Of a stretch of 64,000 nucleotides of DNA, positions 1-64,000 are shown in pieces; positions within the stretch are counted from its first letter, which is position 1; each line of letters begins with the position of its first letter. The notes under the pieces are model-generated. The model saw only the letters and a list, made by a program, of their open reading frames with translations. It did no database searches and was not told the DNA's origin. The DNA comes from Paracyclopina nana (Eukaryota > Arthropoda > Copepoda > Cyclopoida > Cyclopettidae). A program made the translations under genes and the position numbers. The stretch is from contig JAGUCH010000002.1 of assembly GCA_019096065.1 (NCBI GenBank), forward strand, positions 5,902,501 to 5,966,500. The letters run 5' to 3'.

Positions 1-3000
1 TCTGGCCATCGCAATTTCTTCACCCCCGCACAAGCATTGTTTCAGAATTGCCTTCAAAATCTATTTATAAGGCCAGCTTCCATAAAATGCATACCAAAAT
101 TGGGACACAAACAAGCACAGCATGGGGTAAAAGTGTACTTATGATACTTTATGGGCAGCTTTTTCAAAGAAGCCACATATGCAGTGCTCGTAAAAAGCTA
201 TTAAAAATACGCAATGACCCAAAACTCTCCCCTCCCCAAAAGGATAATTATTTTGAAAGAAGTGTGAGACTGACATTGACAATTATCAGATTTTGGAAGG
301 GTTGTTTTGGTGCCGCCGCCACGCCGCGCTAACTAAATAAAGCGAATAAAGCGAATTACTAACATAACACACTGGCCGGAGTGCTTCTTAAACTGTCACT
401 AACTGCGAAATAGCTGCTAGGCCATCTGAGAATTCAGCAAAGCAGAAAAAAACAAGTTTTTCCAACGATGAATGAAAAAAGCAGATTAGCAATAAAGATC
501 AGGATTTCCATTTGTCGAATAAATGATCAAAGCAGAAAAAATCCATTAATTCTTCAAATAATCCACGGCTTTGGTGATTTCCAGAGTCCGAATTTTAACA
601 TCTGCTCCATCACAGCATATTTTTAGGGGCTCGTCCGACCAGTGTGCACTGGTCGTCACACAAAACCGCCAATTTTAATTGGTCCAAATTACAAACTAGA
701 AAAGAGTAGTTTGCTATGATTTCAATTTGTACGGCGGCCACTTTTACTCTCACAGTGCAGCAAAAGATTTTAAAATTGCTTATTGTAAAGGGATTAGAGC
801 TGCTAAAATGGATGCAGCAGATAAGAATTGTTGACCACTCTTGCACAATTGGGCTTATTTTTTCTGTAGAGGATTATTTCCAAAGCTATGATTTGTAGCT
901 GGGGAAGCAAAAAAAACCTCCGAATTTCTTTTCATAAGGCTTGAAAATGCACAAGAAATAATTAACCAATAGAAGCATCCCCACATTTTTTTGTGCTGAG
1001 GAAGTTGCCATAAAATTGGGACCTACTACTCTTTAAAATATCGGGATAATCCTTAAGCTGCAAAAAATATCCAGCTAGTTGCCTGCATTTGTCAGGGTAC
1101 AGCAAAAAAGAAGTAGGCGACTAATTAAAGACCCATTAATGGAAAAAACTTTTGAGGCCAGGCTAAAAATGCTAATTGACACCATATTTCAGACCTCATT
1201 TCAATTCCTGAGCTGGGCAGCTTTTTAGAGCTCATAATTAATTACGAGGCCTGGCTTATTTGCTCCTCTATCAGGGGAGCATTTTACACTGGGAAATGAA
1301 AGTGTTGACACATTTATTTATTGCAAATTGCAAGCAAATTTGAGAGGGTTTTTTCTTAGAAATTGTAAAAAGGGCTGTAGCGAGCTTCTTGTGCCTATTT
1401 TAGGCCACTTGCCCTCGTAAATTAACATTTTCCCCCTTGGTTCATCTTTGATGTTGGCGCATTATGCCAAGGTGCACAGAAATGGGGTGGGTACGTGGCA
1501 GATGTTCAAAGCTTGACCAAAAATGAAAAATCACTATTTTATGGGAGTGAGGACACGCCTATTTCTTGCTTGATTAAGGATCTCTCATCAATTTTTGAGC
1601 TTTGAAAATGATTTTTTCAACAACAACCCTCCTCCTTTTATTCAGTGAAGGGTGTGTCGCTCAACAGCCCAAAATTAGAATTCAACCAAGAAAAAAGGGT
1701 GGTAGTCTTTTTTCCTAGCCCCGATGAAACATTCAATTCAGTTCCTCTAAAAATTCATGCAGCAAATGTGATTTCTAGCACATATTTTGAATTATTTGCG
1801 GTTTTTATGCAAACAAGTGCGTTGGACTGACAACTTGAATTCTTTATGTTCTACACATTTATGTTTTACATGTTTCGCCATTTTGAAAATTCCATAATGC
1901 TTAAGATGTCCTATTATGATTACAGGTGTATTTTGAATGACTTTTCTCTTTTGAGGATCGATTCTAAAAAATGCCAAACATCATCAAAATGTCAATGCTG
2001 GTGAACTTTTGACTTATAAGAAGATGCTAAAGATGAGTAGTCTCGGGTTTCGAGCTCAATTGACCTTGGCCAATCTTTCCCCCCATTTCTAGTTGAGGAT
2101 AGATATCTGTGAAGGACCCTTAAAAAGTTGGGGAATGAAGCTGCAGTTCTGTACTGGATATGAAAAAATTCATATCATCAGCATTGAGCAGCAGAAAAAC
2201 TTGTCTAATTGATGCTCCAGAATTTGGAGCAGATCGATGGACTCTCGACAGATCAGTGTCAATCATCTAAAGTGGACCTCACATATGGCGGAAAAAATCC
2301 ACCTAGGGTTGGGTCCACTGAGAAAAAATTCCTGTATGTGGCAAAGAGTGTCAAAAGCTTTGTGGGCATCGCATAACTAGTTTCAGGCCAAAAGGCACAC
2401 ACTATAGATCAATATCTGAGATGAACGCGTGTTAATTGTTATCATAGCCAACACCCAATTAAGCCTGAGCCATTTTTCAAGCGAATACCTAGCGTAAAAT
2501 TGACCAGAAAGCGATTGCGTAGACCAGAAATCGCCTTTCTCCCAAAACTCAAAAAAGAAGATAAAGAAAAAAGTGCAACATCTGGTTGGTTTTTTTTTAG
2601 AATGCCACTTGTCATGATTTGATCTTTCAAAACAGACTCACGCCCTTTTCTAGCACTGAGGCCTTTTTGAGTCGAATTTCGGTAGTATGTGCCATATTTT
2701 AATCCTCGACTTTTTTAAGCCGCGTGACAGTTAAAAAGCTGGTAAATTGAAAATTTTCCAGCTTGTTGAGCACATTATCCTTTCAGAAAGATTACAATCG
2801 AGGGAGAATTTTCCATCAAAAAACTGGCATGGCAAAAACAGATGAGTCACGTGACATAAATACCGGAAATACCACGGGTGCATCACAACACTCAAAGTGG
2901 TCCCCATTTGCAGTGTAATAATGGGTTTCGAAATAAAAGGTTTTTTCTAGCTCAAAAGTCTGAGGTATGGAGAAAGGAATTCATTTTCGAGCTGATGGTG

Positions 3001-4455
3001 TTATTCAGGGCTTTGACATGGAAGACGGTTGGATCTCATTGAAATTCATGATTTTTCTTCGGGCAAAGAATCTTTTAAAAAATGTAATTGCTCCCAAGAT
3101 TTGATAACTAATTAAAAGCAGCGGATCATCATCATTTGGCCAATGCATTTTAGCATGAAAAAATGGCTTTGAAATTCCCGCCATACTTTTATTTTCAGCA
3201 TGATAAGGAGCCTTTTGGAGCCGAGTCAACAACAACTGTGAAAGTTGTTGGCCCATCAAACAAGTTTGTGTATTGAAAATATATTAATGGGTTATCAGCA
3301 AAAACCGATTGATCAATTAATTGTTTGTATAAAACAATATTATGGCTTGGCGTGATTCGAATGAAACCTTTGGTAACTAATGATCCAGTCATTAAGATTT
3401 TTTGCTCTACATCACGATTTCGATCTTGCTTTGTTCCCGTGACTCATTTTCACGTCAACAGGGTGCACAATGGGACATAACGGGCACAAAAAGGGCTCAT
3501 TATCAAAGCATCAAAGTCATCCATTCAAAGGTAAACGAAATTAATTAAACTGTCCATTAAAGTACGGTCTAAAGGCTGCTTTCAGCACTTTTATCATCTT
3601 CCAAGTTTACATACAAAAACGTAGATAGCATTGAATACGAGTTATTTTTCAACTCAGGTCTGGATGATTGATTCATCATTTTTTTGCTGCGATTAAATCA
3701 AAATTATTGTGGGAAGAATTTTTTCCACAGACGTTTCCCCATTGTGCACCGCATAAAGAGCTCGCGTGCTTTGAATTTATTCTCATAATGAGGCAAAAAA
3801 TTACCCCCTTTTATGGGGAGTATTACTGTTTTGACCTGACCAAAGAAAATTGAAATTCAAACATCTGGCTGCCGGTGCTGCTGATGATAAAGATAAAATC
3901 TCACAGATTTACCTGATTTTTTATTTTTATGGCTACTTCAATCCTATGTTGGTTTTCTAAAACACAAGCCGCAATTTCTTTCCTGCTGGGTTTCTTGATC
4001 AAAGCCAATTTTTCTCGAGCTATAAATCTTGGTTCATTTTAGGAATTTGCATTTTGGAAGGAAAAAAGGTTGGCAGAATAACCATTGATAAGAAATGCCT
4101 CTTAAAAGCCATGGAAACTGCACACACATTCCTATCAGGAGGAGATCATTAATTTCTGCTGGCAAAATGCTGCCAATTCAGCCGAATATCTCAATGACAG
4201 GTCAATGGTGTCAGCATTTTCTTGCAATTTTGCCCGTAAGAAATGGGTCCTTTCTTACCTTAAAAATCCACTTGTATTCATTTCTCAAGAGCACAGAGGG
4301 TAGCAACGAGCCAGAGACTGTCCTCTCGGTAGCTCTGGCTGTTCAAAACTGAGGACTGAGGAGACTGCACAGCTCGAAGCTGAGGGGGAAAGACGCGCTC
4401 GTGCTCAATGCGCAACTCCTCAACTGAGACAGTAGCGCGCTTTCAACTGTTGCTC
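1..4455. other. Intergenic sequence, no gene recognised
   Basis: About 4.5 kb of AT-rich sequence. The open frames on both strands are all under 100 codons, and none shows a recognisable domain, a signal peptide followed by conserved Cys, or a chain of exons with consistent splice sites. I found no tRNA-like or rRNA-like stretch by eye. It may be intergenic DNA or a long intron of a gene lying outside the window. Confidence 0.5.
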
Positions 4456-4967
4456 ATAGAGACCTAAATCATAACAATAACATTGACATAGAGTCTTCCT
4501 CGCGATCTTTATGGGCAAAATTGGTGTGCAGCCGGAAAAGAAGTAATCATTACCAGAAAGTTCCATTCAGAACTTGTTTGTCAATGGCTTGGCTTTTTCT
4601 GTCAGAAATTGTATTTTTGCATGAGATACCAAAAAATAACACTTTCCTGAGTCAGAATGAGGTACTACTGCAAGCGGATCGTCTGGGGTACAATCTTTTT
4701 TTAATTTCGATATTTTCGCTAAATCTTTAATTTTTAGCTAGGAGTTAACATCAATTAATATGACCATTCATACCTCTTCTTGTATTTTTTGTTAACTTTG
4801 ATTTTTCCTAAGAAAAACCAGAATTATGTCTGCTTTTTTAAGGGTTGTGCACCTGAAAAAAATTGCTCCATTTTGTCAACAAAAAAGTTGTCGCATCCCT
4901 TTTCAAACCAGTATTTCCCATATTTTCACACTAGATAGCGACAAAATGTTATGATTTGGGTCTCTAT
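4456..4967. mobile_element. 512-bp MITE-like element, copy 1
   Basis: This segment starts ATAGAGACCTAAATCATAAC and ends with its near-perfect inverse (GTTATGATTTGGGTCTCTAT), giving terminal inverted repeats of about 20 bp with one mismatch. A second copy of exactly the same length, differing at only a handful of bases, lies at 37330-37841. Flanking sequences differ between the two sites, so the repeated unit is precisely delimited. It contains no transposase-sized ORF, so it would be a non-autonomous DNA transposon. I could not define a target-site duplication, so the superfamily is left open. Confidence 0.8.
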
Positions 4968-7900
4968 TGGAAAATAAAGAGAGAGCGAGAGCTATTCAGT
5001 GGTCAAATTGATTAAGAAACTATTTCCTTATCACCTTGGCCATAAATCAATAAAAAAAGATTGCCATGTTAAAGAGGGATTAGGCAGCAATTTGGCAAGC
5101 ATGAAAAGCCATAAGTCTGCCAGATCTTTTTGGTTTTTTGCAACCGGACAAGGGGCCAAAAATTATCGTGAGACCAGTTTGGGCGAGAGCACTCGTTACT
5201 CCGATTAGCTTTAAAGTGGACATAATGAGGCAAATTCTTTTTGCCAACTTAGCTCGAGAATTTTTCAAGTCACATAAAATGTGGTCCCTCGAAGATAAAC
5301 TCAGCATTTCTTTCTAAACCGCCAATTTGAGACACTTTTTTGCAGCGGAGCCACGTCATGAATGATTTTATGACTTTGGTGATAAGCTCAGCTAGGATTT
5401 ATAGGTGACAACTGACAAGGATTCTAGCCACATATAAAATGAGTCAAGCCCGTCGTAGCTCCGCTTTTTGATGATTTCGACAAAAATCCTTGTATTTTTG
5501 AGCAGAAGTAGCTTAGTGCAGCAGTAGCAGTGGAGCGTCGCATTGAATTGACAATTGACATGACAGAAGCACCCCAAAAGTTGCTATACTGCAGTATTGC
5601 TTAATGCTGCTGTATCTTCTTCCACCAGCCCACTCACCTCCTTTTATTGGAATCCTTTTTCTCCTTCTTCTTCTTCCACTACACAACTTTATTCCTATGT
5701 TTTTCTTGGACGGAGGCGAAACTTGCTAAAAAATCGGCGCACTCACGCATTCGCCTCGATATTTGTTTACGTAAGAGATCGCGAATAGACTCGAGATAAA
5801 TATCCTTATTTACACGTTGCGATAACCGAGTCTTGAAGTTTAGGGCAGCCTTTAAAACAAATTGCTCGAAAAATTCCGAGTTTTACGGCGCATGGTGGTG
5901 CAATATCTCGAATTCACAACATGCTGGCTAAAGTTTAAGATGGGCTCCATTGATTAGAATCTAATGGGCAAATTCAATCAAGATTTTTCCCCGCTGATGC
6001 CATGATAAATGGCAAGTTGCGAACGGATTGGCGAAACTTTCAAATTAGAAAATGCAATCGGCATTTTGGCAGAGTTGTCGTCGATGAAAATCGACAAAAC
6101 CCTCTTGGATTTGGGAGATTTTTGGTCTTACATCACTTCGTGACTGAATTCTAAATGTAGCAAACATAAAAAAGTGCGGTCATGTTTTCCCCCAATGGAG
6201 CACCTTCGGAAAGAAAAAACCCGAATCCCTTTGTTTTCCTTAGACGAGCGAATCGTTTTATTAGTTGCGCAATAACTGCCACGTGCTCCCATCTTTTTAA
6301 TGGGAAAAGGCTCAATTTTACAAAGATGTAGGATATGGAGAACATGTGTTTTTCATGCTACACGAATCTGACCTCTTTGGCCTTGGAGAATGCTCTAAAT
6401 TGGCGTGTTTTGCCGCGCTATAAGTATCGTATTATGAATATTGCCCTGTTTTTTCCCACTGCTTAACCTCATTCAGTTCGATCCATCAAGATCAGACATG
6501 TTTGGGGAAAGAACATGATTCCGCCAGGTGTCGCCGCATCTCCTCCAAAAAGCTCAAGACCGCTCTTCCAAAAGGATCCCCGACAAGTTTAAATGAGTGG
6601 CGCTGACTCGTTCCGTAATGACGGAATCATGATTTTTGAAGCTTGACACACTCGTCATTTCTACATGTGCGCAGTCATGAACATGTGCGCTCGCAAATAG
6701 TTAATTTTGAGAGCAAATTCAGCGAGAAAAGATGAAATATGACAGCTCGAGATTTCCATGAATGTCAAACATCATCTCTTATGCAAACTGCAAAGAGAGA
6801 GAGAGAGTGAGTTTGTTTACAGTAATCATGTTGCAATTGCATACATTCGGTAAATGCAATGAGCGGCGGAGAAATGCTCTTCTGGGTTGCGAAGGCAGGA
6901 AGAAAGTGCGAGTTTTAGCAACGTAACAGCTGCAGTTGCGTGATGTCATCATCGAATTACTAAGGGTCACCGGGAGAAGGTGACACCCAAATGATATTTC
7001 AAGATGTGTCGCGAAAGTTTGTTGTTATTGCTGACGCTCGCACGTGGTCACGCACGCACACTCATCCCAGAAAAAAGGGCTAAGCTCTCCGGACCCGAAC
7101 TCGATTGCTCCTCAGATTAATCGGCAATAAATTCGAGGAACTCAACTTATCCAAAACGCAAATCTTGACGGCCACTGCTCGCAATTCAGAGAAAAAATAT
7201 CTTTGCGCTTTCAACGCGACTCGAAAAGCGAGCCCGCCCTCTTTCAATTAATTTTCAAGGCTACGCGTAAAAATATTCATTAGGCAATTCTCGCTTTTTT
7301 GTCATCGGCCAAAGATTCCGAAATTTCGTCTCGTAACTTGAGCCTTCGGAATAACAAATCATCCGCTAGAACTTGCAGATGTCAAGACAGTCCGGTGAAT
7401 TTGGCTTTTTTCGCGAGTCCGTTTAACGAGCTCATTAGCTTATCTCGTCTGAAATTCACCACCATCATTAGCAGCAACTTTGACACTGGAAATTCATTCG
7501 CGATCACCGACCAAGATAACTAGGCTCATTTTCTTCGCCAAACTTTGCCTAATCCCGCACGTCGATGGACTTGGATAAAAGAGCGCAAGTCGCACGTTAA
7601 AGAGTTCGGAAATCCTCTTCACAAATACGAGCGATCTTTCATCTGGCTCAAATCAAGGGAATTCTCGCTCGGGCATCATTAGAAATGCATAGCTTGGAAG
7701 CGATAATTAGCAAAACCAGGTCGTGATGCTTATCGGGCGAAGTTATGGCCTAAACTTTGACCCGGCGCATAGCTATTAACTATGCGTGATGCCGGCGTTG
7801 ACCGCCGCAAATAAATTGTCGCTAGTGCTGACTGCATTAGCATCTTGCCGACGATGTCAGCTTCTAACGCGATGGCGTGCATTTTTAACGCGTAACGCGA

Positions 7901-9059
7901 TAGCTCCTCGAATGGGAAGTTTTTGTAACTCAACCCTTGGAGCAGCCCAAAAAGGGTCCTGAAAACTTCATAATAAAGAGCTTCTTCCTCCTCAGCTCGG
8001 AACATAAGAGCGTGGTAGCTGGGGTGAGCTTTTGTTGCCTAAGCAATGGAAGTCATTTGCTTTGTGATGCAAAGTTATACAGCTGCGCTTTAGAAAGCCT
8101 CCCAGTGCATTGCGCGAAAAAAGCGCTTTTAAATGCCAAATTGCGATGATGATTTTGCCTTTTCCTCCCGCAAAACGTCGAGGCGGATCAAAGCAAAATC
8201 TTCCGTAAGCTATTTGCTCCTCTTTTGTTTAATGTCATTCCTTGGACTACTACAAGGCAAAAACGAAGGCTTTCCGCTCAAGTAAATGATGGCATAGCGT
8301 CTTCCTGGCGTTGAATTGAGAGTGGACAGTTAAGAATGTTTTGAATCCGCGATAGTTTTTTGCCGAGGCTGTTGCTACACAATATTGTGTGTCTCGTCTC
8401 CTTTTTCGTGCATTCTTACCCTCATTTTCTTCCATCATCCCCCCGGTTCAATAGAGTGCTTTGAGCGCACACTGTGGCCGTCATTGCCTTATTCGAATTC
8501 GCTTTAAGCCGCTATTTTTCCACGTTGTGCTCTCGCAGTGCATTTTCCACCTCGTAGAAAAGAAGCCACTGCGCTGTCGATGCGGGTAAAAAACGTCCAC
8601 TAGCGTCAACTTTCACACTTTTTGCTCGGAAAATCGCACATTTCCGAACGCGATGATAAGTCAAGTTGAACACGTTTGAATGTTGCAATTTTGCGGCGAA
8701 AAACAACAACTTTTGAGTCGTATTACAACAGCAAGCGAGGTCGTCGTTTGGGCCCCATAAATGCATGCATTTTTCTGCTTCTCGTCAAAACTCCGAGCTG
8801 TTTACATAAGATATTAGGCGGCATTGACAATTGACGGGAAAAAATGCCTTACCCTCGATTTTAAGCTCCTCGTTACAGCTCCACGCCGAGTGGAGCAAGG
8901 GTTCTGAAAAACTTGAATTTAGGGGCCGACAAAAGAATGCTAGTTGGCTTTTTTGCTCCTGTTTGACACTTTGAAAATAGCTGCTTGAAATATTGATCGG
9001 GTTTGGGCCAAAATAAGCCTTATCTTAAAAGCATGCATTGGATTCAATTAAATCCTTTA
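4968..9059. other. Intergenic sequence, no gene recognised
   Basis: Four kilobases without a convincing gene. From about 6.5 to 8.9 kb the sequence becomes less AT-rich and contains a short GA run (around 6793-6810). This might reflect regulatory or 5' non-coding sequence, but nothing specific can be named. The longest ORF (7730-8005, minus, 91 codons) shows no family signature. Confidence 0.45.
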
Positions 9060-9341
9060 TTAGCAGGTGAAAAAGGAGCAGCCCCAATTGGTGCCAAAAT
9101 TGCAGCAGTTTTGATCCTGAAAGCAGCATTCCGACTTGCTGCAACAATAAGCACCCTCGCCATAAATGGAGCAATCCCCATTGCTCACACACTTGGTTTC
9201 ACCATGAAAAACATCTGAAAGCGAAAGCATTTGATAAAAATGGCTGGAATAATGGTTCCATAAATTACCTTTGGACTCGATGCTAGAGCCATAAAATGCT
9301 ACCATTGTGAAAAACAATAGCAAAACCTTGGGAGCCATCAT
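9060..9341 (-). CDS. Small secreted cysteine-rich peptide
   Basis: Two exons (9341-9269 and 9214-9060) joined across a 54-nt GT-AG intron give 75 residues. The start is a double Met followed by a hydrophobic signal peptide (KVLLLFFTMVAFYG). The mature part is short and contains ten Cys in the spacing C-x5-C-x8-CC-x4-CC-x5-CC-x7-C-x4-C, so it is very probably a disulfide-rich secreted peptide. The AATAAA signal (9056-9061) overlaps the TAA stop. Small knottin-like toxins, antimicrobial peptides and signalling peptides all look like this. I do not recognise the family and assign no function. The intron removes a Cys-free segment, and the joined frame stays open. Confidence 0.6.
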   Translation of the reverse strand: MMAPKVLLLFFTMVAFYGSSIESKGNLWNHYSSHFYQMLSLSDVFHGETKCVSNGDCSIYGEGAYCCSKSECCFQDQNCCNFGTNWGCSFFTC

Positions 9342-9749
9342 TTCCTTATTTTAAAGATAAGAAGTTATCAAAATTCTGCGGCTGATTCACATTGCTTTGC
9401 CTTTGCGTTCGTAACGTTTTCGCGTTTAGATGATGGAACCAGGTAGATGGCGCTGCATGCATTTTTGCAAAATGGGGGCTTTCTTAATATGACTAAATAA
9501 TTTTTGAGTTATTTTTGTTCATTGTGCTGTCATGCGATTCATCTTATTTTTTCGCGACAAATAAGTGAAGAAGCGCTTTTCTTTCGCAACATACTGAAAA
9601 GATGAAAATAAAATTCCTAAAGGATGATCGAACCACAAAATCAGTCATAGGTTATGTGGGTTGTTAATGAAAAAATCATAATTACGGCTTTAAAATATAT
9701 CGGATATTAAAATAGAAAAGCTCATGGAGAAGATCTGGTTAGTGCGGAA
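9342..9749. other. Short intergenic interval
   Basis: About 400 bp between the Cys-rich peptide start and the 3' end of U6. No ORF or motif was recognised; it should contain the promoter of the minus-strand peptide gene. Confidence 0.4.
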
Positions 9750-9799
9750 AAAAATGTGGAACGCTTCACGATTTTGCGTGTCATCCTTGCGCAGGGGCC

Positions 9800-9841
<42 letters not shown>

Positions 9842-9856
9842 CGCCGAAGCGGACAC
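9750..9856 (-). ncRNA. U6: U6 spliceosomal snRNA
   Basis: The minus strand carries the canonical U6 sequence: the CGCTTCGGCG 5' stem-loop, CATATACTAAAATTGGAACG, the ACAGAGA box, the AGATTAGCATGGCCCCTGCG segment and the 3' part with CAAGGATGACACGCAAAATC and GAAGCGTTCC. A run of seven T (9754-9748) forms the RNA polymerase III terminator. Length is 107 nt, as usual for U6. The 5' stem differs from the vertebrate one, but GUG pairs with CAC and CCGC pairs with GCGG, so pairing is kept. U6 base-pairs with U4 and U2 and forms the catalytic core of the spliceosome. Its promoter is external; a TATA-like box lies at the right distance. Confidence 0.95.
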
Positions 9857-9879
9857 ATTGGTTTGATAGAAGCATCGGC

Positions 9880-9886
9880 TATTTAT
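9880..9886 (-). promoter_or_regulatory. TATA-like box of the U6 gene
   Basis: On the minus strand ATAAATA lies 24-30 nt upstream of the U6 5' end. This is the position expected for the TATA element of a type 3 RNA polymerase III promoter. A proximal sequence element should lie some 30 nt further upstream, but I cannot identify it without a species consensus. Confidence 0.6.
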
Positions 9887-10098
9887 CCACTCTCGATGAT
9901 GCTAGCGCTGCAGTAACTGAAGAACCAACATTATTATTATTCTTATTCTGGCTTTAAGAAGTACTTAACTAATAAAAATTCACTCTCTATGCGTTCACTG
10001 GTTGGCAGATTAACAAACGAGTGTGGCATACCCTCACTAATAATAGCTACAGAATCCTAGATGATGCAACGGCAAAGTAGCTGTAGAAGATGAGTTTA

Positions 10099-10553
10099 TT
10101 AACCAATGAAATTCATGACGACCAAATGCAGAATAATGTGAGCAAAGACGAAATCCGCAAAGCCTCTCTCGGGACTGATGCCTTCAAACTGACTTTTGTT
10201 CTGAGGATTGCACTGAAAAATGACAATCATAAACTGAACGAATTAGAATAATAGCCTGACTTACCTGAAGTCTGAGGCAAACGCCTAGAATAAAGCTACC
10301 AACACAGGAAATGAATCCTGAGAGGAACGCATTGAAGGGAAACGTACCAACGAGGCAACAGTACGCAAACTGAATGACTCCCGTCAAAAAGATGTAAGTC
10401 AGGTAGGCATCAATGATCTTCAGCTTGGAGGGAGTATTGCTTCGATACCTAAAATACTCAAAGTTAGGGCTTTGCTGCTTTCAAGGAGCATTGACAAAAT
10501 TCCTACTCATTCAGAAACTTGCTCACGACAGTTGTAATTGTTGCAGTCGACAT
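10099..10553 (-). CDS. DAD1: DAD1, subunit of the oligosaccharyltransferase complex
   Basis: Three exons (10553-10507, 10448-10265, 10212-10099) encode 114 residues, essentially the family length of 113. Conserved blocks are [56 protein letters not shown] and the C-terminal VVMNFIG. DAD1 is a small multi-pass ER membrane protein that stabilises oligosaccharyltransferase for N-glycosylation of nascent secretory proteins; its loss causes apoptosis in other animals. Introns are 58 and 52 nt with good GT-AG ends. The TAA stop overlaps an AATAAA signal. It lies 279 nt downstream of the coiled-coil gene on the same strand, so separate promoters would have to be very compact. Confidence 0.96.
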
Positions 10554-10832
10554 TTTGGCGAATTTTCTGGTAGGCAACTTGAAACTTTTCTCCGGCTTGT
10601 AAGTTTGTTGACAGTAAAGTCTTGACGTGTCCACTAGCTGGGAGCAGCGCGCTAGACTAAAAAAGATAAACGTTGAAGAATGCTTCCTTTCTAGGTAATG
10701 TACCTTTCGACATTCGGAAGTTTTCTGATGGCTGTAACGCAACTTTTAATTTAAAATTGAAAGATTCGCTTATTATTAAATGAAGACATTAAAAAGATAA
10801 TTTTGAATGAGTTTATTATGATAGAAAACACT

Positions 10833-13075
10833 TCATTGGTTTGTACTTTGTGAATGAGATAGACTAGAAGGTGCAGACGAACGACTAGACACGTTTCCGA
10901 ACACAGTCTTGTATGATTTCTTGAGGTTGTCAATGTAGATTTGCAAGTTTTTGTTGGCTTCTTCTGTGCGCTTCAAGCGGTCGGTGAGCTCATGGATGGT
11001 TGCCTCAAGATCAGCTCCAGAAGAATTGAGGACACTCTTATCAAGTATTTGCCTCTCTTCTAAATTCTTCAATTTGGTCGTCAGCTCATTAATTCTAATT
11101 TCATAGCTGAAAAAAATAATACTTCAATTGAAATGCTACGCCCCAAAAATTCTGGACATTAGTACCTTTTCTGAGCCTGAACAAGCTCTTCAGATTGCTT
11201 AGCATGGTCAATAGCAGCACGTTCCACCTTTTGTGTTAAGTAAGTGTTTTGCTCCACAAGTTGCACGACTTTGGAAGCAGCATCTTCCAATCGCTGGTTT
11301 CTTGCAACTAAGGCAAATTTCAAATCCCTATTCTCCTTTTTTAACTCTTCTATGATGATTTCGGTGAATACTTCAGCATCTCCCTTGTGCCTGATACTGC
11401 TACGCGTTAGCAACGATGAATTGGAACCCGAAGATCCAGAAGCAGAGGATGACATTTTTGACTTTCCTTGGACCAGCTTGTCACTCCCCAAAGTGTTCTC
11501 GATCATATTCAGGCATTTCTCCAAGTCAAACTCTTTATCCACCAAGTCTTTCAGCATGTCATCTTCGACAGTTGTTGTTTCTCGTGTGTACCGTTTCTTG
11601 AACTTTTCTCTCTTAGTTAACGCTTCTTGAGAATTCCAGTTCTTCTGATTGGGGTCAGCTTTGGCCTCACCAAAGTTGTTTTCTTTGTTGCACTGGTCAA
11701 CCATAGCTCCCAATGGATCACTGTCATTTCTCTCGTCTTGGTCCCTTACCGGATAAATATTAGTACCTCTAATCCCATTGTCACTCAAAGTAACATCATC
11801 AGCGCGAGTATCATCTTCATTCATGTTGGCTGGAATCGACGACTCTTTTGGACTTTTCAAATCAGGATCTGATCCATTGTCAAGAATTTTTTGGCCCTTT
11901 ACCTGCTCGTGACTGGGAATTTGATCCGTTTTGGCCTCATTTTTGGCCTTTGCAACACTCCTAATAAGTTTTCCAGGAAGAACTGCAGGCTCTTTGTCAA
12001 TGACTTCTCTTCTTTTTTCTTTGGGCTTCTTGAATCGATTTGTTGGAGATCCCTTTATTATTCTTGCCTTATCATATCCACCCTTTACCTTCATAATTTG
12101 AGAGGTCTTTTCAATGGGCTTAACTACATCTTTCTTGGAGATGGTCTTGGTGGGCTTGACTGATTTAACCGGGCTCTCAACAGGCTTCTTAGGATTTTCC
12201 CTCCTGTTCGGTGATTTGTCTTTGGAAGTTTCGGTAGCTTTCAGTTTTTCCTTGTCTCTGAGCTTTTTATGTAGCTTTTTGCCATCCAAATTCTTCTCAT
12301 CCGTCTCTGAGAAGTCTTTGTGGACCAAGGCTCTGGCAACAGCAGCCATATCTGGTTCAAAGACATCATCGTCACCTGGAAGGGTCAAGGAAGAGGACGA
12401 TCTGGCTGAGTCAGCATCAAACTCGTACTCCCTATGCATTCTTGGCCTCTTCTTCTTCTTCTTTTTCCGTTGTACATTAACCTCGCTCTCTAGAATGTCT
12501 TGCCAAGTGAGGCCATCATCAGTGTTACATGGCTCCTTTTTGGCCTTTTCTTTTGTGATTTCCTCAGCAATTTTCTTCCTTGATTGAACATCCATTTTCC
12601 ACAGAGCATCCAGAACTTTGGCCTTTTGAGTGTGAGCCTTACTTCGAACCTGATGATCGAGCTGCTCAAGTTTCAAGGCTCCAGCTTGGAACTTTTCATA
12701 CAGCTCGTGAATGGACTCGTCTTTGCAGCAATCGTGATCATATTCACAAACCAGACAAAGTGGGTAGGATTGTCTCCTATCTTGAGTCTCCTTTTGCCTG
12801 GCCTTTGTGGACTTTGAAGTTTGTGCAGGAGCTGGAACCCAAGAGGGTAAGCACCTTTCGTGAAACTTTGAAGTCATTTTGGCCTCAAAATTGGAACCCT
12901 GGAGGACTCGCTTCGGTTTTCGAATAGCACACGCTGGTTTTCTCGGTGGCAAAAGCTTCTTGGGCACAGGTGCTGATGATGGCCTCTGAGGCCTTTTGCC
13001 CATGTAGAACACATTTTGGCCGGACAATTGACAAGTGGGATCGTTGTAGCCACGAGGTCTCGATTGTATTAGCAT
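10833..13075 (-). CDS. Large basic coiled-coil protein, unrecognised
   Basis: Two exons (13075-11166 and 11106-10833), joined across a 60-nt intron, give 727 residues. The N-terminal part is Pro/Arg/Lys-rich, with a Cys/His cluster near residues 107-117 (LCLVCEYDHDCC). A long charged, low-complexity Lys/Glu middle follows. The C-terminal ~190 residues form heptad-rich coiled coil and end in a Ser-rich tail. The composition suggests a cytoskeletal, centrosomal or nuclear scaffold protein, but I cannot name an orthologue. It is transcribed away from the TDP-43 gene, 562 bp start to start. The long ORFs on the opposite strand inside exon 1 are mirror frames of this biased sequence. Confidence 0.8.
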
Positions 13076-13637
13076 GTTTTAACTTATTTCTGCTGAAATT
13101 AGCCTTCTTTTCGACTAGATTATCATGATGATGGCCTTTTTGTGAGTGTAAAATTGGTGTCACCGAGTTAGCAGGGTTAGCGATGTATTATCATCAAAAG
13201 CTGGATAGGATTTGGCTGTTACGACAGCCTTTTGGCTACTTTTGAGCCGAAGCTAGCTTGGAGCTCTACCGACAAATGGTAGCCTAAACAACAAATTTGA
13301 TCAATAAAATTCGCACATTGATTTTGGACGAAACAAAGGTGAGAAACTCAGAGTGCTTGTAGTTAAATGGATAATGGCATTGTTGATGGCATGTATGATT
13401 TGAGAAAATCATGTAGATCAGTGCAGCTATGCTATTTTATTTTGATGAGCCTTGGTTTCTGCTGATATTTTGTCATGGCTGACGAGAAGTTAATTTTCTG
13501 CAAAATCACCATTCTCTCATGGAGCAATGGTTACAAACTTGTGCATTGTTTACTATAGTATGATGTGTATGTTTTGAATCCAGATTGATTGATTTCCAGT
13601 GAATTTGAGTGAAAAAAGGTTTGAATGCTGCTATAAA
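13076..13637. promoter_or_regulatory. Shared upstream region of divergent genes
   Basis: The 562 bp between the start codons of the minus-strand coiled-coil gene and the plus-strand TDP-43 gene must hold both 5' UTRs and promoters. No TATA box or named motif is obvious. Bidirectional use is inferred from the arrangement only. Confidence 0.4.
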
Positions 13638-14966
13638 ATGTCTGAGTGGGTGGCTGTTGTTCAAGACGAGGGTGATGAACCTATTGAGATACCAACTGAG
13701 AGCGATGGGACCATTTTGCTCACTTCGCTCACGGCTCAGTTTCCAGGTGCAACCGGACTGAAATTTAGGAACCCTGAAACCAACACTTTACGAGGAGTTA
13801 GATGCTCAGAAAATCAGCTGTTTCCTCCATCAGAAGAGGAAGGATGGGGAAATCACACATATATCTGTACTCGGCCAAAGCAGCCATTGATGCGGTCAGG
13901 GATGAAGGATGAAGCAGCACTCAAGAGAAAATCGGAGCAAGATCCAGATGGCATGAGCTCAAAGAATCAAAGAGTTGATCAATATGATGTAGAAGATGAT
14001 GCCATGGATGATGGAGTCAGTCAAGACAATCCAGGAGGTACTTGTGACCTCATAGTCTTGGGGCTGCCTTGGAAAGCTACAGAGGATGATCTAAGGTGAG
14101 AGTTTTAATATAATTTAAATTGATCTGGGGAGCGTAAAGTAGGGCTGGTCTTAAGACTTTTGCCCCTAGCTGTTTACCAATGATATGTTTGCCCCTGACT
14201 TCAAAACAGCTGAGTGTGATCAGTAAACTGAATTATAACTTGAGGAATTTGTATTTCTGTAAATTAAAAAAGTTATCATCTCTTTACGTTTAAGGTTAAA
14301 TTTGATATTTTTTCAGGGACTACTTTGAGGGCTATGGACCTTTAGCAATGATCCAGCTGAAAACCAAAGAGTCTGGCCAATCCAAGGGTTTTGCCTTTAT
14401 TCGCTTCAAGGACTTGGACATTCAGGAAAAGGTCCTCTTGACCAGGCACATGATCAAAGAGAGGTGGTGTGATGTTAAAGTTCCTGAGTCCCAAGAGCTC
14501 AAAAATGCCAAGGCCAGTGCCTCTTGCAAGATTTTTGTTGCAAGGCTGTCTGAAGCTATCTCACCTGAAGACCTAAAAATGCATTTTGAAAAGTTTGGAT
14601 CTGTTACCGATGTCTACATTCCCAAGCCGTTCAGATCTTTTGCATTTGTTACCTTTCAGGTGAGCCGCATCTAAAAATATTTTAGCTCTCCTTGCAAGAC
14701 CCTCTTTTTATTCATAGGAGTCAAAGGTGGCTCAGTCACTTTTTGGCAAAGATCATATTATTAAAGGGGTAAGTGTCCACATTGGGTCAGCTCAGCCAAG
14801 AACTAAAGGAGGAAGTATGGGAGCAAGTGGAGGTGGCGGAGGCCGTGAATCAGGTCACTATGGGCAACAGAGAGGCTTTGATTATGGTGGCAATAGTCCA
14901 TGGGGTGGGAACAGCTATGGAGGACAGCGAGGCCGTGGTGGTGGCGGAGGGGGGTATTATCATTGA
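13638..14966 (+). CDS. TARDBP: TDP-43 (TAR DNA-binding protein) orthologue
   Basis: Three exons (13638-14095, 14317-14659, 14718-14966) encode 349 residues. The start was chosen because MSEWVAV...DEPIEIP aligns with the conserved TDP-43 N-terminus; an upstream in-frame ATG at 13599 lies outside the conserved region. In order: an N-terminal oligomerisation domain (about 1-80), a short basic NLS-like patch (KRK, about 96), RRM1 (about 136-212, RNP motif SKGFAFIRF), RRM2 (about 223-290, RNP motif SFAFVTF) and a glycine-rich tail (about 290-349). TDP-43 binds UG-rich RNA and represses cryptic splicing. The tail is only about 60 residues against about 140 in human and lacks an obvious hydrophobic helical segment. 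Introns are 221 and 58 nt. Confidence 0.96.
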
Positions 14967-15479
14967 ATTGTGATCTTCCAATGGTCAGCTTATGAAATAC
15001 TTCTATCTATTTTGTTTGTTTTAAAATAGAATCTTCCCATGTATGCATATTCAATTTAATTAGTTCTCTTTCATTTTAAATTGTAACTCGCTGTTAGACA
15101 ATTGCCTTGAGTTGTTTGGATTCACATAGTATGGCCAACCCTTGAAGGAATAACATTTTTAAAGAAGTGTAAATTGATTGGCTCTCAAGCCTTAACGTTT
15201 AGGAATTCTGATTTCGGAGCAATATCCTTCACGCTAGTAACCTCCATGGTGAAGCTGAAACTTGTCAAGACCGCATCTAACAGTTTGGTGGATTGTACTG
15301 ATACCATGGCCATTCTGATGATTTTAGGGGCTCTAAAATCCTGCTTTGGCTCCGAAGGATGCAAGTGTCCTCGTTTGTTGAAAAAAAACCTGCAAAATGA
15401 CATAAGTCGACCTTCTCAGGCATGATTTCTCAAGAGGGAAAGTTATATTTTAGGTTTTGTTTCTTACAGGAAGTTTGTT
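14967..15479. other. TDP-43 3' region and intergenic sequence
   Basis: AT-rich 3' UTR-like sequence follows the TDP-43 stop. A 72-codon minus-strand frame (15403-15185) has ordinary protein-like composition but no recognised family and no visible partner exons, so it is not called as a gene. Confidence 0.4.
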
Positions 15480-15713
15480 TGTTATGGCCAGCGTAGCCAA
15501 CATGGTGAAATTACGGTAAAATGACAAGGTTAATGTATATGAAAATGGGTCCACTACTCGTGGGTAAAGAAACACGTGTTTAATTCATTGTAAATCTCAG
15601 GGTACACTGACTAGAAATCGGGTGATGTGGCTGAGCTGAGCTGAAGTTTCAGCATTGAGAGACTAGGGTAGACCAAACTTATATACTGTGCTAGGGTCGA
15701 CCAGACCATAACA
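15480..15713 (-). repeat. LTR (3' in element orientation)
   Basis: A 234-bp copy with TG...CA ends and short inverted termini TGTTATGG/CCATAACA; nearly identical to 17016-17250. Confidence 0.85.
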
Positions 15714-15725
15714 GAGTCCCCCCTT
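15714..15725 (-). other. Polypurine tract of the small LTR element
   Basis: On the minus strand AAGGGGGGACTC directly abuts the LTR. This is where a polypurine tract primes plus-strand DNA synthesis. Confidence 0.6.
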
Positions 15726-16104
15726 GGAGGACAATGAGAGGCCGTAACAAAGGCCATGCCAATGTGAAGGCCCGAATTGGCCTCCAACACAAATAGCATG
15801 CATGTCCCCCCATTGGAAGGCAATTGGTAAGGACAATGTTGGAGTTCAGGTCAATGGGTTGTGGTCTTGTGGTGCAGTCTCAGGCAAGATCGCCTCCCAG
15901 GTCACCAGGCAGAGCTAGAGCTGACATAAGAGGTTCCATACTTCTAGGTGCATGTTCGAAACAAGGTCACACTCTGAATGACTGACAAGCCAGATCTAGC
16001 AAAGCTACATCAAAATTTAAAGGGAGGCACCCTAAGGCCAGCGAGAAGCAGACAAGACCACTGTAGAGGTAGGTAGTGAATGCAGCTGGCCTCTAGGAGG
16101 CAGC

Positions 16105-16212
16105 CCAGACAGCAAGTAGGCAAGCAGGCAAGGTCACTGGAAGGCAGGCAAGGCCGCTGGAAGGCAAGCAAGGCCGCTGGAAGGCAGGTAAGGCCACTGG
16201 AAGGCAGGCAAA
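16105..16212. repeat. 20-bp minisatellite inside the small LTR element
   Basis: About four to five tandem copies of a 20-bp unit close to AAGGCCGCTGGAAGGCAGGC. Units differ by single substitutions. Confidence 0.7.
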
Positions 16213-16239
16213 CTGCTGCAGTGAGCGGCAAACGCAGCA

Positions 16240-16880
16240 TGGTGCACGATATGCTGCGAGGTGCGGGAGACATCGCTAGCAGTGCAGGAGACGCTCCGAG
16301 ATGCGGGAGTCAGTTGCCGGGTGCGGGAGTCACCGCCAGGTGCGGGAGACATCACTGCAGGCTGCAGGAGACATCGCCGCCTGGTGCGTAAGACATCACT
16401 GCCGGGTGCCCGAGACGTCGCTGCCAGGTGCAGAAGACATCGCTACCGGGTGCCCGAGACATTGCTGCCGGGTGCGTGAGACGTCACTGCCAGGTGCGTG
16501 AGACGTCGCTGCCAGGTGCCAAAGTTGCCCTCAGGTGCGGGAGTTGCCCCCAGGCGCGGGAGTTGTCGCTGCCAGGTGCGGGAGACGTTGCTGCCGGGAG
16601 CGGGAGACGCTCCGAGATGCGGGAGTCAGTTGCCAGGTGCGGGAGTCGCCGCCAGGTGCGGGAGACATCACTGCAGGGTGCGGAAGACATCGCCGCCAGG
16701 TGCGGAAGACGTCGCTGCAGGGTGCGGGAGACATCGCTGGCAGGTGCGGGAGGCGTCGCTGCCGGGTGCAGCTGACCCTGCTGGGTACAGCAGACGCTGC
16801 CGGGTGCAGCAGAGGCTACCAGGAGTAGCAGACGCTGCCGGGTGCGGCAGATGCTTCCGGGTGCAGGAGACAACTGCCAG
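16240..16880. repeat. GC-rich minisatellite, about 20-22 bp unit
   Basis: Some 28-30 imperfect tandem units close to GGAGACATCGCTGCCAGGTG plus CG fill this stretch. The unit length (20-22 bp) is not a fixed multiple of three, which explains overlapping open frames in several phases; these are not genes. A related array lies on the opposite strand at about 32150-32350. Confidence 0.8.
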
Positions 16881-16996
16881 ATGTGGCAGGTTGGGGACAA
16901 AGGCTGAAAACCGGCCTGAGGTCCTCCATCTTGAATTCTCATTTTTGAGCACGAGAGGGGTCCAACAATAGGGTTCCAGGGGGTGGGTTCAGAGCC

Positions 16997-17013
16997 CCAA
17001 AGATGGGTCGCCA
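16997..17013 (-). other. Primer-binding site of the small LTR element
   Basis: TGGCGACCCATCTTTGG on the minus strand, two nucleotides inside the 5' LTR. The first eight bases resemble the tRNA-Arg-type primer sites of some insect LTR elements; the tRNA assignment is inferred. Confidence 0.5.
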
Positions 17014-17015
17014 GT

Positions 17016-17250
17016 TGTTATGGCCAGCGTAGCCAACATGGTGAAATTACGGTAAAATGACAAGGTTAATGTATATGAAAATGGGTCCACTACTCGTGGG
17101 TAAAGAAACACGGTGTTTAATTCATTGTAAATCTCAGGGTACACAGACTAGAAATCGGGTGATGTGGCTGAGCTGAGCTGAAGTTTCAGCATTGAGAGAC
17201 TAGGGTAGACCAAACTTATATACTGTGCTAGGGTCGACCAGACCATAACA
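17016..17250 (-). repeat. LTR (5' in element orientation)
   Basis: A 235-bp copy matching 15480-15713 apart from one inserted G and about one substitution; TG...CA ends. Confidence 0.85.
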
Positions 17251-18562
17251 TGTTGGCTAGACAAAATTAACCTACATATAAGCTTGATGGACGCCATCAT
17301 TTTGACCGATTTGAGGGATATGTGTACTTGAATCGAAAAAATACACCTAGTTGTTTTTTGTCCGACTATTTTTTGGTGCCAGTAAGTGTACAATCTCCCA
17401 TCAAAATTGACTAGTTGCACATTCTCCGAAGAAACTAGCTGTCCTTTCTTTTGAAAGAAATTATTTCGTTCGAAAATATCACTAACTTGCAAGAATGTAA
17501 GGAATCATATTTTCGATCAGCATATGTTACAAAAAACTAAGATTTTATTGAGGTAGTTTCCAATAATGTGAACAAAATATTTACTAACTTTGCATCGCAT
17601 CGCTGAGATATTGCTGAAATTGGTCAATCATATTTTTTGACAATTTTGTAAAAAGATAGGTTTAATTGCTTTCGAAAAATCTGTCTACGCGCGACGTCTA
17701 AGATATACAAAAATGGCTTTTTTCAGTTTGAGAGTTTGCACAAGTTTTGATTAATCCATCTAGAGCAGTTGTTTGCAACAGTTATTCTTACATGGTTCTT
17801 AAAATAGATTTAGCAAAAAGCACAGCTAGAAGGGTTCGGATACTTTACTTCAGGACAAAATATTTCAGAGGCTTTATGACCAGGCAAAACTTTTAGGAAA
17901 AAGTACAGCTGCGGGAGTTCGGACATGAATGTTGCTGAACTTTTGGAAATTAAATAACTCTACTTTTCGGAGATGTTGCCACAAAATATTCGCTGAAAAA
18001 ATGTTTCCCAAAATTAATCTCATGGGCCTTTTGACCAATATAAAAGATGGAGTTCGTGGCTATAGTGATAGCACTTAGCACAGGATGTTTGCCAAAGAAG
18101 TGCTAGTCAAATTAATAGCTAGCAGCTATGGCATCATCCTTAATTGTTGATGTTTCACTTAATCAAAATTAGCTCAGATGCAAAAATGGCCTTTTTCAGT
18201 TTTCCTCCTGCAAATCTAGTCCACTAGCTAATTTGAAATATGGATCATGCTATTTGCTAAACCCGTATTTTTGTATCTTTGCAAAGCACTTTTCTGGCCG
18301 CCAAATTGCATTAGAAATGTTTCAAATAGAAAATTAATAGTATGTGTATATGTTTGAAGCATTGTTGGCACGAACATCCCTCTTTTTAGGGATTAATTGG
18401 TGTAGCAATCTAAAAAGTACTCCTGTTAATTGAGCTAAGACTTGTTACGCTATCAATTAGCAAAAATTAATCTAGCGCAGTAAACGTGGTGAGCAGCAAA
18501 TATCATCCTAATATCATATTTTACTCAAAGAGTCTCAGTGTCTCATTGTTGATGGTGCAAGC
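17251..18562. other. Intergenic sequence, no gene recognised
   Basis: AT-rich, with no ORF above noise and no repeats I could delimit. Confidence 0.4.
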
Positions 18563-19520
18563 ATGACCAATCTCACCATAGATTACTTGGAGGAAAAACC
18601 AGCATTAACGCTTTACCTGATCATTCATTTGGTCGTATGCGAAGGAATCTCTATTTTCTGGAGTCTTACCGTGATCTTATTCGAAATGTCCCATGGAGAT
18701 CAACAGAAGAGGACTATCGTGAACAGACTCGTTACTTTTATCTTTTTTGTATCATTGTCAGCAACTTCATTAGTGATTCCATTGTTTGTCTCAAGACTCG
18801 CAATTGGCCCACTGAATAAGAATATTGTCTGGATATTCTTTGATGTTCCCAAAGCAGTTGGATACATCATGTTTTTATTAGCAGCGCTAGAAATCAGCGT
18901 AATTAGGTGCTTTTGTATTTTTGTTTGGAAAAGTCTGCCACCCTGGGATGAAAATTTCGGCACAAGATTTTTAGTTCTTGCAAACCTGGCCATAGGGCTT
19001 TTACTCGGCATTTTCAAGAGCCTGGGTAGAAATAAAGAAGATGAGCTTGTGTTGGTCTTGACAGGATTACCTGAGGATAATGACACTCCCGTTTTCAGGT
19101 TTGCAAAGTTTATTGATAATCCTTCAAATAATTTACAATAAGAATACTTTTCTACAGATTCACAACTCCAGTTCAATTGGCAACTATAGTTTCCTACGTC
19201 GGTCTCATGATTAAAAAACGGCTGTGCAAAATTAACACAATCGCCCCACCACCTTCAAAATACAACACATCAGCAGCAAATGATCTGATAATTACAAATA
19301 TGCAAATGCGGCAATCATCCCATGGATAATCTATCTTATATTGTCAAGTATTGCAGGAATGGTACTCAAGGGCAATGAACCGATTGACAAGTGCTGTTTG
19401 CGCTTCATCTCCCAGTTTACCATATTGTCCACGATATCACCAATGATCATAGTCTTGCAAAACCCCAAAATGCTCCAATTCACGCAAAGACTTTTTAGAA
19501 GCTCTTTTAGTGCTAACTGA
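18563..19520 (+). pseudogene. Seven-helix GPCR-like receptor, frameshifted
   Basis: Exon 1 (18563-19098) starts with Met and an N-glycosylation site (NLT). It encodes four hydrophobic helices with short basic loops (for example EISVIRCFCIFVWKS). A 59-nt intron leads to exon 2 (19158-19520), which starts with a fifth helix (PVQLATIVSYVGLMI) and continues in frame to a TAA near 19330. The sixth (IIPWIIYLILSSIAGMVL) and seventh (FTILSTISPMIIVLQNP) helices lie in a different frame, entered between about 19275 and 19300. No GT-AG pair can bridge the shift. The receptor architecture is therefore complete but interrupted by a one-base-class indel, either a real pseudogene or a consensus error. The subfamily is not recognised; a lineage-specific chemoreceptor is possible. 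Confidence 0.6.
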
Positions 19521-19981
19521 TTTTACGATTGATAATATACGTATGCTCTAGGCAATTACTGCGCTTCTCTATATGCCTCATTAAAACACTCCTATTGCAA
19601 CTACTGGCTTTGAGTAACATTGAAGTCAATTATGATCATTAGTTAATAATCCATCCGTGAAAAGCTTTCACAGATTAATAATTTTCCGCAGAGTTCCTAT
19701 TCCAAAAATGAAGAATTGCTGTCTAGCTTCTGCACTGATAATATAGGTGAAGATACTTGGCCGTCTAGTGCAAATAAAGTGTAAAACACAATTATCGATT
19801 TAGAAACAATAATCAAAATCTATATTTCCAGTCTTGAATACTATCACAGTGTATTCCGTAGATTTTTAGTAGTACAGTTGCCCCAAAACTTGACCAGTGG
19901 TGCCAGCAGTACTTCGACTTTTCCATTACCAGTTGAGCTGAAAATGAGCACTTTTTTCAAATGATTTTAGCACACATAACC
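19521..19981. other. Intergenic sequence, no gene recognised
   Basis: AT-rich sequence between the receptor-like gene and the FPGS relic. Nothing was recognised. Confidence 0.4.
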
Positions 19982-20080
19982 AAAGCAATGTATTCAAGCC
20001 CGCATGCTTTGTTCAGCGTGAGCACCATCAAGATAAAACACCCGAAGGCCACATTCTTCTTTGTGCAATCTTCCTGGCCA
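19982..20080 (-). pseudogene. Folylpolyglutamate synthase (FPGS) relic
   Basis: A short minus-strand stretch reads WPGR, eleven residues, then YLDGAH, seven residues, a TGA stop, then IHCF. In FPGS the conserved C-terminal ligase segment has WPGR, the same eleven-residue spacing, YLDGAH, then a Cys and xxWF at the same distances. The stop falls exactly on the conserved Cys codon, and the conserved Trp is Cys here. FPGS adds glutamates to folates in cytosol and mitochondria. Upstream codons soon leave the frame, so only about 33 codons survive. It is most likely a decayed fragment, 200 bp from the BEL/Pao insertion. Confidence 0.6.
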
Positions 20081-20273
20081 GCTGCACAGCCTCATCTTCA
20101 GTTAAGCTCAATTGGAATCCCTTGGCTTTCTAGAGGACACCTAAGTCAACCTTCTCAGGATATTTTTGTCATAAGAAAACTTAGCTAATTAAAACACTAT
20201 ACAGTCTGACCGTTCAAAATTGGACGGTACGGAAATCTAAACTTCTTATCACATACAGGGCCATCTCTATCGA

Positions 20274-20278
20274 GCAAT
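20274..20278. repeat. Target-site duplication of the BEL/Pao element (left)
   Basis: GCAAT directly before the 5' LTR is repeated at 31014-31018 directly after the 3' LTR. A 5-bp duplication is usual for BEL/Pao integrases. Confidence 0.9.
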
Positions 20279-20598
20279 TGTGAAGACATGGTACTCAAGA
20301 TGCGACGCAGCGACAACAACAAGCTGAGCCAAGCGGAAAATAGCTGTCAAACTGTCATCTTCTTCCCGCTTTTTATTCAGTTACTATCTAGATTTCGCAC
20401 GATCGACAATAAAAGTCATTTATTCGCGATCTCTAGAGTTTGACTACGTTTATTCAGTGATATTCCAGTAGAGTTCCATTGGTGAGTCCAGACATTCATT
20501 ACCATATTCCACTCGTACTTGGATTCGTTGATTCCGGATTCGCTTTGACAAAGCTTCACATCCTTGGATTATTGGACTTTCTCGTGATTACTCGAACA
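20279..20598 (+). repeat. 5' LTR of BEL/Pao element
   Basis: 320 bp, TGTGAAG...CGAACA, containing an AATAAA polyadenylation signal; identical to 30694-31013 except one base. Confidence 0.95.
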
Positions 20599-20616
20599 TG
20601 GCGCCCAACGGGTAAA
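20599..20616 (+). other. Primer-binding site
   Basis: TGGCGCCCAACG follows the 5' LTR with no spacer. It complements a tRNA 3' end of the type used by tRNA-Lys(1,2)-primed elements over about 12 nt. The tRNA identity is inferred. Confidence 0.75.
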
Positions 20617-20727
20617 CTCACATAAGGAGAACAAGAAGCCGACTGTCAAGTCGGGGAGACTCGCCCAGTCGGGGGGACCTGACAAGTCAAGAAAAGATAG
20701 TCAGAAGGCCACGGACGCCTGAGACGA

Positions 20728-23700
20728 ATGTCTGACAAGGACAAGAAAGAGGAAAGACCAAAAAGACTTCGAAAACCACCAGGTTGGCTACAAGGTTACG
20801 CAGTTGGAGGGAAGAGAACTTTAGGCCGTGAAGTCAAATACAGGCAGAAATCCCCAAAAAGGCCAGACAAAAGGTGGGGATTTAACGATACTACCATAGA
20901 CAGTTCCAGAGTAGAAATTCGAGAGGACCTAAACAGGTTCAGAGAAAATTCAACGGAATCGTCGGGCAGTATTAGGATCCTGGAAGACTACGAAGACATG
21001 GCGGCAAACACAACTGCGGAAATGGAGGCAGCCATAAAGGAACTAGTCAAAGTATCGCCGGCCACACTGGTGGAGAGGTGGAAGATCGATGCATCAGAGC
21101 ATTACTCGAACCTGGAGTCGATCAAAAAGGAGATCAGCACGGATAAACCAGCGAGAAAACTCAAAATGATTGCACGGAGGGCAAATTCATTGAAAATGGA
21201 GATTGCCATGGAAGCAGCCAGACTACTGGAAGGAATCAAGGGAGAGGACGCCCAAATGATCGCAAAGTTTAAAGCTGAAAGCGTGGAACCTCTCATGAAG
21301 GAAGCCAACGCAGTTGAGTACCTCGCGGAGAAAAACCATAAAAAGAAGGAACAAAAAGAGTTCGAGGAAATGCTCAGGGAGGAAGAAAAGGTTGAAAACA
21401 CTGACGTCACCATGCAAGAGGCCAACCAAGTTGAGGACGATGATGATGAAAACGAAGAGGACTACTTGGTCGATTGGGTCACGGAGCATTACGAGATGAC
21501 CGAGAGAATCAATGACCTCGCAATGGCAGCTAGAAGCGCATCGAAAACTGAGCACGAGGCCTTGGTCGCCAAGGCTCAGGATGCGGAAAACAAGAGAGCA
21601 GAGGCCGAAAAGCAACTGAGGGAGGCGAGGTCGAGAGGAGAAGAGGTCGATTTGCAAGCTGTAGTCACTGAGAAGAGACAGGCTGCGAGCAGCATGGAAT
21701 TCATCAAAAATCCTAGAGGAGGTGCTGCTGGGAGAGGTAGAGGAAGAGGAGGAGCCAGGGGAAAAGCATTCAAGTATCCTGGCGACCCCAATTTTTCAAC
21801 GCCTGCAGGAGCTGGTGCAGAAACCCCAAAGTTTGGAAATTACAGTCAAATCCCAGGAACACCCACATGGCAGCAGTCAGCAAACATCACTAGAGCTGAC
21901 TACAAAGAAAAGTTGACGCTAGAAGAATCGTACCTGGCGAAGGACACGGTGCTGGACGACTGGGAAGACTATGTCTCAAATGAGGTTGACTGGACAGATT
22001 TGTACAACAACAAAAACCTAACCCAGTACTATGACATCACAGCAGCACCAGATGTTGTAAGAGACAACATGAAAGGCTACTTCGATGGAGAAGACCCAGC
22101 AAAATACCGAGCTTTCAAAGAACTCGTCCATGCCAAGATAATAAAAAAGAAAAATTTGGACTGGTTTGACAAAATGGCCACACTAAAGGCATGGACTGGA
22201 GGCCAAGCATACCGGAAGATCGGAAGGTACGATTGCAGCAGACTAGGATTGGTGAAAGCGCTAAAGGCACTGGACGCTCAATACGGTAGCAACCATGGGG
22301 AGGCGGCTGAAATGTTGTCAAAGCAGATGCTACATATGGCAAGAATGCAGCCTGTGGATGTGAAAGCGCCAAACACAATTGGAGACATGGTCAACATCCT
22401 GGAAGAAATGGTCGACCTTAACATAAGATCGGGAAAGAATCCAAAAGATGGAGAGGACCACCTTCTTGGAATGATCAAAATGACACCAGACACGAAACAA
22501 GATTACAACGCTTTCCGGATCGCAAAGTTCCAATCGAAAAATTCGCTGAGGCTGTTTTTCACGTGGGCACGAGAACGAACACAAGAAGGAATGAGCGATA
22601 TGAAGGCCAGAAATACCAGAGAAGCGCTGAGGAGCAAACTGCCATCGGAAAGTCAGGCTGGAAGCTATGGCGGGCAGACCGAGTATGGCAAAAGAACAGG
22701 CCAAAAATACGTCAGATTCTACAACAAGAAAGGAAGGGAGGTGGTCATGGCAGTCGATGAATTGGAATCGTCATACTCAGAGGATGAAGGGAGCGACAAT
22801 GACGATGATGCAGTATTCCTTGGAGCTCACAAACAGAAGGATCCTTGCGTGATCTGTGGCGTGCACGATCACAAAGCATTGAAATGTGAGAGCTGGGAAA
22901 ATTATACCATACCAGACATCAAGAAGAAACTGGTGGGCGCAGGAATCTGCTTCAAATGCATAAGGGGAAAACACACAGTGGAGAATTGCAAGGCAAGAGA
23001 AAATTGCATCAAGTGTGGAGCAAGTGACCATCACAGCAAGCTACATGTGAATAATACAAGGAGATCGTCGGAGGGAGACGTGACCGCGGCATTGCTTGCA
23101 AGCATCGAACAAAGACTAGCGAGACTGCCAGCCCTTGAAAAGAAGTTGGATCAGTTGTCAAAGGAGGCAGTAGGCCTAACTGGAGGTGACCTCGGAAGTC
23201 GCCTGGATGACAAACCGGATGTGATCGCCTTGACAGCAAATGATACGAAGTCATGGAGAACATTGCCAATAGAAATCGCGGCAACCAGTGACTTTGCATC
23301 GTTCCTACCAATAAACATGGTGCTGGACGAAGGATCAAGCTTAACTATCATTGACCCAAAGCTTAAGGATGATTTGGACCTACAAGGAAAGGAAGAGATT
23401 TTGCGAGTCCACGTAGTGGGAGACGGAGACGTCATCAAACGAAAATCACACCAGACTGAGGTTTTCGTGAGAGCCAAAGGAGGCAAAAGGTGGTTCAAAC
23501 TGAGGGCAAAAACATTCGGCCTGCCAGCAGCGATTGAACCAGTGGATCCAAATGACATCAAGGTCAGCTACAAGGAGATAAGCAAAATTAACTTCCCACA
23601 ACCTGTCCCAGGTCCAGTCAGGATGTTGTTGGGCTTCGATAACCTGCACCTAATGAGAAGCATCCAGGACATTTATGTCCACAATGGGCCACTAGTAAGA

Positions 23701-23988
23701 AAAACCCCGTTGGGATGGACGATGCTCTATCACCCCAAGACGGGGGGACACGACGTGGCCATGATGGTTAGCGACTGGGGACAATACAATGCAGGGATGG
23801 CCTTAAAAGATAGCGAGCTGCAATTCATAGTTGATCGGAGCAATGGCATCGAGGCTTTGGGGATTGACAGGGACGAGGCCAGGTCAAAAAGCCTGACACT
23901 GGCAGATGAAATTGCACTAAAAGAAGATGCAAGAATCAATTCATCAAGACGAAAATGGACATTATGTCGTGGACATTGTGTGGATTGA
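20728..23988 (+). CDS. BEL/Pao ORF1: Gag with zinc knuckles and aspartic protease
   Basis: 1086 residues. The N-terminal third is highly charged and helical, with acidic runs and a Gly/Arg-rich stretch (about 331-350, GRGRGRGG). A gag-like helical core follows. Three zinc knuckles occupy about 707-773: CX2CX4HX4C, CX2CX4HX4C and a CX2CX4HX4H variant. The aspartic protease region has hydrophobic-LDEGSS at about 865-870; the usual D-T/S-G is D-E-G here. The reading frame continues through the typical protease-RT linker (KTPLGWTMLY) and stops 62 nt into ORF2. Gag packages RNA into virus-like particles and the protease matures it. Reaching RT requires a +1 frameshift or a separate initiation on ORF2. 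Confidence 0.9.
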   Translation: MSDKDKKEERPKRLRKPPGWLQGYAVGGKRTLGREVKYRQKSPKRPDKRWGFNDTTIDSSRVEIREDLNRFRENSTESSGSIRILEDYEDMAANTTAEMEAAIKELVKVSPATLVERWKIDASEHYSNLESIKKEISTDKPARKLKMIARRANSLKMEIAMEAARLLEGIKGEDAQMIAKFKAESVEPLMKEANAVEYLAEKNHKKKEQKEFEEMLREEEKVENTDVTMQEANQVEDDDDENEEDYLVDWVTEHYEMTERINDLAMAARSASKTEHEALVAKAQDAENKRAEAEKQLREARSRGEEVDLQAVVTEKRQAASSMEFIKNPRGGAAGRGRGRGGARGKAFKYPGDPNFSTPAGAGAETPKFGNYSQIPGTPTWQQSANITRADYKEKLTLEESYLAKDTVLDDWEDYVSNEVDWTDLYNNKNLTQYYDITAAPDVVRDNMKGYFDGEDPAKYRAFKELVHAKIIKKKNLDWFDKMATLKAWTGGQAYRKIGRYDCSRLGLVKALKALDAQYGSNHGEAAEMLSKQMLHMARMQPVDVKAPNTIGDMVNILEEMVDLNIRSGKNPKDGEDHLLGMIKMTPDTKQDYNAFRIAKFQSKNSLRLFFTWARERTQEGMSDMKARNTREALRSKLPSESQAGSYGGQTEYGKRTGQKYVRFYNKKGREVVMAVDELESSYSEDEGSDNDDDAVFLGAHKQKDPCVICGVHDHKALKCESWENYTIPDIKKKLVGAGICFKCIRGKHTVENCKARENCIKCGASDHHSKLHVNNTRRSSEGDVTAALLASIEQRLARLPALEKKLDQLSKEAVGLTGGDLGSRLDDKPDVIALTANDTKSWRTLPIEIAATSDFASFLPINMVLDEGSSLTIIDPKLKDDLDLQGKEEILRVHVVGDGDVIKRKSHQTEVFVRAKGGKRWFKLRAKTFGLPAAIEPVDPNDIKVSYKEISKINFPQPVPGPVRMLLGFDNLHLMRSIQDIYVHNGPLVRKTPLGWTMLYHPKTGGHDVAMMVSDWGQYNAGMALKDSELQFIVDRSNGIEALGIDRDEARSKSLTLADEIALKEDARINSSRRKWTLCRGHCVD

Positions 23989-26900
23989 AGACCCACCTAA
24001 CTTGCCAGAGAACTGGGAGAAAGCAAAGAGGATCCAAGCTGGTATAGATATGACACACAAAGCCGACAAAGAAGTCCATGAAGCCGTCACAAAGACAATG
24101 AAGGAATATCTGGAAAAGGACATTATTGAAAAAGTCCCAATAAAAGATCAGAAGTCCGGCTTTTGGCTAACATTTTTCTGTGTGGCAAAGAGGTCGAGTT
24201 TGACCACAAAATTTCGATTCGTCTATAACGCAGCACAAAAGTTTGATGGAGTGAGCATTAATGACTGCCAGTACACGGGACCCAATTTTCTAGAGGACAT
24301 ATTTGACGTGCTATTGAAGTTCAGATTTGGTGAAGTTGCAGTGGCAGCAGACATCGAAAAAATGTACCTCATGATTGGAGTACCGCCGAAGGACAGAAAA
24401 TACCTGCGCATATGGGTTTTTGGGGAGGCATACCAGTTCAAAAGGTGGCCCTTCGGACTTAGGGCAGCTCCAAGCGTAGCCAACTTTGTGGTCAAGCACC
24501 ACTTGAATAAGTTTGGCACAAAAGAGCTCAGAGAGCACATCCAAATCTATATGGACGACATGTTGGTGGCCTTCCCAGATGAAGAGACCGCAATCAGGGT
24601 CACCAAGGAGGCCACGGAATTGCTGGAGAAGTGCGGAATGAAATTGAGGAAATTCGTGTCAAACTCAAGGGCAGTGATGGATAGCATACCACTGGAGTTC
24701 CAAGAAAAATCCTTAACCCTTGAAGGAAGCGAAGGAGGCCAAGTGCTACACTCAACACTTGGCATAAGCTGGGACACAGAGAAGGATTTGCTGGGTTACA
24801 AGTTCGTCAAACCAGACCTGCAGAAAATATCAAAAAGAACAATACTGGCAGAGCTTCACAAAGTATTCGACCCACTAGGAATTCTTGCTCCATTCATGAT
24901 ATTTGGGAGAGAAAGCTTTCAATGGATCTGCATGGCAGAAAAGGAAGTGAAGATCAAGTGGGACTCTGACCTCACAAAGATCGACAATGAATTGGTGAAG
25001 AAAGCACTCAAAAGATTCGAAAAATGGGTTGGCCAGCTAGAAGACGCATCCAAAGTGAGCTACCCTCGGAAGGTAGCCACCCAGATCGAGGGCTGTGAAC
25101 TCCATTTCTCCAGTGATGGATCAGACATAGGATTCGGCTGCACGGTCAACGTGGATGACGGAAAAGGCAACTTCAACATACTCACGACGAAGGCCAAATT
25201 ACAAAAACCAAAGAAGCACACGATACCAAAAGTAGAACTTGCAGGAGCATTGATGTCAGCAAGGCTGTCGAATAGATTGAGGGAAATGTTCAAGATCAAG
25301 AGAGAACACATCCACTACTGGGTGGACAACAAGCCAGTGATATGCTGGATAAGAAAGCCAGGCGTGGAAAGAGAGGTCTTCATAAGAAATAGAACGATCG
25401 AAATCAGCGACACTACAGAACTCGAAAAGTGGAATTACATCAACACACTGGACAATCCAAGTGACCTCGCCTCACGAGGATGCACAATAGCAGAGCTACT
25501 GAAGGATGAAAAGTACTGGAAAGGACCAGACTTTTGGAGGAAAGAAAAATCCGAATGGCCTAAGTACGAGTTGGAGGTCACTGAGGACGAACTAGCTGGA
25601 AGCATTGATAAGATCTTTTTAACGGGCCTCGGACGCCCAGTCAACATCAAAAGCGACCAGAAAGGCAACATCCTGGAACACAAGGTCAAGCTGAACAAAG
25701 AAGTAGGAATAGCAAGAGCGAGACAGGTGTTCAAAAGGATGCAAAAACTGAAGTTGAAGGAAAACGCATACAGATGGCCAATATTAGTGAGAGGAATCAC
25801 CCGAGTCAAAAATTTGCCTCAGACGGATGATTCACTACCACTGGACATCATCGCAGAAACAGTGACAGAGCTCGTAATTTTGGGCCAGTGGCGAACATTA
25901 GAGTCAGAAATCACTAACTACGAAAAAACGGGAAATTGGCAATCGAAGGAAATAAGAAAGTACAACCCAGTCTTTGACGAAGATGGAGTACTGAGACTAT
26001 TCACGAGGAACGCGAAGCAAAAGGATCTACCACAGAGCAGGATATTCCCAATCTGGATGGAAAAGTCATGGGTCTTCACGCTGATTGTCTGGAGAATACA
26101 CGTCACAAATGGACACCTAGCAGCGGATCAACTTTGGCTAAAGCTGACAGAAACATTTGGAGGACCAAATGTGCGAAAATTGGCCAAAAAGATAAGTGCA
26201 CAGTGCCCGCAGTGTACACGCTGGAGGTCTAAGATGCTAACGCAGTTGATGGGCCCAGCGCCAGATCTTGAGTTGGAAAATATCAAGCCGTGCAGCAAAG
26301 TAGCGGTAGACTTCACAGGCTTCTATCACGTAGAGCTGAAAGGACAAAAGCTCAAGGCTTACGTACTGGTTACAGTGTGCATACAAACGAAGGTAGTAAC
26401 ACTGGAAACCACAATGGGCAGAAGCTCAGAAGACCTAGTGCTAGCATTCCAAAGACTCACTGCAAGAAGAGGACCAATAAATGTCATCTACAGTGACAAT
26501 GAAGGATCATTTGAAAAAGTTGGCGTGAAGATCAACAGGCTTCCGGAGAAAAGAAAGAAAGACAGACAAGAAGTAGTTGACTGGAAAAAGGTACAACTAA
26601 CCGTGAGCGACAAAGTGAGAGAATGGTACTTCAACCCGCCAAGAGACCATGAAGCGAACGGTCTCGTGGAAAGTCACGTCAAACTTGTTAAGCGAGCCTT
26701 GGAAGCTTGCGAACATGGGACGTATGACTACGAAGTATTCCGGACGATGGTGTCTATGGCAGAGGACAGACTCAACAGTAAACCATTAGCAATCCTGAAA
26801 GGAAAAGAGGGGTATGAAGTAATAACCCCAAATCACCTAATCACAGGAAGAACGGGGGAGTCAGTATTCATGGAGGTCGCAGCCCAGTTCTCAGACACGC

Positions 26901-27214
26901 TCAGAAAACTGGCGGACCACATTACGAAGATGAACAAAATGGATTTCTATCTGCAAACAATGCACGTCAGAGCAAAATGGCACAACGAAAAAGAAAATCT
27001 ACACGTGGGAGACAGAGTGGTTGTCGCCACCGAAGAAATGAAAAAACATCGACCTCGATGGGAGGTTGCAACAGTCGAGAAAATATTGCTTGGTGGAAAA
27101 GTTAGAACAGCGATGGTGAGAACAGTCAAACATGGGCTTCTAGAAAGAGGCATAAGGCAGCTGGCCTTGTGCCAAAATCTACCACTGATCAATGATGAAG
27201 ACCAAGACCAATGA
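23927..27214 (+). CDS. BEL/Pao ORF2: reverse transcriptase, RNase H, integrase
   Basis: 1095 residues. RT shows VAADIEKMY, the WPFGLRAAPSVAN block and the catalytic YMDD box near residue 207. RNase H shows SSDGS, KVELAGAL and YWVDNK acidic motifs (about 395-470). Integrase has a zinc-binding HX3H...CX2C module (about 725-765) and a DDE triad in VAVDFTG, YSDNEGSF and LVESHV (about 795, 857, 913). The BEL-type C-terminal domain ends the protein. The first ATG follows an in-frame TAA by 6 nt inside the ORF1 3' end, so ORF2 lies +1 relative to ORF1. It is fully open, as expected of a recent and possibly active insertion. Confidence 0.93.
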   Translation: MQESIHQDENGHYVVDIVWIEDPPNLPENWEKAKRIQAGIDMTHKADKEVHEAVTKTMKEYLEKDIIEKVPIKDQKSGFWLTFFCVAKRSSLTTKFRFVYNAAQKFDGVSINDCQYTGPNFLEDIFDVLLKFRFGEVAVAADIEKMYLMIGVPPKDRKYLRIWVFGEAYQFKRWPFGLRAAPSVANFVVKHHLNKFGTKELREHIQIYMDDMLVAFPDEETAIRVTKEATELLEKCGMKLRKFVSNSRAVMDSIPLEFQEKSLTLEGSEGGQVLHSTLGISWDTEKDLLGYKFVKPDLQKISKRTILAELHKVFDPLGILAPFMIFGRESFQWICMAEKEVKIKWDSDLTKIDNELVKKALKRFEKWVGQLEDASKVSYPRKVATQIEGCELHFSSDGSDIGFGCTVNVDDGKGNFNILTTKAKLQKPKKHTIPKVELAGALMSARLSNRLREMFKIKREHIHYWVDNKPVICWIRKPGVEREVFIRNRTIEISDTTELEKWNYINTLDNPSDLASRGCTIAELLKDEKYWKGPDFWRKEKSEWPKYELEVTEDELAGSIDKIFLTGLGRPVNIKSDQKGNILEHKVKLNKEVGIARARQVFKRMQKLKLKENAYRWPILVRGITRVKNLPQTDDSLPLDIIAETVTELVILGQWRTLESEITNYEKTGNWQSKEIRKYNPVFDEDGVLRLFTRNAKQKDLPQSRIFPIWMEKSWVFTLIVWRIHVTNGHLAADQLWLKLTETFGGPNVRKLAKKISAQCPQCTRWRSKMLTQLMGPAPDLELENIKPCSKVAVDFTGFYHVELKGQKLKAYVLVTVCIQTKVVTLETTMGRSSEDLVLAFQRLTARRGPINVIYSDNEGSFEKVGVKINRLPEKRKKDRQEVVDWKKVQLTVSDKVREWYFNPPRDHEANGLVESHVKLVKRALEACEHGTYDYEVFRTMVSMAEDRLNSKPLAILKGKEGYEVITPNHLITGRTGESVFMEVAAQFSDTLRKLADHITKMNKMDFYLQTMHVRAKWHNEKENLHVGDRVVVATEEMKKHRPRWEVATVEKILLGGKVRTAMVRTVKHGLLERGIRQLALCQNLPLINDEDQDQ

Positions 27215-30200
27215 ATTAAAATCACCTCGCAACGATTCTAACGAACAACGAAACCAAGCAATAAACAATAATCACGCAACCCACAACACGAAACCGGAAA
27301 TTACGAAAGAAAACAAAAAACTCGCCAAATCACAACTCGTTAAAGATCAACCGCCAAAATTGATAGAAGAGAATTCGACCTCGCTGAGGTCATTTTTCGT
27401 CGACTCCCACCGCCGAGAACGACTAATTACAACGATTGTGAGTAAAGTAACCGAATCCACGACTAAAATAAAACTATTCCTACGTAAAATACTAGACAAT
27501 ATATCAAGAGTGGCCTGGGAAGTTCTATTGGTCAACGAAATGCCGTCAGGACGCGATCGTCGAGGCCGAAGCAGAAGCAAGTCTAAGGAACGAGACGCGA
27601 GGAAATTGATCGATCGATCGAGGTCGAGGGATGTACAGAAGGAAGAAGAACGAAGACGGGAGGCCGAACGAAGGGAAAAAGAACGGCAAATAATCGAAAA
27701 CACCAATAAGCGCAGCAGGGAAAAAAGCGCTTCCACTTCACACGAGGCAAGAACGCCTAAGCTGGAGCGATCAAGCCCTGGACGCTTGACGCCCAAGCTC
27801 AAGGCACGACTCGGGCCAAGGCTGGCCTCGGACAGCAGCCAAGAAGAAAGCAGCCCAAGAACTTCGAACCAGCCTCCAGACCCACCATTGGAAGAAGTCA
27901 TCCGCCGATGGCAGGAAAGAACCGGGGCGAGAATCATAATTTACGACGACTACAACACTGACGAAATCAGGGATCTCTTCGAAAGGTACTATCATGACCC
28001 AGGAACAATAATTCTAGGTAGCACGCTCAATTTCGGGCCGAGGAACGAAGTACTGTACATGCCGAATAGCAACAGAAAAAAGGCCCAGAAAATTGACCTC
28101 CTGAAAGCGATGATTAGAGCGATAATGCTATACCATGGAGTGCCACCGAATGAAGCAATGTTGATATCACACGGTGCGCAGTACATCAGGGCAGTCGACA
28201 AGTTTGGGAAATTTCCCCCGAGACAAGTACTAGAAGACGAAGAGAGGCTCCAATTTTTGGCAGCAAGACAAATTCTCGAGCAGGAAGCGATGGGGTCTAT
28301 GGAATCAGGCTTGGAAGTCAGGGACCTTTTCAAAGCGATTGAGAACGGGAAAGGAATGGCACCGATGCCAGAAATTGCCAAAGTCTTAAACGATGGGCCA
28401 AATTCAAACACGCTTTACTTGAGAAGGACGGCGAATGTCTTGACAAACGAAGACGTAAAGCAACTGGCGGCAGTCAAAAAGGGGTTCAGAATATGGACCA
28501 GAGAAAGCCTCCAGGAAGCGTTGGACTGGCTAAAAGAGGCGTGTAGAATGGAAGGAAAAAACATGAAAATGGTACACATCGAAGATAAAGAACAACAAAC
28601 ACCAGAAGAAATGATGCCTGTCAGGGAAAAGGTGGTAATAAAAACCATCGAAAAGATCGTCGAGGTTCAAAAGGCATCAGATCACGGACATCTGAGCCCA
28701 GAACCAATGGAAGTAGAAGCAGGACCATCAACAAGATCGACAAGAAAGACATCATCAACCTCAACAAGCTCAGTCAACTATATTCCCGCTGGAGCAGAAG
28801 ACGAGTATTACGAAAAAACCCCAGGAGAAGATATGATATACGTACCAAAGAGACGGTCAAGGTCAAGCTCGAGAGGCAAGGTCGACTTCAAACCACCAAT
28901 GGAGGATGAAAAGAAGCCTAGGCTGACATCGAAGCATTGCCCAGACATTGAATTCGGCATGCTAATTGGAGCAGCTGAGTCGGAACGATATGGGAAAAAG
29001 AAATGTAAAATTCACCTATGCCAATCAACAAACCCGTTCACCAAGGACGAATGCGTCAACAGGCAAGAAAACATTTTTCCCCCACTCACTGTAAAAGACG
29101 CTCTTAGAAATGCCACGATGGCCAAAGGAACAAAATACGATCTGTTTGACCAAAAGAAAAGAGTCACATATATACTCGGAAGAACCAATGATGCGAAGAA
29201 CGAATACTGCTCTGAGCACTGGGAGGAAATTGAAGCTAAACTGGAAGAGAAAGGCTTTTTCAAGGAGATAATGGATACGAGAGTCATGACAATAGACACG
29301 GAAGGGATGTCTGAAAAATATAAGAATGCCTACATCGAAGGACAAGAAATAACAGTCGGAGAACATCGCGATATATTCGCATACGCGCATTTTGGGGCCA
29401 CAAATGGAATCGCGCTAGGAGTAAGAGTAATGTTCGTGGGCTACAAAGTCTTAGGAAAAGAAATCCCACAAAGAGTAAAGGATCTATTGAAAGACAAACG
29501 AGTATGCAAGGTGCAGTTTGGCATCGACTCTGACCTACGAAAATTTGCGAGGGTGGGAGCAAGAGTCATCAACTGGGTAGACGCTCAACACCTAGTAATG
29601 CTACTCGACCCGCAGATGAGTTCAATAAACCCAAAGTCAGGGAAAGACGGAGCCCTGACAATTATGGGAGTCGAGAACAAGATCCAAAAAGTGGACTATA
29701 GAGTCGAGCACAGAGCGATCGACGTCGACAAATACGAAGAAAAGATATTGTACTACGATAGACAGGATCTGTTCACACCACTGGCTTGCCTGGAAATGGT
29801 GGCAGCGTGCTCAGTCATGAGAGTGGGAGGAGATGAAAAGGCTGATTGTAGAGGCTATATGATGTTCTGGCTTGCACAATTGAGAGACAGACCATTCAAG
29901 TTTGGAGGTCAAGCCATACGAGTCTACGAAGGTCTCCTAGAGAGCCATGGACGCCCTCGGGGGACAAAAGTAGACGATGGCCTGCAAGGACTCAAGTATA
30001 CAAACGTAAAATATAATACCGAGAAGACAGTGGTTGAAAACTTCCGAGACTTTGACAAGGAATTCCAATTGCAAAAGTGGTATCTGAAGGCCGAAGAAAA
30101 GGAAAAAGTCCAGGAGCTGGAGACAGACATGGTGAGCTACTTGGAAGACTGGCACGCCCCAGGAGTAGTCCACGAGGCTATCGAGCGAGCAATGGCTGTT

Positions 30201-30560
30201 CCAGAGTCACTTGAGCAAGGAATGAGGCTAGAAACGCCTCATCCTTGTCGAAAGTGCGGAAGAAACGATCACAAGGAAAAAGATTGCGATGAGAAAATGC
30301 ACTGCTTGAACTGTTTCAGCTCACAACACAAAACAGATGCGTGCACTTACTACACAGTCAGGTGCACACTTTGCGGGGACTTTGGTCACTCGCAACAGAT
30401 GCACATGTCAAGAGACCTGGTCCAGCTACACGTGAAGAAAAGAATAGTAGCATACAGGCATGCGATTGGAGCTGTCACATTGGATAGAAACGCGAAATTC
30501 AAGGCAGTTCGCGAGAGGGATGGAATGTCGCTAAGAAGGATCGACAAGCACCGAAAGTGA
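27192..30560 (+). CDS. BEL/Pao ORF3: DEDDy exonuclease-like protein with zinc knuckles
   Basis: 1122 residues. Residues 1-230 are basic with RS and R/E-rich stretches; 230-440 form a mixed alpha/beta region I do not recognise; 440-600 are low complexity. A C-terminal part resembles an RNase D-type 3'-5' exonuclease. Exo I is MTIDTEG (D702, E704), Exo II is FGIDSDLRKF (D781) and Exo III is YDRQDLFTPL (Y855, D859). Order, spacing of about 78 residues and the YxxxD pattern fit the DEDDy class. Three zinc knuckles follow (about 1019-1071: CCHC, CCHC, CCHH). No signal peptide or transmembrane span was seen, so it is not env. The start overlaps ORF2 by 23 nt. Exonuclease activity and role are inferred from motifs only. 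Confidence 0.85.
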   Translation: MMKTKTNELKSPRNDSNEQRNQAINNNHATHNTKPEITKENKKLAKSQLVKDQPPKLIEENSTSLRSFFVDSHRRERLITTIVSKVTESTTKIKLFLRKILDNISRVAWEVLLVNEMPSGRDRRGRSRSKSKERDARKLIDRSRSRDVQKEEERRREAERREKERQIIENTNKRSREKSASTSHEARTPKLERSSPGRLTPKLKARLGPRLASDSSQEESSPRTSNQPPDPPLEEVIRRWQERTGARIIIYDDYNTDEIRDLFERYYHDPGTIILGSTLNFGPRNEVLYMPNSNRKKAQKIDLLKAMIRAIMLYHGVPPNEAMLISHGAQYIRAVDKFGKFPPRQVLEDEERLQFLAARQILEQEAMGSMESGLEVRDLFKAIENGKGMAPMPEIAKVLNDGPNSNTLYLRRTANVLTNEDVKQLAAVKKGFRIWTRESLQEALDWLKEACRMEGKNMKMVHIEDKEQQTPEEMMPVREKVVIKTIEKIVEVQKASDHGHLSPEPMEVEAGPSTRSTRKTSSTSTSSVNYIPAGAEDEYYEKTPGEDMIYVPKRRSRSSSRGKVDFKPPMEDEKKPRLTSKHCPDIEFGMLIGAAESERYGKKKCKIHLCQSTNPFTKDECVNRQENIFPPLTVKDALRNATMAKGTKYDLFDQKKRVTYILGRTNDAKNEYCSEHWEEIEAKLEEKGFFKEIMDTRVMTIDTEGMSEKYKNAYIEGQEITVGEHRDIFAYAHFGATNGIALGVRVMFVGYKVLGKEIPQRVKDLLKDKRVCKVQFGIDSDLRKFARVGARVINWVDAQHLVMLLDPQMSSINPKSGKDGALTIMGVENKIQKVDYRVEHRAIDVDKYEEKILYYDRQDLFTPLACLEMVAACSVMRVGGDEKADCRGYMMFWLAQLRDRPFKFGGQAIRVYEGLLESHGRPRGTKVDDGLQGLKYTNVKYNTEKTVVENFRDFDKEFQLQKWYLKAEEKEKVQELETDMVSYLEDWHAPGVVHEAIERAMAVPESLEQGMRLETPHPCRKCGRNDHKEKDCDEKMHCLNCFSSQHKTDACTYYTVRCTLCGDFGHSQQMHMSRDLVQLHVKKRIVAYRHAIGAVTLDRNAKFKAVRERDGMSLRRIDKHRK

Positions 30561-30684
30561 TGGGAGAAGCAAGAAAGGCAGAGGGAGATACTCCTCTTAA
30601 GAAGAAAATTCATTGTACATAATTAAATCGTTAAATTCATTAGTATGATCATTATCGCTCAGCTAGCTAAGTTGCGACGGTCGC

Positions 30685-30693
30685 AAGGGGGAC
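30685..30693 (+). other. Polypurine tract of the BEL/Pao element
   Basis: AAGGGGGAC directly precedes the 3' LTR; this is the expected primer site for plus-strand DNA synthesis. Confidence 0.8.
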
Positions 30694-31013
30694 TGTGAAG
30701 ACATGGTACTCAAGATGCGACGCAGCGACAACAACAAGCTGAGCCAAGCGGAAAATAGCTGTCAAACTGTCATCTTCTTCCCGCTTTTTATTCAGTTACT
30801 ATCTAGATTTCGTACGATCGACAATAAAAGTCATTTATTCGCGATCTCTAGAGTTTGACTACGTTTATTCAGTGATATTCCAGTAGAGTTCCATTGGTGA
30901 GTCCAGACATTCATTACCATATTCCACTCGTACTTGGATTCGTTGATTCCGGATTCGCTTTGACAAAGCTTCACATCCTTGGATTATTGGACTTTCTCGT
31001 GATTACTCGAACA
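30694..31013 (+). repeat. 3' LTR of BEL/Pao element
   Basis: 320 bp, one substitution from the 5' LTR, followed by the GCAAT duplication at 31014-31018. Confidence 0.95.
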
Positions 31014-31018
31014 GCAAT

Positions 31019-31977
31019 CCTGACGGAAAAATTTTACTTCTGAATCACGAAACTATTGTAGTTATTTTGTCCTCCAGTGGGGGGCGCTTCAGTTGTCCTA
31101 GTACATAAAAAGAGCGCGAAATTCAAATTCAAGAACTGGATAAACCAGTGTGAGAGTGAGCGCTCACTCTTGCTCGCTTCACATGCCTGAAAGTGTTACC
31201 AGCCTTTTACCAAATTTATTTCGTCAAAGAATAAATTATGGCTGTTTTTATGTGATCTTGGGGATAATTTTGAAACCATGTACTTTAACTCAAAGAAAAT
31301 TCCACAGATTTATATAGAAATTTTGTCCTGCACCCTACCATAGTACAGTCCGATGATGCGCTATAGTAAAGCTGCGCATAGAGCTCACCTTATACTATAG
31401 ATCATCTTGATCACATATTCAATAAATACAGGACTTATAAATGATATCATTGGAAAGATTGAGCCTTTTTCCATCTTTTTTGTAAAAGTAGAAAAAATCA
31501 ATTGAAAGAGAAAAAAACGGGAAAATTCAGTTTTCAAAATTGTCACAAAAAAACTGATGCATCATTTATTTTTTGCTGTCACGTGGAATTCACAATAATA
31601 TTTTTCATTTTGTCAGAAAACAAAAAAGATGTCCAAAGGTTCAAGCTTTCCAACGATACCCATTTTAAGCCTTAAAGTTCATGAATTGCTGCGCTCGGAT
31701 GAAAAATAGTAGCGAGGTTCTCAAATTTTTCCCGACCTCTCAGGGATTTTTCGCGGGGTCTAACTTTCCCAGGTTGGTTGAAATTCCAAGACAAGCTTGA
31801 CCTACTAATTCGATCTAGTGTTCATTCACTGACCGGCATGTAGCGCGCGCAGTCCATTCTAGCTAGTAAGTAGCTACAGCACAGAGACTGCTTAGTGCTG
31901 AGCTTGACAGAGCTTCAGCTTTGAGCTCGATTCAGCTGAAATGTAGCCAAACTAGCCATTATTCAAGAGTCAAGACA
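31019..31977. other. Intergenic sequence, no gene recognised
   Basis: AT-rich. No ORF above noise and no delimited repeat. Confidence 0.4.
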
Positions 31978-32125
31978 ACAAATTGAGGTTCAAGAGTCAA
32001 GACTACAATTTGAGACCGCTTAAGACTGATAATTGAGGCTGTTGCTCAAGACAACGAATTGAGGCTGCTCAAGACTATGAATTGAGGCTGCTCAAGACTA
32101 TGAATTGAGACTGCTAAAGACTGCG
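31978..32125. repeat. About 23-bp tandem repeat
   Basis: Five to six degenerate units, the best ones ATTGAGGCTGCTCAAGACTA plus TGA, in direct succession. Confidence 0.6.
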
Positions 32126-32149
32126 AAAGGAGGCCGATAAAAACTACAA

Positions 32150-32350
32150 ACTGCGCCCGGCAGCGTCTCCCGCACCTGGCGGTGTCTCCTGCAACTGACG
32201 ATGCGATGTTTCCCGCAACTGGCGATGTCTCCCGAACCTGGCTGCGTCTCAAGCACCCGGCAGCGTCTCCCGCACCTGACAGCGTCTCTCGCACCCAGCA
32301 ACGTCTCCAGCAACTGGCGATGTTTCCCGCACCCTGCAGCAACTCCCGCA
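32150..32350. repeat. GC-rich minisatellite related to the 16.2-16.9 kb array
   Basis: About nine imperfect units such as GGCAGCGTCTCCCGCACCTG. This is the reverse complement of the unit filling the small LTR element at 16240-16880. No LTRs are visible around this array. Confidence 0.65.
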
Positions 32351-33454
32351 GATTGACTCCCGCACATTGTGGTTGCTCAAGACTACGAATTGAGTGGGAA
32401 AAAAATTTGCCAGGTGATTTTTTTCCCGGGAAAAAATTCCCCTGCTTAATTTTTTTCCCAATGTATTTGTTTACGTTTCGTTTTTCCCTATTATATGCTA
32501 GTCTTGGTAGAGAAATAAACTGAGAACTATTTGGAAATTGAAACCTAACCAGGGATTTTCGGTTACCGGTAGAGAAAATCTAGTGATTCATTTCCTTTTG
32601 AACTATTGGCGAGCACTTTCAAAACACTCGCACTCTGAGGTTGATTTGGATTGATGAATGCAATGCTGCAAGCCTTCATTATTCCAGGTTTATGTCAGGC
32701 AATATCTTCAATGGACCCGCAAAGTACTTTTACATGATCACAATCTAGTATGGTGATCCCGACTGTCACTGAATCCTCAACTATGTTGGTACAGTCATAG
32801 GTGCCTCCTCAGACAACTTCTAAATTATGTTTATTCCCAAAAAAATAGTGTGTTCACAATTTTGAGCATGAAATCTTTGAAAACACAATAATAATGTTAC
32901 TAAAATATACAGTAATTAAGAATATTTCTAGGAGCATCAAATAGAATATATAATATTACAATTATGATAGTTGACTCAATGTTGAAAAATTGATGCAAAA
33001 ATCAAATTTTGACCTAAATAATTTTTTTCCGAATTGGATACAAGGTGTATTTGAAGTATTTTCCATTTACTGATCAAAAAGGTACTTTGCATTTTTTAGT
33101 ACGTTCAAGATAATCGAATATTGCCTTGTCATGTACCAAAGTGCACCTACGAAAAAGAAGAACCTGTAAAACAAGTTTCTGTGGCATAGTCTCTTTTGGA
33201 GACTTCATAGTGGGATTGCCGCGTTCATTACCAATTCTTACGTAGCTACACTGCACAAAAGAATCGATAATAACCATGTCTTTGAAACGGTGCAGTCTCC
33301 AGAAGAGACTGAGCCTTTGAATTGTACTATCTTAAGCCACAAAAACTTTGGAAAAAATTGAAATTCAGTTTACATGAAGCTTTTGTGTTAATCAGCCATG
33401 TTGAGTAATTTTGAAAAATGCTACACAAGTTTTAAACACTTGTCATAGATTGCA
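32351..33454. other. Intergenic sequence, no gene recognised
   Basis: AT-rich, with short homopolymer-rich segments. Nothing recognised. Confidence 0.4.
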
Positions 33455-34314
33455 ACATAAGTTAACATTTTTCACTGAAGCTGTAAGCTAGGATTTCAAC
33501 TCAACGGTACCTAATGCGAGAGCAATACTCTTTTTGAAAAATGTAAGTTAACATTTTTCACTGCAGCTGTAAGCTAGGATTTCAACTCAACGGTACCTAA
33601 TGCGAGAGCAATACTCTTTTTGAAAAATGTAAGTTAACATTTTTCACTGCAGCTGTAAGCTAGGATTTCAACTCAACGGTACCTAATGCGAGAGCAATAC
33701 TCTTTTTGAAAAATGTAAGTTAACATTTTTCACTGCAGCTGTAAGCTAGGATTTCAACTCAACGGTACCTAATGCGAGAGCAATACTCTTTTTGAAAAAT
33801 GTAAGTTAACATTTTTCACTGCAGCTGTAAGCTAGGATTTCAACTCAACGGTACCTAATGCGAGAGCAATACTCTTTTTGAAAAATGTAAGTTAACATTT
33901 TTCACTGCAGCTGTAAGCTAGGATTTCAACTCAACGGTACCTAATGCGAGAGCAATACTCTTTTTGAAAAATGTAAGTTAACATTTTTCACTGCAGCTGT
34001 AAGCTAGGATTTCAACTCAACGGTACCTAATGCGAGAGCAATACTCTTTTTGAAAAATGTAAGTTAACATTTTTCACTGCAGCTGTAAGCTAGGATTTCA
34101 ACTCAACGGTACCTAATGCGAGAGCAATACTCTTTTTGAAAAATGTAAGTTAACATTTTTCACTGCAGCTGTAAGCTAGGATTTCAACTCAACGGTACCT
34201 AATGCGAGAGCAATACTCTTTTTGAAAAATGTAAGTTAACATTTTTCACTGCAGCTGTAAGCTAGGATTTCAACTCAACGGTACCTAATGCGAGAGCAAT
34301 ACTCTTTTTGAAAA
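33455..34314. repeat. 86-bp satellite, ten tandem units
   Basis: Ten head-to-tail units of exactly 86 bp, each containing GTAAGTTAACATTTTTCACT, CAACTCAACGGTACC and GAGAGCAATACTC. Units 2 to 10 appear identical by eye; unit 1 differs at a few bases. The homogeneity points to recent expansion. The unit has no long ORF and no internal spacers, so it is a satellite and not an interspaced array. Confidence 0.95.
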
Positions 34315-34826
34315 ATGGGCTTTGCTTGTTAGAGTGTCCTCTCCAGTTATCAAAAAAAGGGATTGTGTGCGAGTGCCAACTATTGTGATGTAGTTTTGCT
34401 GCAAAAAGGATACCCGAGAAGAGGCATGTAAGAAATGTAGCGGCAGAAGAGCTTCATTGAATCAGCATTATCCAAGCCCCCAGAGAATAATTTCATGCAT
34501 TAGTCATCTTGATCTTGAAGCATTATTATTTAGAGCCGAATAGACTTGCGTATTCATGTGGACGTGCTAATGGAAAATCATTTGAAATGCGCCTTCCAAG
34601 CCAAATAACATATCAGTTTAGGTAATCGACGAAGCATGCAGGTGGTGCGTGAGGTCGCGTTTGTTTTGATGGAAAAATACTGGGCAGCAGCAAACTCTCG
34701 TACGCTCGCGCGCTTCGCTCTGCACATTTTTGGTAACTGCCCGCCTCGTGTGCTTTATAAGCATCGACGCTCTTGGATTGACGCTACAGTGAGAAAGCAA
34801 ACGTTAAACTACCCGCATCGCTAAAA
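34315..34826. other. Upstream region of the AS3MT-like gene
   Basis: About 500 bp between the satellite and the methyltransferase start codon. It should hold the promoter; no named element was recognised. Confidence 0.4.
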
Positions 34827-36128
34827 ATGGATAGCAAAAGCCCTGAGGAGGTGAGAGCATGGATATCCGACTATTACGGCAAAGTGCTGTCAACTTCCTC
34901 GGACTTGAAAACTAATGCTTGTTGCGCCTCTGGAAAGCCTCCCAAATGGATTGAAGCTGCTCTGGCCAACGTCAACTCAGAATGCATTCTCAAATTCTAC
35001 GGGTGTGGATTTCCATTTCCCGATTGCTTGGAAGGCTGCACCGTTGTTGACTTGGTAATGGAAATAGATACTATACTGTGCCCTAATTCTAACATGAGGC
35101 CTTTCATCCTTCAAGGGCTGTGGAGCTGGTCGGGATGTCTATGTGCTGAGTCAATTGGTGGGTCCAACTGGGCATGTCTATGGCGTGGACATGACCACAG
35201 AGCAATTAGATGTTGCCAGGAAACCCTCGATTGGCACATGGAAAAGTTTTTCGGGACCGCTGACAAACCAAACGTCTCCTTCCACCAGGGCTACATTGAG
35301 GATTTGAGCTTTCTCGATAATGCCTCTGTGGATATAGTTGTATCCAATTGTGTGGTCAACTTAAGCCCCCGAAAGGAATTGGTATTAAGGGAAGTTCACC
35401 GGATTCTCAAGCCCGGAGGAATTCTACTTTTCTGATGTTTTTGTTGATCGAAGATTGTCCGCGGACATCGCTTTTGATTCATTGCTCCACTCTGAATGCC
35501 TCGGTGGGGCTCTTTACTACAAGGATTTTGTTTCTATGGCCAAGGATGTTGGGTTCAAAGATCCGCGTGTTTTGACCAGAGCTCCAATTACCATCAGGAA
35601 TGATGAAATAGAAGCTAAAGTTGGGGCGGCCAAGTTCACCTCGATTACGTATCGACTATTCAAGATTGAATCCCTGGTAAGTATTTGAAAAAGTCACGAG
35701 AAATGTTCGCGTTTCTGCGCGGCTCCTAAGCGAAAATGAACACATCTTCATGCAAGCTGAGTAAAGTTTTACCATAAATAAGGATCACAATTGCGAGGAT
35801 TACGGACAATTGGCCACCTTCTGCGGAAACTTGGAGTCTAGCCATAACCTGTTTTATCTGGATGAAAAGCATGCATTTGAATTGCAAAGGCCTGAGAGAG
35901 TGTGTGCCAATACTGCTGCCATGTTAGAGGAGACGAGGTGACAGATGAAAAACAGTTGTATAGTGCACCACCCTTTATTCCCCCTTTTTCTTTAACATTA
36001 GGTATGCGAAGCATTTCAAGATCGTTGGCGGAAAGAATATCCATTTTGGATCATTTGACTGCAGTGCTACAATGGCTGCAACTCAATATAAAAAGTGTGG
36101 GAGCAACCAAAAGTCTGGATGCTGCTGA
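34827..36128 (+). pseudogene. AS3MT: Arsenite methyltransferase (AS3MT), broken by two compensating frameshifts
   Basis: Exons 34827-35054, 35116-35676, 35783-35937 and 36002-36128. Exon 1 has the AS3MT N-terminus with paired Cys ([11 protein letters not shown]) and RYYGCG-like [12 protein letters not shown]. Exon 2 starts with the SAM-binding [14 protein letters not shown] and VYGVDMT, then [16 protein letters not shown] and ECLGGALY. The last exons give RPERVCANTAAMLEETR and a CC terminus. AS3MT methylates trivalent arsenic with SAM, using conserved Cys. Inside exon 2 the homologous frame changes near 35215-35225 (apparent loss of one A) and returns near 35420-35430 (apparent extra T), so the given sequence does not encode one chain. 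Splice sites and an AATAAA (36149) are intact, so a consensus error is a serious alternative to a true pseudogene. Confidence 0.8.
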
Positions 36129-37329
36129 TTTCTCTTCTTGATCAGCTCAATAAATCTAACCTCTGAATGAACGACGCAGCATCTTTCTGATACCTACCTC
36201 GCTATCAGCTCGTTCGTTCGAGCTAGCCAGCCTCGATTCGCTCTCAAAAAATACCTTTTTAATGCATTACGGTCATTATGATTTACGTCGTCCCTTCATC
36301 TCTTAATATTTTTGTTCAGAGCTAAACATGGGCGGATTCGCGACATCTGGAACTGGAATTACATTTATGTCTATTTTTGACTTCGCCGACCTATGCTGAG
36401 CTCTAAGTGACAAGCAAAGCAGTCAAGTAGTAAAGTAGCCAACATACTGAAGACGCGGAGGCGATTAAGATTTTGAGGCCTCAGTTAACTTATCAGCCTT
36501 TCAACCAGATGACTAGGAGAGCGCGCTCATGATCTCAGTTGGTACGTAGGCTTCTTAATATGATTCTGCACTGCTTTTTCGTAAAGAGTCGGCGCACGAA
36601 CATAGCTGAGAAAATTACCATCGACGCCTCAATTTGAGTTTCTCAGCGACGATGATCAGCTTTTTCCTATCCTCATTCCTCACCCTCAGTGCCCCAAGAG
36701 GTGTCGGTGTGTGAAGTCATTGGCGATTTTTTCGTAAAATTGGTGCCAAAGTTTCAAAGCGAATCGAAGAACTGAAGAAGTGTGCGGACTGCTCATGCAA
36801 AATTCTCGTTGCGTGAGATCAGCAGTGAAATCACGCAACTTCATTTCGAGCCTCGACAGCTTCAAGGTGTGAAAAAACAAGTGATTCCGAGCTCATTTCT
36901 ACTTTCTAGGCGAGAAGGTAAGCAATTTTCTACAGCTGAGCCGAAACCTCATTTGAATTCTATTATTAGAATCCTTGAGTCGAATCCTAGTTTTCGCGTC
37001 TTTGGGAAGCCGGCTGAGCTAACGTGACGTCATCAGCGGGTGAGCGTAGTTGACCAGTTTCTCTTCACTTTTAATTTGTGCTTTAACTTGTCCCAAGGCC
37101 AGCCTAAATTCCTTCAAAAATTATAATTTCAAGCAAAATAAGGCTCACAACGAGGTAAATGATAATATAATTTGGTTCTTTTAGTTTGTTGAAATCACAC
37201 CTTAAAGAAAAAAAACATGAGAAAAGACTGAAAAACAGTTTGGGGATACCCTACGTAAGCAGCGATCGGGCATTCAAATTTTTTTCTTATTTGCCCGTTG
37301 GATTGATGTGAAAATGTTTATCAATTGCT
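36129..37329. other. Intergenic sequence, no gene recognised
   Basis: Contains the methyltransferase 3' UTR (AATAAA at 36149). Nothing else was recognised on either strand. Confidence 0.4.
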
Positions 37330-37841
37330 ATAGAGACCTAAATCATAACAATAACATTGACATAGAGTCTTCCACGCGATCTTTATGGGCAAAATTGGTG
37401 TGCAGCCGGAAAAGAAGTAATCATTACCAGAAAGTTCCATTCAGAACTTGTTTGTCTATGGCTTGGCTTTTTCTGTCAGAAATTGTATTTTTGCATAAGA
37501 TACCAAAAAATAACACTTTCCTGAGTCAGAATGAGGTACTACTGCAAGCGGATCGTCTGGGGTACAATCTTTTTTTAATTTCGATATTTTCGCTAAATCT
37601 TTAATTTTTAGCTAGGAGTTAACATCAATTAATATGACCATTCATACCTCTTCTTGTATTTTTTGTTAACTTTGATTTTTCTTAAGAAAAACCAGAATTA
37701 TGTCTGCTTTTTTAAGGGTTGTGCACCTGAAAAAAATTGCTCCATTTTGTCAACAAAAAAGTTGTCGCATCCCTTTTCAAACCAGTATTTCCCATATTTT
37801 CACACTAGATAGCGACAAAATGTTATGATTTGGGTCTCTAT
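37330..37841. mobile_element. 512-bp MITE-like element, copy 2
   Basis: Same 512-bp unit as 4456-4967 with the same ~20-bp terminal inverted repeats, and only a few substitutions over the whole length. The near-identity implies recent mobility. No transposase is encoded. Confidence 0.85.
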
Positions 37842-38077
37842 TGATCATTTTTTGTGTTTCAATTACCGAGCGCTACTCAAGTCGTCCTAAGTTTTTTAAA
37901 ACCACATGTGAAAATCTCTGCGCTTTTAGTTGGCGTTTTTGGGAGGTGTTTGGTATTTTTCTCCAGTCAGTTAAAGATAGATTTATTCGTGTTATCAGAG
38001 TTAATATGAGAGATATCTATCGTATGACGAAGACTCGCCAAACAAAAGATTTGGTATGTTTACAAAAGAATTTTTGT

Positions 38078-39178
38078 TTACGAACGTTGTGATGCATGAT
38101 TTATGTCAAAAGGTTTTACATGATAAACAAATGATCTGGGAGCAATCTTTGCAATCCCCCTAGTTGTGACCTGAGTGAAAAAACTTTAGAATAATGTCTC
38201 TTTCAACTTTTGCGAATTCATTTTACTTGGTAAACAACTGGCTTGTCCCTTGATGCTTGGCTGGGCAAAATCATGTCCACACACTCTTTGACATCACTCA
38301 CAATAACATCAGCATCCCTCAGATCCTGCAGCCCACCAACACCTGTCAAGACTCCAACTGTGAGTCCAAGAGCTGCTTGTTGTCCCATTAAGGTGTCCGC
38401 TGGAGTGTCTCCAACCATGATTGTGTCACTTGGTGAAATATTCAGTTTCTTGCAAATGTATAGGGCATTGTGTGGATTGGGCTTTGGCTTTCCTTCAACA
38501 TCATCCCCACACATTATCATATCAACATAGGGATTTAGCTGAGTCTTGTCAAGAAACTCAATAGTTCCTTCTCGGGAGTCAGATGTGCATATGGCTATCT
38601 AAATGCAAAACCATTACCCAAATATTTATGCTCATTCTTTTTAGAATTACCTTGACTCCTTCAATTTTAAGCCTTGAAAATAGGTCAGGCAAATTAGCTG
38701 TCAGCTTTATGGCCATATTTTCAGGGGTATCTCTCCAAGTGTCTCTGAGTACACTCTTGGCCCTATCAGGGTCAAGCTTAAGTGAGATGAGCATTTCTTC
38801 AATTTTATCCCTTATTTGTGGGTGAGTGTTCTCAGCCAATGCTCCAATTCTGACCCGGTTCTCCTCTTGATCATAGCCCAGAACATCATATACTTCCTCA
38901 TACATATCCTTGCCCGTGGCTTTAGCTATACGATCAGCAAAGCTAGTACACCAAGGAGTCCACATGGTGTGAAAGCAAACCAGTGTCCCATCTTTATCAA
39001 ATATGACAAGTCCAGGTTTGAAAAACCCAGCCTCTAAAGTGGCTTCTTTGGCTGATGGTGACAAGGTGGACAAATTCTTTGGAATGAAAAGCTCCTTTCT
39101 GAAATTGTTCTGAAAGAGTCTGTTCAAAGTGGCAAAACTGTTATTGTGATATGATCTAATGCAAAGATTGAGTGCCAT
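38078..39178 (-). CDS. HAD-family phosphatase, stand-alone paralogue
   Basis: Three exons (39178-38651, 38598-38227, 38170-38078) with 52- and 56-nt introns give 330 residues. The N-terminus is basic, without acidic residues for about 25 positions, like a mitochondrial presequence. HAD motifs: I = FDKDGTL, II = CTSDSRE, III = Lys in GKPKPNP, IV = VGDTPADT. The fold suits a Mg-dependent phosphohydrolase of the phosphoglycolate phosphatase-like group; substrate unknown. If the second intron were retained, translation would stop three codons after the donor. With splicing, 30 more residues follow, ending in TAA. Those 30 residues align without gaps with the linker of the HAD-choline dehydrogenase fusion at 48.4 kb. 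It is an inverted partial duplicate of that gene. Confidence 0.85.
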
Positions 39179-39840
39179 GTTGCCTCTGTCAAATCTTCCT
39201 TTCTACTGGCGTAAAACTTGCAAATAAGTTTGGTGAGGAAATCCTGTTTTTCTGTTGAATTTTCAAGTGCCTCCAATTGATTCTCCTTGGTCTAATTACG
39301 AGATATTTTTTAAAAGTCTGATTTCATTCATTTTATTTTTCTTGAATCCATCATTTTAGAAATGGATAAAATGTTGCTCAATTAAATAGGGTAATTCTGA
39401 ATAGTTAAAAAGAAAGTAGGTCCATTGACGCAAAAAGTTGGGAACTCTAACTTGTTTTAGTTGACAACTGTCTTGGGCAGAAAATGCCAGATAATGCTAG
39501 TAATATTTGACCTAGTAATAGCAAAATAGCACTTAACATTTGATAAACAAAAAGTACTCGTGCAAGCAGCATCTCTAGGATTAAAGAAGAAGAGTCAATT
39601 TAGGTTTTATTGACTTTTTTACTTTAGCTCATTTTTACCACGCAGTAGTCACGCGTAGATCAAGCTCAATGGAGATTTCCTGAGAACTTTTAGTGACCGA
39701 ATCAAACTTGTTTTCTTGATGCATTTCCGTCATGATCTTGGACTTGGAACTGACTCTTTGTAATGAAGAAATCTTATAACATTCATTTTTTTTTGTTACT
39801 AATGGACTATCAAAAAATTAGATGTTAATTATTGTCATAG
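39179..39840. other. Intergenic sequence
   Basis: About 660 bp between two minus-strand genes. It holds the HAD promoter and the ApoL 3' UTR. No other feature recognised. Confidence 0.4.
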
Positions 39841-40686
39841 TTAATCATTTATCATTAGCTCTTTCAATGCTTCCTCAAGCTTATCAGCGATGCTTCTTAA
39901 GTCAGCTGTGTCTCCTGATTTTGCCAGGTTTTCTATCTCTTGTTTCACTTTATATATATCATACACCATTGTTGCTCCTCCAATGACAACTGATAAACTT
40001 CCAGATATAACTCTTCCTGAGGCTTGAACAAGTAGCTTAGAAACTTCAATGCTGACATCACCTCCAATAAGATTAGATGTTACTTCCAGCCCCTTGAACA
40101 AGAAGCTGGGAGTGGTATCGGGATCCAGAAAGGCTGCCACCAACTTGTAGGTATTTGAAGTCATGTCATAACTCGATTCTAAAATGTCCTTTGTGACCTT
40201 TTGAACTAGATTACCATTTTCTGCTAGGACTTGCTGTAAGTGACTAGTTAAAGCTGAGTCTTCGGCCAAAGCTGCCCTAGCCTCACTCAGTTGCTTTGAT
40301 TTGATTATCTTCTCAGTTATGGAAGCAGAGGCTCCTGTCACTGCTGCTGTAAGACCAAGGGCAGTTCCACCTAAAAACCGTACTTTTGAGTTTAGATCTC
40401 AAAAGGTACTTCACAATTTTTTAGCATTACCAATAAAAAGAAAAGGTACTGCTGCAAGTCCAGCTGAGGCTAAGGTCAAGGCTCCACCAATGACCCCTAG
40501 TCCACCGGCTATGGCTCCAGAGCTTGAGCCAATGGCTTTTGCTATAGTGCTTTTTTTGGTAAGGGAATCAATGTAATCGGCAATCTCGCGAAGCTTTTTA
40601 ATGGTGGCCTCCCTGAGGTTGATCCATTCACTGATATCATCATCCAACTTGGCTAAGATGTCTTCCTCACTATAGTTGGTTGACAT
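39841..40686 (-). CDS. Apolipoprotein L-like protein
   Basis: Two exons (40686-40431 and 40370-39841) joined across a 60-nt intron give 261 residues. An N-terminal amphipathic helix contains LREIADYIDSL. It is followed by STIAKAIGSSSGAIAGGLGVIGGAL and a Gly/Ala-rich hydrophobic hairpin (about 45-100), the hallmark of the ApoL family's membrane-addressing region. A second helical half with another hydrophobic stretch (SGSLSVVIGGATMVYDIY) and a charged C-terminal helix follows. There is no signal peptide, so an intracellular or membrane-inserting protein is more likely than a secreted one. Vertebrate ApoLs act in membrane remodelling and ion channel formation; the function here is not known. 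Its start is 263 nt from the FxPG-protein stop on the same strand. Confidence 0.75.
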
Positions 40687-40949
40687 AGCTTTAAGATGAT
40701 AACAGCTGGAGGGCCTAACACACAGGTAGCTAGCAGCAACTAGGCTCTAATCTAACAAGCTGACATAGGTGACTCAGACTTTGAGCTTTGATTTTTGCCA
40801 GCTTTGTGATTGTTTCTCTTGAAGGAATCACAATACGTATGATGTTTCGATTTCAAAAAGGCAAGAAAAATGTAGGTATGTAACATTGAAAATGGGTACA
40901 ATGAAAAGCATTGGAATTGTTTATTGGTACAAGATAAAAGTGTGAACAA

Positions 40950-43900
40950 TCAGTCATAGTATCCTCGAGGCGGACCTTGCTGGCTGTAGTAGTTGGGTTG
41001 ATTATAACCAGATGATGGTTGTGGATACATTCCTCTCTGAGGATAACCAAATGGTATGTTGGGCTGCGGTTGCATTCCATATTGGTACTGAGGAGTCATT
41101 CCATACCTTTGTGGGATTTGCTGAGGTTGGTGATGTTGAGGTTGGCTAGCAGAATACCCATTGCTGTAAGAGTCAGAGGAGGACCTCATGTAATCATAGG
41201 GGTCAAAACTTGACCTTGATGATGCCCTTCTATAAGGCTGTTGCTGTTGCTGCTGTTGAGTGGAATCAGACCTCATGTAGTCATAGGGGTCAAATTGAGG
41301 TCTTGAAGCTCTTCTCACTGGCTGAATTGGTTGCTCCTCATAGAAATCTCTGCTTCTTGGTATAGGAGATACCGACTTCCTGCCATACACTCTTTGATCT
41401 CCACCTTCAATGTCGTGGATGATTTTGCTCATATCTCTTCCTCTTGTTCTCATTTTGAGATCATTTATCATTGTGTCCAGCTCATCATCATCATTAGATT
41501 TAGGCCCCACGGACCTTAGTGGCATTCTTGCCTCTGGGCTGCTTCTATCTGAAAACCTGTCAGCCTCGTTTGAAGATTGATAGCTGTATTTTCTGCTCGG
41601 CAAGGATGTTCTAGAAGGCTGTCTCATTGGCTGTTGATATTCTGGAGGATAAAGACTTTCTCCAAGAATTTCATCTGCCATTCTCGAAACATCTAATGAT
41701 TGCTGTTGGTGCTCCTCTTGACCTCCCCTGTTTCTAAGAAATCTTGAGGTCTTTCTTGTTTGCTTTCTAGGAAGGAGGTCTTCTTCAAAGTCATCCACCT
41801 GAGAACTGTACTCTTGCAGCTGAGCTGTGGACTCTTTAAGCTTTGACAAGAGACTTCTCGTCTTGCTTGACATCAATGATTCCTCTGCTTGGTTGTAACT
41901 CAGAGGCTGCTGGTATTGTTGAGGAGGCTGTCTCACTTCTGGCTCCCACATTGATCTTGTCCTCACTGATTTGGCCTTATCTAGAATGAATCTGGAAGTC
42001 TCATCTAATTGAGGTGGTGCTTGAACATTATCCGGCTGATGTTGAGCATATCTTGGTTGTGGAAATAGATCTTCATCTTGGTAAAAATCTTGCTTTGGTT
42101 GCTGAGCTGCATACCTGGTTGGTGGGGCTTCGGGCATGTCATGTTGAAGGCCATACTTATTAAGGGCCCTACTTTTGGTCAAAAGTCCACTGTAGTAGTC
42201 TCGGATGTCATTGATGTCGCTATCATCCTTTGGAGGGCCGAACTCATACGCGCTTGGCCTGTACTTATCCAAAGAGGCCAATGTAGCATCTTCATCATCC
42301 AAATCATCCAGAAGGGGCAAATTTCTCCTTCTAGTGCCATAAGGCTTGTAGTCTACGTCTAAATCAAAAGACTCCTCGTATGCTCCATTTGATGAAGTTG
42401 TGCCATTCAATGAGCCTTTACCGTTCACAGAGGCAGCTTGTCCATTGATTGAAGCTGACCCATAAAAGTCTTCATCATTTTGACCATTGGGTTCAGCTTC
42501 AACTAATGAACTTTTGGCCTTGGCAGCAGCTTCTTCTAGATCAATTGGTTCATCAAGTAGCGTAATTTTCTTGATTGGCTCATCAAGGCCTTGTCTCTTT
42601 CGATTTAGCTTGTCTTTTGGAGACAGATAGAACTCCACGCCATTATCATCAATCAAAGTGTAGCTGGCCTCACCCATGAGAATGCTCCTTGAAGCCTCTC
42701 TTGGAATGATTGCTTGGTAGCCCTCTTTGAGGATGATCAGAGCTTTGGAGCACTCCCAAGGAATCTCTTCTACAAGAGACTCTGAAAGGAAGTTCTGCAG
42801 CCACTTCTCATCCTTGTTGTCTGATGAATTCTTCATTGCCATGAAAGCATTCATGGGGATGTCTTTTGCTGTCATTATCATAGACTTGGACTTCTTCACC
42901 ATGGACTTGGACTTTTTCAAAGTCCCCCTATGCGGTGGTCGAGTGAGAGCCTCGCAAATCCTTATAAGCTCTCGCAAGCTTGTATCATCGTCGTCTGAGT
43001 TATTTTCCTCACTGGACTGGAACCGTTGAAGCTTTTCAAGCTTTTGCCGTTTTCTTGCATCCTTAGATGTCAACTTTTGCATCACTAAAATCTTGTTGAG
43101 CACATCCTTAATTACTGGGTCGTCCCTAATGGCTTCTAGCCTGATTGGATCACCAATCAGCTCGAACAGACTGTCAACAACGTCCGACTTTCCCATGTAC
43201 TTGGCAAGACCTATGGCTTGCTCCAACATTGAACGCAGATCCTGATCCTTCTCTAGAACCAGGCCATCGAGCTCTACTTTGTGCACAACATCATCGAGGT
43301 GCATTTGGCACCTGTTATTGATGACTTTAGTAATGGCAAAGTGAAGAATGTCTATAGCTGTGAATCCTTCAATGTCTCTGGGGTCCCTTCCTTTGAGACT
43401 GTCAAGCACTTCTTGAACGAATTCCGGACTAGTGCTGCACATTTCCTTGAATCCACTCTGGAGGTGGAGCCTTGGCGCCAAAATGTTGATGAGTCTCGTC
43501 AGGAGCTCACTTGTCCCCAAATTTCCGACTGTTGATGACCTAAGGTTGCTTAGCAATGTATCCATGAACTTGCTGTTGCATCTGCCCTCTGTGACTGCTT
43601 CAACCTTAGCAAAAAATGACTGATTCTCATCAAATTCCAGATCTTTGGCTAGATTGACCAGCTCTCTTATATCAGCCATAAGACCATTGGAGATAGTGCC
43701 ATCTTCTTCCAGGATACCCTTGATTGAGTCTTCAATGTAGGACATCAAAATAGTTTTGAATTTGGCTTCATTCATGTCTGCTTCCGAGCAGCATTCCTTC
43801 AATGCTCCTGGGATGGAGCAGGTTATGATTCCTGCCACAAGGTTTAGTATATCAAACTCCTCTGGATCATCTGACCTCTTTTCCTCACAATATCTTCTTA

Positions 43901-46900
43901 GTGCTTCCAAAGCAGGATTTAACTTCATGCTTGACATCATTAAAGTAGAGTTCAATCTTCCATTGAGGATTTCGTCAATGTAAGCATTCATATGGGCAAT
44001 GATTTCATCAATCCTTTTGCACAAGTCAGCAAACACATCCATGAAGGAGCTTTTGACCATTCTCCTAATGGCTGGAGTATCACAAGAGTCCAGCATTTCA
44101 TCTTGCAGCAGTTGGTCTACATCTTCTCCTTCTCCGAAAGTGATAATGTGGTTGTTGTTTCTGCTTTCAAATCCATCAGCCAAGGCTTTCAGTGCTTCAG
44201 AGCCAATTGATGCTCCACCAATGCCACCGAGGATGTCAGATACATCAGAGTTATCCAGAATATTTTCATTACCCAGAATGAGTCTTGCTTCAGTGGGACT
44301 GATGTCAAAGCCTTGAACAATATAATCAAGATCCACGCCCTCTCCTTTGATGTCAGGAGGCAATAACCTGGGGCCTTCTGGAGTATCCACTACATGTCCA
44401 GGTAGGAACCTTGCTCCTTCAGGGGCATCAATGACCTGGGCAGGCACAAAAAGAGCGCCATGTGAAGTCTCCACAATCAGACCAGGCACAAACTTGAGTC
44501 CATTGTCAGTTCTGATGACTTGGCCTGAGAAAAGTTCAAGTTGGCAATCTAAATTCAATTTGCTACGCGGAGGTTTGGCTTACCTGGTATGAATACAGCA
44601 GCACCAGACTTCGTTTCAATCATTTTGCCTGGCACAAATTTCACAGATCCATCTGGCTGCTTCAAAATCTCTCCAAGAATGAATTTTTCATCCCCATCCT
44701 CTGACTCAATAACTTGACCAGGCAGAAATGTGCCACCATTCTTCCCATCTACCATCTTTCCTGGCACAAATACATCCTCTCCAGTGAGCTCATCCTTCAT
44801 CATCTTGCCAGGGATGAAGGTCTTGATGCCATGTATTTCCATCACCTTCCCTGGCACAAAGGTTGGGCCATTCTCTTTATACTCCATTCTTCCAGGAACG
44901 AGTTGGCCACCTGGTGTTGAGGGAATTTCGGGGCCACTGTTTGGATAGAATTCAGTTTTTCCATTGGGAGCAATGAGCATAGTTCCAATCTTTGGCTTGA
45001 TCTTTTTGTACACAACAGTAAGCCCCTCTCCATCAATTGCCATTGGTGGTGGTGATGGGCTTTTCCTCGACCTCATGTCATCTGAATTGTGGCTTTTTTG
45101 AAATTGGTCACTTTTCATGCTGCCAGGAATAAAGAGTGTTTCATTGCTCCTGAAAAGTTTGCCCTCAACAAACAGAGTGCCCTTTTTGCCAACATCACAA
45201 ACCAGTCCTGGCACAAAAACCTCATTTTCATCATATATGCCCGGCAGGAACTGTCCTTTGATGATTTCTCCATAAATGAACAGGGACCTCTCTATCATTT
45301 GCCCTGGTTGAAATTCTCCGTTCACTCTCTGGCCAGGAATGAATAGTGGCTTGCCATTATCATTTACAGTGGCTGCCATCTCTCCAGGGAGGAACAAAAT
45401 ATCTTCCTGCTCAGTCATCAGTATCCCAGGATGGAACCTTGAATGCTCCCCGCCTTCATCAATCACTGCCCCAGGGAAAAAAGTGCCATCGTTGAGAAAA
45501 ATTCCAGCCACAAACTTGAGCCCATCTTCTGTAACTATGGTTTCTCCCTCAACAAATTTTGGGCCAGCCTTTGAGTGAACCACTTGACCGGCTACAAATG
45601 ATACGCTTGATCCATCATTGATGAATTGACCTGCTGAGAATTTTTCTGCGGTCATGCATCCAGGTATGAATTGGAAATGCCCCTTTTCATCTTTGATGCT
45701 TGCTCCAGGAATGAACTCTCCTTTCACGCTAGCCATTCGCTGGCCTGGGATAAAGTCTCCATTGGCAAAGAAGTGGCCAGGAAAAAACCTTGTCAGCTCC
45801 TTAGTCTTGAAAATGGCGCCCACAACAACATTAGAGTCGTTTGGTACTGAGCTCGGGTTTTCGGCAAACTTAAGCCCATCGCCAGAGTCAAATATACAGC
45901 CCTTCCTCACTAGGTTTTTCGCCGACATGGCCAGGTTGAACTCTTCCAATGTTGGCAGGATTTTGATGGAGTCTTCGTTGCCATTTGCAAACATAGAGAA
46001 AAGGCTCCAAGAATTGCTGAAGCTATCATCCAAAATTGTCTCTTCAACGTATTTTGTCAGCTCTTCTGAGATATTGGTTGAGGCTTGGATGGCCTCTCCT
46101 AGGAAGGGAACGATTTCAAGACCATTACTATCTGGGATGAACACGTTTTTTCGCCGCTTCATGCTTGGCAGATCCCTGGTAACTAGAGCCGCTTTCTTGG
46201 GCATCCCTGATGGACAATCCAGGTCCATTTGCCTAACCTTGTCGATCCTTGCCCAATCTAGCTTGTCCACGTGTGCATTTAAAATGCACTCTTTCCATTG
46301 GGGCCCATATGCAGCCATGTTGCATTCAGGCAAGTACAGGTCCCTGAAGTGGTTGATTGCCAGCCTGTATTCTTTGGCAGCCTTAGACTTGTAGGTAAAA
46401 GCCTTGCCATGACCTTTTGGCCTTTCCAAATCTCTCTGAAGCTCTTCATCTGCCTGCCTTTCCAGGTCTTCAAAGATCTTTTTGTTTTGCAATGTTCTTT
46501 TCTTTTTCTCGTCTAAAACCTTGTTCTGTTTAGCCAGTGTCTCTTTTGATTGGCCTTGGCCTTCCAGCAGTGACCCAGTTGACTTGATATCAACCTCTTT
46601 CAGCGGCACAAACACAGTTGGTTTTCCTCTAACTGAAAAAAGAAAAAAAATGAGTCTGCAAACGCCAGGGAAAATTTTTAGTGCTTTTTGAGTTGCTTAC
46701 TTTTGAATATGACTTTATCACAAGTCTTGGAAAGGCTAACAGTCTCCATCTCTCCTAGCCTTATTGCTTCTTCCACCTCTGCTGGAACAATAAGGCCACA
46801 TAACACGTTGGGCATCATGTACACAAACAGCTGATCATCTTTGACCCCTCGTTTTAGCCTTTTGAGTAATTTCTGAAGATCTTCAAAGGCTTTGCCATCC

Positions 46901-47157
46901 TCCACCAAATCTTTTCTCAGTATTGGGGTGACATACTTGTAATCAATCCTCACATTGTGCTTGCCTGTAATTGAACACTTGCAACACTCGGGCCTTTGGC
47001 CTATTTCAAGAAGAGGCACGTAATTGTGAGTGTCCATGCGTTTCCCAGTGATTCTGCACAGTTTCCGGGCATCCGCGGGACTTATAGGGGGGATTATGGG
47101 GAAGAAATTGGGCTTGGGCAAATTCCGAGCCCGCCCAGTGATCAAACAAAAGGACAT
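40950..47157 (-). CDS. 2026-residue protein with about 28 FxPG repeats
   Basis: Three exons (47157-46701, 46632-44584, 44524-40950) with 68- and 59-nt introns encode 2026 residues in one frame. Residues 1-150 form a basic module with clustered Cys (ECCKCSITGKHNVRIDYKY). Residues ~430-870 carry about 28 units of 16-22 residues, each with a core like FVPGKMV, FIPGQVI or FLPGEM, probably a repeated beta-turn. An acidic helical region follows (~870-1300). The C-terminal third is disordered, Gln/Ser/Arg/Tyr-rich, with a poly-Gln tract, a duplicated FDPYDYMRS motif and a Tyr/Pro/Gln-rich end. No catalytic domain, signal peptide or membrane span is visible. I do not recognise the family; a large structural or scaffold protein is the best guess. 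Confidence 0.85.
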
Positions 47158-48435
47158 GGTGGCTCATTGGAACCGAAATTGTGACTAAAGTGTCATTTTG
47201 GCAACCGGCTTGTACTCTTGTTGTGCCCAATTTTAGATTGACCCGAGCTTTCCTGCTTTCTAATTATTTATGTTCTATAGGTCTTTGCTGTGCACTGCGT
47301 TTGTTCGCATAGGTGGTGGAAAGCCGGTCGCGGAAGCGAATTTTGGCTTGCACTCTTGTTGTTGATTCTCTGTGACAAATCTTTAACTCTCATTATTCTG
47401 TAGCATGAGGGGAATTGACTTAGATCCGCCCAATTTTCGCTAACGTATACTATTTAAATAATGCGATCATTTTTTATCTTTTGTGTGAAAAAAAGATAAG
47501 TAGAAGTTTAATTTGCCTTTATAGAGGAATGAAAAATTGATCTAGCCTGCAGTGTCACTAATTATGCTAAACTAGACTGCAAAATAGTTTTTCATGGATG
47601 CTAGAAAGTTAAGAATTAGCATTGTCGCGCGATATGCGCCAGGCAAGAACACAGTAAACAACTGGGTCATCATCAATTCTTAGAACGTTGGAAACGAGGC
47701 CGCCTATTTCCTAGCAGAAAGTGCTAAATGCAATTTCTCCTTTTCTTGTTCGAAAATTGAAATCACATCGGATTTTCAGCTTGACTTAAAATGCGCCCGA
47801 AAATTACTCATATTTCTTCTTGCTTATTTCGGCATCTTTTATTGCATGGTGACTCTTTGGTGGATAATGCCAACCTAATCAAGACTGGCTATTTGGATCA
47901 TTTATTTTTTCTAGGCAGTTTTTTGAGGGAACAAATCATTAATATATCATTAAGCAAGAATTTGAAAATTAGCAGCGAAAATTCACTTTTATGGCTACTA
48001 CAAAGTTTTTCAAATTCTTCCCAAAATGTGAAGGATACTGTCACGTTTTTATGTACAACATCTTTTGCTTCACGATTGCACTGAATTGTTAACGTAATTT
48101 GAGCAAAGCTCAAAACGAGATGAGCACATTGCATCTAAGTTACATTCCTTGAAATTGGGTACAAATATGATAATTGATAAGTACATTAACTTTTGTGCAT
48201 TCTGATTTTCGTCTCAAAAAAGAAACTTGTAGCCAAAAAAGTTAATTGCTTGTTTGTGCTTTGAAAGTAAATCCCCGTAAAGGTGATAAGTTAGTGACAT
48301 TTTTGCAACATTGAAAGTAGGAGTTTGTGATGGTGATGTTTCCATGTTGATGCAGCTGAAAAACAGGATTTTATCAAATAACAATTCTCGAAAATTCCAC
48401 TAGTTGCAAGAAAGGCTTGATTGAACTAAGTAAAG
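47158..48435. other. Divergent intergenic region
   Basis: About 1.3 kb between the FxPG gene (minus) and the HAD-choline dehydrogenase gene (plus); it should contain both promoters. No ORF above noise. Confidence 0.4.
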
Positions 48436-51430
48436 ATGTCACTTAAAGTTTTCATGAGTGGTATTCGACCAAATAGATTTGTCAACCTGGGTAAAGGTTA
48501 CCTGAAAAGAGTGCATTTTTCTCAGATTAACTTATCATCCATGCATTTTGGTATTAAGAAATACGCTACTCTATCACCATCAGCCAAAGAAGCCACTTTA
48601 GAGGCTGGGTTTTTCAAACCTGGACTTGTCATATTTGATAAAGATGGGACACTGGTTTGCTTTCACACCATGTGGACTCCTTGGTGCACTAGCTTTGCTG
48701 ATCGTATAGCTAAAGCCACTGGCAAGGATATGTATGAGGAAGTATATGATGTTCTGGGCTATGATCAAGAGGAGAACCGGGTCAGAATTGGAGCATTGGC
48801 TGAGAACACTCACCCACAAATAAGGGATAAAATTGAAGAAATGCTCATCTCACTTCAGCTTGATCCTCAAAAAGCAAAAACTGTTATTGAAGACACTTGG
48901 AGAGACACCCCTGAAAATATGGCCATAAAGCTGACAGCTAATTTACCTGAACTTTTCTCAAAGCTAAAAAAGGAAGGTGTGAAGGTAGGCTCTTCTTTTA
49001 TGTAACAATTTTTTTAATACTTAAAGTCTGACTAGATAGCAATATGCACATCTGACTCCCGAGAAGGAACTATTGAGTTTCTTGACAAGACTCAGCTAAA
49101 TCCCTATGTTGATATGATAATGTGTGGGGATGATGTTGAAGGAAAGCCAAAGCCCAATCCACACAATGCCCTATACATTTGCAAGAAACTGAATATTTCA
49201 CCAAGTGACACAATCATGGTTGGAGACACTCCAGCGGACACCTTAATGGGACAACAAGCAGCTCTTGGACTCACAGTTGGAGTCTTGACAGGTGTTGGTG
49301 GGCTGCAGGATCTGAGGGATGCTGATGTTATTGTGAGTGATGTCAAAGAGTGTGTGGACATGATCTTGCCAAGCCAAGCATCAAGGGATAAACCAGTTGT
49401 TTATCAGGTCACTAAAATGTTTTTCAAGATAAACTTACTGTCAAACATTAAGTTTTTTCACTCAGGTCACAACTAGGGGGATTGCAAAGATTGCCCAAAG
49501 ATCTTTACTGCATCATGGGAAAGCTAAAGACTTGAACTATAGCTCAAGTCGATCGTTTTCGACAAGCTCAAAAATGTGTCAGGAGTACAGCCATATAGTT
49601 GTTGGTGCTGGATCAGCTGGCTGTGTGCTGGCTAACCGTTTGTCGGAAGATAGGCAAGATAATTTAATGCCAATCCCCAATGACAGTTTTAAAGCTATTT
49701 TTTAGCTCAAGCAAAGTTCTAGTCCTGGAAGCAGGGCCAAAAGATACAATTCTTGGATCTTGGATGCTTCAATGGAAAATTCACATGCCAGCAGCATTGA
49801 TGTACAACTTGTGTGATGACAAGTATAATTGGTATTACCATACTGAACCTCAGGAGTTTTGCAACAACAGGAAAATGTACTGGCCCAGGGGGCGAGTGTG
49901 GGGTGGTTCATCTAGCCTCAATGCTATGGTTTATATAAGAGGCCATCCTTTAGACTATGATAATTGGGAAGCTATGGGTGCCAAGGGGTGGAACTATCAG
50001 AATTGTTTGCCATATTTTAAAAAGGCTCAAACTCATGAACTTGGGCCTGATTACTTTAGGGGAGGTTCTGGACCCCTGCATGTTTCCAGAGGGACATCTG
50101 GGAATGAGCTTCACATGGTGTTCTTAGAAGCTGCACAAGAAGCCGGTCATGGTTACACTCCAGACGTAAATGGGTTCAGGAATGAGGGTGTGGGTCCTTT
50201 TGATATGACCATTCACAAGGGTAAGAGATGGAGTGCAGCCTCAGCTTACTTGAGGCCTGCCTTGAAGGATAGGCCTGACAGATTATCAGTCAAGGACTCT
50301 GTTCTTGTACACAAAGTTTTATTCGATGGAACTAAAGCAATTGGAGTTGAATTAGCTGACAAAAATGGGAACATTGAAAAGATTTATGCTAACGAAGTAA
50401 GAATGCTTGTCAATTGGCAGAAATGTAAAAACCATTCTGAGCCTTATTTTTCTAAAGGTCATTTTGAGTGGGGGCGCAATCAATTCCCCTCAGTTGTTGC
50501 AATTATCCGGCATTGGCAATGCCGATGAGCTAAAAAAGCTTGACATTCCGGTCGTAGCTCATGTGCCCGGTGTTGGTGAGAACCTTCAGGATCATTTAGA
50601 GGTCTATGTTGTACACAAATGCAAGAAACCTGTGACATTACTCAAAGATCAAAAGTTCCCCAAAATGATTCAAATTGGGCTTCAGTGGTTCTACAACCAA
50701 ACAGGATCTTGTGGAACTACTCATCTCGAATCTGGTGGATTCACGCGCAGTCGACCTGGGGTAGCTCACCCTGACATAATGTTCCACTTTTTGCCCTCTC
50801 AAGTGATTGATCATGGTCGGAAAGGGCCTCAGGTTGAGGCCTTTCAGGTCCATGTAGGGCCCATGAGGCCAACGAGTAGAGGATATGTCAGAGTGCAAAC
50901 GAGAAATCCGAATGACCACCCAATTATTCAGCCGAATTATCTGTCTACTGAGATCGATCGGTGGGAAATGAGAGAGTCAGTGAAGTTGGCAAGAGAGATA
51001 TTTGCCCAAAAGGCATTTGAAGAATACAAAGATATAGAGCTCCAGCCAGGATCGGAAATTGTTTCAGATGAGCAACTTGACAATTTTGTCAAGCAAAAAT
51101 GCGACAGCGCCTACCATCCCTCTTGCACATGCCGTATGGGTGATCCCAATGACGATAAAACTACAGTTGTCACACCTGAAGGAAAAGTCCTTGGTACAAG
51201 CAAAAAAGTGCCATCAAAACTAGCTTAATTCATTGATTATTTGCATTTTAGGAGTTGAAGGCCTCAGGGTTGTAGATGCCTCAATTATGCCCCAAGTTGC
51301 AAGTGGCAACTTGAATTCCCCTACGATCATGATTGCAGAAAGAATGGCTGACATTATCAAAGGAAAGCCAGTTCTGCCTCCAGCTAATGTCCCTGTGTAT
51401 CAACCCGTGACTCTTGACACGAGAAGATAA
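48436..51430 (+). CDS. HAD phosphatase-choline dehydrogenase fusion
   Basis: Six exons: 48436-48984, 49036-49407, 49466-49653, 49706-50396, 50458-51193, 51252-51430; joined length 2715 nt, 904 residues. Residues 1-50 are basic (mitochondrial-type). The HAD domain shows FDKDGTL (D68, D70), [14 protein letters not shown] and VGDTPADT (D247). The linker 308-345 leads without a stop into a GMC oxidoreductase: FAD-binding [55 protein letters not shown] with the active-site His, and [19 protein letters not shown]. Choline dehydrogenase oxidises choline to betaine aldehyde at the inner mitochondrial membrane. The intron at 49654-49705 is GC-AG. A separate choline dehydrogenase starting at Met344 cannot be excluded, but only about 105 nt without a stop separate it from the preceding acceptor. 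AATAAA at 51551. Confidence 0.85.
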
Positions 51431-51634
51431 TTTCATCGTTGCGTAAACAAGTTTAAAGCTTGTTTTTCTGGCCCCATTAATTTGTTTCTATGAAAACAAT
51501 ATTGTGTGTTTGTCAAGCAGCTGACAGCTAGTTTAATTGTTTGTTATATAAATAAAAAACAAGAAAGAACGGCTTTAATAGGAATCATTGATCTTTTTAG
51601 ATATTTTTAGTTTATTAGCGACTTGTGAGCTCTG

Positions 51635-53439
51635 TTAGCCATAAAAAGGAAATCCAGCTGTTCTGTAATTCAAAAAGGGGGCTGTAATGGGTTTGGGTAC
51701 GAAATTGCTGCCTTCGTCTGTGGTGCTGAATTGAGCCTGATTGGCTGGTTCTTTCACAGTAGCAAACACAGGCTGATATGAAAAAGGCTTCCTGTAAAAG
51801 GTGCGTACTGGTTGAGCAGATGTGCTCAGATCATGGGAAGGCTGTTGGTCCTGTAATTAGGAAGAGTTGATGCAGAGAAAAAGAAAAGGAATATCGTATT
51901 TTAGCTCACTGAAAACTCTGAAGTAAAGGTGCCTTGACTGAAATCACGTTTTCCTTGATTGAAGTCTGGTTTGCCTCCCTGATCAAAGTCGGGTTTTCCT
52001 CCTTGATTAAAGTCAGGTTTTCCTCCTTGATTGAAGTCAGGTTTGCCTCCCTGATCAAAGTCGGGTTTTCCTCCTTGATTAAAGTCAGGTTTGCCTCCTT
52101 GGTTGAAGTCGGGTTTGTCGCCCTGATTGAAGTCAGGTTTGCCTCCTTGATTGAAGTCGGGTTTGTCGCCCTGATTGAAGTTAGGTTTGCCTCCTTGATT
52201 GAAGTCAGGCTTACCGCGAGTCAGAGCCGACTTTGCTTGAGGAGCAAAGGTTGGTGTCAGCTGAGCTTGACACGTGCAAGAGCAGATGGGAACCTCTCCT
52301 GAATAAAAGGATGTTGTGGTTGAAGTTGGAACTTGTCTAGAAGAAAATGAAGCGCTGGTTCCTTCATTATCATTTGCTGGCAATTGCTTGAAAAGTCCAA
52401 TTTGTTCAGTCCCAACCAGTCTTGCTTCATTCAAATTGGAGCCACCAACCCTTTCAGGCTGATAAAAAGAACCTCCAATTTGTGCGTTATTCTGGCTTGA
52501 ACCACCAATAGCCGCCTCATTTTGGGTAGAGCCACCCACTCGCCCAGGCTGATAATCAGAGCCACCAATTTGTCCTTCATTCTGACTGGAGCCTCCGATT
52601 TCTCCTCCATTTAGTTGGCCTTCACTTTCGCTGGATCCACCAATGGTGACTCCATTCAAGTTTGAACCTCCAACTCGCTCTGGTTGATAGTCGGAGCCTC
52701 CTATTTGATCTTCACTTTGGCTGGAACCACCAATGGTTGCTTCATTTAAGCTCGAACCTCCAACTCTTTCTGGTTGATGCTCAGAGCCTCCAATTTGATC
52801 TTCACTCTGACTGGATCCACCAATTATTGCTTCATTTAAGCTGGAATTTCCAACTCTTTCTGGTTGATATTCAGAACCTCCAATTTGGCCTTCACTTTGG
52901 CTAGAACCACCTACTCTTTCTGGTTGATATTCAGAACCTCCAATTTGGCCTTCACTTTGGCTGGAACCACCAACCCTTGCTGGTTGATCTTCATTTTGAC
53001 TTGACCTGCTTGACCCACCAACTTGCCCTTTTGTTTGTTCTGATCCTCCTACAGAGCTCTGGGTTGCCCTTTTCGCTCTAGAACGTCCTGTATGACTTGA
53101 GCCACCGATAGCTCCAGGATGGAAGCTGGAGCCACCAACCCTCCCGGGCTCATAACTGGAACCACCAACATTTCCATTACTTTGGCTGGAGCCTCCAACA
53201 TTTCCATTATTTTGGCTGGAACCACCGACCCTGCCGGGCTCATAACTGGAACCACCAACATTTCCATTATTTTGGCTGGAACCACCAACTCTGCCGGGCT
53301 CATAACTGGAACCACCTACAATTCCATTATTTTGGCTAGAACCACCCATAGCTCCATTGCTTTGGCTCGAACCTCCGATATTTTGACAAATTACGTGACC
53401 AATCAAGGAAAAAATCGTGATCCTTAATAATATTGCCAT
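51635..53439 (-). CDS. Secreted GGS-repeat and GKPDFNQG-repeat protein
   Basis: Two exons (53439-51910 and 51850-51635) give 581 residues. The start was placed at the Met before a clear signal peptide (LLRITIFSLIGHVIC, cleavage near Q20); longer upstream frame lacks support. The mature chain begins with 10-residue units such as VGGSSQNNGN and VGGSSYEPGR, then a dibasic RAKR site, then about 20-residue units combining VGGSSQSEGQ with IGGSEYQPER. A Cys-containing spacer (CSCTCQ) is followed by about 11 tandem octads GGKPDFNQ, and an aromatic, Pro-rich tail. Composition is like an extracellular matrix, cuticle or silk-type protein. Family not recognised. It is tail-to-tail with the fusion gene, 204 bp apart. 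Confidence 0.8.
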
Positions 53440-54310
53440 GTTGGTTCTTAATGTCTTATCGCCATAAACAATTGCCCTCAACTGACTCGAATTTAAAATT
53501 ATGTCTTTGTTTGGTTTTGCCTGGATCCACAAATATTTAAATATGGGGTGACTCAAAGATTCGGCCAAACCAGAAAACTGGTGAAGTAAAAAAGAGTGCA
53601 CTCGGCAGCAGCTAAAGTACATAATATAAACTGCGGGTAAAATTGGGAACTGAGATTTATGTCGTATGGAAGAGTAAACAACATAAAAATTGGCTGATCA
53701 TAAAATTCCATCTTGTTTGGAGCTTGCATACTACTCCGAAATCGAATTAGCCCTAATCTTTTGAAACAATCAGAAATCCATCCTCAAGACCAAGTAACCC
53801 GTATTTTAGCAATAAATATTTCTTAGTATGACTAGCTTTCGTCTCTCTACCAATATAGTTCTTTACTTCTTTGCTAGAGTAATTGCTTAGAGTTATGCTG
53901 TTTCAATGGACGATTCATTTTGGGATTTTTCATTGCGACCAAAAGCTACTGAAGCTTAAAATTAGCCCTTTTCAAATTGTATTTTACATACTTTCCTCTA
54001 ACTAGCCTTTGATTTTGAAGAAAAAAACTTTTTTTAAAAACTGTGTAAAATTGCCAAATCAAGAAAGGAAAGTTTACATTTTGGGTCATACTGGTTTCTT
54101 GGAAAATCTCTAGCTGCGTTCTAGGAGATGTCAGATGTCTGGCCACGAAAAGTCAATAAACTTGGTTGCCTATTTTGTGACGTCACAGTGGGGGATGACT
54201 GACCCCGGAAATCATAGCTAAAATTAATTCGTAGATATTTTAGACTCACCTAAAGTACGATCTTCGACAAGAAGTCTTATATGATTGACCATTAATACCT
54301 CTGTGAATTA
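53440..54310. other. Intergenic sequence
   Basis: Upstream region of the GGS-repeat gene. No other feature recognised. Confidence 0.4.
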
Positions 54311-54532
54311 GGGCCTGTTCACCTGCTTATTATGGTTGATAATTTGGTAAAATATATGAGAGAAATACTGAGAAATTGAGAATTTTTATATTGGTGTAGG
54401 ATGGCTTTTGGTACCAATAGACCGATTTCGAAGTCAAAATCTGAAGATTGATTCTACAAATACAGTATATTTGCAAATATCAGCATAATATTGCCCGTTA
54501 TTTCGCTGACAATAATGCAGGTGAACAGGGCC
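54311..54532. mobile_element. Small inverted-repeat element (about 222 bp)
   Basis: Begins GGGCCTGTTCACCTGC and ends GCAGGTGAACAGGGCC, a perfect 16-bp terminal inverted repeat. No coding capacity, so MITE-like. Flanking duplication not resolved. Confidence 0.65.
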
Positions 54533-54680
54533 TGAATATTTATTTTCCTGCAAATATTAGTAGCAAAAAAGATATTTGAATTCGTTCCCCAGATTCTGGA
54601 AGGGAACGATTGCTTCTTGGTACAATATGACTCACTAGCAAGTTAAACATCCACCTAGCACCTTTGTACATTGACTTAAT

Positions 54681-54891
54681 AGGCCGTTCTCATATTGCCG
54701 GAAAAAGCTAAGCTAAGGTAAAAATAGCTAAGCTAAGGTGAAAATAGCTAAGCAAATGCTCAACATTTCAAGCAAAGTAGCTGCTTTTTGTGAATGTTGA
54801 GCGAAAAAACCGGTTTTCGTTGCATAATTTTTACCTTAGCTTAGCTAGTTTTACCTTAGCTTAGCTTTTTCCATCAATATGAGAACGGCCT
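54681..54891. mobile_element. Small foldback/MITE element (about 211 bp)
   Basis: Terminal inverted repeats of roughly 60 bp: AGGCCGTTCTCATATTG plus two AGCTAAGCTAAGGT units at one end, and their inverse at the other (TTACCTTAGCTTAGC, CAATATGAGAACGGCCT). AAT flanks both sides as a possible 3-bp target duplication. No ORF. The RNA or single strand would form a long hairpin. Confidence 0.7.
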
Positions 54892-54894
54892 AAT

Positions 54895-56450
54895 GACATC
54901 ATGCATGACATTGAGGAAAATGAAATTTCCTTGGCTATTTTGTGTCTAAGAGAGCTTTTCAATCAAGTAAAGTAGATCTCGGAAAAATGAATCCTAGCTC
55001 AATCGTATTAACGCGGCTACCATTGCTGAAAAAACCATCGATCATTGAGAGGTAGCTTAATTTCAGACATGCTCATTTTTTGGAGAGGATACATAACTGA
55101 TTTCGCCCATACGCAGATTTGTTATGTTTCACAAGTATATCTTAGTTTTCTATTAATAGCATCCGGTTTGCTAGCATTGAAACATCCTTCTTGTTACTCT
55201 TCTCAAATGTTCGCCTCATGCTAAATCCACGGCCAAAATGAAAAATGATGCATTTAGTACTTCAGTTGATAATCTGAACAATTCTAAGCTTTAAATTCCA
55301 ACGGTGCATTGGTGTAAGGAAGATTTGTGTGCAGTGAATTAGAGATCAAGATTTCGCCCAAATTCAATGAATTATGATCTGAAGCTAAAAATGTTTTCAA
55401 GCAATGTATTTATTCAGTTCTAAATAAACATTTGGCACTTAACAAAGTATTCACTGTTCAGCTTTTAATTGTAGGAAAATCAAAAGTTTGTGGCGTCATG
55501 ATCATTCATTCAGATAATCGGGCTGCTAATCTGGCATTTAACCCGTGAATCACAAGCAGATATAGGATCTTTTAATACCTTTAAGCCATAGAATGACATC
55601 ACTGGAAAGATAGCATCGCGCGCTCGAGCGCCCAATTTCCCTGGAAGTGAATATGACCCAAAATTCGAGATCATTTCGCAGAAAATACCCACTATATATC
55701 GCTGTGCTTTTCATGCCTGGCCATCAGTATTCACTAGTCCAAAGAAGAAAATGGGTGCCATAAACCAAGAAAACGTTCCTTATTCAAATTACTACTATGG
55801 ATCTTCAGTGGGGTCAGTGGACCCGTACACTTATGTCATCTTATCTTCACTCTAGCAAAGCCAATAAAAGGTAATACTACAGCTCGACATTAATTAGTTG
55901 GTCTCTAAACCTTTTAAAAAGGTTTCGTGATTAATTCGTGAAAAATTCAAAAACCAATGCAATTCAGCATTTTCAAAATACTATAAGTACATCTTTTGAA
56001 GTAATCATAAAATAGTAAATGAAATCTGCTTTTTATTTTGCTAATATATTTTTACAGTAAATAAAACACATTTAAGGTGTAGAAAAAAGTTGCTTGAATA
56101 GCTGTACTAGCAAATTCTTTTAGCTTGTCTTTGTAATCACAACACCAGATAAAACCTGTTAGTCACTTATCGATGTATGAAAAGGTAGTATTTGATTACT
56201 TTTTTAAATTTTTGAAGGTAGTGTCAATTTGATGAACTGAAATCACAATCATGAAGAGATCAATGATTATTTGTACTTTCAGCTTTATTGCCTGCCAAAG
56301 ATGCTACTCTGGTTTGTGGCTGCTTGTTCCAATTTACTTGGAATTCCCAGGTGTCTGCTTAAAGGGGAGGTCTACCTTGATGGGACACATCCTAGTGTGC
56401 ATTAATACCAGTCTTGCCAAAGAATTCCACCTGAATAGTAGTAATAAAAT
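54895..56450. other. Intergenic sequence upstream of the protease gene
   Basis: AT-rich. A 67-codon frame at 56251-56454 has no support as a gene. It should contain the promoter of the clip-domain protease. Confidence 0.4.
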
Positions 56451-58080
56451 ATGATGTTGCTCTACTGTTGCCTCCTTTTTTTACCTCTTCTAATCCACGG
56501 ACAAGAGTTTGTGCTGCCAGGTCAACAAAGCTTCAACTTGGGGGAAGCTTTGGGAATCAAATCAGATGATGAAGAAGGCATATTTACCAGAAATGGCTTG
56601 TAAGACAATAGTAACATATAATTCATGTTCTAAGATTGCCAGATTCATCCAGTGGTCAATAATTTAACTAGCTAACTAAAGACAAGAATATTTTTGTTGA
56701 GAAAAGCACTTGGGGAGTAATTTGGCAAAACTTTGATTGAGGTCAAAAACATGAGAAATAAGAGTTATTTGGTGTACTATCGAGCATTTGGTGATAAAAA
56801 AGTTCGCCTCTAATTCTAAAAAATGGTCAATTGGCGTCACTAGATAAACTAATACAAAATTCAGATTAAAAAGGGAGAATTTATTGAAATATGCCTATGC
56901 AGTCATGGTAGAAGTTTAGCAAAGAGCATTTTGATAGGCAATTAGGAAAATCTGGATCTTCTACTTATGACAACCTGAATATTCCAGTGAAGCCTCCCCA
57001 AGAGTGGGACAAGCCTGCACTGACCCCAGGGGAAAACTTGGCACATGCTCATACATCTATGAGGCTCCTTGCTCAAATGTCCTGAGGGCCATCAAGCAAT
57101 TGGGAGTCACTCCAGATGTGAGGACTTTCCTACTCAAGGCAATTGAGAGTCCATGTGGGTATGAATCATTTGACTACACTCTTTGCTGTGTGGACACCTC
57201 CACCACCCCACCCACTACACCCAGGCCAGTTTTCACCCCTGGCCCTGGGAACTTGGAGTGTGGCATATCTGACCAACTGAGGATTGTGAATGGTCAAGAA
57301 TCAGATCCTGGAGCATGGCCCTGGGCAGCAATATTGGGTGTACCCAGCAACACCAATGGCATAGCAGTCATGTGTGGTGGTACCCTGATCAAGCCTAATT
57401 ATGTTTTGACAGCTGCGCATTGCTTTGATGGATCTAGAAAGCCTTCTATGGTAAGACTAGGTGATTTGGACATTTCAACTACTTCAGATGTTGCGCACGA
57501 GGACTTCACTGTGGCCAGATCTGTGGTTCACTCAGGGTAACTTTGAAACACATTGTTTGCCCCCAATGCAATTTTCCCAGGCTGCCCATTCACCCATAGG
57601 TACTCGAAGACAACTCTTAAGAATGACATTGCTTTGGTTCAGCTGTCCAGGCCAGTGAGCTACAGTAGAGGAATTTTACCAGCATGTCTGCCAGACAAGT
57701 ACAGAGGTTTCCCCCTGGAAACACTCAACTCTGAGCCCACAATAATTGGCTGGGGCTCCACAGGAACTGGCCTGTCTACTGTGGCTAAATTGAGGCAGAC
57801 CACTGTTCCTGTTGAAGCTGTTAGCTCTTGTGCTCAGAAGTACTCCACAGTTAAGAACATCAACATTGGCAGCACTCAAATATGTGCAGGCACTGGCATC
57901 AAGGACACATGCTCTGGAGATTCAGGTGGGCCCATGCTCAGTGCAGAGTTGGATGGGTTTTCCAAGTGGTCTGTCATTGGCATCACATCTTTTGGTGTCA
58001 AATGTGCAGATGAAAGGTTTCCAGGAGTCTACACTAGGGTTGACCAATATTTGGATTGGATTCAGTCGAACGCAACTTGA
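56451..58080 (+). CDS. Clip-domain trypsin-like serine protease
   Basis: Three exons (56451-56599, 56988-57536, 57600-58080), introns 388 and 63 nt, 392 residues. Exon 1 supplies a signal peptide ([14 protein letters not shown]) and joins in frame to a clip domain with six Cys (from [12 protein letters not shown] to LCC). A Thr/Pro linker follows, then the protease domain starting at IVNGQES (about residue 149) after an Arg activation site. The triad is TAAHC (about 194), KNDIAL and GDSGGP (about 340); Asp six residues before the Ser predicts trypsin-like cleavage after Lys/Arg. Such zymogens act in haemolymph cascades (clotting, prophenoloxidase, Toll activation) in arthropods. AATAAA at 58155. 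The next gene starts only 107 nt after the stop. Confidence 0.92.
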
Positions 58081-58187
58081 TTACAAGCAAATTTAATCAG
58101 AGCCTCCGTTTTTAAGTGATATCAATCCCTTGTGCAAACAATCTGCTTCTTGCAAATAAATGAAACGTCAGTGATGTGAATGTCATC

Positions 58188-59621
58188 ATGCTGCAAGTTG
58201 CTTTAGTAATCTTGTTACTTCATCAAGCCTATGGAGTCTTGGATGGCCCTTATGCATATTTGGCCATCAATGCTCAAGCAAGGACTTACAGAAATGAAAC
58301 CATGATCAGAAGGAGGTTGGAGATCAATTTCATCAATTGCAACCAGATGAATGCTCGCATTGCCCTTTATGAACACGATCCAGAAGATTTTGTGGGGGTC
58401 GAGCCATTGCTAGTCTTGGATCCAGATGAGTACCTGGATGATTTCTATGTCACTGGAATTGAGCTACCATTAGTTACATCTGATAGCCTAGGCTATGAAG
58501 AAAAGTGCGTTTTTCCCTACTTCCTTAGGGTGGAAGATGCCATATCCAGATTACCTTTAACTGAGACGAGGTGCTTGAAAATGTACCCAAATTGGATGTC
58601 CAAAAGTAAGCCTAGCTTAGATGGAGCCAAATTCAGTGATTTGATGCTTGCATTCACTCACGACTCCGCTGCTTACAAGTAGGTATTTTGCTCTTTACTC
58701 TTGTTCTTTACTTATTTGTTTTTTCAGGGAATATGAAGGTCCAGGTGATGACAATTTAGTAACTTTGGCGGTATTTGCTCAAGAAGAGAGCTTAGAGCAA
58801 CAGCTTCAATGGGGAGTCAGAGGCTTAGACATAAGAGTGGCTTATTGTGAGCTCTTTGCAATTTTCTCCCTTTTGGGAAAACTCCATGTGGTTCTTTGTT
58901 CTAGATCCAACCACAGAGGAGAAGTTTTGGCTTGTGCATGGCATCATCAAAACGCATCCTCTAACAGTAGGCCTTGAGCAGCTCAAGAATTTCCTCAAGA
59001 ATTCACAAGACATAATCTTCATCACTTATGGAGGCTTTGAGCAATCTTGGCCTGATGAAGCTCACGAGGAATTGGTGGATCTTCTATACTCTCAGCTTAA
59101 AGATTGGTGGGTGCTGCCAACTGCTGATTGGTTCCATGTCACTTTATCCAATTTGTGGACTCTGCCATATTTGAATCAAGGACAAGGAAGAGTGCTTTCA
59201 TCTTACAAGGTAACCAATAAGCTAATTAATAGTAATTGAACTTATGGGTTTCTTTTGGCAGTATCTTCCCTTTTCCGACCCTGCCTTGTTTTTCCAAGAA
59301 TTCCCGTACACTTGGGGAGATAAAAATGATCCGAATGAGCTGAAAATGTACCTAGACGAAGTTGTGGGCGTTGCCAATGCCCATCCTGAGCAATATAATC
59401 CCTGGGGTCCTGGTTGCCAGATGACTCCAAAAGCCCAAGATATTATTTTTGGTCGTTGGCATGGACTCCGGGACATGGCAGATGCCATTAACAGAAATGT
59501 CACAAAATGGTGGTTGACCGATCCAGCCTATGACATGGTTGGCGTATATCCCTCCATTGATTTCATTCTTAGCTCAGATTTGATCCACGTATCCATTGAA
59601 AAAAGTTTGTCCTCAAATTAA
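58188..59621 (+). CDS. Secreted PI-PLC X domain-like protein
   Basis: Four exons (58188-58678, 58728-58846, 58905-59209, 59262-59621) with 49-58-nt introns encode 424 residues. The ATG at 58188 is used because it directly precedes a signal peptide (LQVALVILLLHQAYG); the frame is open a few codons upstream but without an ATG. After a ~135-residue N-terminal beta-rich part comes the X-box-like region: LMLAFTHDSAAYK with the first catalytic-type His, WGVRGLDIRV, and FWLVHGI with the second His. This matches PLCXD-type and bacterial-type PI-PLC enzymes that lack PH, EF-hand and C2 domains. Activity on GPI or phosphoinositide is inferred. It is squeezed between the protease gene and fibulin on the same strand. 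Confidence 0.85.
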
Positions 59622-59853
59622 CTTTGAAAAGTGCATAATCTAGCATTTTTCAAAGGTAATTTGTAATACACATTTTTGAAAGTGACCTTGTCCTCAGCTA
59701 GATTACGCAGAACGTTGTGCAAAACATCTCTAAACTAGTTACTGAAGGAGAGCGAAGCAAAACTTCATTGCATTCACTTAGTTTAGCCATGATTTAGCCT
59801 TTGGACACTCATTCGTAAAATTGTGTTATTCTTGCGCCCCATCCAAAACAAAC

Positions 59854-62368
59854 ATGATGGCCAAGTGGCTATCATTACTTTCACTTATGCTGGGTGTTGC
59901 CAACTGTAGTGATCCTTCAATTATAAAGGAGTGTTGTGGCCTGGGAAAGTCACTGGATCAGCCGGGATCTTCATACTCCAGCTTTCCAGTGCCTGTAGCC
60001 AATATATCAGTTGAACATCAAGACCTCTGCGTTGCCACCATTGAAGCCTGTTGTTTGGCAGCAAAAAGAGAGGCTGCCTGCGAACGAGGTCAACGAGAGG
60101 CGAAAAAAGGCTCTGCCTGTCAATCAAATCCTCAAGACTGCTCGGATTCCACTTTTACAGAATGCTGCATAGCTTGCAAAATAGGAGCTAGCATGACTTC
60201 GGACATTTTTTGCGGCTCCACAGTCAACCTAATGCCGAGCCATTTTTCGCAGACTGCTTTTGCAAAATGCTGCTACGGTGCTGGAAAGCAGGCGGATACG
60301 GACACTCGTTGTCCCCCAGGCTACGCCTTTAATGAAAGGTTAAATGTGTGCGACGACATCGATGAATGCTATGAGGAGCTACACACTTGCGATCCACAAT
60401 TCGAGAAATGCGTCAATTCGGTGGGGGATTATAGCTGCGAGCCCTTGCTAAGCACCAATCTTACGGACGTGTGCCCAGATGGCTTTCGTTTTTATCTCAT
60501 TTCCTGCATTGACATTGACGAGTGCAGTGAGAATCTGCATAACTGCACATTGCTTGAGGAGGAATGTGTCAACACAGAAGGCTCTTTTGAGTGCCAAAAG
60601 TTCGAGCCCTCAGAATCGGGGAGCGCAGAAGATCAGGTAATCTTGTGCCCCAGAGGATACAGGGTCAACCCAGGCACCAAACAGTGTGTGGACATCAATG
60701 AATGCGCCACTGGAGCCCACAACTGCAAAACAGACAGCCAAAGATGTGACAACACCCTGGGCTCCTACATTTGCATTAGGTGATAACTACTAACATGGGC
60801 GATAAAATATTGAACTTGAAAATGCAACTGAATTTCTAAGGTACATATCATGTGGAACAGGGTACACGTTTAGCCCTCAGTCTGGGAGGTGTGAAGATGA
60901 TGACGAGTGTGCATTGGGTCTGCATAATTGTGACAGCTTGGGGCTTGCCTACTATTGCAGAAACACTCAGGGCTCTTTCAGGTACAGCTAAGTCATAACT
61001 GAAGTTGGGTGGGCCTTTAATAAGGTCTATATGCTCTATAGATGTGACCGAAGAAAATGCCAAGATGGAGAGGTCCTGAATGAGATCACTGGACATTGCC
61101 AGCCCGTCATTTGCCAATCTGGATTTATTCCAGGCCCTCAAAGCTCATGTATAGATATTGATGAATGTCAGAGCAATCCTTGTCAGAGCGACAGGCAGCA
61201 ATGCAGAAACACACTTGGCTCATACGAGTGCATGAACATTTGTGCCAAGGGTCTCAGGATTTCCTTGGATGGACTCAGCTGCGAGGATGTGGACGAATGC
61301 TCAACTGAATCAGATCTTTGCCACGGTGGGAGAATTTGCATCAATCTGATTGGGAGTTATCGGTGCGAGTGTCCTTCTGGCTACAAGGTTAATTTAGAGT
61401 CAGGAATGTGCGAAGACATCGATGAGTGTGCTAATCCATACACAGTCTGTGGTCTGGACAGCCAGTGCCAAAACTCCCCAGGATCGTACAGATGTACCTG
61501 CAAATCCGGATTCAGAAGGAGTCAAGAGCAAGGGTCTGAGGTGAGCAGGTGCGTGGACATCAATGAGTGCACCTCAATCCCTGGCATTTGCCAACAGAGA
61601 TGTGCCAACCTATGGGGCTCCTACAGATGTCATTGTCGTCCTGGCTATCGCCTAGCTCCAGATGGCAGGAGCTGTATGGACATCGACGAGTGCTCGGACT
61701 ACCAAGATCTTTGCATTGGCAATTGCCAGAACGAACCTGGATCCTACAGGTGCACCTGTCCTCAGGGTTACATTTTGTCCTCCAACGAGAGATCCTGTCA
61801 GGACATTGATGAGTGTGAAGCGCCAGGTGGATCACCATGTCGTGGTGAGGATATGCAGTGCTTCAACACTCGCGGAGGCTTTAAATGTATTGACACATCG
61901 TGTCCTCAAGACTACGAGCCTGAGGGCATGACAAAAAGGTGCAAACTGAAGCCTGAAGCAAGAACATGCACAAATCCTAATGACTTGGATTGCCTGCGAA
62001 GACCGATATCAGTTTCGTTCAATTTCATTTCTCTCGTTTCTGAGCTGAGGATTTCAGTTGGATCTGGATCCAACCTAGGCATTGATTTGTTCACTATGCA
62101 ATCAGCCAAGTTCTTTTCGCTTACCACAAAGTTTACGCTGGACTTGATCAGTGTACGAGCTGCAAAGGATGTTGCAGAGAAGGTGGATCGCAATTATTTC
62201 AGGCTTAAAAACCCCGAGCCACACCGCGCGGTTGTGGCATTGGTTAAACCGGTGCAAGGCCCACAAGACATTATGCTCGAGCTACGAATGGACATGTACC
62301 ATTTGGGCAGATACCAAGCGTCTGCTGTAGCCAATTTGCACATTTACGTCACGCCTTACAAATTCTAG
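59854..62368 (+). CDS. Fibulin-1-like extracellular matrix protein
   Basis: Three exons (59854-60779, 60841-60981, 61042-62368), introns 61 and 60 nt, 797 residues. The first of two ATGs before the signal peptide ([13 protein letters not shown]) is taken as start. Anaphylatoxin-like modules follow with paired Cys ([33 protein letters not shown]). Then come about nine calcium-binding EGF repeats with the D-I-D/N-E-C signature (DIDECYE, DIDECSE, DINECAT, DVDECST, DIDECAN and others). The fibulin C-terminal domain ends in [13 protein letters not shown]. Fibulin-1 organises basement membrane and elastic matrix. Human fibulin-1 has the same order in about 700 residues. Its AATAAA (62391) lies inside the last exon of the convergent Ly6 gene. 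Confidence 0.95.
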
Positions 62369-62375
62369 CATCAAT

Positions 62376-63003
62376 TCATGACTTTAATGCAATAAATAAT
62401 ACTGATAATAGTACTAAAGGATGTGCTTGTTTGATTGTCGAAGAGTTGCATCCATCGTATTGACAAAGGCATCTTTCTAGCAGCCCTTTGCGAAAGCACC
62501 TTGTGGGCTGATTTCTGATATCAAAGTATGTATCTACATCTTCCCATTGGAACGATGAGCATCCTCTCGTGGTGACGTAAACTCCATCAACTGGAAAAAT
62601 ATCATAATTTTGAGACTTTAATGACAAAATGTTAAAATCCAAAATCTTACTCAGATCAGTAGTCTTTTCGCAAAACACAGGCTTCCTATCCCTCACAAAG
62701 GGCTCTTGATCACAATTGACCTGAATATGAGGCTGATAATCGAAAGGATCCAGACATCTGTAGTCTCTATAGCTTTCGCATTTGTAGCAGGAAACGGCCT
62801 CAGCTGAAAATGGTTCTTTTAATATTCCGTCCTTATTATGCAACTTTATAATTACTTCCACTAAAAAAATCAAAAATATACATACGTCGTCACTTTCTAC
62901 AAACTCGCGTTTATTTTAGAAACAGAATGTTGATTTTTCATCGCTTACCGAAGAAGTTGTTGACGGCAAAGCAAAGTAGAAAAGCCAAAATGTGCCTTAG
63001 CAT
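62376..63003 (-). CDS. Ly6/quiver-like GPI-anchored protein
   Basis: Exons 63003-62949, 62803-62651 (or 62860-62651) and 62590-62376. The signal peptide (LRHILAFLLCFAVNNFF) is followed by a three-finger domain: SCYKCESYRDYRC, ... RGCSSF, RCLCQYDGCN. The CxCxxDGCN ending is diagnostic of Ly6/uPAR folds. A C-terminal hydrophobic tail (PLVLLSVLFIALKS) is a likely GPI-anchor signal. In insects such proteins (quiver/sleepless, boudin) regulate channels and junctions. Two acceptors for exon 2 both keep frame, giving 140 or 159 residues; the shorter form, which starts AEAVSCYKC after the signal, looks more like the family. The stop lies 7 nt from the fibulin stop on the other strand. Confidence 0.85.
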
Positions 63004-63641
63004 GTTAGGACACTTGAAATAATATTGGCATTGTCGAGGCGAAATAACAACTGCCAATGCATGGGAGTTGTTGTACCTGCCATCGAGGTTGCGCCTATGG
63101 CTTGAAAAGTTCCGCTCAATCAGCAAGGGCTGCAAGCACGTAGAAAAAAGGTAGTGGTAGTCCTACAAGCCTGGCACACCAAACCCAAATAAAAGAGGCC
63201 TTGGCCGATTCTGCACAATATTTGGAGTGAACCAGGATAAAAAGAAGCCAATTTGTGCAACACCAATTGGAGCTGCACTCGAAGTGCACCCTGATTTATA
63301 TTGCATAATCAGCCTTGATGACGTCATTTATGTGAGAAAGTCATCCTTGCGTTGTCTGCTCAGCTGTCATCAGCATCCTGGAAATTAAAATATGCAATAG
63401 AACACGCATCAGCATGGAATCTGATGAGGAGGCAAGTGCACACTGTAATGCTGATAGCAGCTAGGTCAAATTCTTCCAGCAATTCAGCAAAGCAAAGCAT
63501 ATTGAGCGCTGTCATCATCGCTTTTGCGTACACTAGAAGCAATTTTAAAAATGCGAGCTGCACTGTAGCGACCGAAGAAGGGATTTATTTATCAACATTT
63601 GCGATGAGGGTTACCGCTGCACAAAGATTATAGAGTACGAA
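63004..63641. other. Divergent intergenic region
   Basis: About 640 bp between the Ly6 gene (minus) and TTC39 (plus); both promoters are expected here. No other feature recognised. Confidence 0.4.
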
Positions 63642-64000
63642 ATGGACGAGATCGAAGTAGTTGTTTTGATTGGGCTGTGATTTCGCTTGCTAAAGTCCAA
63701 CTTCTATAGGTTTTTGAGGATGCTCTCGAGGACACTGCGGAGGCCAAGGTCAGCAGCCAAAAGAAGAGCAAGAAGCGAGACCTCGAGGATGTAATGCCTT
63801 TGGGAGAGGCCCTTAAGTCAGCCAAAGTGGCAATTGACATGTTTCTTAACAATAATTTCAACGAAGCAAGGAGCATAGTGCAGCCATTGTAAGCTTCTTC
63901 AAGGCCATAGAAATCAATAGGACTGAAGTCAATTTTATTTTTTGTTGCAGGGCAGACAAGAGCATTTATCATGCCATGGGATATGGAGTGTTCATGTTTT
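63642..64000 (+). CDS. TTC39-family TPR protein, 5' part (runs off the window)
   Basis: Three exons visible: a five-codon first exon (63642-63656, MDEIE), 63710-63888, and 63951 to the window end, with 53- and 62-nt introns. The spliced frame reads LGEALKSAKVAIDMFLNNNFNEA, then ADKSIYHAMGYGVFMF, matching the N-terminus of tetratricopeptide repeat protein 39 (TTC39A/B/C; DUF3808), where a helix ending in FLNNxFxEA is followed by SMYHALGY. The charged insert KKSKKRDLED is lineage-specific. Vertebrate TTC39B affects LXR turnover and TTC39C affects ciliogenesis; the general role is poorly known. The rest lies beyond 64000. Confidence 0.85.

Follow-up and report, generated by a model that had tools for sequence, protein, structure and literature searches.

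The third open reading frame (ORF3) of a BEL/Pao LTR retroelement in the window (the 64,000-nucleotide stretch of Paracyclopina nana DNA analyzed here) most likely encodes an RNP-associated 3′-5′ exonuclease and not an envelope protein, as judged from sequence comparisons. We consider it likely that ORF3 is a third BEL/Pao gene, in which a DEDDy exonuclease is combined with zinc knuckles, and that its product serves in 3′-end trimming auxiliary to replication.

The element lies on the forward strand, as do all features described below, and is bounded by two 320-bp LTRs (5′ LTR, positions 20279 to 20598; 3′ LTR, 30694 to 31013) that have TG...CA termini and are 100% alike. A 5-bp target duplication, GCAAT, flanks the element (20274 to 20278 and 31014 to 31018). 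Because the LTRs are identical, the insertion is, on this evidence, recent. The primer-binding site read from the sequence, TGGCGCCCAACGGG, abuts the 5′ LTR (20599 to 20612) and is presumably of the tRNA-Lys type. ORF1 (gag; 20728 to 23988) contains three zinc knuckles, starting at residues 707, 741, and 760, and a weak aspartyl protease match (Pfam E value of 0.029). ORF2 (pol; 23927 to 27214) matches the Pfam families RVT_1, Peptidase_A17, and DUF5641 above their cutoffs and two integrase domains slightly below theirs; Peptidase_A17 is taken as the BEL/Pao RNase H (PMC3985635). ORF3 (27192 to 30560) is an open frame of 1,122 amino acids that overlaps ORF2 by 23 nt. When pol was compared to a protein database, 82 matches to BEL/Pao-type proteins were obtained at 23 to 34% identity, with named sources including insects, spiders, a tick, a bivalve, and cnidarians. 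The element is placed in BEL/Pao, as the original prediction had it, because ORF2 contains RVT_1, Peptidase_A17, DUF5641, and near-cutoff integrase domains; the order of reverse transcriptase, RNase H, and integrase, the LTR termini, and the short target duplication agree with this sequence-based assignment.

Sequence matches across the host genome (92 Mb, 10 contigs) show that ORF3 has a fixed place after pol. Searches of this genome returned at least 43 matches to pol (42 of 336 candidates scored) and at least 47 to ORF3 (41 of 273 candidates scored). An ORF3 match in the same orientation followed 36/43 of the pol matches listed at a distance of no more than 4.5 kb, and ORF3 lay downstream in 32/32 of the near-full-length pol matches listed (over 900 residues, ≥43% identity). 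The seven listed pol matches that had no ORF3 match comprised four partial ones and three from two distant copies (30 to 33% pol identity), and 5 of the 47 ORF3 matches listed had no pol match upstream. Over the 21 copies whose ORF3 match is long and in a single row, pol identity and ORF3 identity to the window copy drop in step (rho = 0.85).

The original prediction placed the three motifs of a DEDDy nuclease in ORF3 at a spacing of about 78 residues, and all of the named residues are where it put them: D702 and E704 of ExoI (29295 to 29303), D781 of ExoII (29532 to 29534), and Y855 and D859 of ExoIII (Y-x3-D; 29754 to 29768), with 79 residues from D702 to D781 and 78 from D781 to D859. The bare motif is by itself weak and nonsignificant evidence, because a loose pattern (D.E, D, and Y...D at about the spacings of ORF3) was present in 44% of 2,000 ORF3 shuffles. 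A stricter pattern with hydrophobic context, composed after the sequence had been inspected, was found in 0/2,000 shuffles.

The Pfam match, in contrast, is significant. In a Pfam scan of ORF3 up to an E value of 1, PF01612 was the sole match, with E values of 9.4e-4 for the whole ORF and 8.6e-5 (22.8 bits) and 6.9e-5 (23.2 bits) for two cuts of the domain. The best score of the window copy is 0.4 bits short of the 23.6-bit cutoff, which two paralogues exceed. Seventeen of 28 ORF3 exonuclease domains match PF01612 at an E value of ≤0.01 (lowest, 8.6e-6), with no match to any other family; the remaining 11 fall short of 0.01. A genome-wide PF01612 scan gave nine matches, all above the cutoff, of which two are ORF3 copies other than that of the window (27.7 and 25.3 bits) and seven are in other frames; the host frames are labeled EXOSC10-, EXD2-, EXD1-, and Egalitarian-like on an assumed resemblance. 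The NCBIfam scan gave no match, and PHROGs gave four weak matches (E values of 0.0068 to 0.095), two each with the domain piece and the whole of ORF3 as the query, all to families of unknown function.

To assess conservation, 40 ORF3 loci were taken from the genome, one of them being the window copy. Nine loci in which ORF3 was broken or too partial were excluded (L157, L159 to L162, L171, L187, L191, and L192), and two partial copies that are open across the exonuclease domain and knuckles (L186 and L190) were kept, yielding an aligned set of 31 ORF3s (the window copy plus 30 paralogues). The exonuclease domain, delimited at residues 684 to 890 (29241 to 29861) by PF01612, is conserved in 31/31 ORF3s. 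No substitution occurs in the 31 sequences at D702, E704, D781, Y855, D859, or any of the 12 zinc ligands, over a range of exonuclease domain identity to the window copy of 0.34 to 0.93; the 31 sequences are not independent tests, since they include near-duplicates such as L168/L169 and L182 to L184. Of the 32 Asp/Glu residues in the exonuclease region of the window copy, 6 are invariant, and four of those six are the predicted catalytic acids.

Substitution patterns point the same way and indicate that the exonuclease domain is under strong purifying selection in the lineage of the window. Its dN/dS is 0.03 to 0.06 in three of four usable copy pairs, and dS is saturated in the fourth; two of the three involve copies that are nearly identical to each other (L183 and L184, each paired with L182). 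Between the window copy and L154 to L156, the domain has a pN of 0.05 to 0.07, a saturated pS of 0.80 to 0.89, and a pN/pS of 0.05 to 0.09, lower than the 0.12 to 0.17 of the middle region; against L158, the pN/pS is 0.22 in the domain and 0.35 in the middle region. Word-based searches, including a database of 5.8 billion proteins, found no ORF3 relatives outside this genome: residues 600 to 1122 gave 7,629 protein candidates, none with an E value of ≤1, and a 287-residue domain piece gave 652, none with an E value of ≤10. A viral contig search with ORF3 and pol returned nothing useful.

Comparisons with known structures place the domain, weakly, near DEDDy nucleases. A profile of 28 exonuclease domains, searched against 177,635 PDB sequences, gave first WRN (E value of 0.011), EXD2 (0.019), and diDNase (0.044), each a weak match; the best five of eight matches were WRN or EXD2 exonucleases or diDNase, which are DEDDy nucleases (E values of 0.011 to 0.16). 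PDB searches with single sequences gave three weak, unrelated matches apiece. Against 21 phage and bacterial DEDDy domains, hhalign aligned ExoI, ExoII, and ExoIII of ORF3 in one piece (P value of 2.5e-4, Prob of 43%), and against four bacterial sequences it placed ExoI and ExoII correctly at a Prob of just 3 to 6%. A narrow profile of phage PolA/NrnC domains missed ORF3 (0.5 bits; shuffles reached 4.4). When the ORF3 profile was run against six host DEDD-like frames and 54 phage or bacterial domains, the EXD2-like host frame, the best among the host DEDD frames, was the only one to pass the inclusion threshold (E value of 5.7e-6). A fold model built on an alignment of known DEDDy sequences, and hence biased to that fold, was of middling quality (pLDDT of 62, pTM of 0.59), with Foldseek E values of ≥0.018 and 7 to 18% identity in the fold matches listed; a single-sequence fold made without an alignment was uninformative (pLDDT of 32). 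The DEDDy exonuclease-like domain that had been predicted is therefore supported by the PF01612 profile and by its conservation in 31/31 ORF3s, and weakly by the modeled fold.

Three zinc knuckles follow the exonuclease motifs, as the original prediction had noted, at residues 1019 to 1071. Motif and alignment place two CCHC knuckles at residues 1019 to 1032 (30246 to 30287) and 1038 to 1051 (30303 to 30344) and one CCHH knuckle at residues 1058 to 1071 (30363 to 30404), in agreement with the nucleocapsid-like pattern C-x2-C-x4-H-x4-C, with ligands invariant in 31/31 ORF3s. A profile of the ORF3 knuckles scored those of gag at 26.7 bits, and 500/500 shuffles with C and H held fixed scored lower, by a small margin (maximum, 25.6). 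This result, for which shuffles rather than unrelated knuckle proteins were the control, is suggestive of an array derived from gag. The N terminus of ORF3 is basic and arginine/serine rich.

ORF3 also occurs without the active site in further lineages of this genome. The two distant copies L226 and L227 have ORF3 frames of 1,056 and 1,136 amino acids that are homologous by the family profile (E values of 7.6e-28 and 4.7e-24, as calculated for one sequence) and retain all 12 zinc ligands. With the ORF3 of L227 as the query, at least 49 matches were obtained (41 of 239 candidates scored), forming a second large family. In eight further copies (L228 to L235), analyzed for the exonuclease piece only, this piece matches the ORF3 exonuclease profile with E values of 3e-15 to 7e-8. 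To compare active-site residues, these ten copies were aligned with the 31 ORF3s in two MAFFT runs. The original prediction counted on conservation of the acids in homologous ORF3s; this held in 31/31 members of the window's lineage but not in the other lineages, where both ExoI acids are replaced by nonacidic residues in 10/10 sampled copies. The ExoII Asp is replaced by Thr, Ala, or Ile in five copies (L226, L227, and L233 to L235; L235 has an Asp one residue off the position) and by Glu in the other five (L228 to L232). The ExoIII region aligns poorly; there, five copies have Glu and five have Thr or Val in place of the Asp, one copy retains the Tyr, and a whole-ORF3 alignment gave different residues for L226 and L227. 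Because a Glu at ExoII is also seen in 3/21 phage DEDDy domains, the call of active-site loss rests on ExoI.

Given the invariance within the window's own lineage, we take the ORF3s of the other lineages to be dead derivatives. Since these sister lineages keep the domain and lack the ExoI acids, the ORF3 protein can evidently persist without catalysis. ORF3 probably predates the split of the lineages within this genome, and we infer that the simpler history is one in which the ancestor was active and losses followed, because regain of a complete catalytic set is unlikely. The shared core comprises the knuckles and the domain, and the active-site set is retained under strong selection in one lineage. 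The older role, common to the lineages, is probably nucleic acid binding, given that one lineage keeps the active site and the others lost it yet kept the domain. A broader scheme, possible but doubtful, is that an exonuclease-fold ORF3 is ancestral in a large BEL/Pao group, with one lineage active on its own reverse transcription intermediates (in 3′-end trimming or proofreading) and its sisters reduced to dead binding scaffolds, which would make an enzyme-to-pseudoenzyme series within a single genome.

The function that we favor for ORF3 is that of a nucleic acid-binding 3′-end trimming factor of the replication complex. In such a protein, composed of a basic Arg/Ser-rich N terminus, a DEDDy domain akin to those of RNase D, EXD2, and WRN, and three knuckles like those of gag, the knuckles would hold the RNA or cDNA of the element, and the two-metal DEDDy site would trim 3′ ends (of RNA, tRNA primer, or cDNA) within the replication complex, as an auxiliary replication step and not as an envelope function. 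The roles proposed originally (trimming, proofreading, and degradation of small RNAs) remain speculative. Egalitarian, EXD1, and Maelstrom are host proteins that use the DEDD fold for RNA binding, and they resemble the ORF3 lineages lacking the active site, whereas the ORF3 of the window keeps the active-site set. By analogy, ORF3 could be mainly a noncatalytic RNA adaptor or packaging protein in which catalysis is incidental; we judge this rather unlikely, because in the window's lineage all five residues are invariant in 31/31 members under strong constraint, which would not be needed for binding alone.

Other readings of ORF3 are less probable still. A role against silencing, in which ORF3 would trim or degrade small RNAs of the host, is improbable, as rows within 1 Z are tied and the gag-like knuckles indicate the element's own nucleic acid. 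Slightly less probable again is that ORF3 proofreads for the reverse transcriptase of the element: the matches to the biased, middling fold model do include proofreading domains of family A DNA polymerases, but ORF3 occupies a frame separate from the reverse transcriptase, and related BEL/Pao elements of the same genome have an ORF3 with an incomplete active site. That ORF3 is envelope-like, its resemblance to an exonuclease having arisen by chance, is very improbable. Its position after pol and the frequency of the loose motif among shuffles would allow for this, but the profile and conservation evidence argues for a DEDDy domain, and hydropathy, the only measure used here, gave no transmembrane-type segment in the window ORF3 (highest 19-residue value, 1.57) or in any of the 31 lineage members (1.82).

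The premise that LTR elements normally lack an exonuclease needs qualification, since Rodriguez et al. had already described DEDDy ORF3s in 2017 in the Juno and Vesta LTR retrotransposons and the Athena retroelements of bdelloid rotifers, proposing RNA 3′ end processing with catalytic activity yet to be demonstrated (PMC5408684); the finding is repeated elsewhere (PMC6431247, PMC5718144, and PMC6338049). As in the window, these elements have an RNase D-like DEDDy ORF3 after pol that replaces env and has no transmembrane segment, and a Cys-His-Cys motif is noted in Vesta2 and Vesta5 (PMC5408684). By description, however, the bdelloid LTR elements are retrovirus-like whereas that of the window is BEL/Pao, their DEDD is reported as altered to DEED, and the available passages contain neither the term "zinc knuckle" nor mention of dead sister lineages (PMC5408684). 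Some Dada DNA transposons have a DnaQ-like exonuclease of the DEDDy type in which the four catalytic acids are all present, located inside the transposase rather than in a separate ORF3 of an LTR retroelement (PMC3706591). ORF3 shares ExoI, ExoII, and ExoIII with Y-x3-D with EXD2, WRN, and RNase D (PF01612), WRN and EXD2 being the best by profile, and differs from them in some 18 to 20 additional residues between ExoI and ExoII, in its fusion to zinc knuckles, and in being borne by a retroelement. Among the listed titles, abstract openings, and passages of the open-license PMC literature, none described an exonuclease ORF3 in a BEL/Pao element. What is new relative to the known systems is the BEL/Pao host element, the knuckle array, and the co-occurrence of lineages that keep the active site and lineages that lack it.

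A BEL/Pao case would make the retroelement exonuclease a recurrent accessory gene, beyond the retrovirus-like LTR elements of rotifers. Many natural copies with intact or lost sites occur in one genome, so the need for a nuclease versus an RNA-binding fold is directly testable. If active, ORF3 would bear on why reverse-transcribing elements normally manage without a 3′-5′ exonuclease.

As a separate observation on the host genome, degenerate repeats of the TTAGG type, the arthropod telomere unit, are present at 10 of the 18 contig ends examined.

The exonuclease domain of the window ORF3 is ∼90% identical to those of three of its paralogues in the same genome (L154-L156), yet synonymous sites between them are saturated, and the two LTRs of the window copy are identical despite this saturation. 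Taken together, the saturated synonymous sites and the identical LTRs point to old families and a recent insertion. N-terminal to the exonuclease domain, at residues 572-610 of the window ORF3, D572, C583, C605, and C610 are invariant; these four residues may constitute a further metal site.

The P. nana genome also contains a second large ORF3 family (e.g., contig C4, 7320316-7323723), and in its sampled members the active site of the exonuclease is missing; for many of the matches listed for this family, the open frame spans 900-1195 aa. A third, more divergent ORF3 group (L228-L232) is 24-26% identical to L227, the query that listed the second family. Its exonuclease domain is homologous, the acidic residues of the ExoI motif are lost, and the ExoII position is occupied by Glu.

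Among the matches listed in the genome, 25/32 near-full-length pol matches are held in open frames of 2074-2307 aa, a length sufficient for gag and pol in one frame. In the window copy (20728-27214), gag and pol are split over two frames that overlap by 62 nt; a frame difference may be present in the copy itself or in the assembly.

Elsewhere in the window, two long frames of 1202 and 686 aa lie side by side on the reverse strand (40953-46615), for which no Pfam matches were obtained up to an E value of 0.1. A U6 snRNA gene is located at 9750-9856 on the reverse strand (Rfam, 116.5 bits), and a tandem array of an 86-bp unit, with identical central copies, occupies 33286-34445. At the contig ends of the host genome, degenerate TTAGG-type arrays were present at 10 of the 18 ends read (L193-L210), and GGCCA-type pentamer arrays at three further ends.
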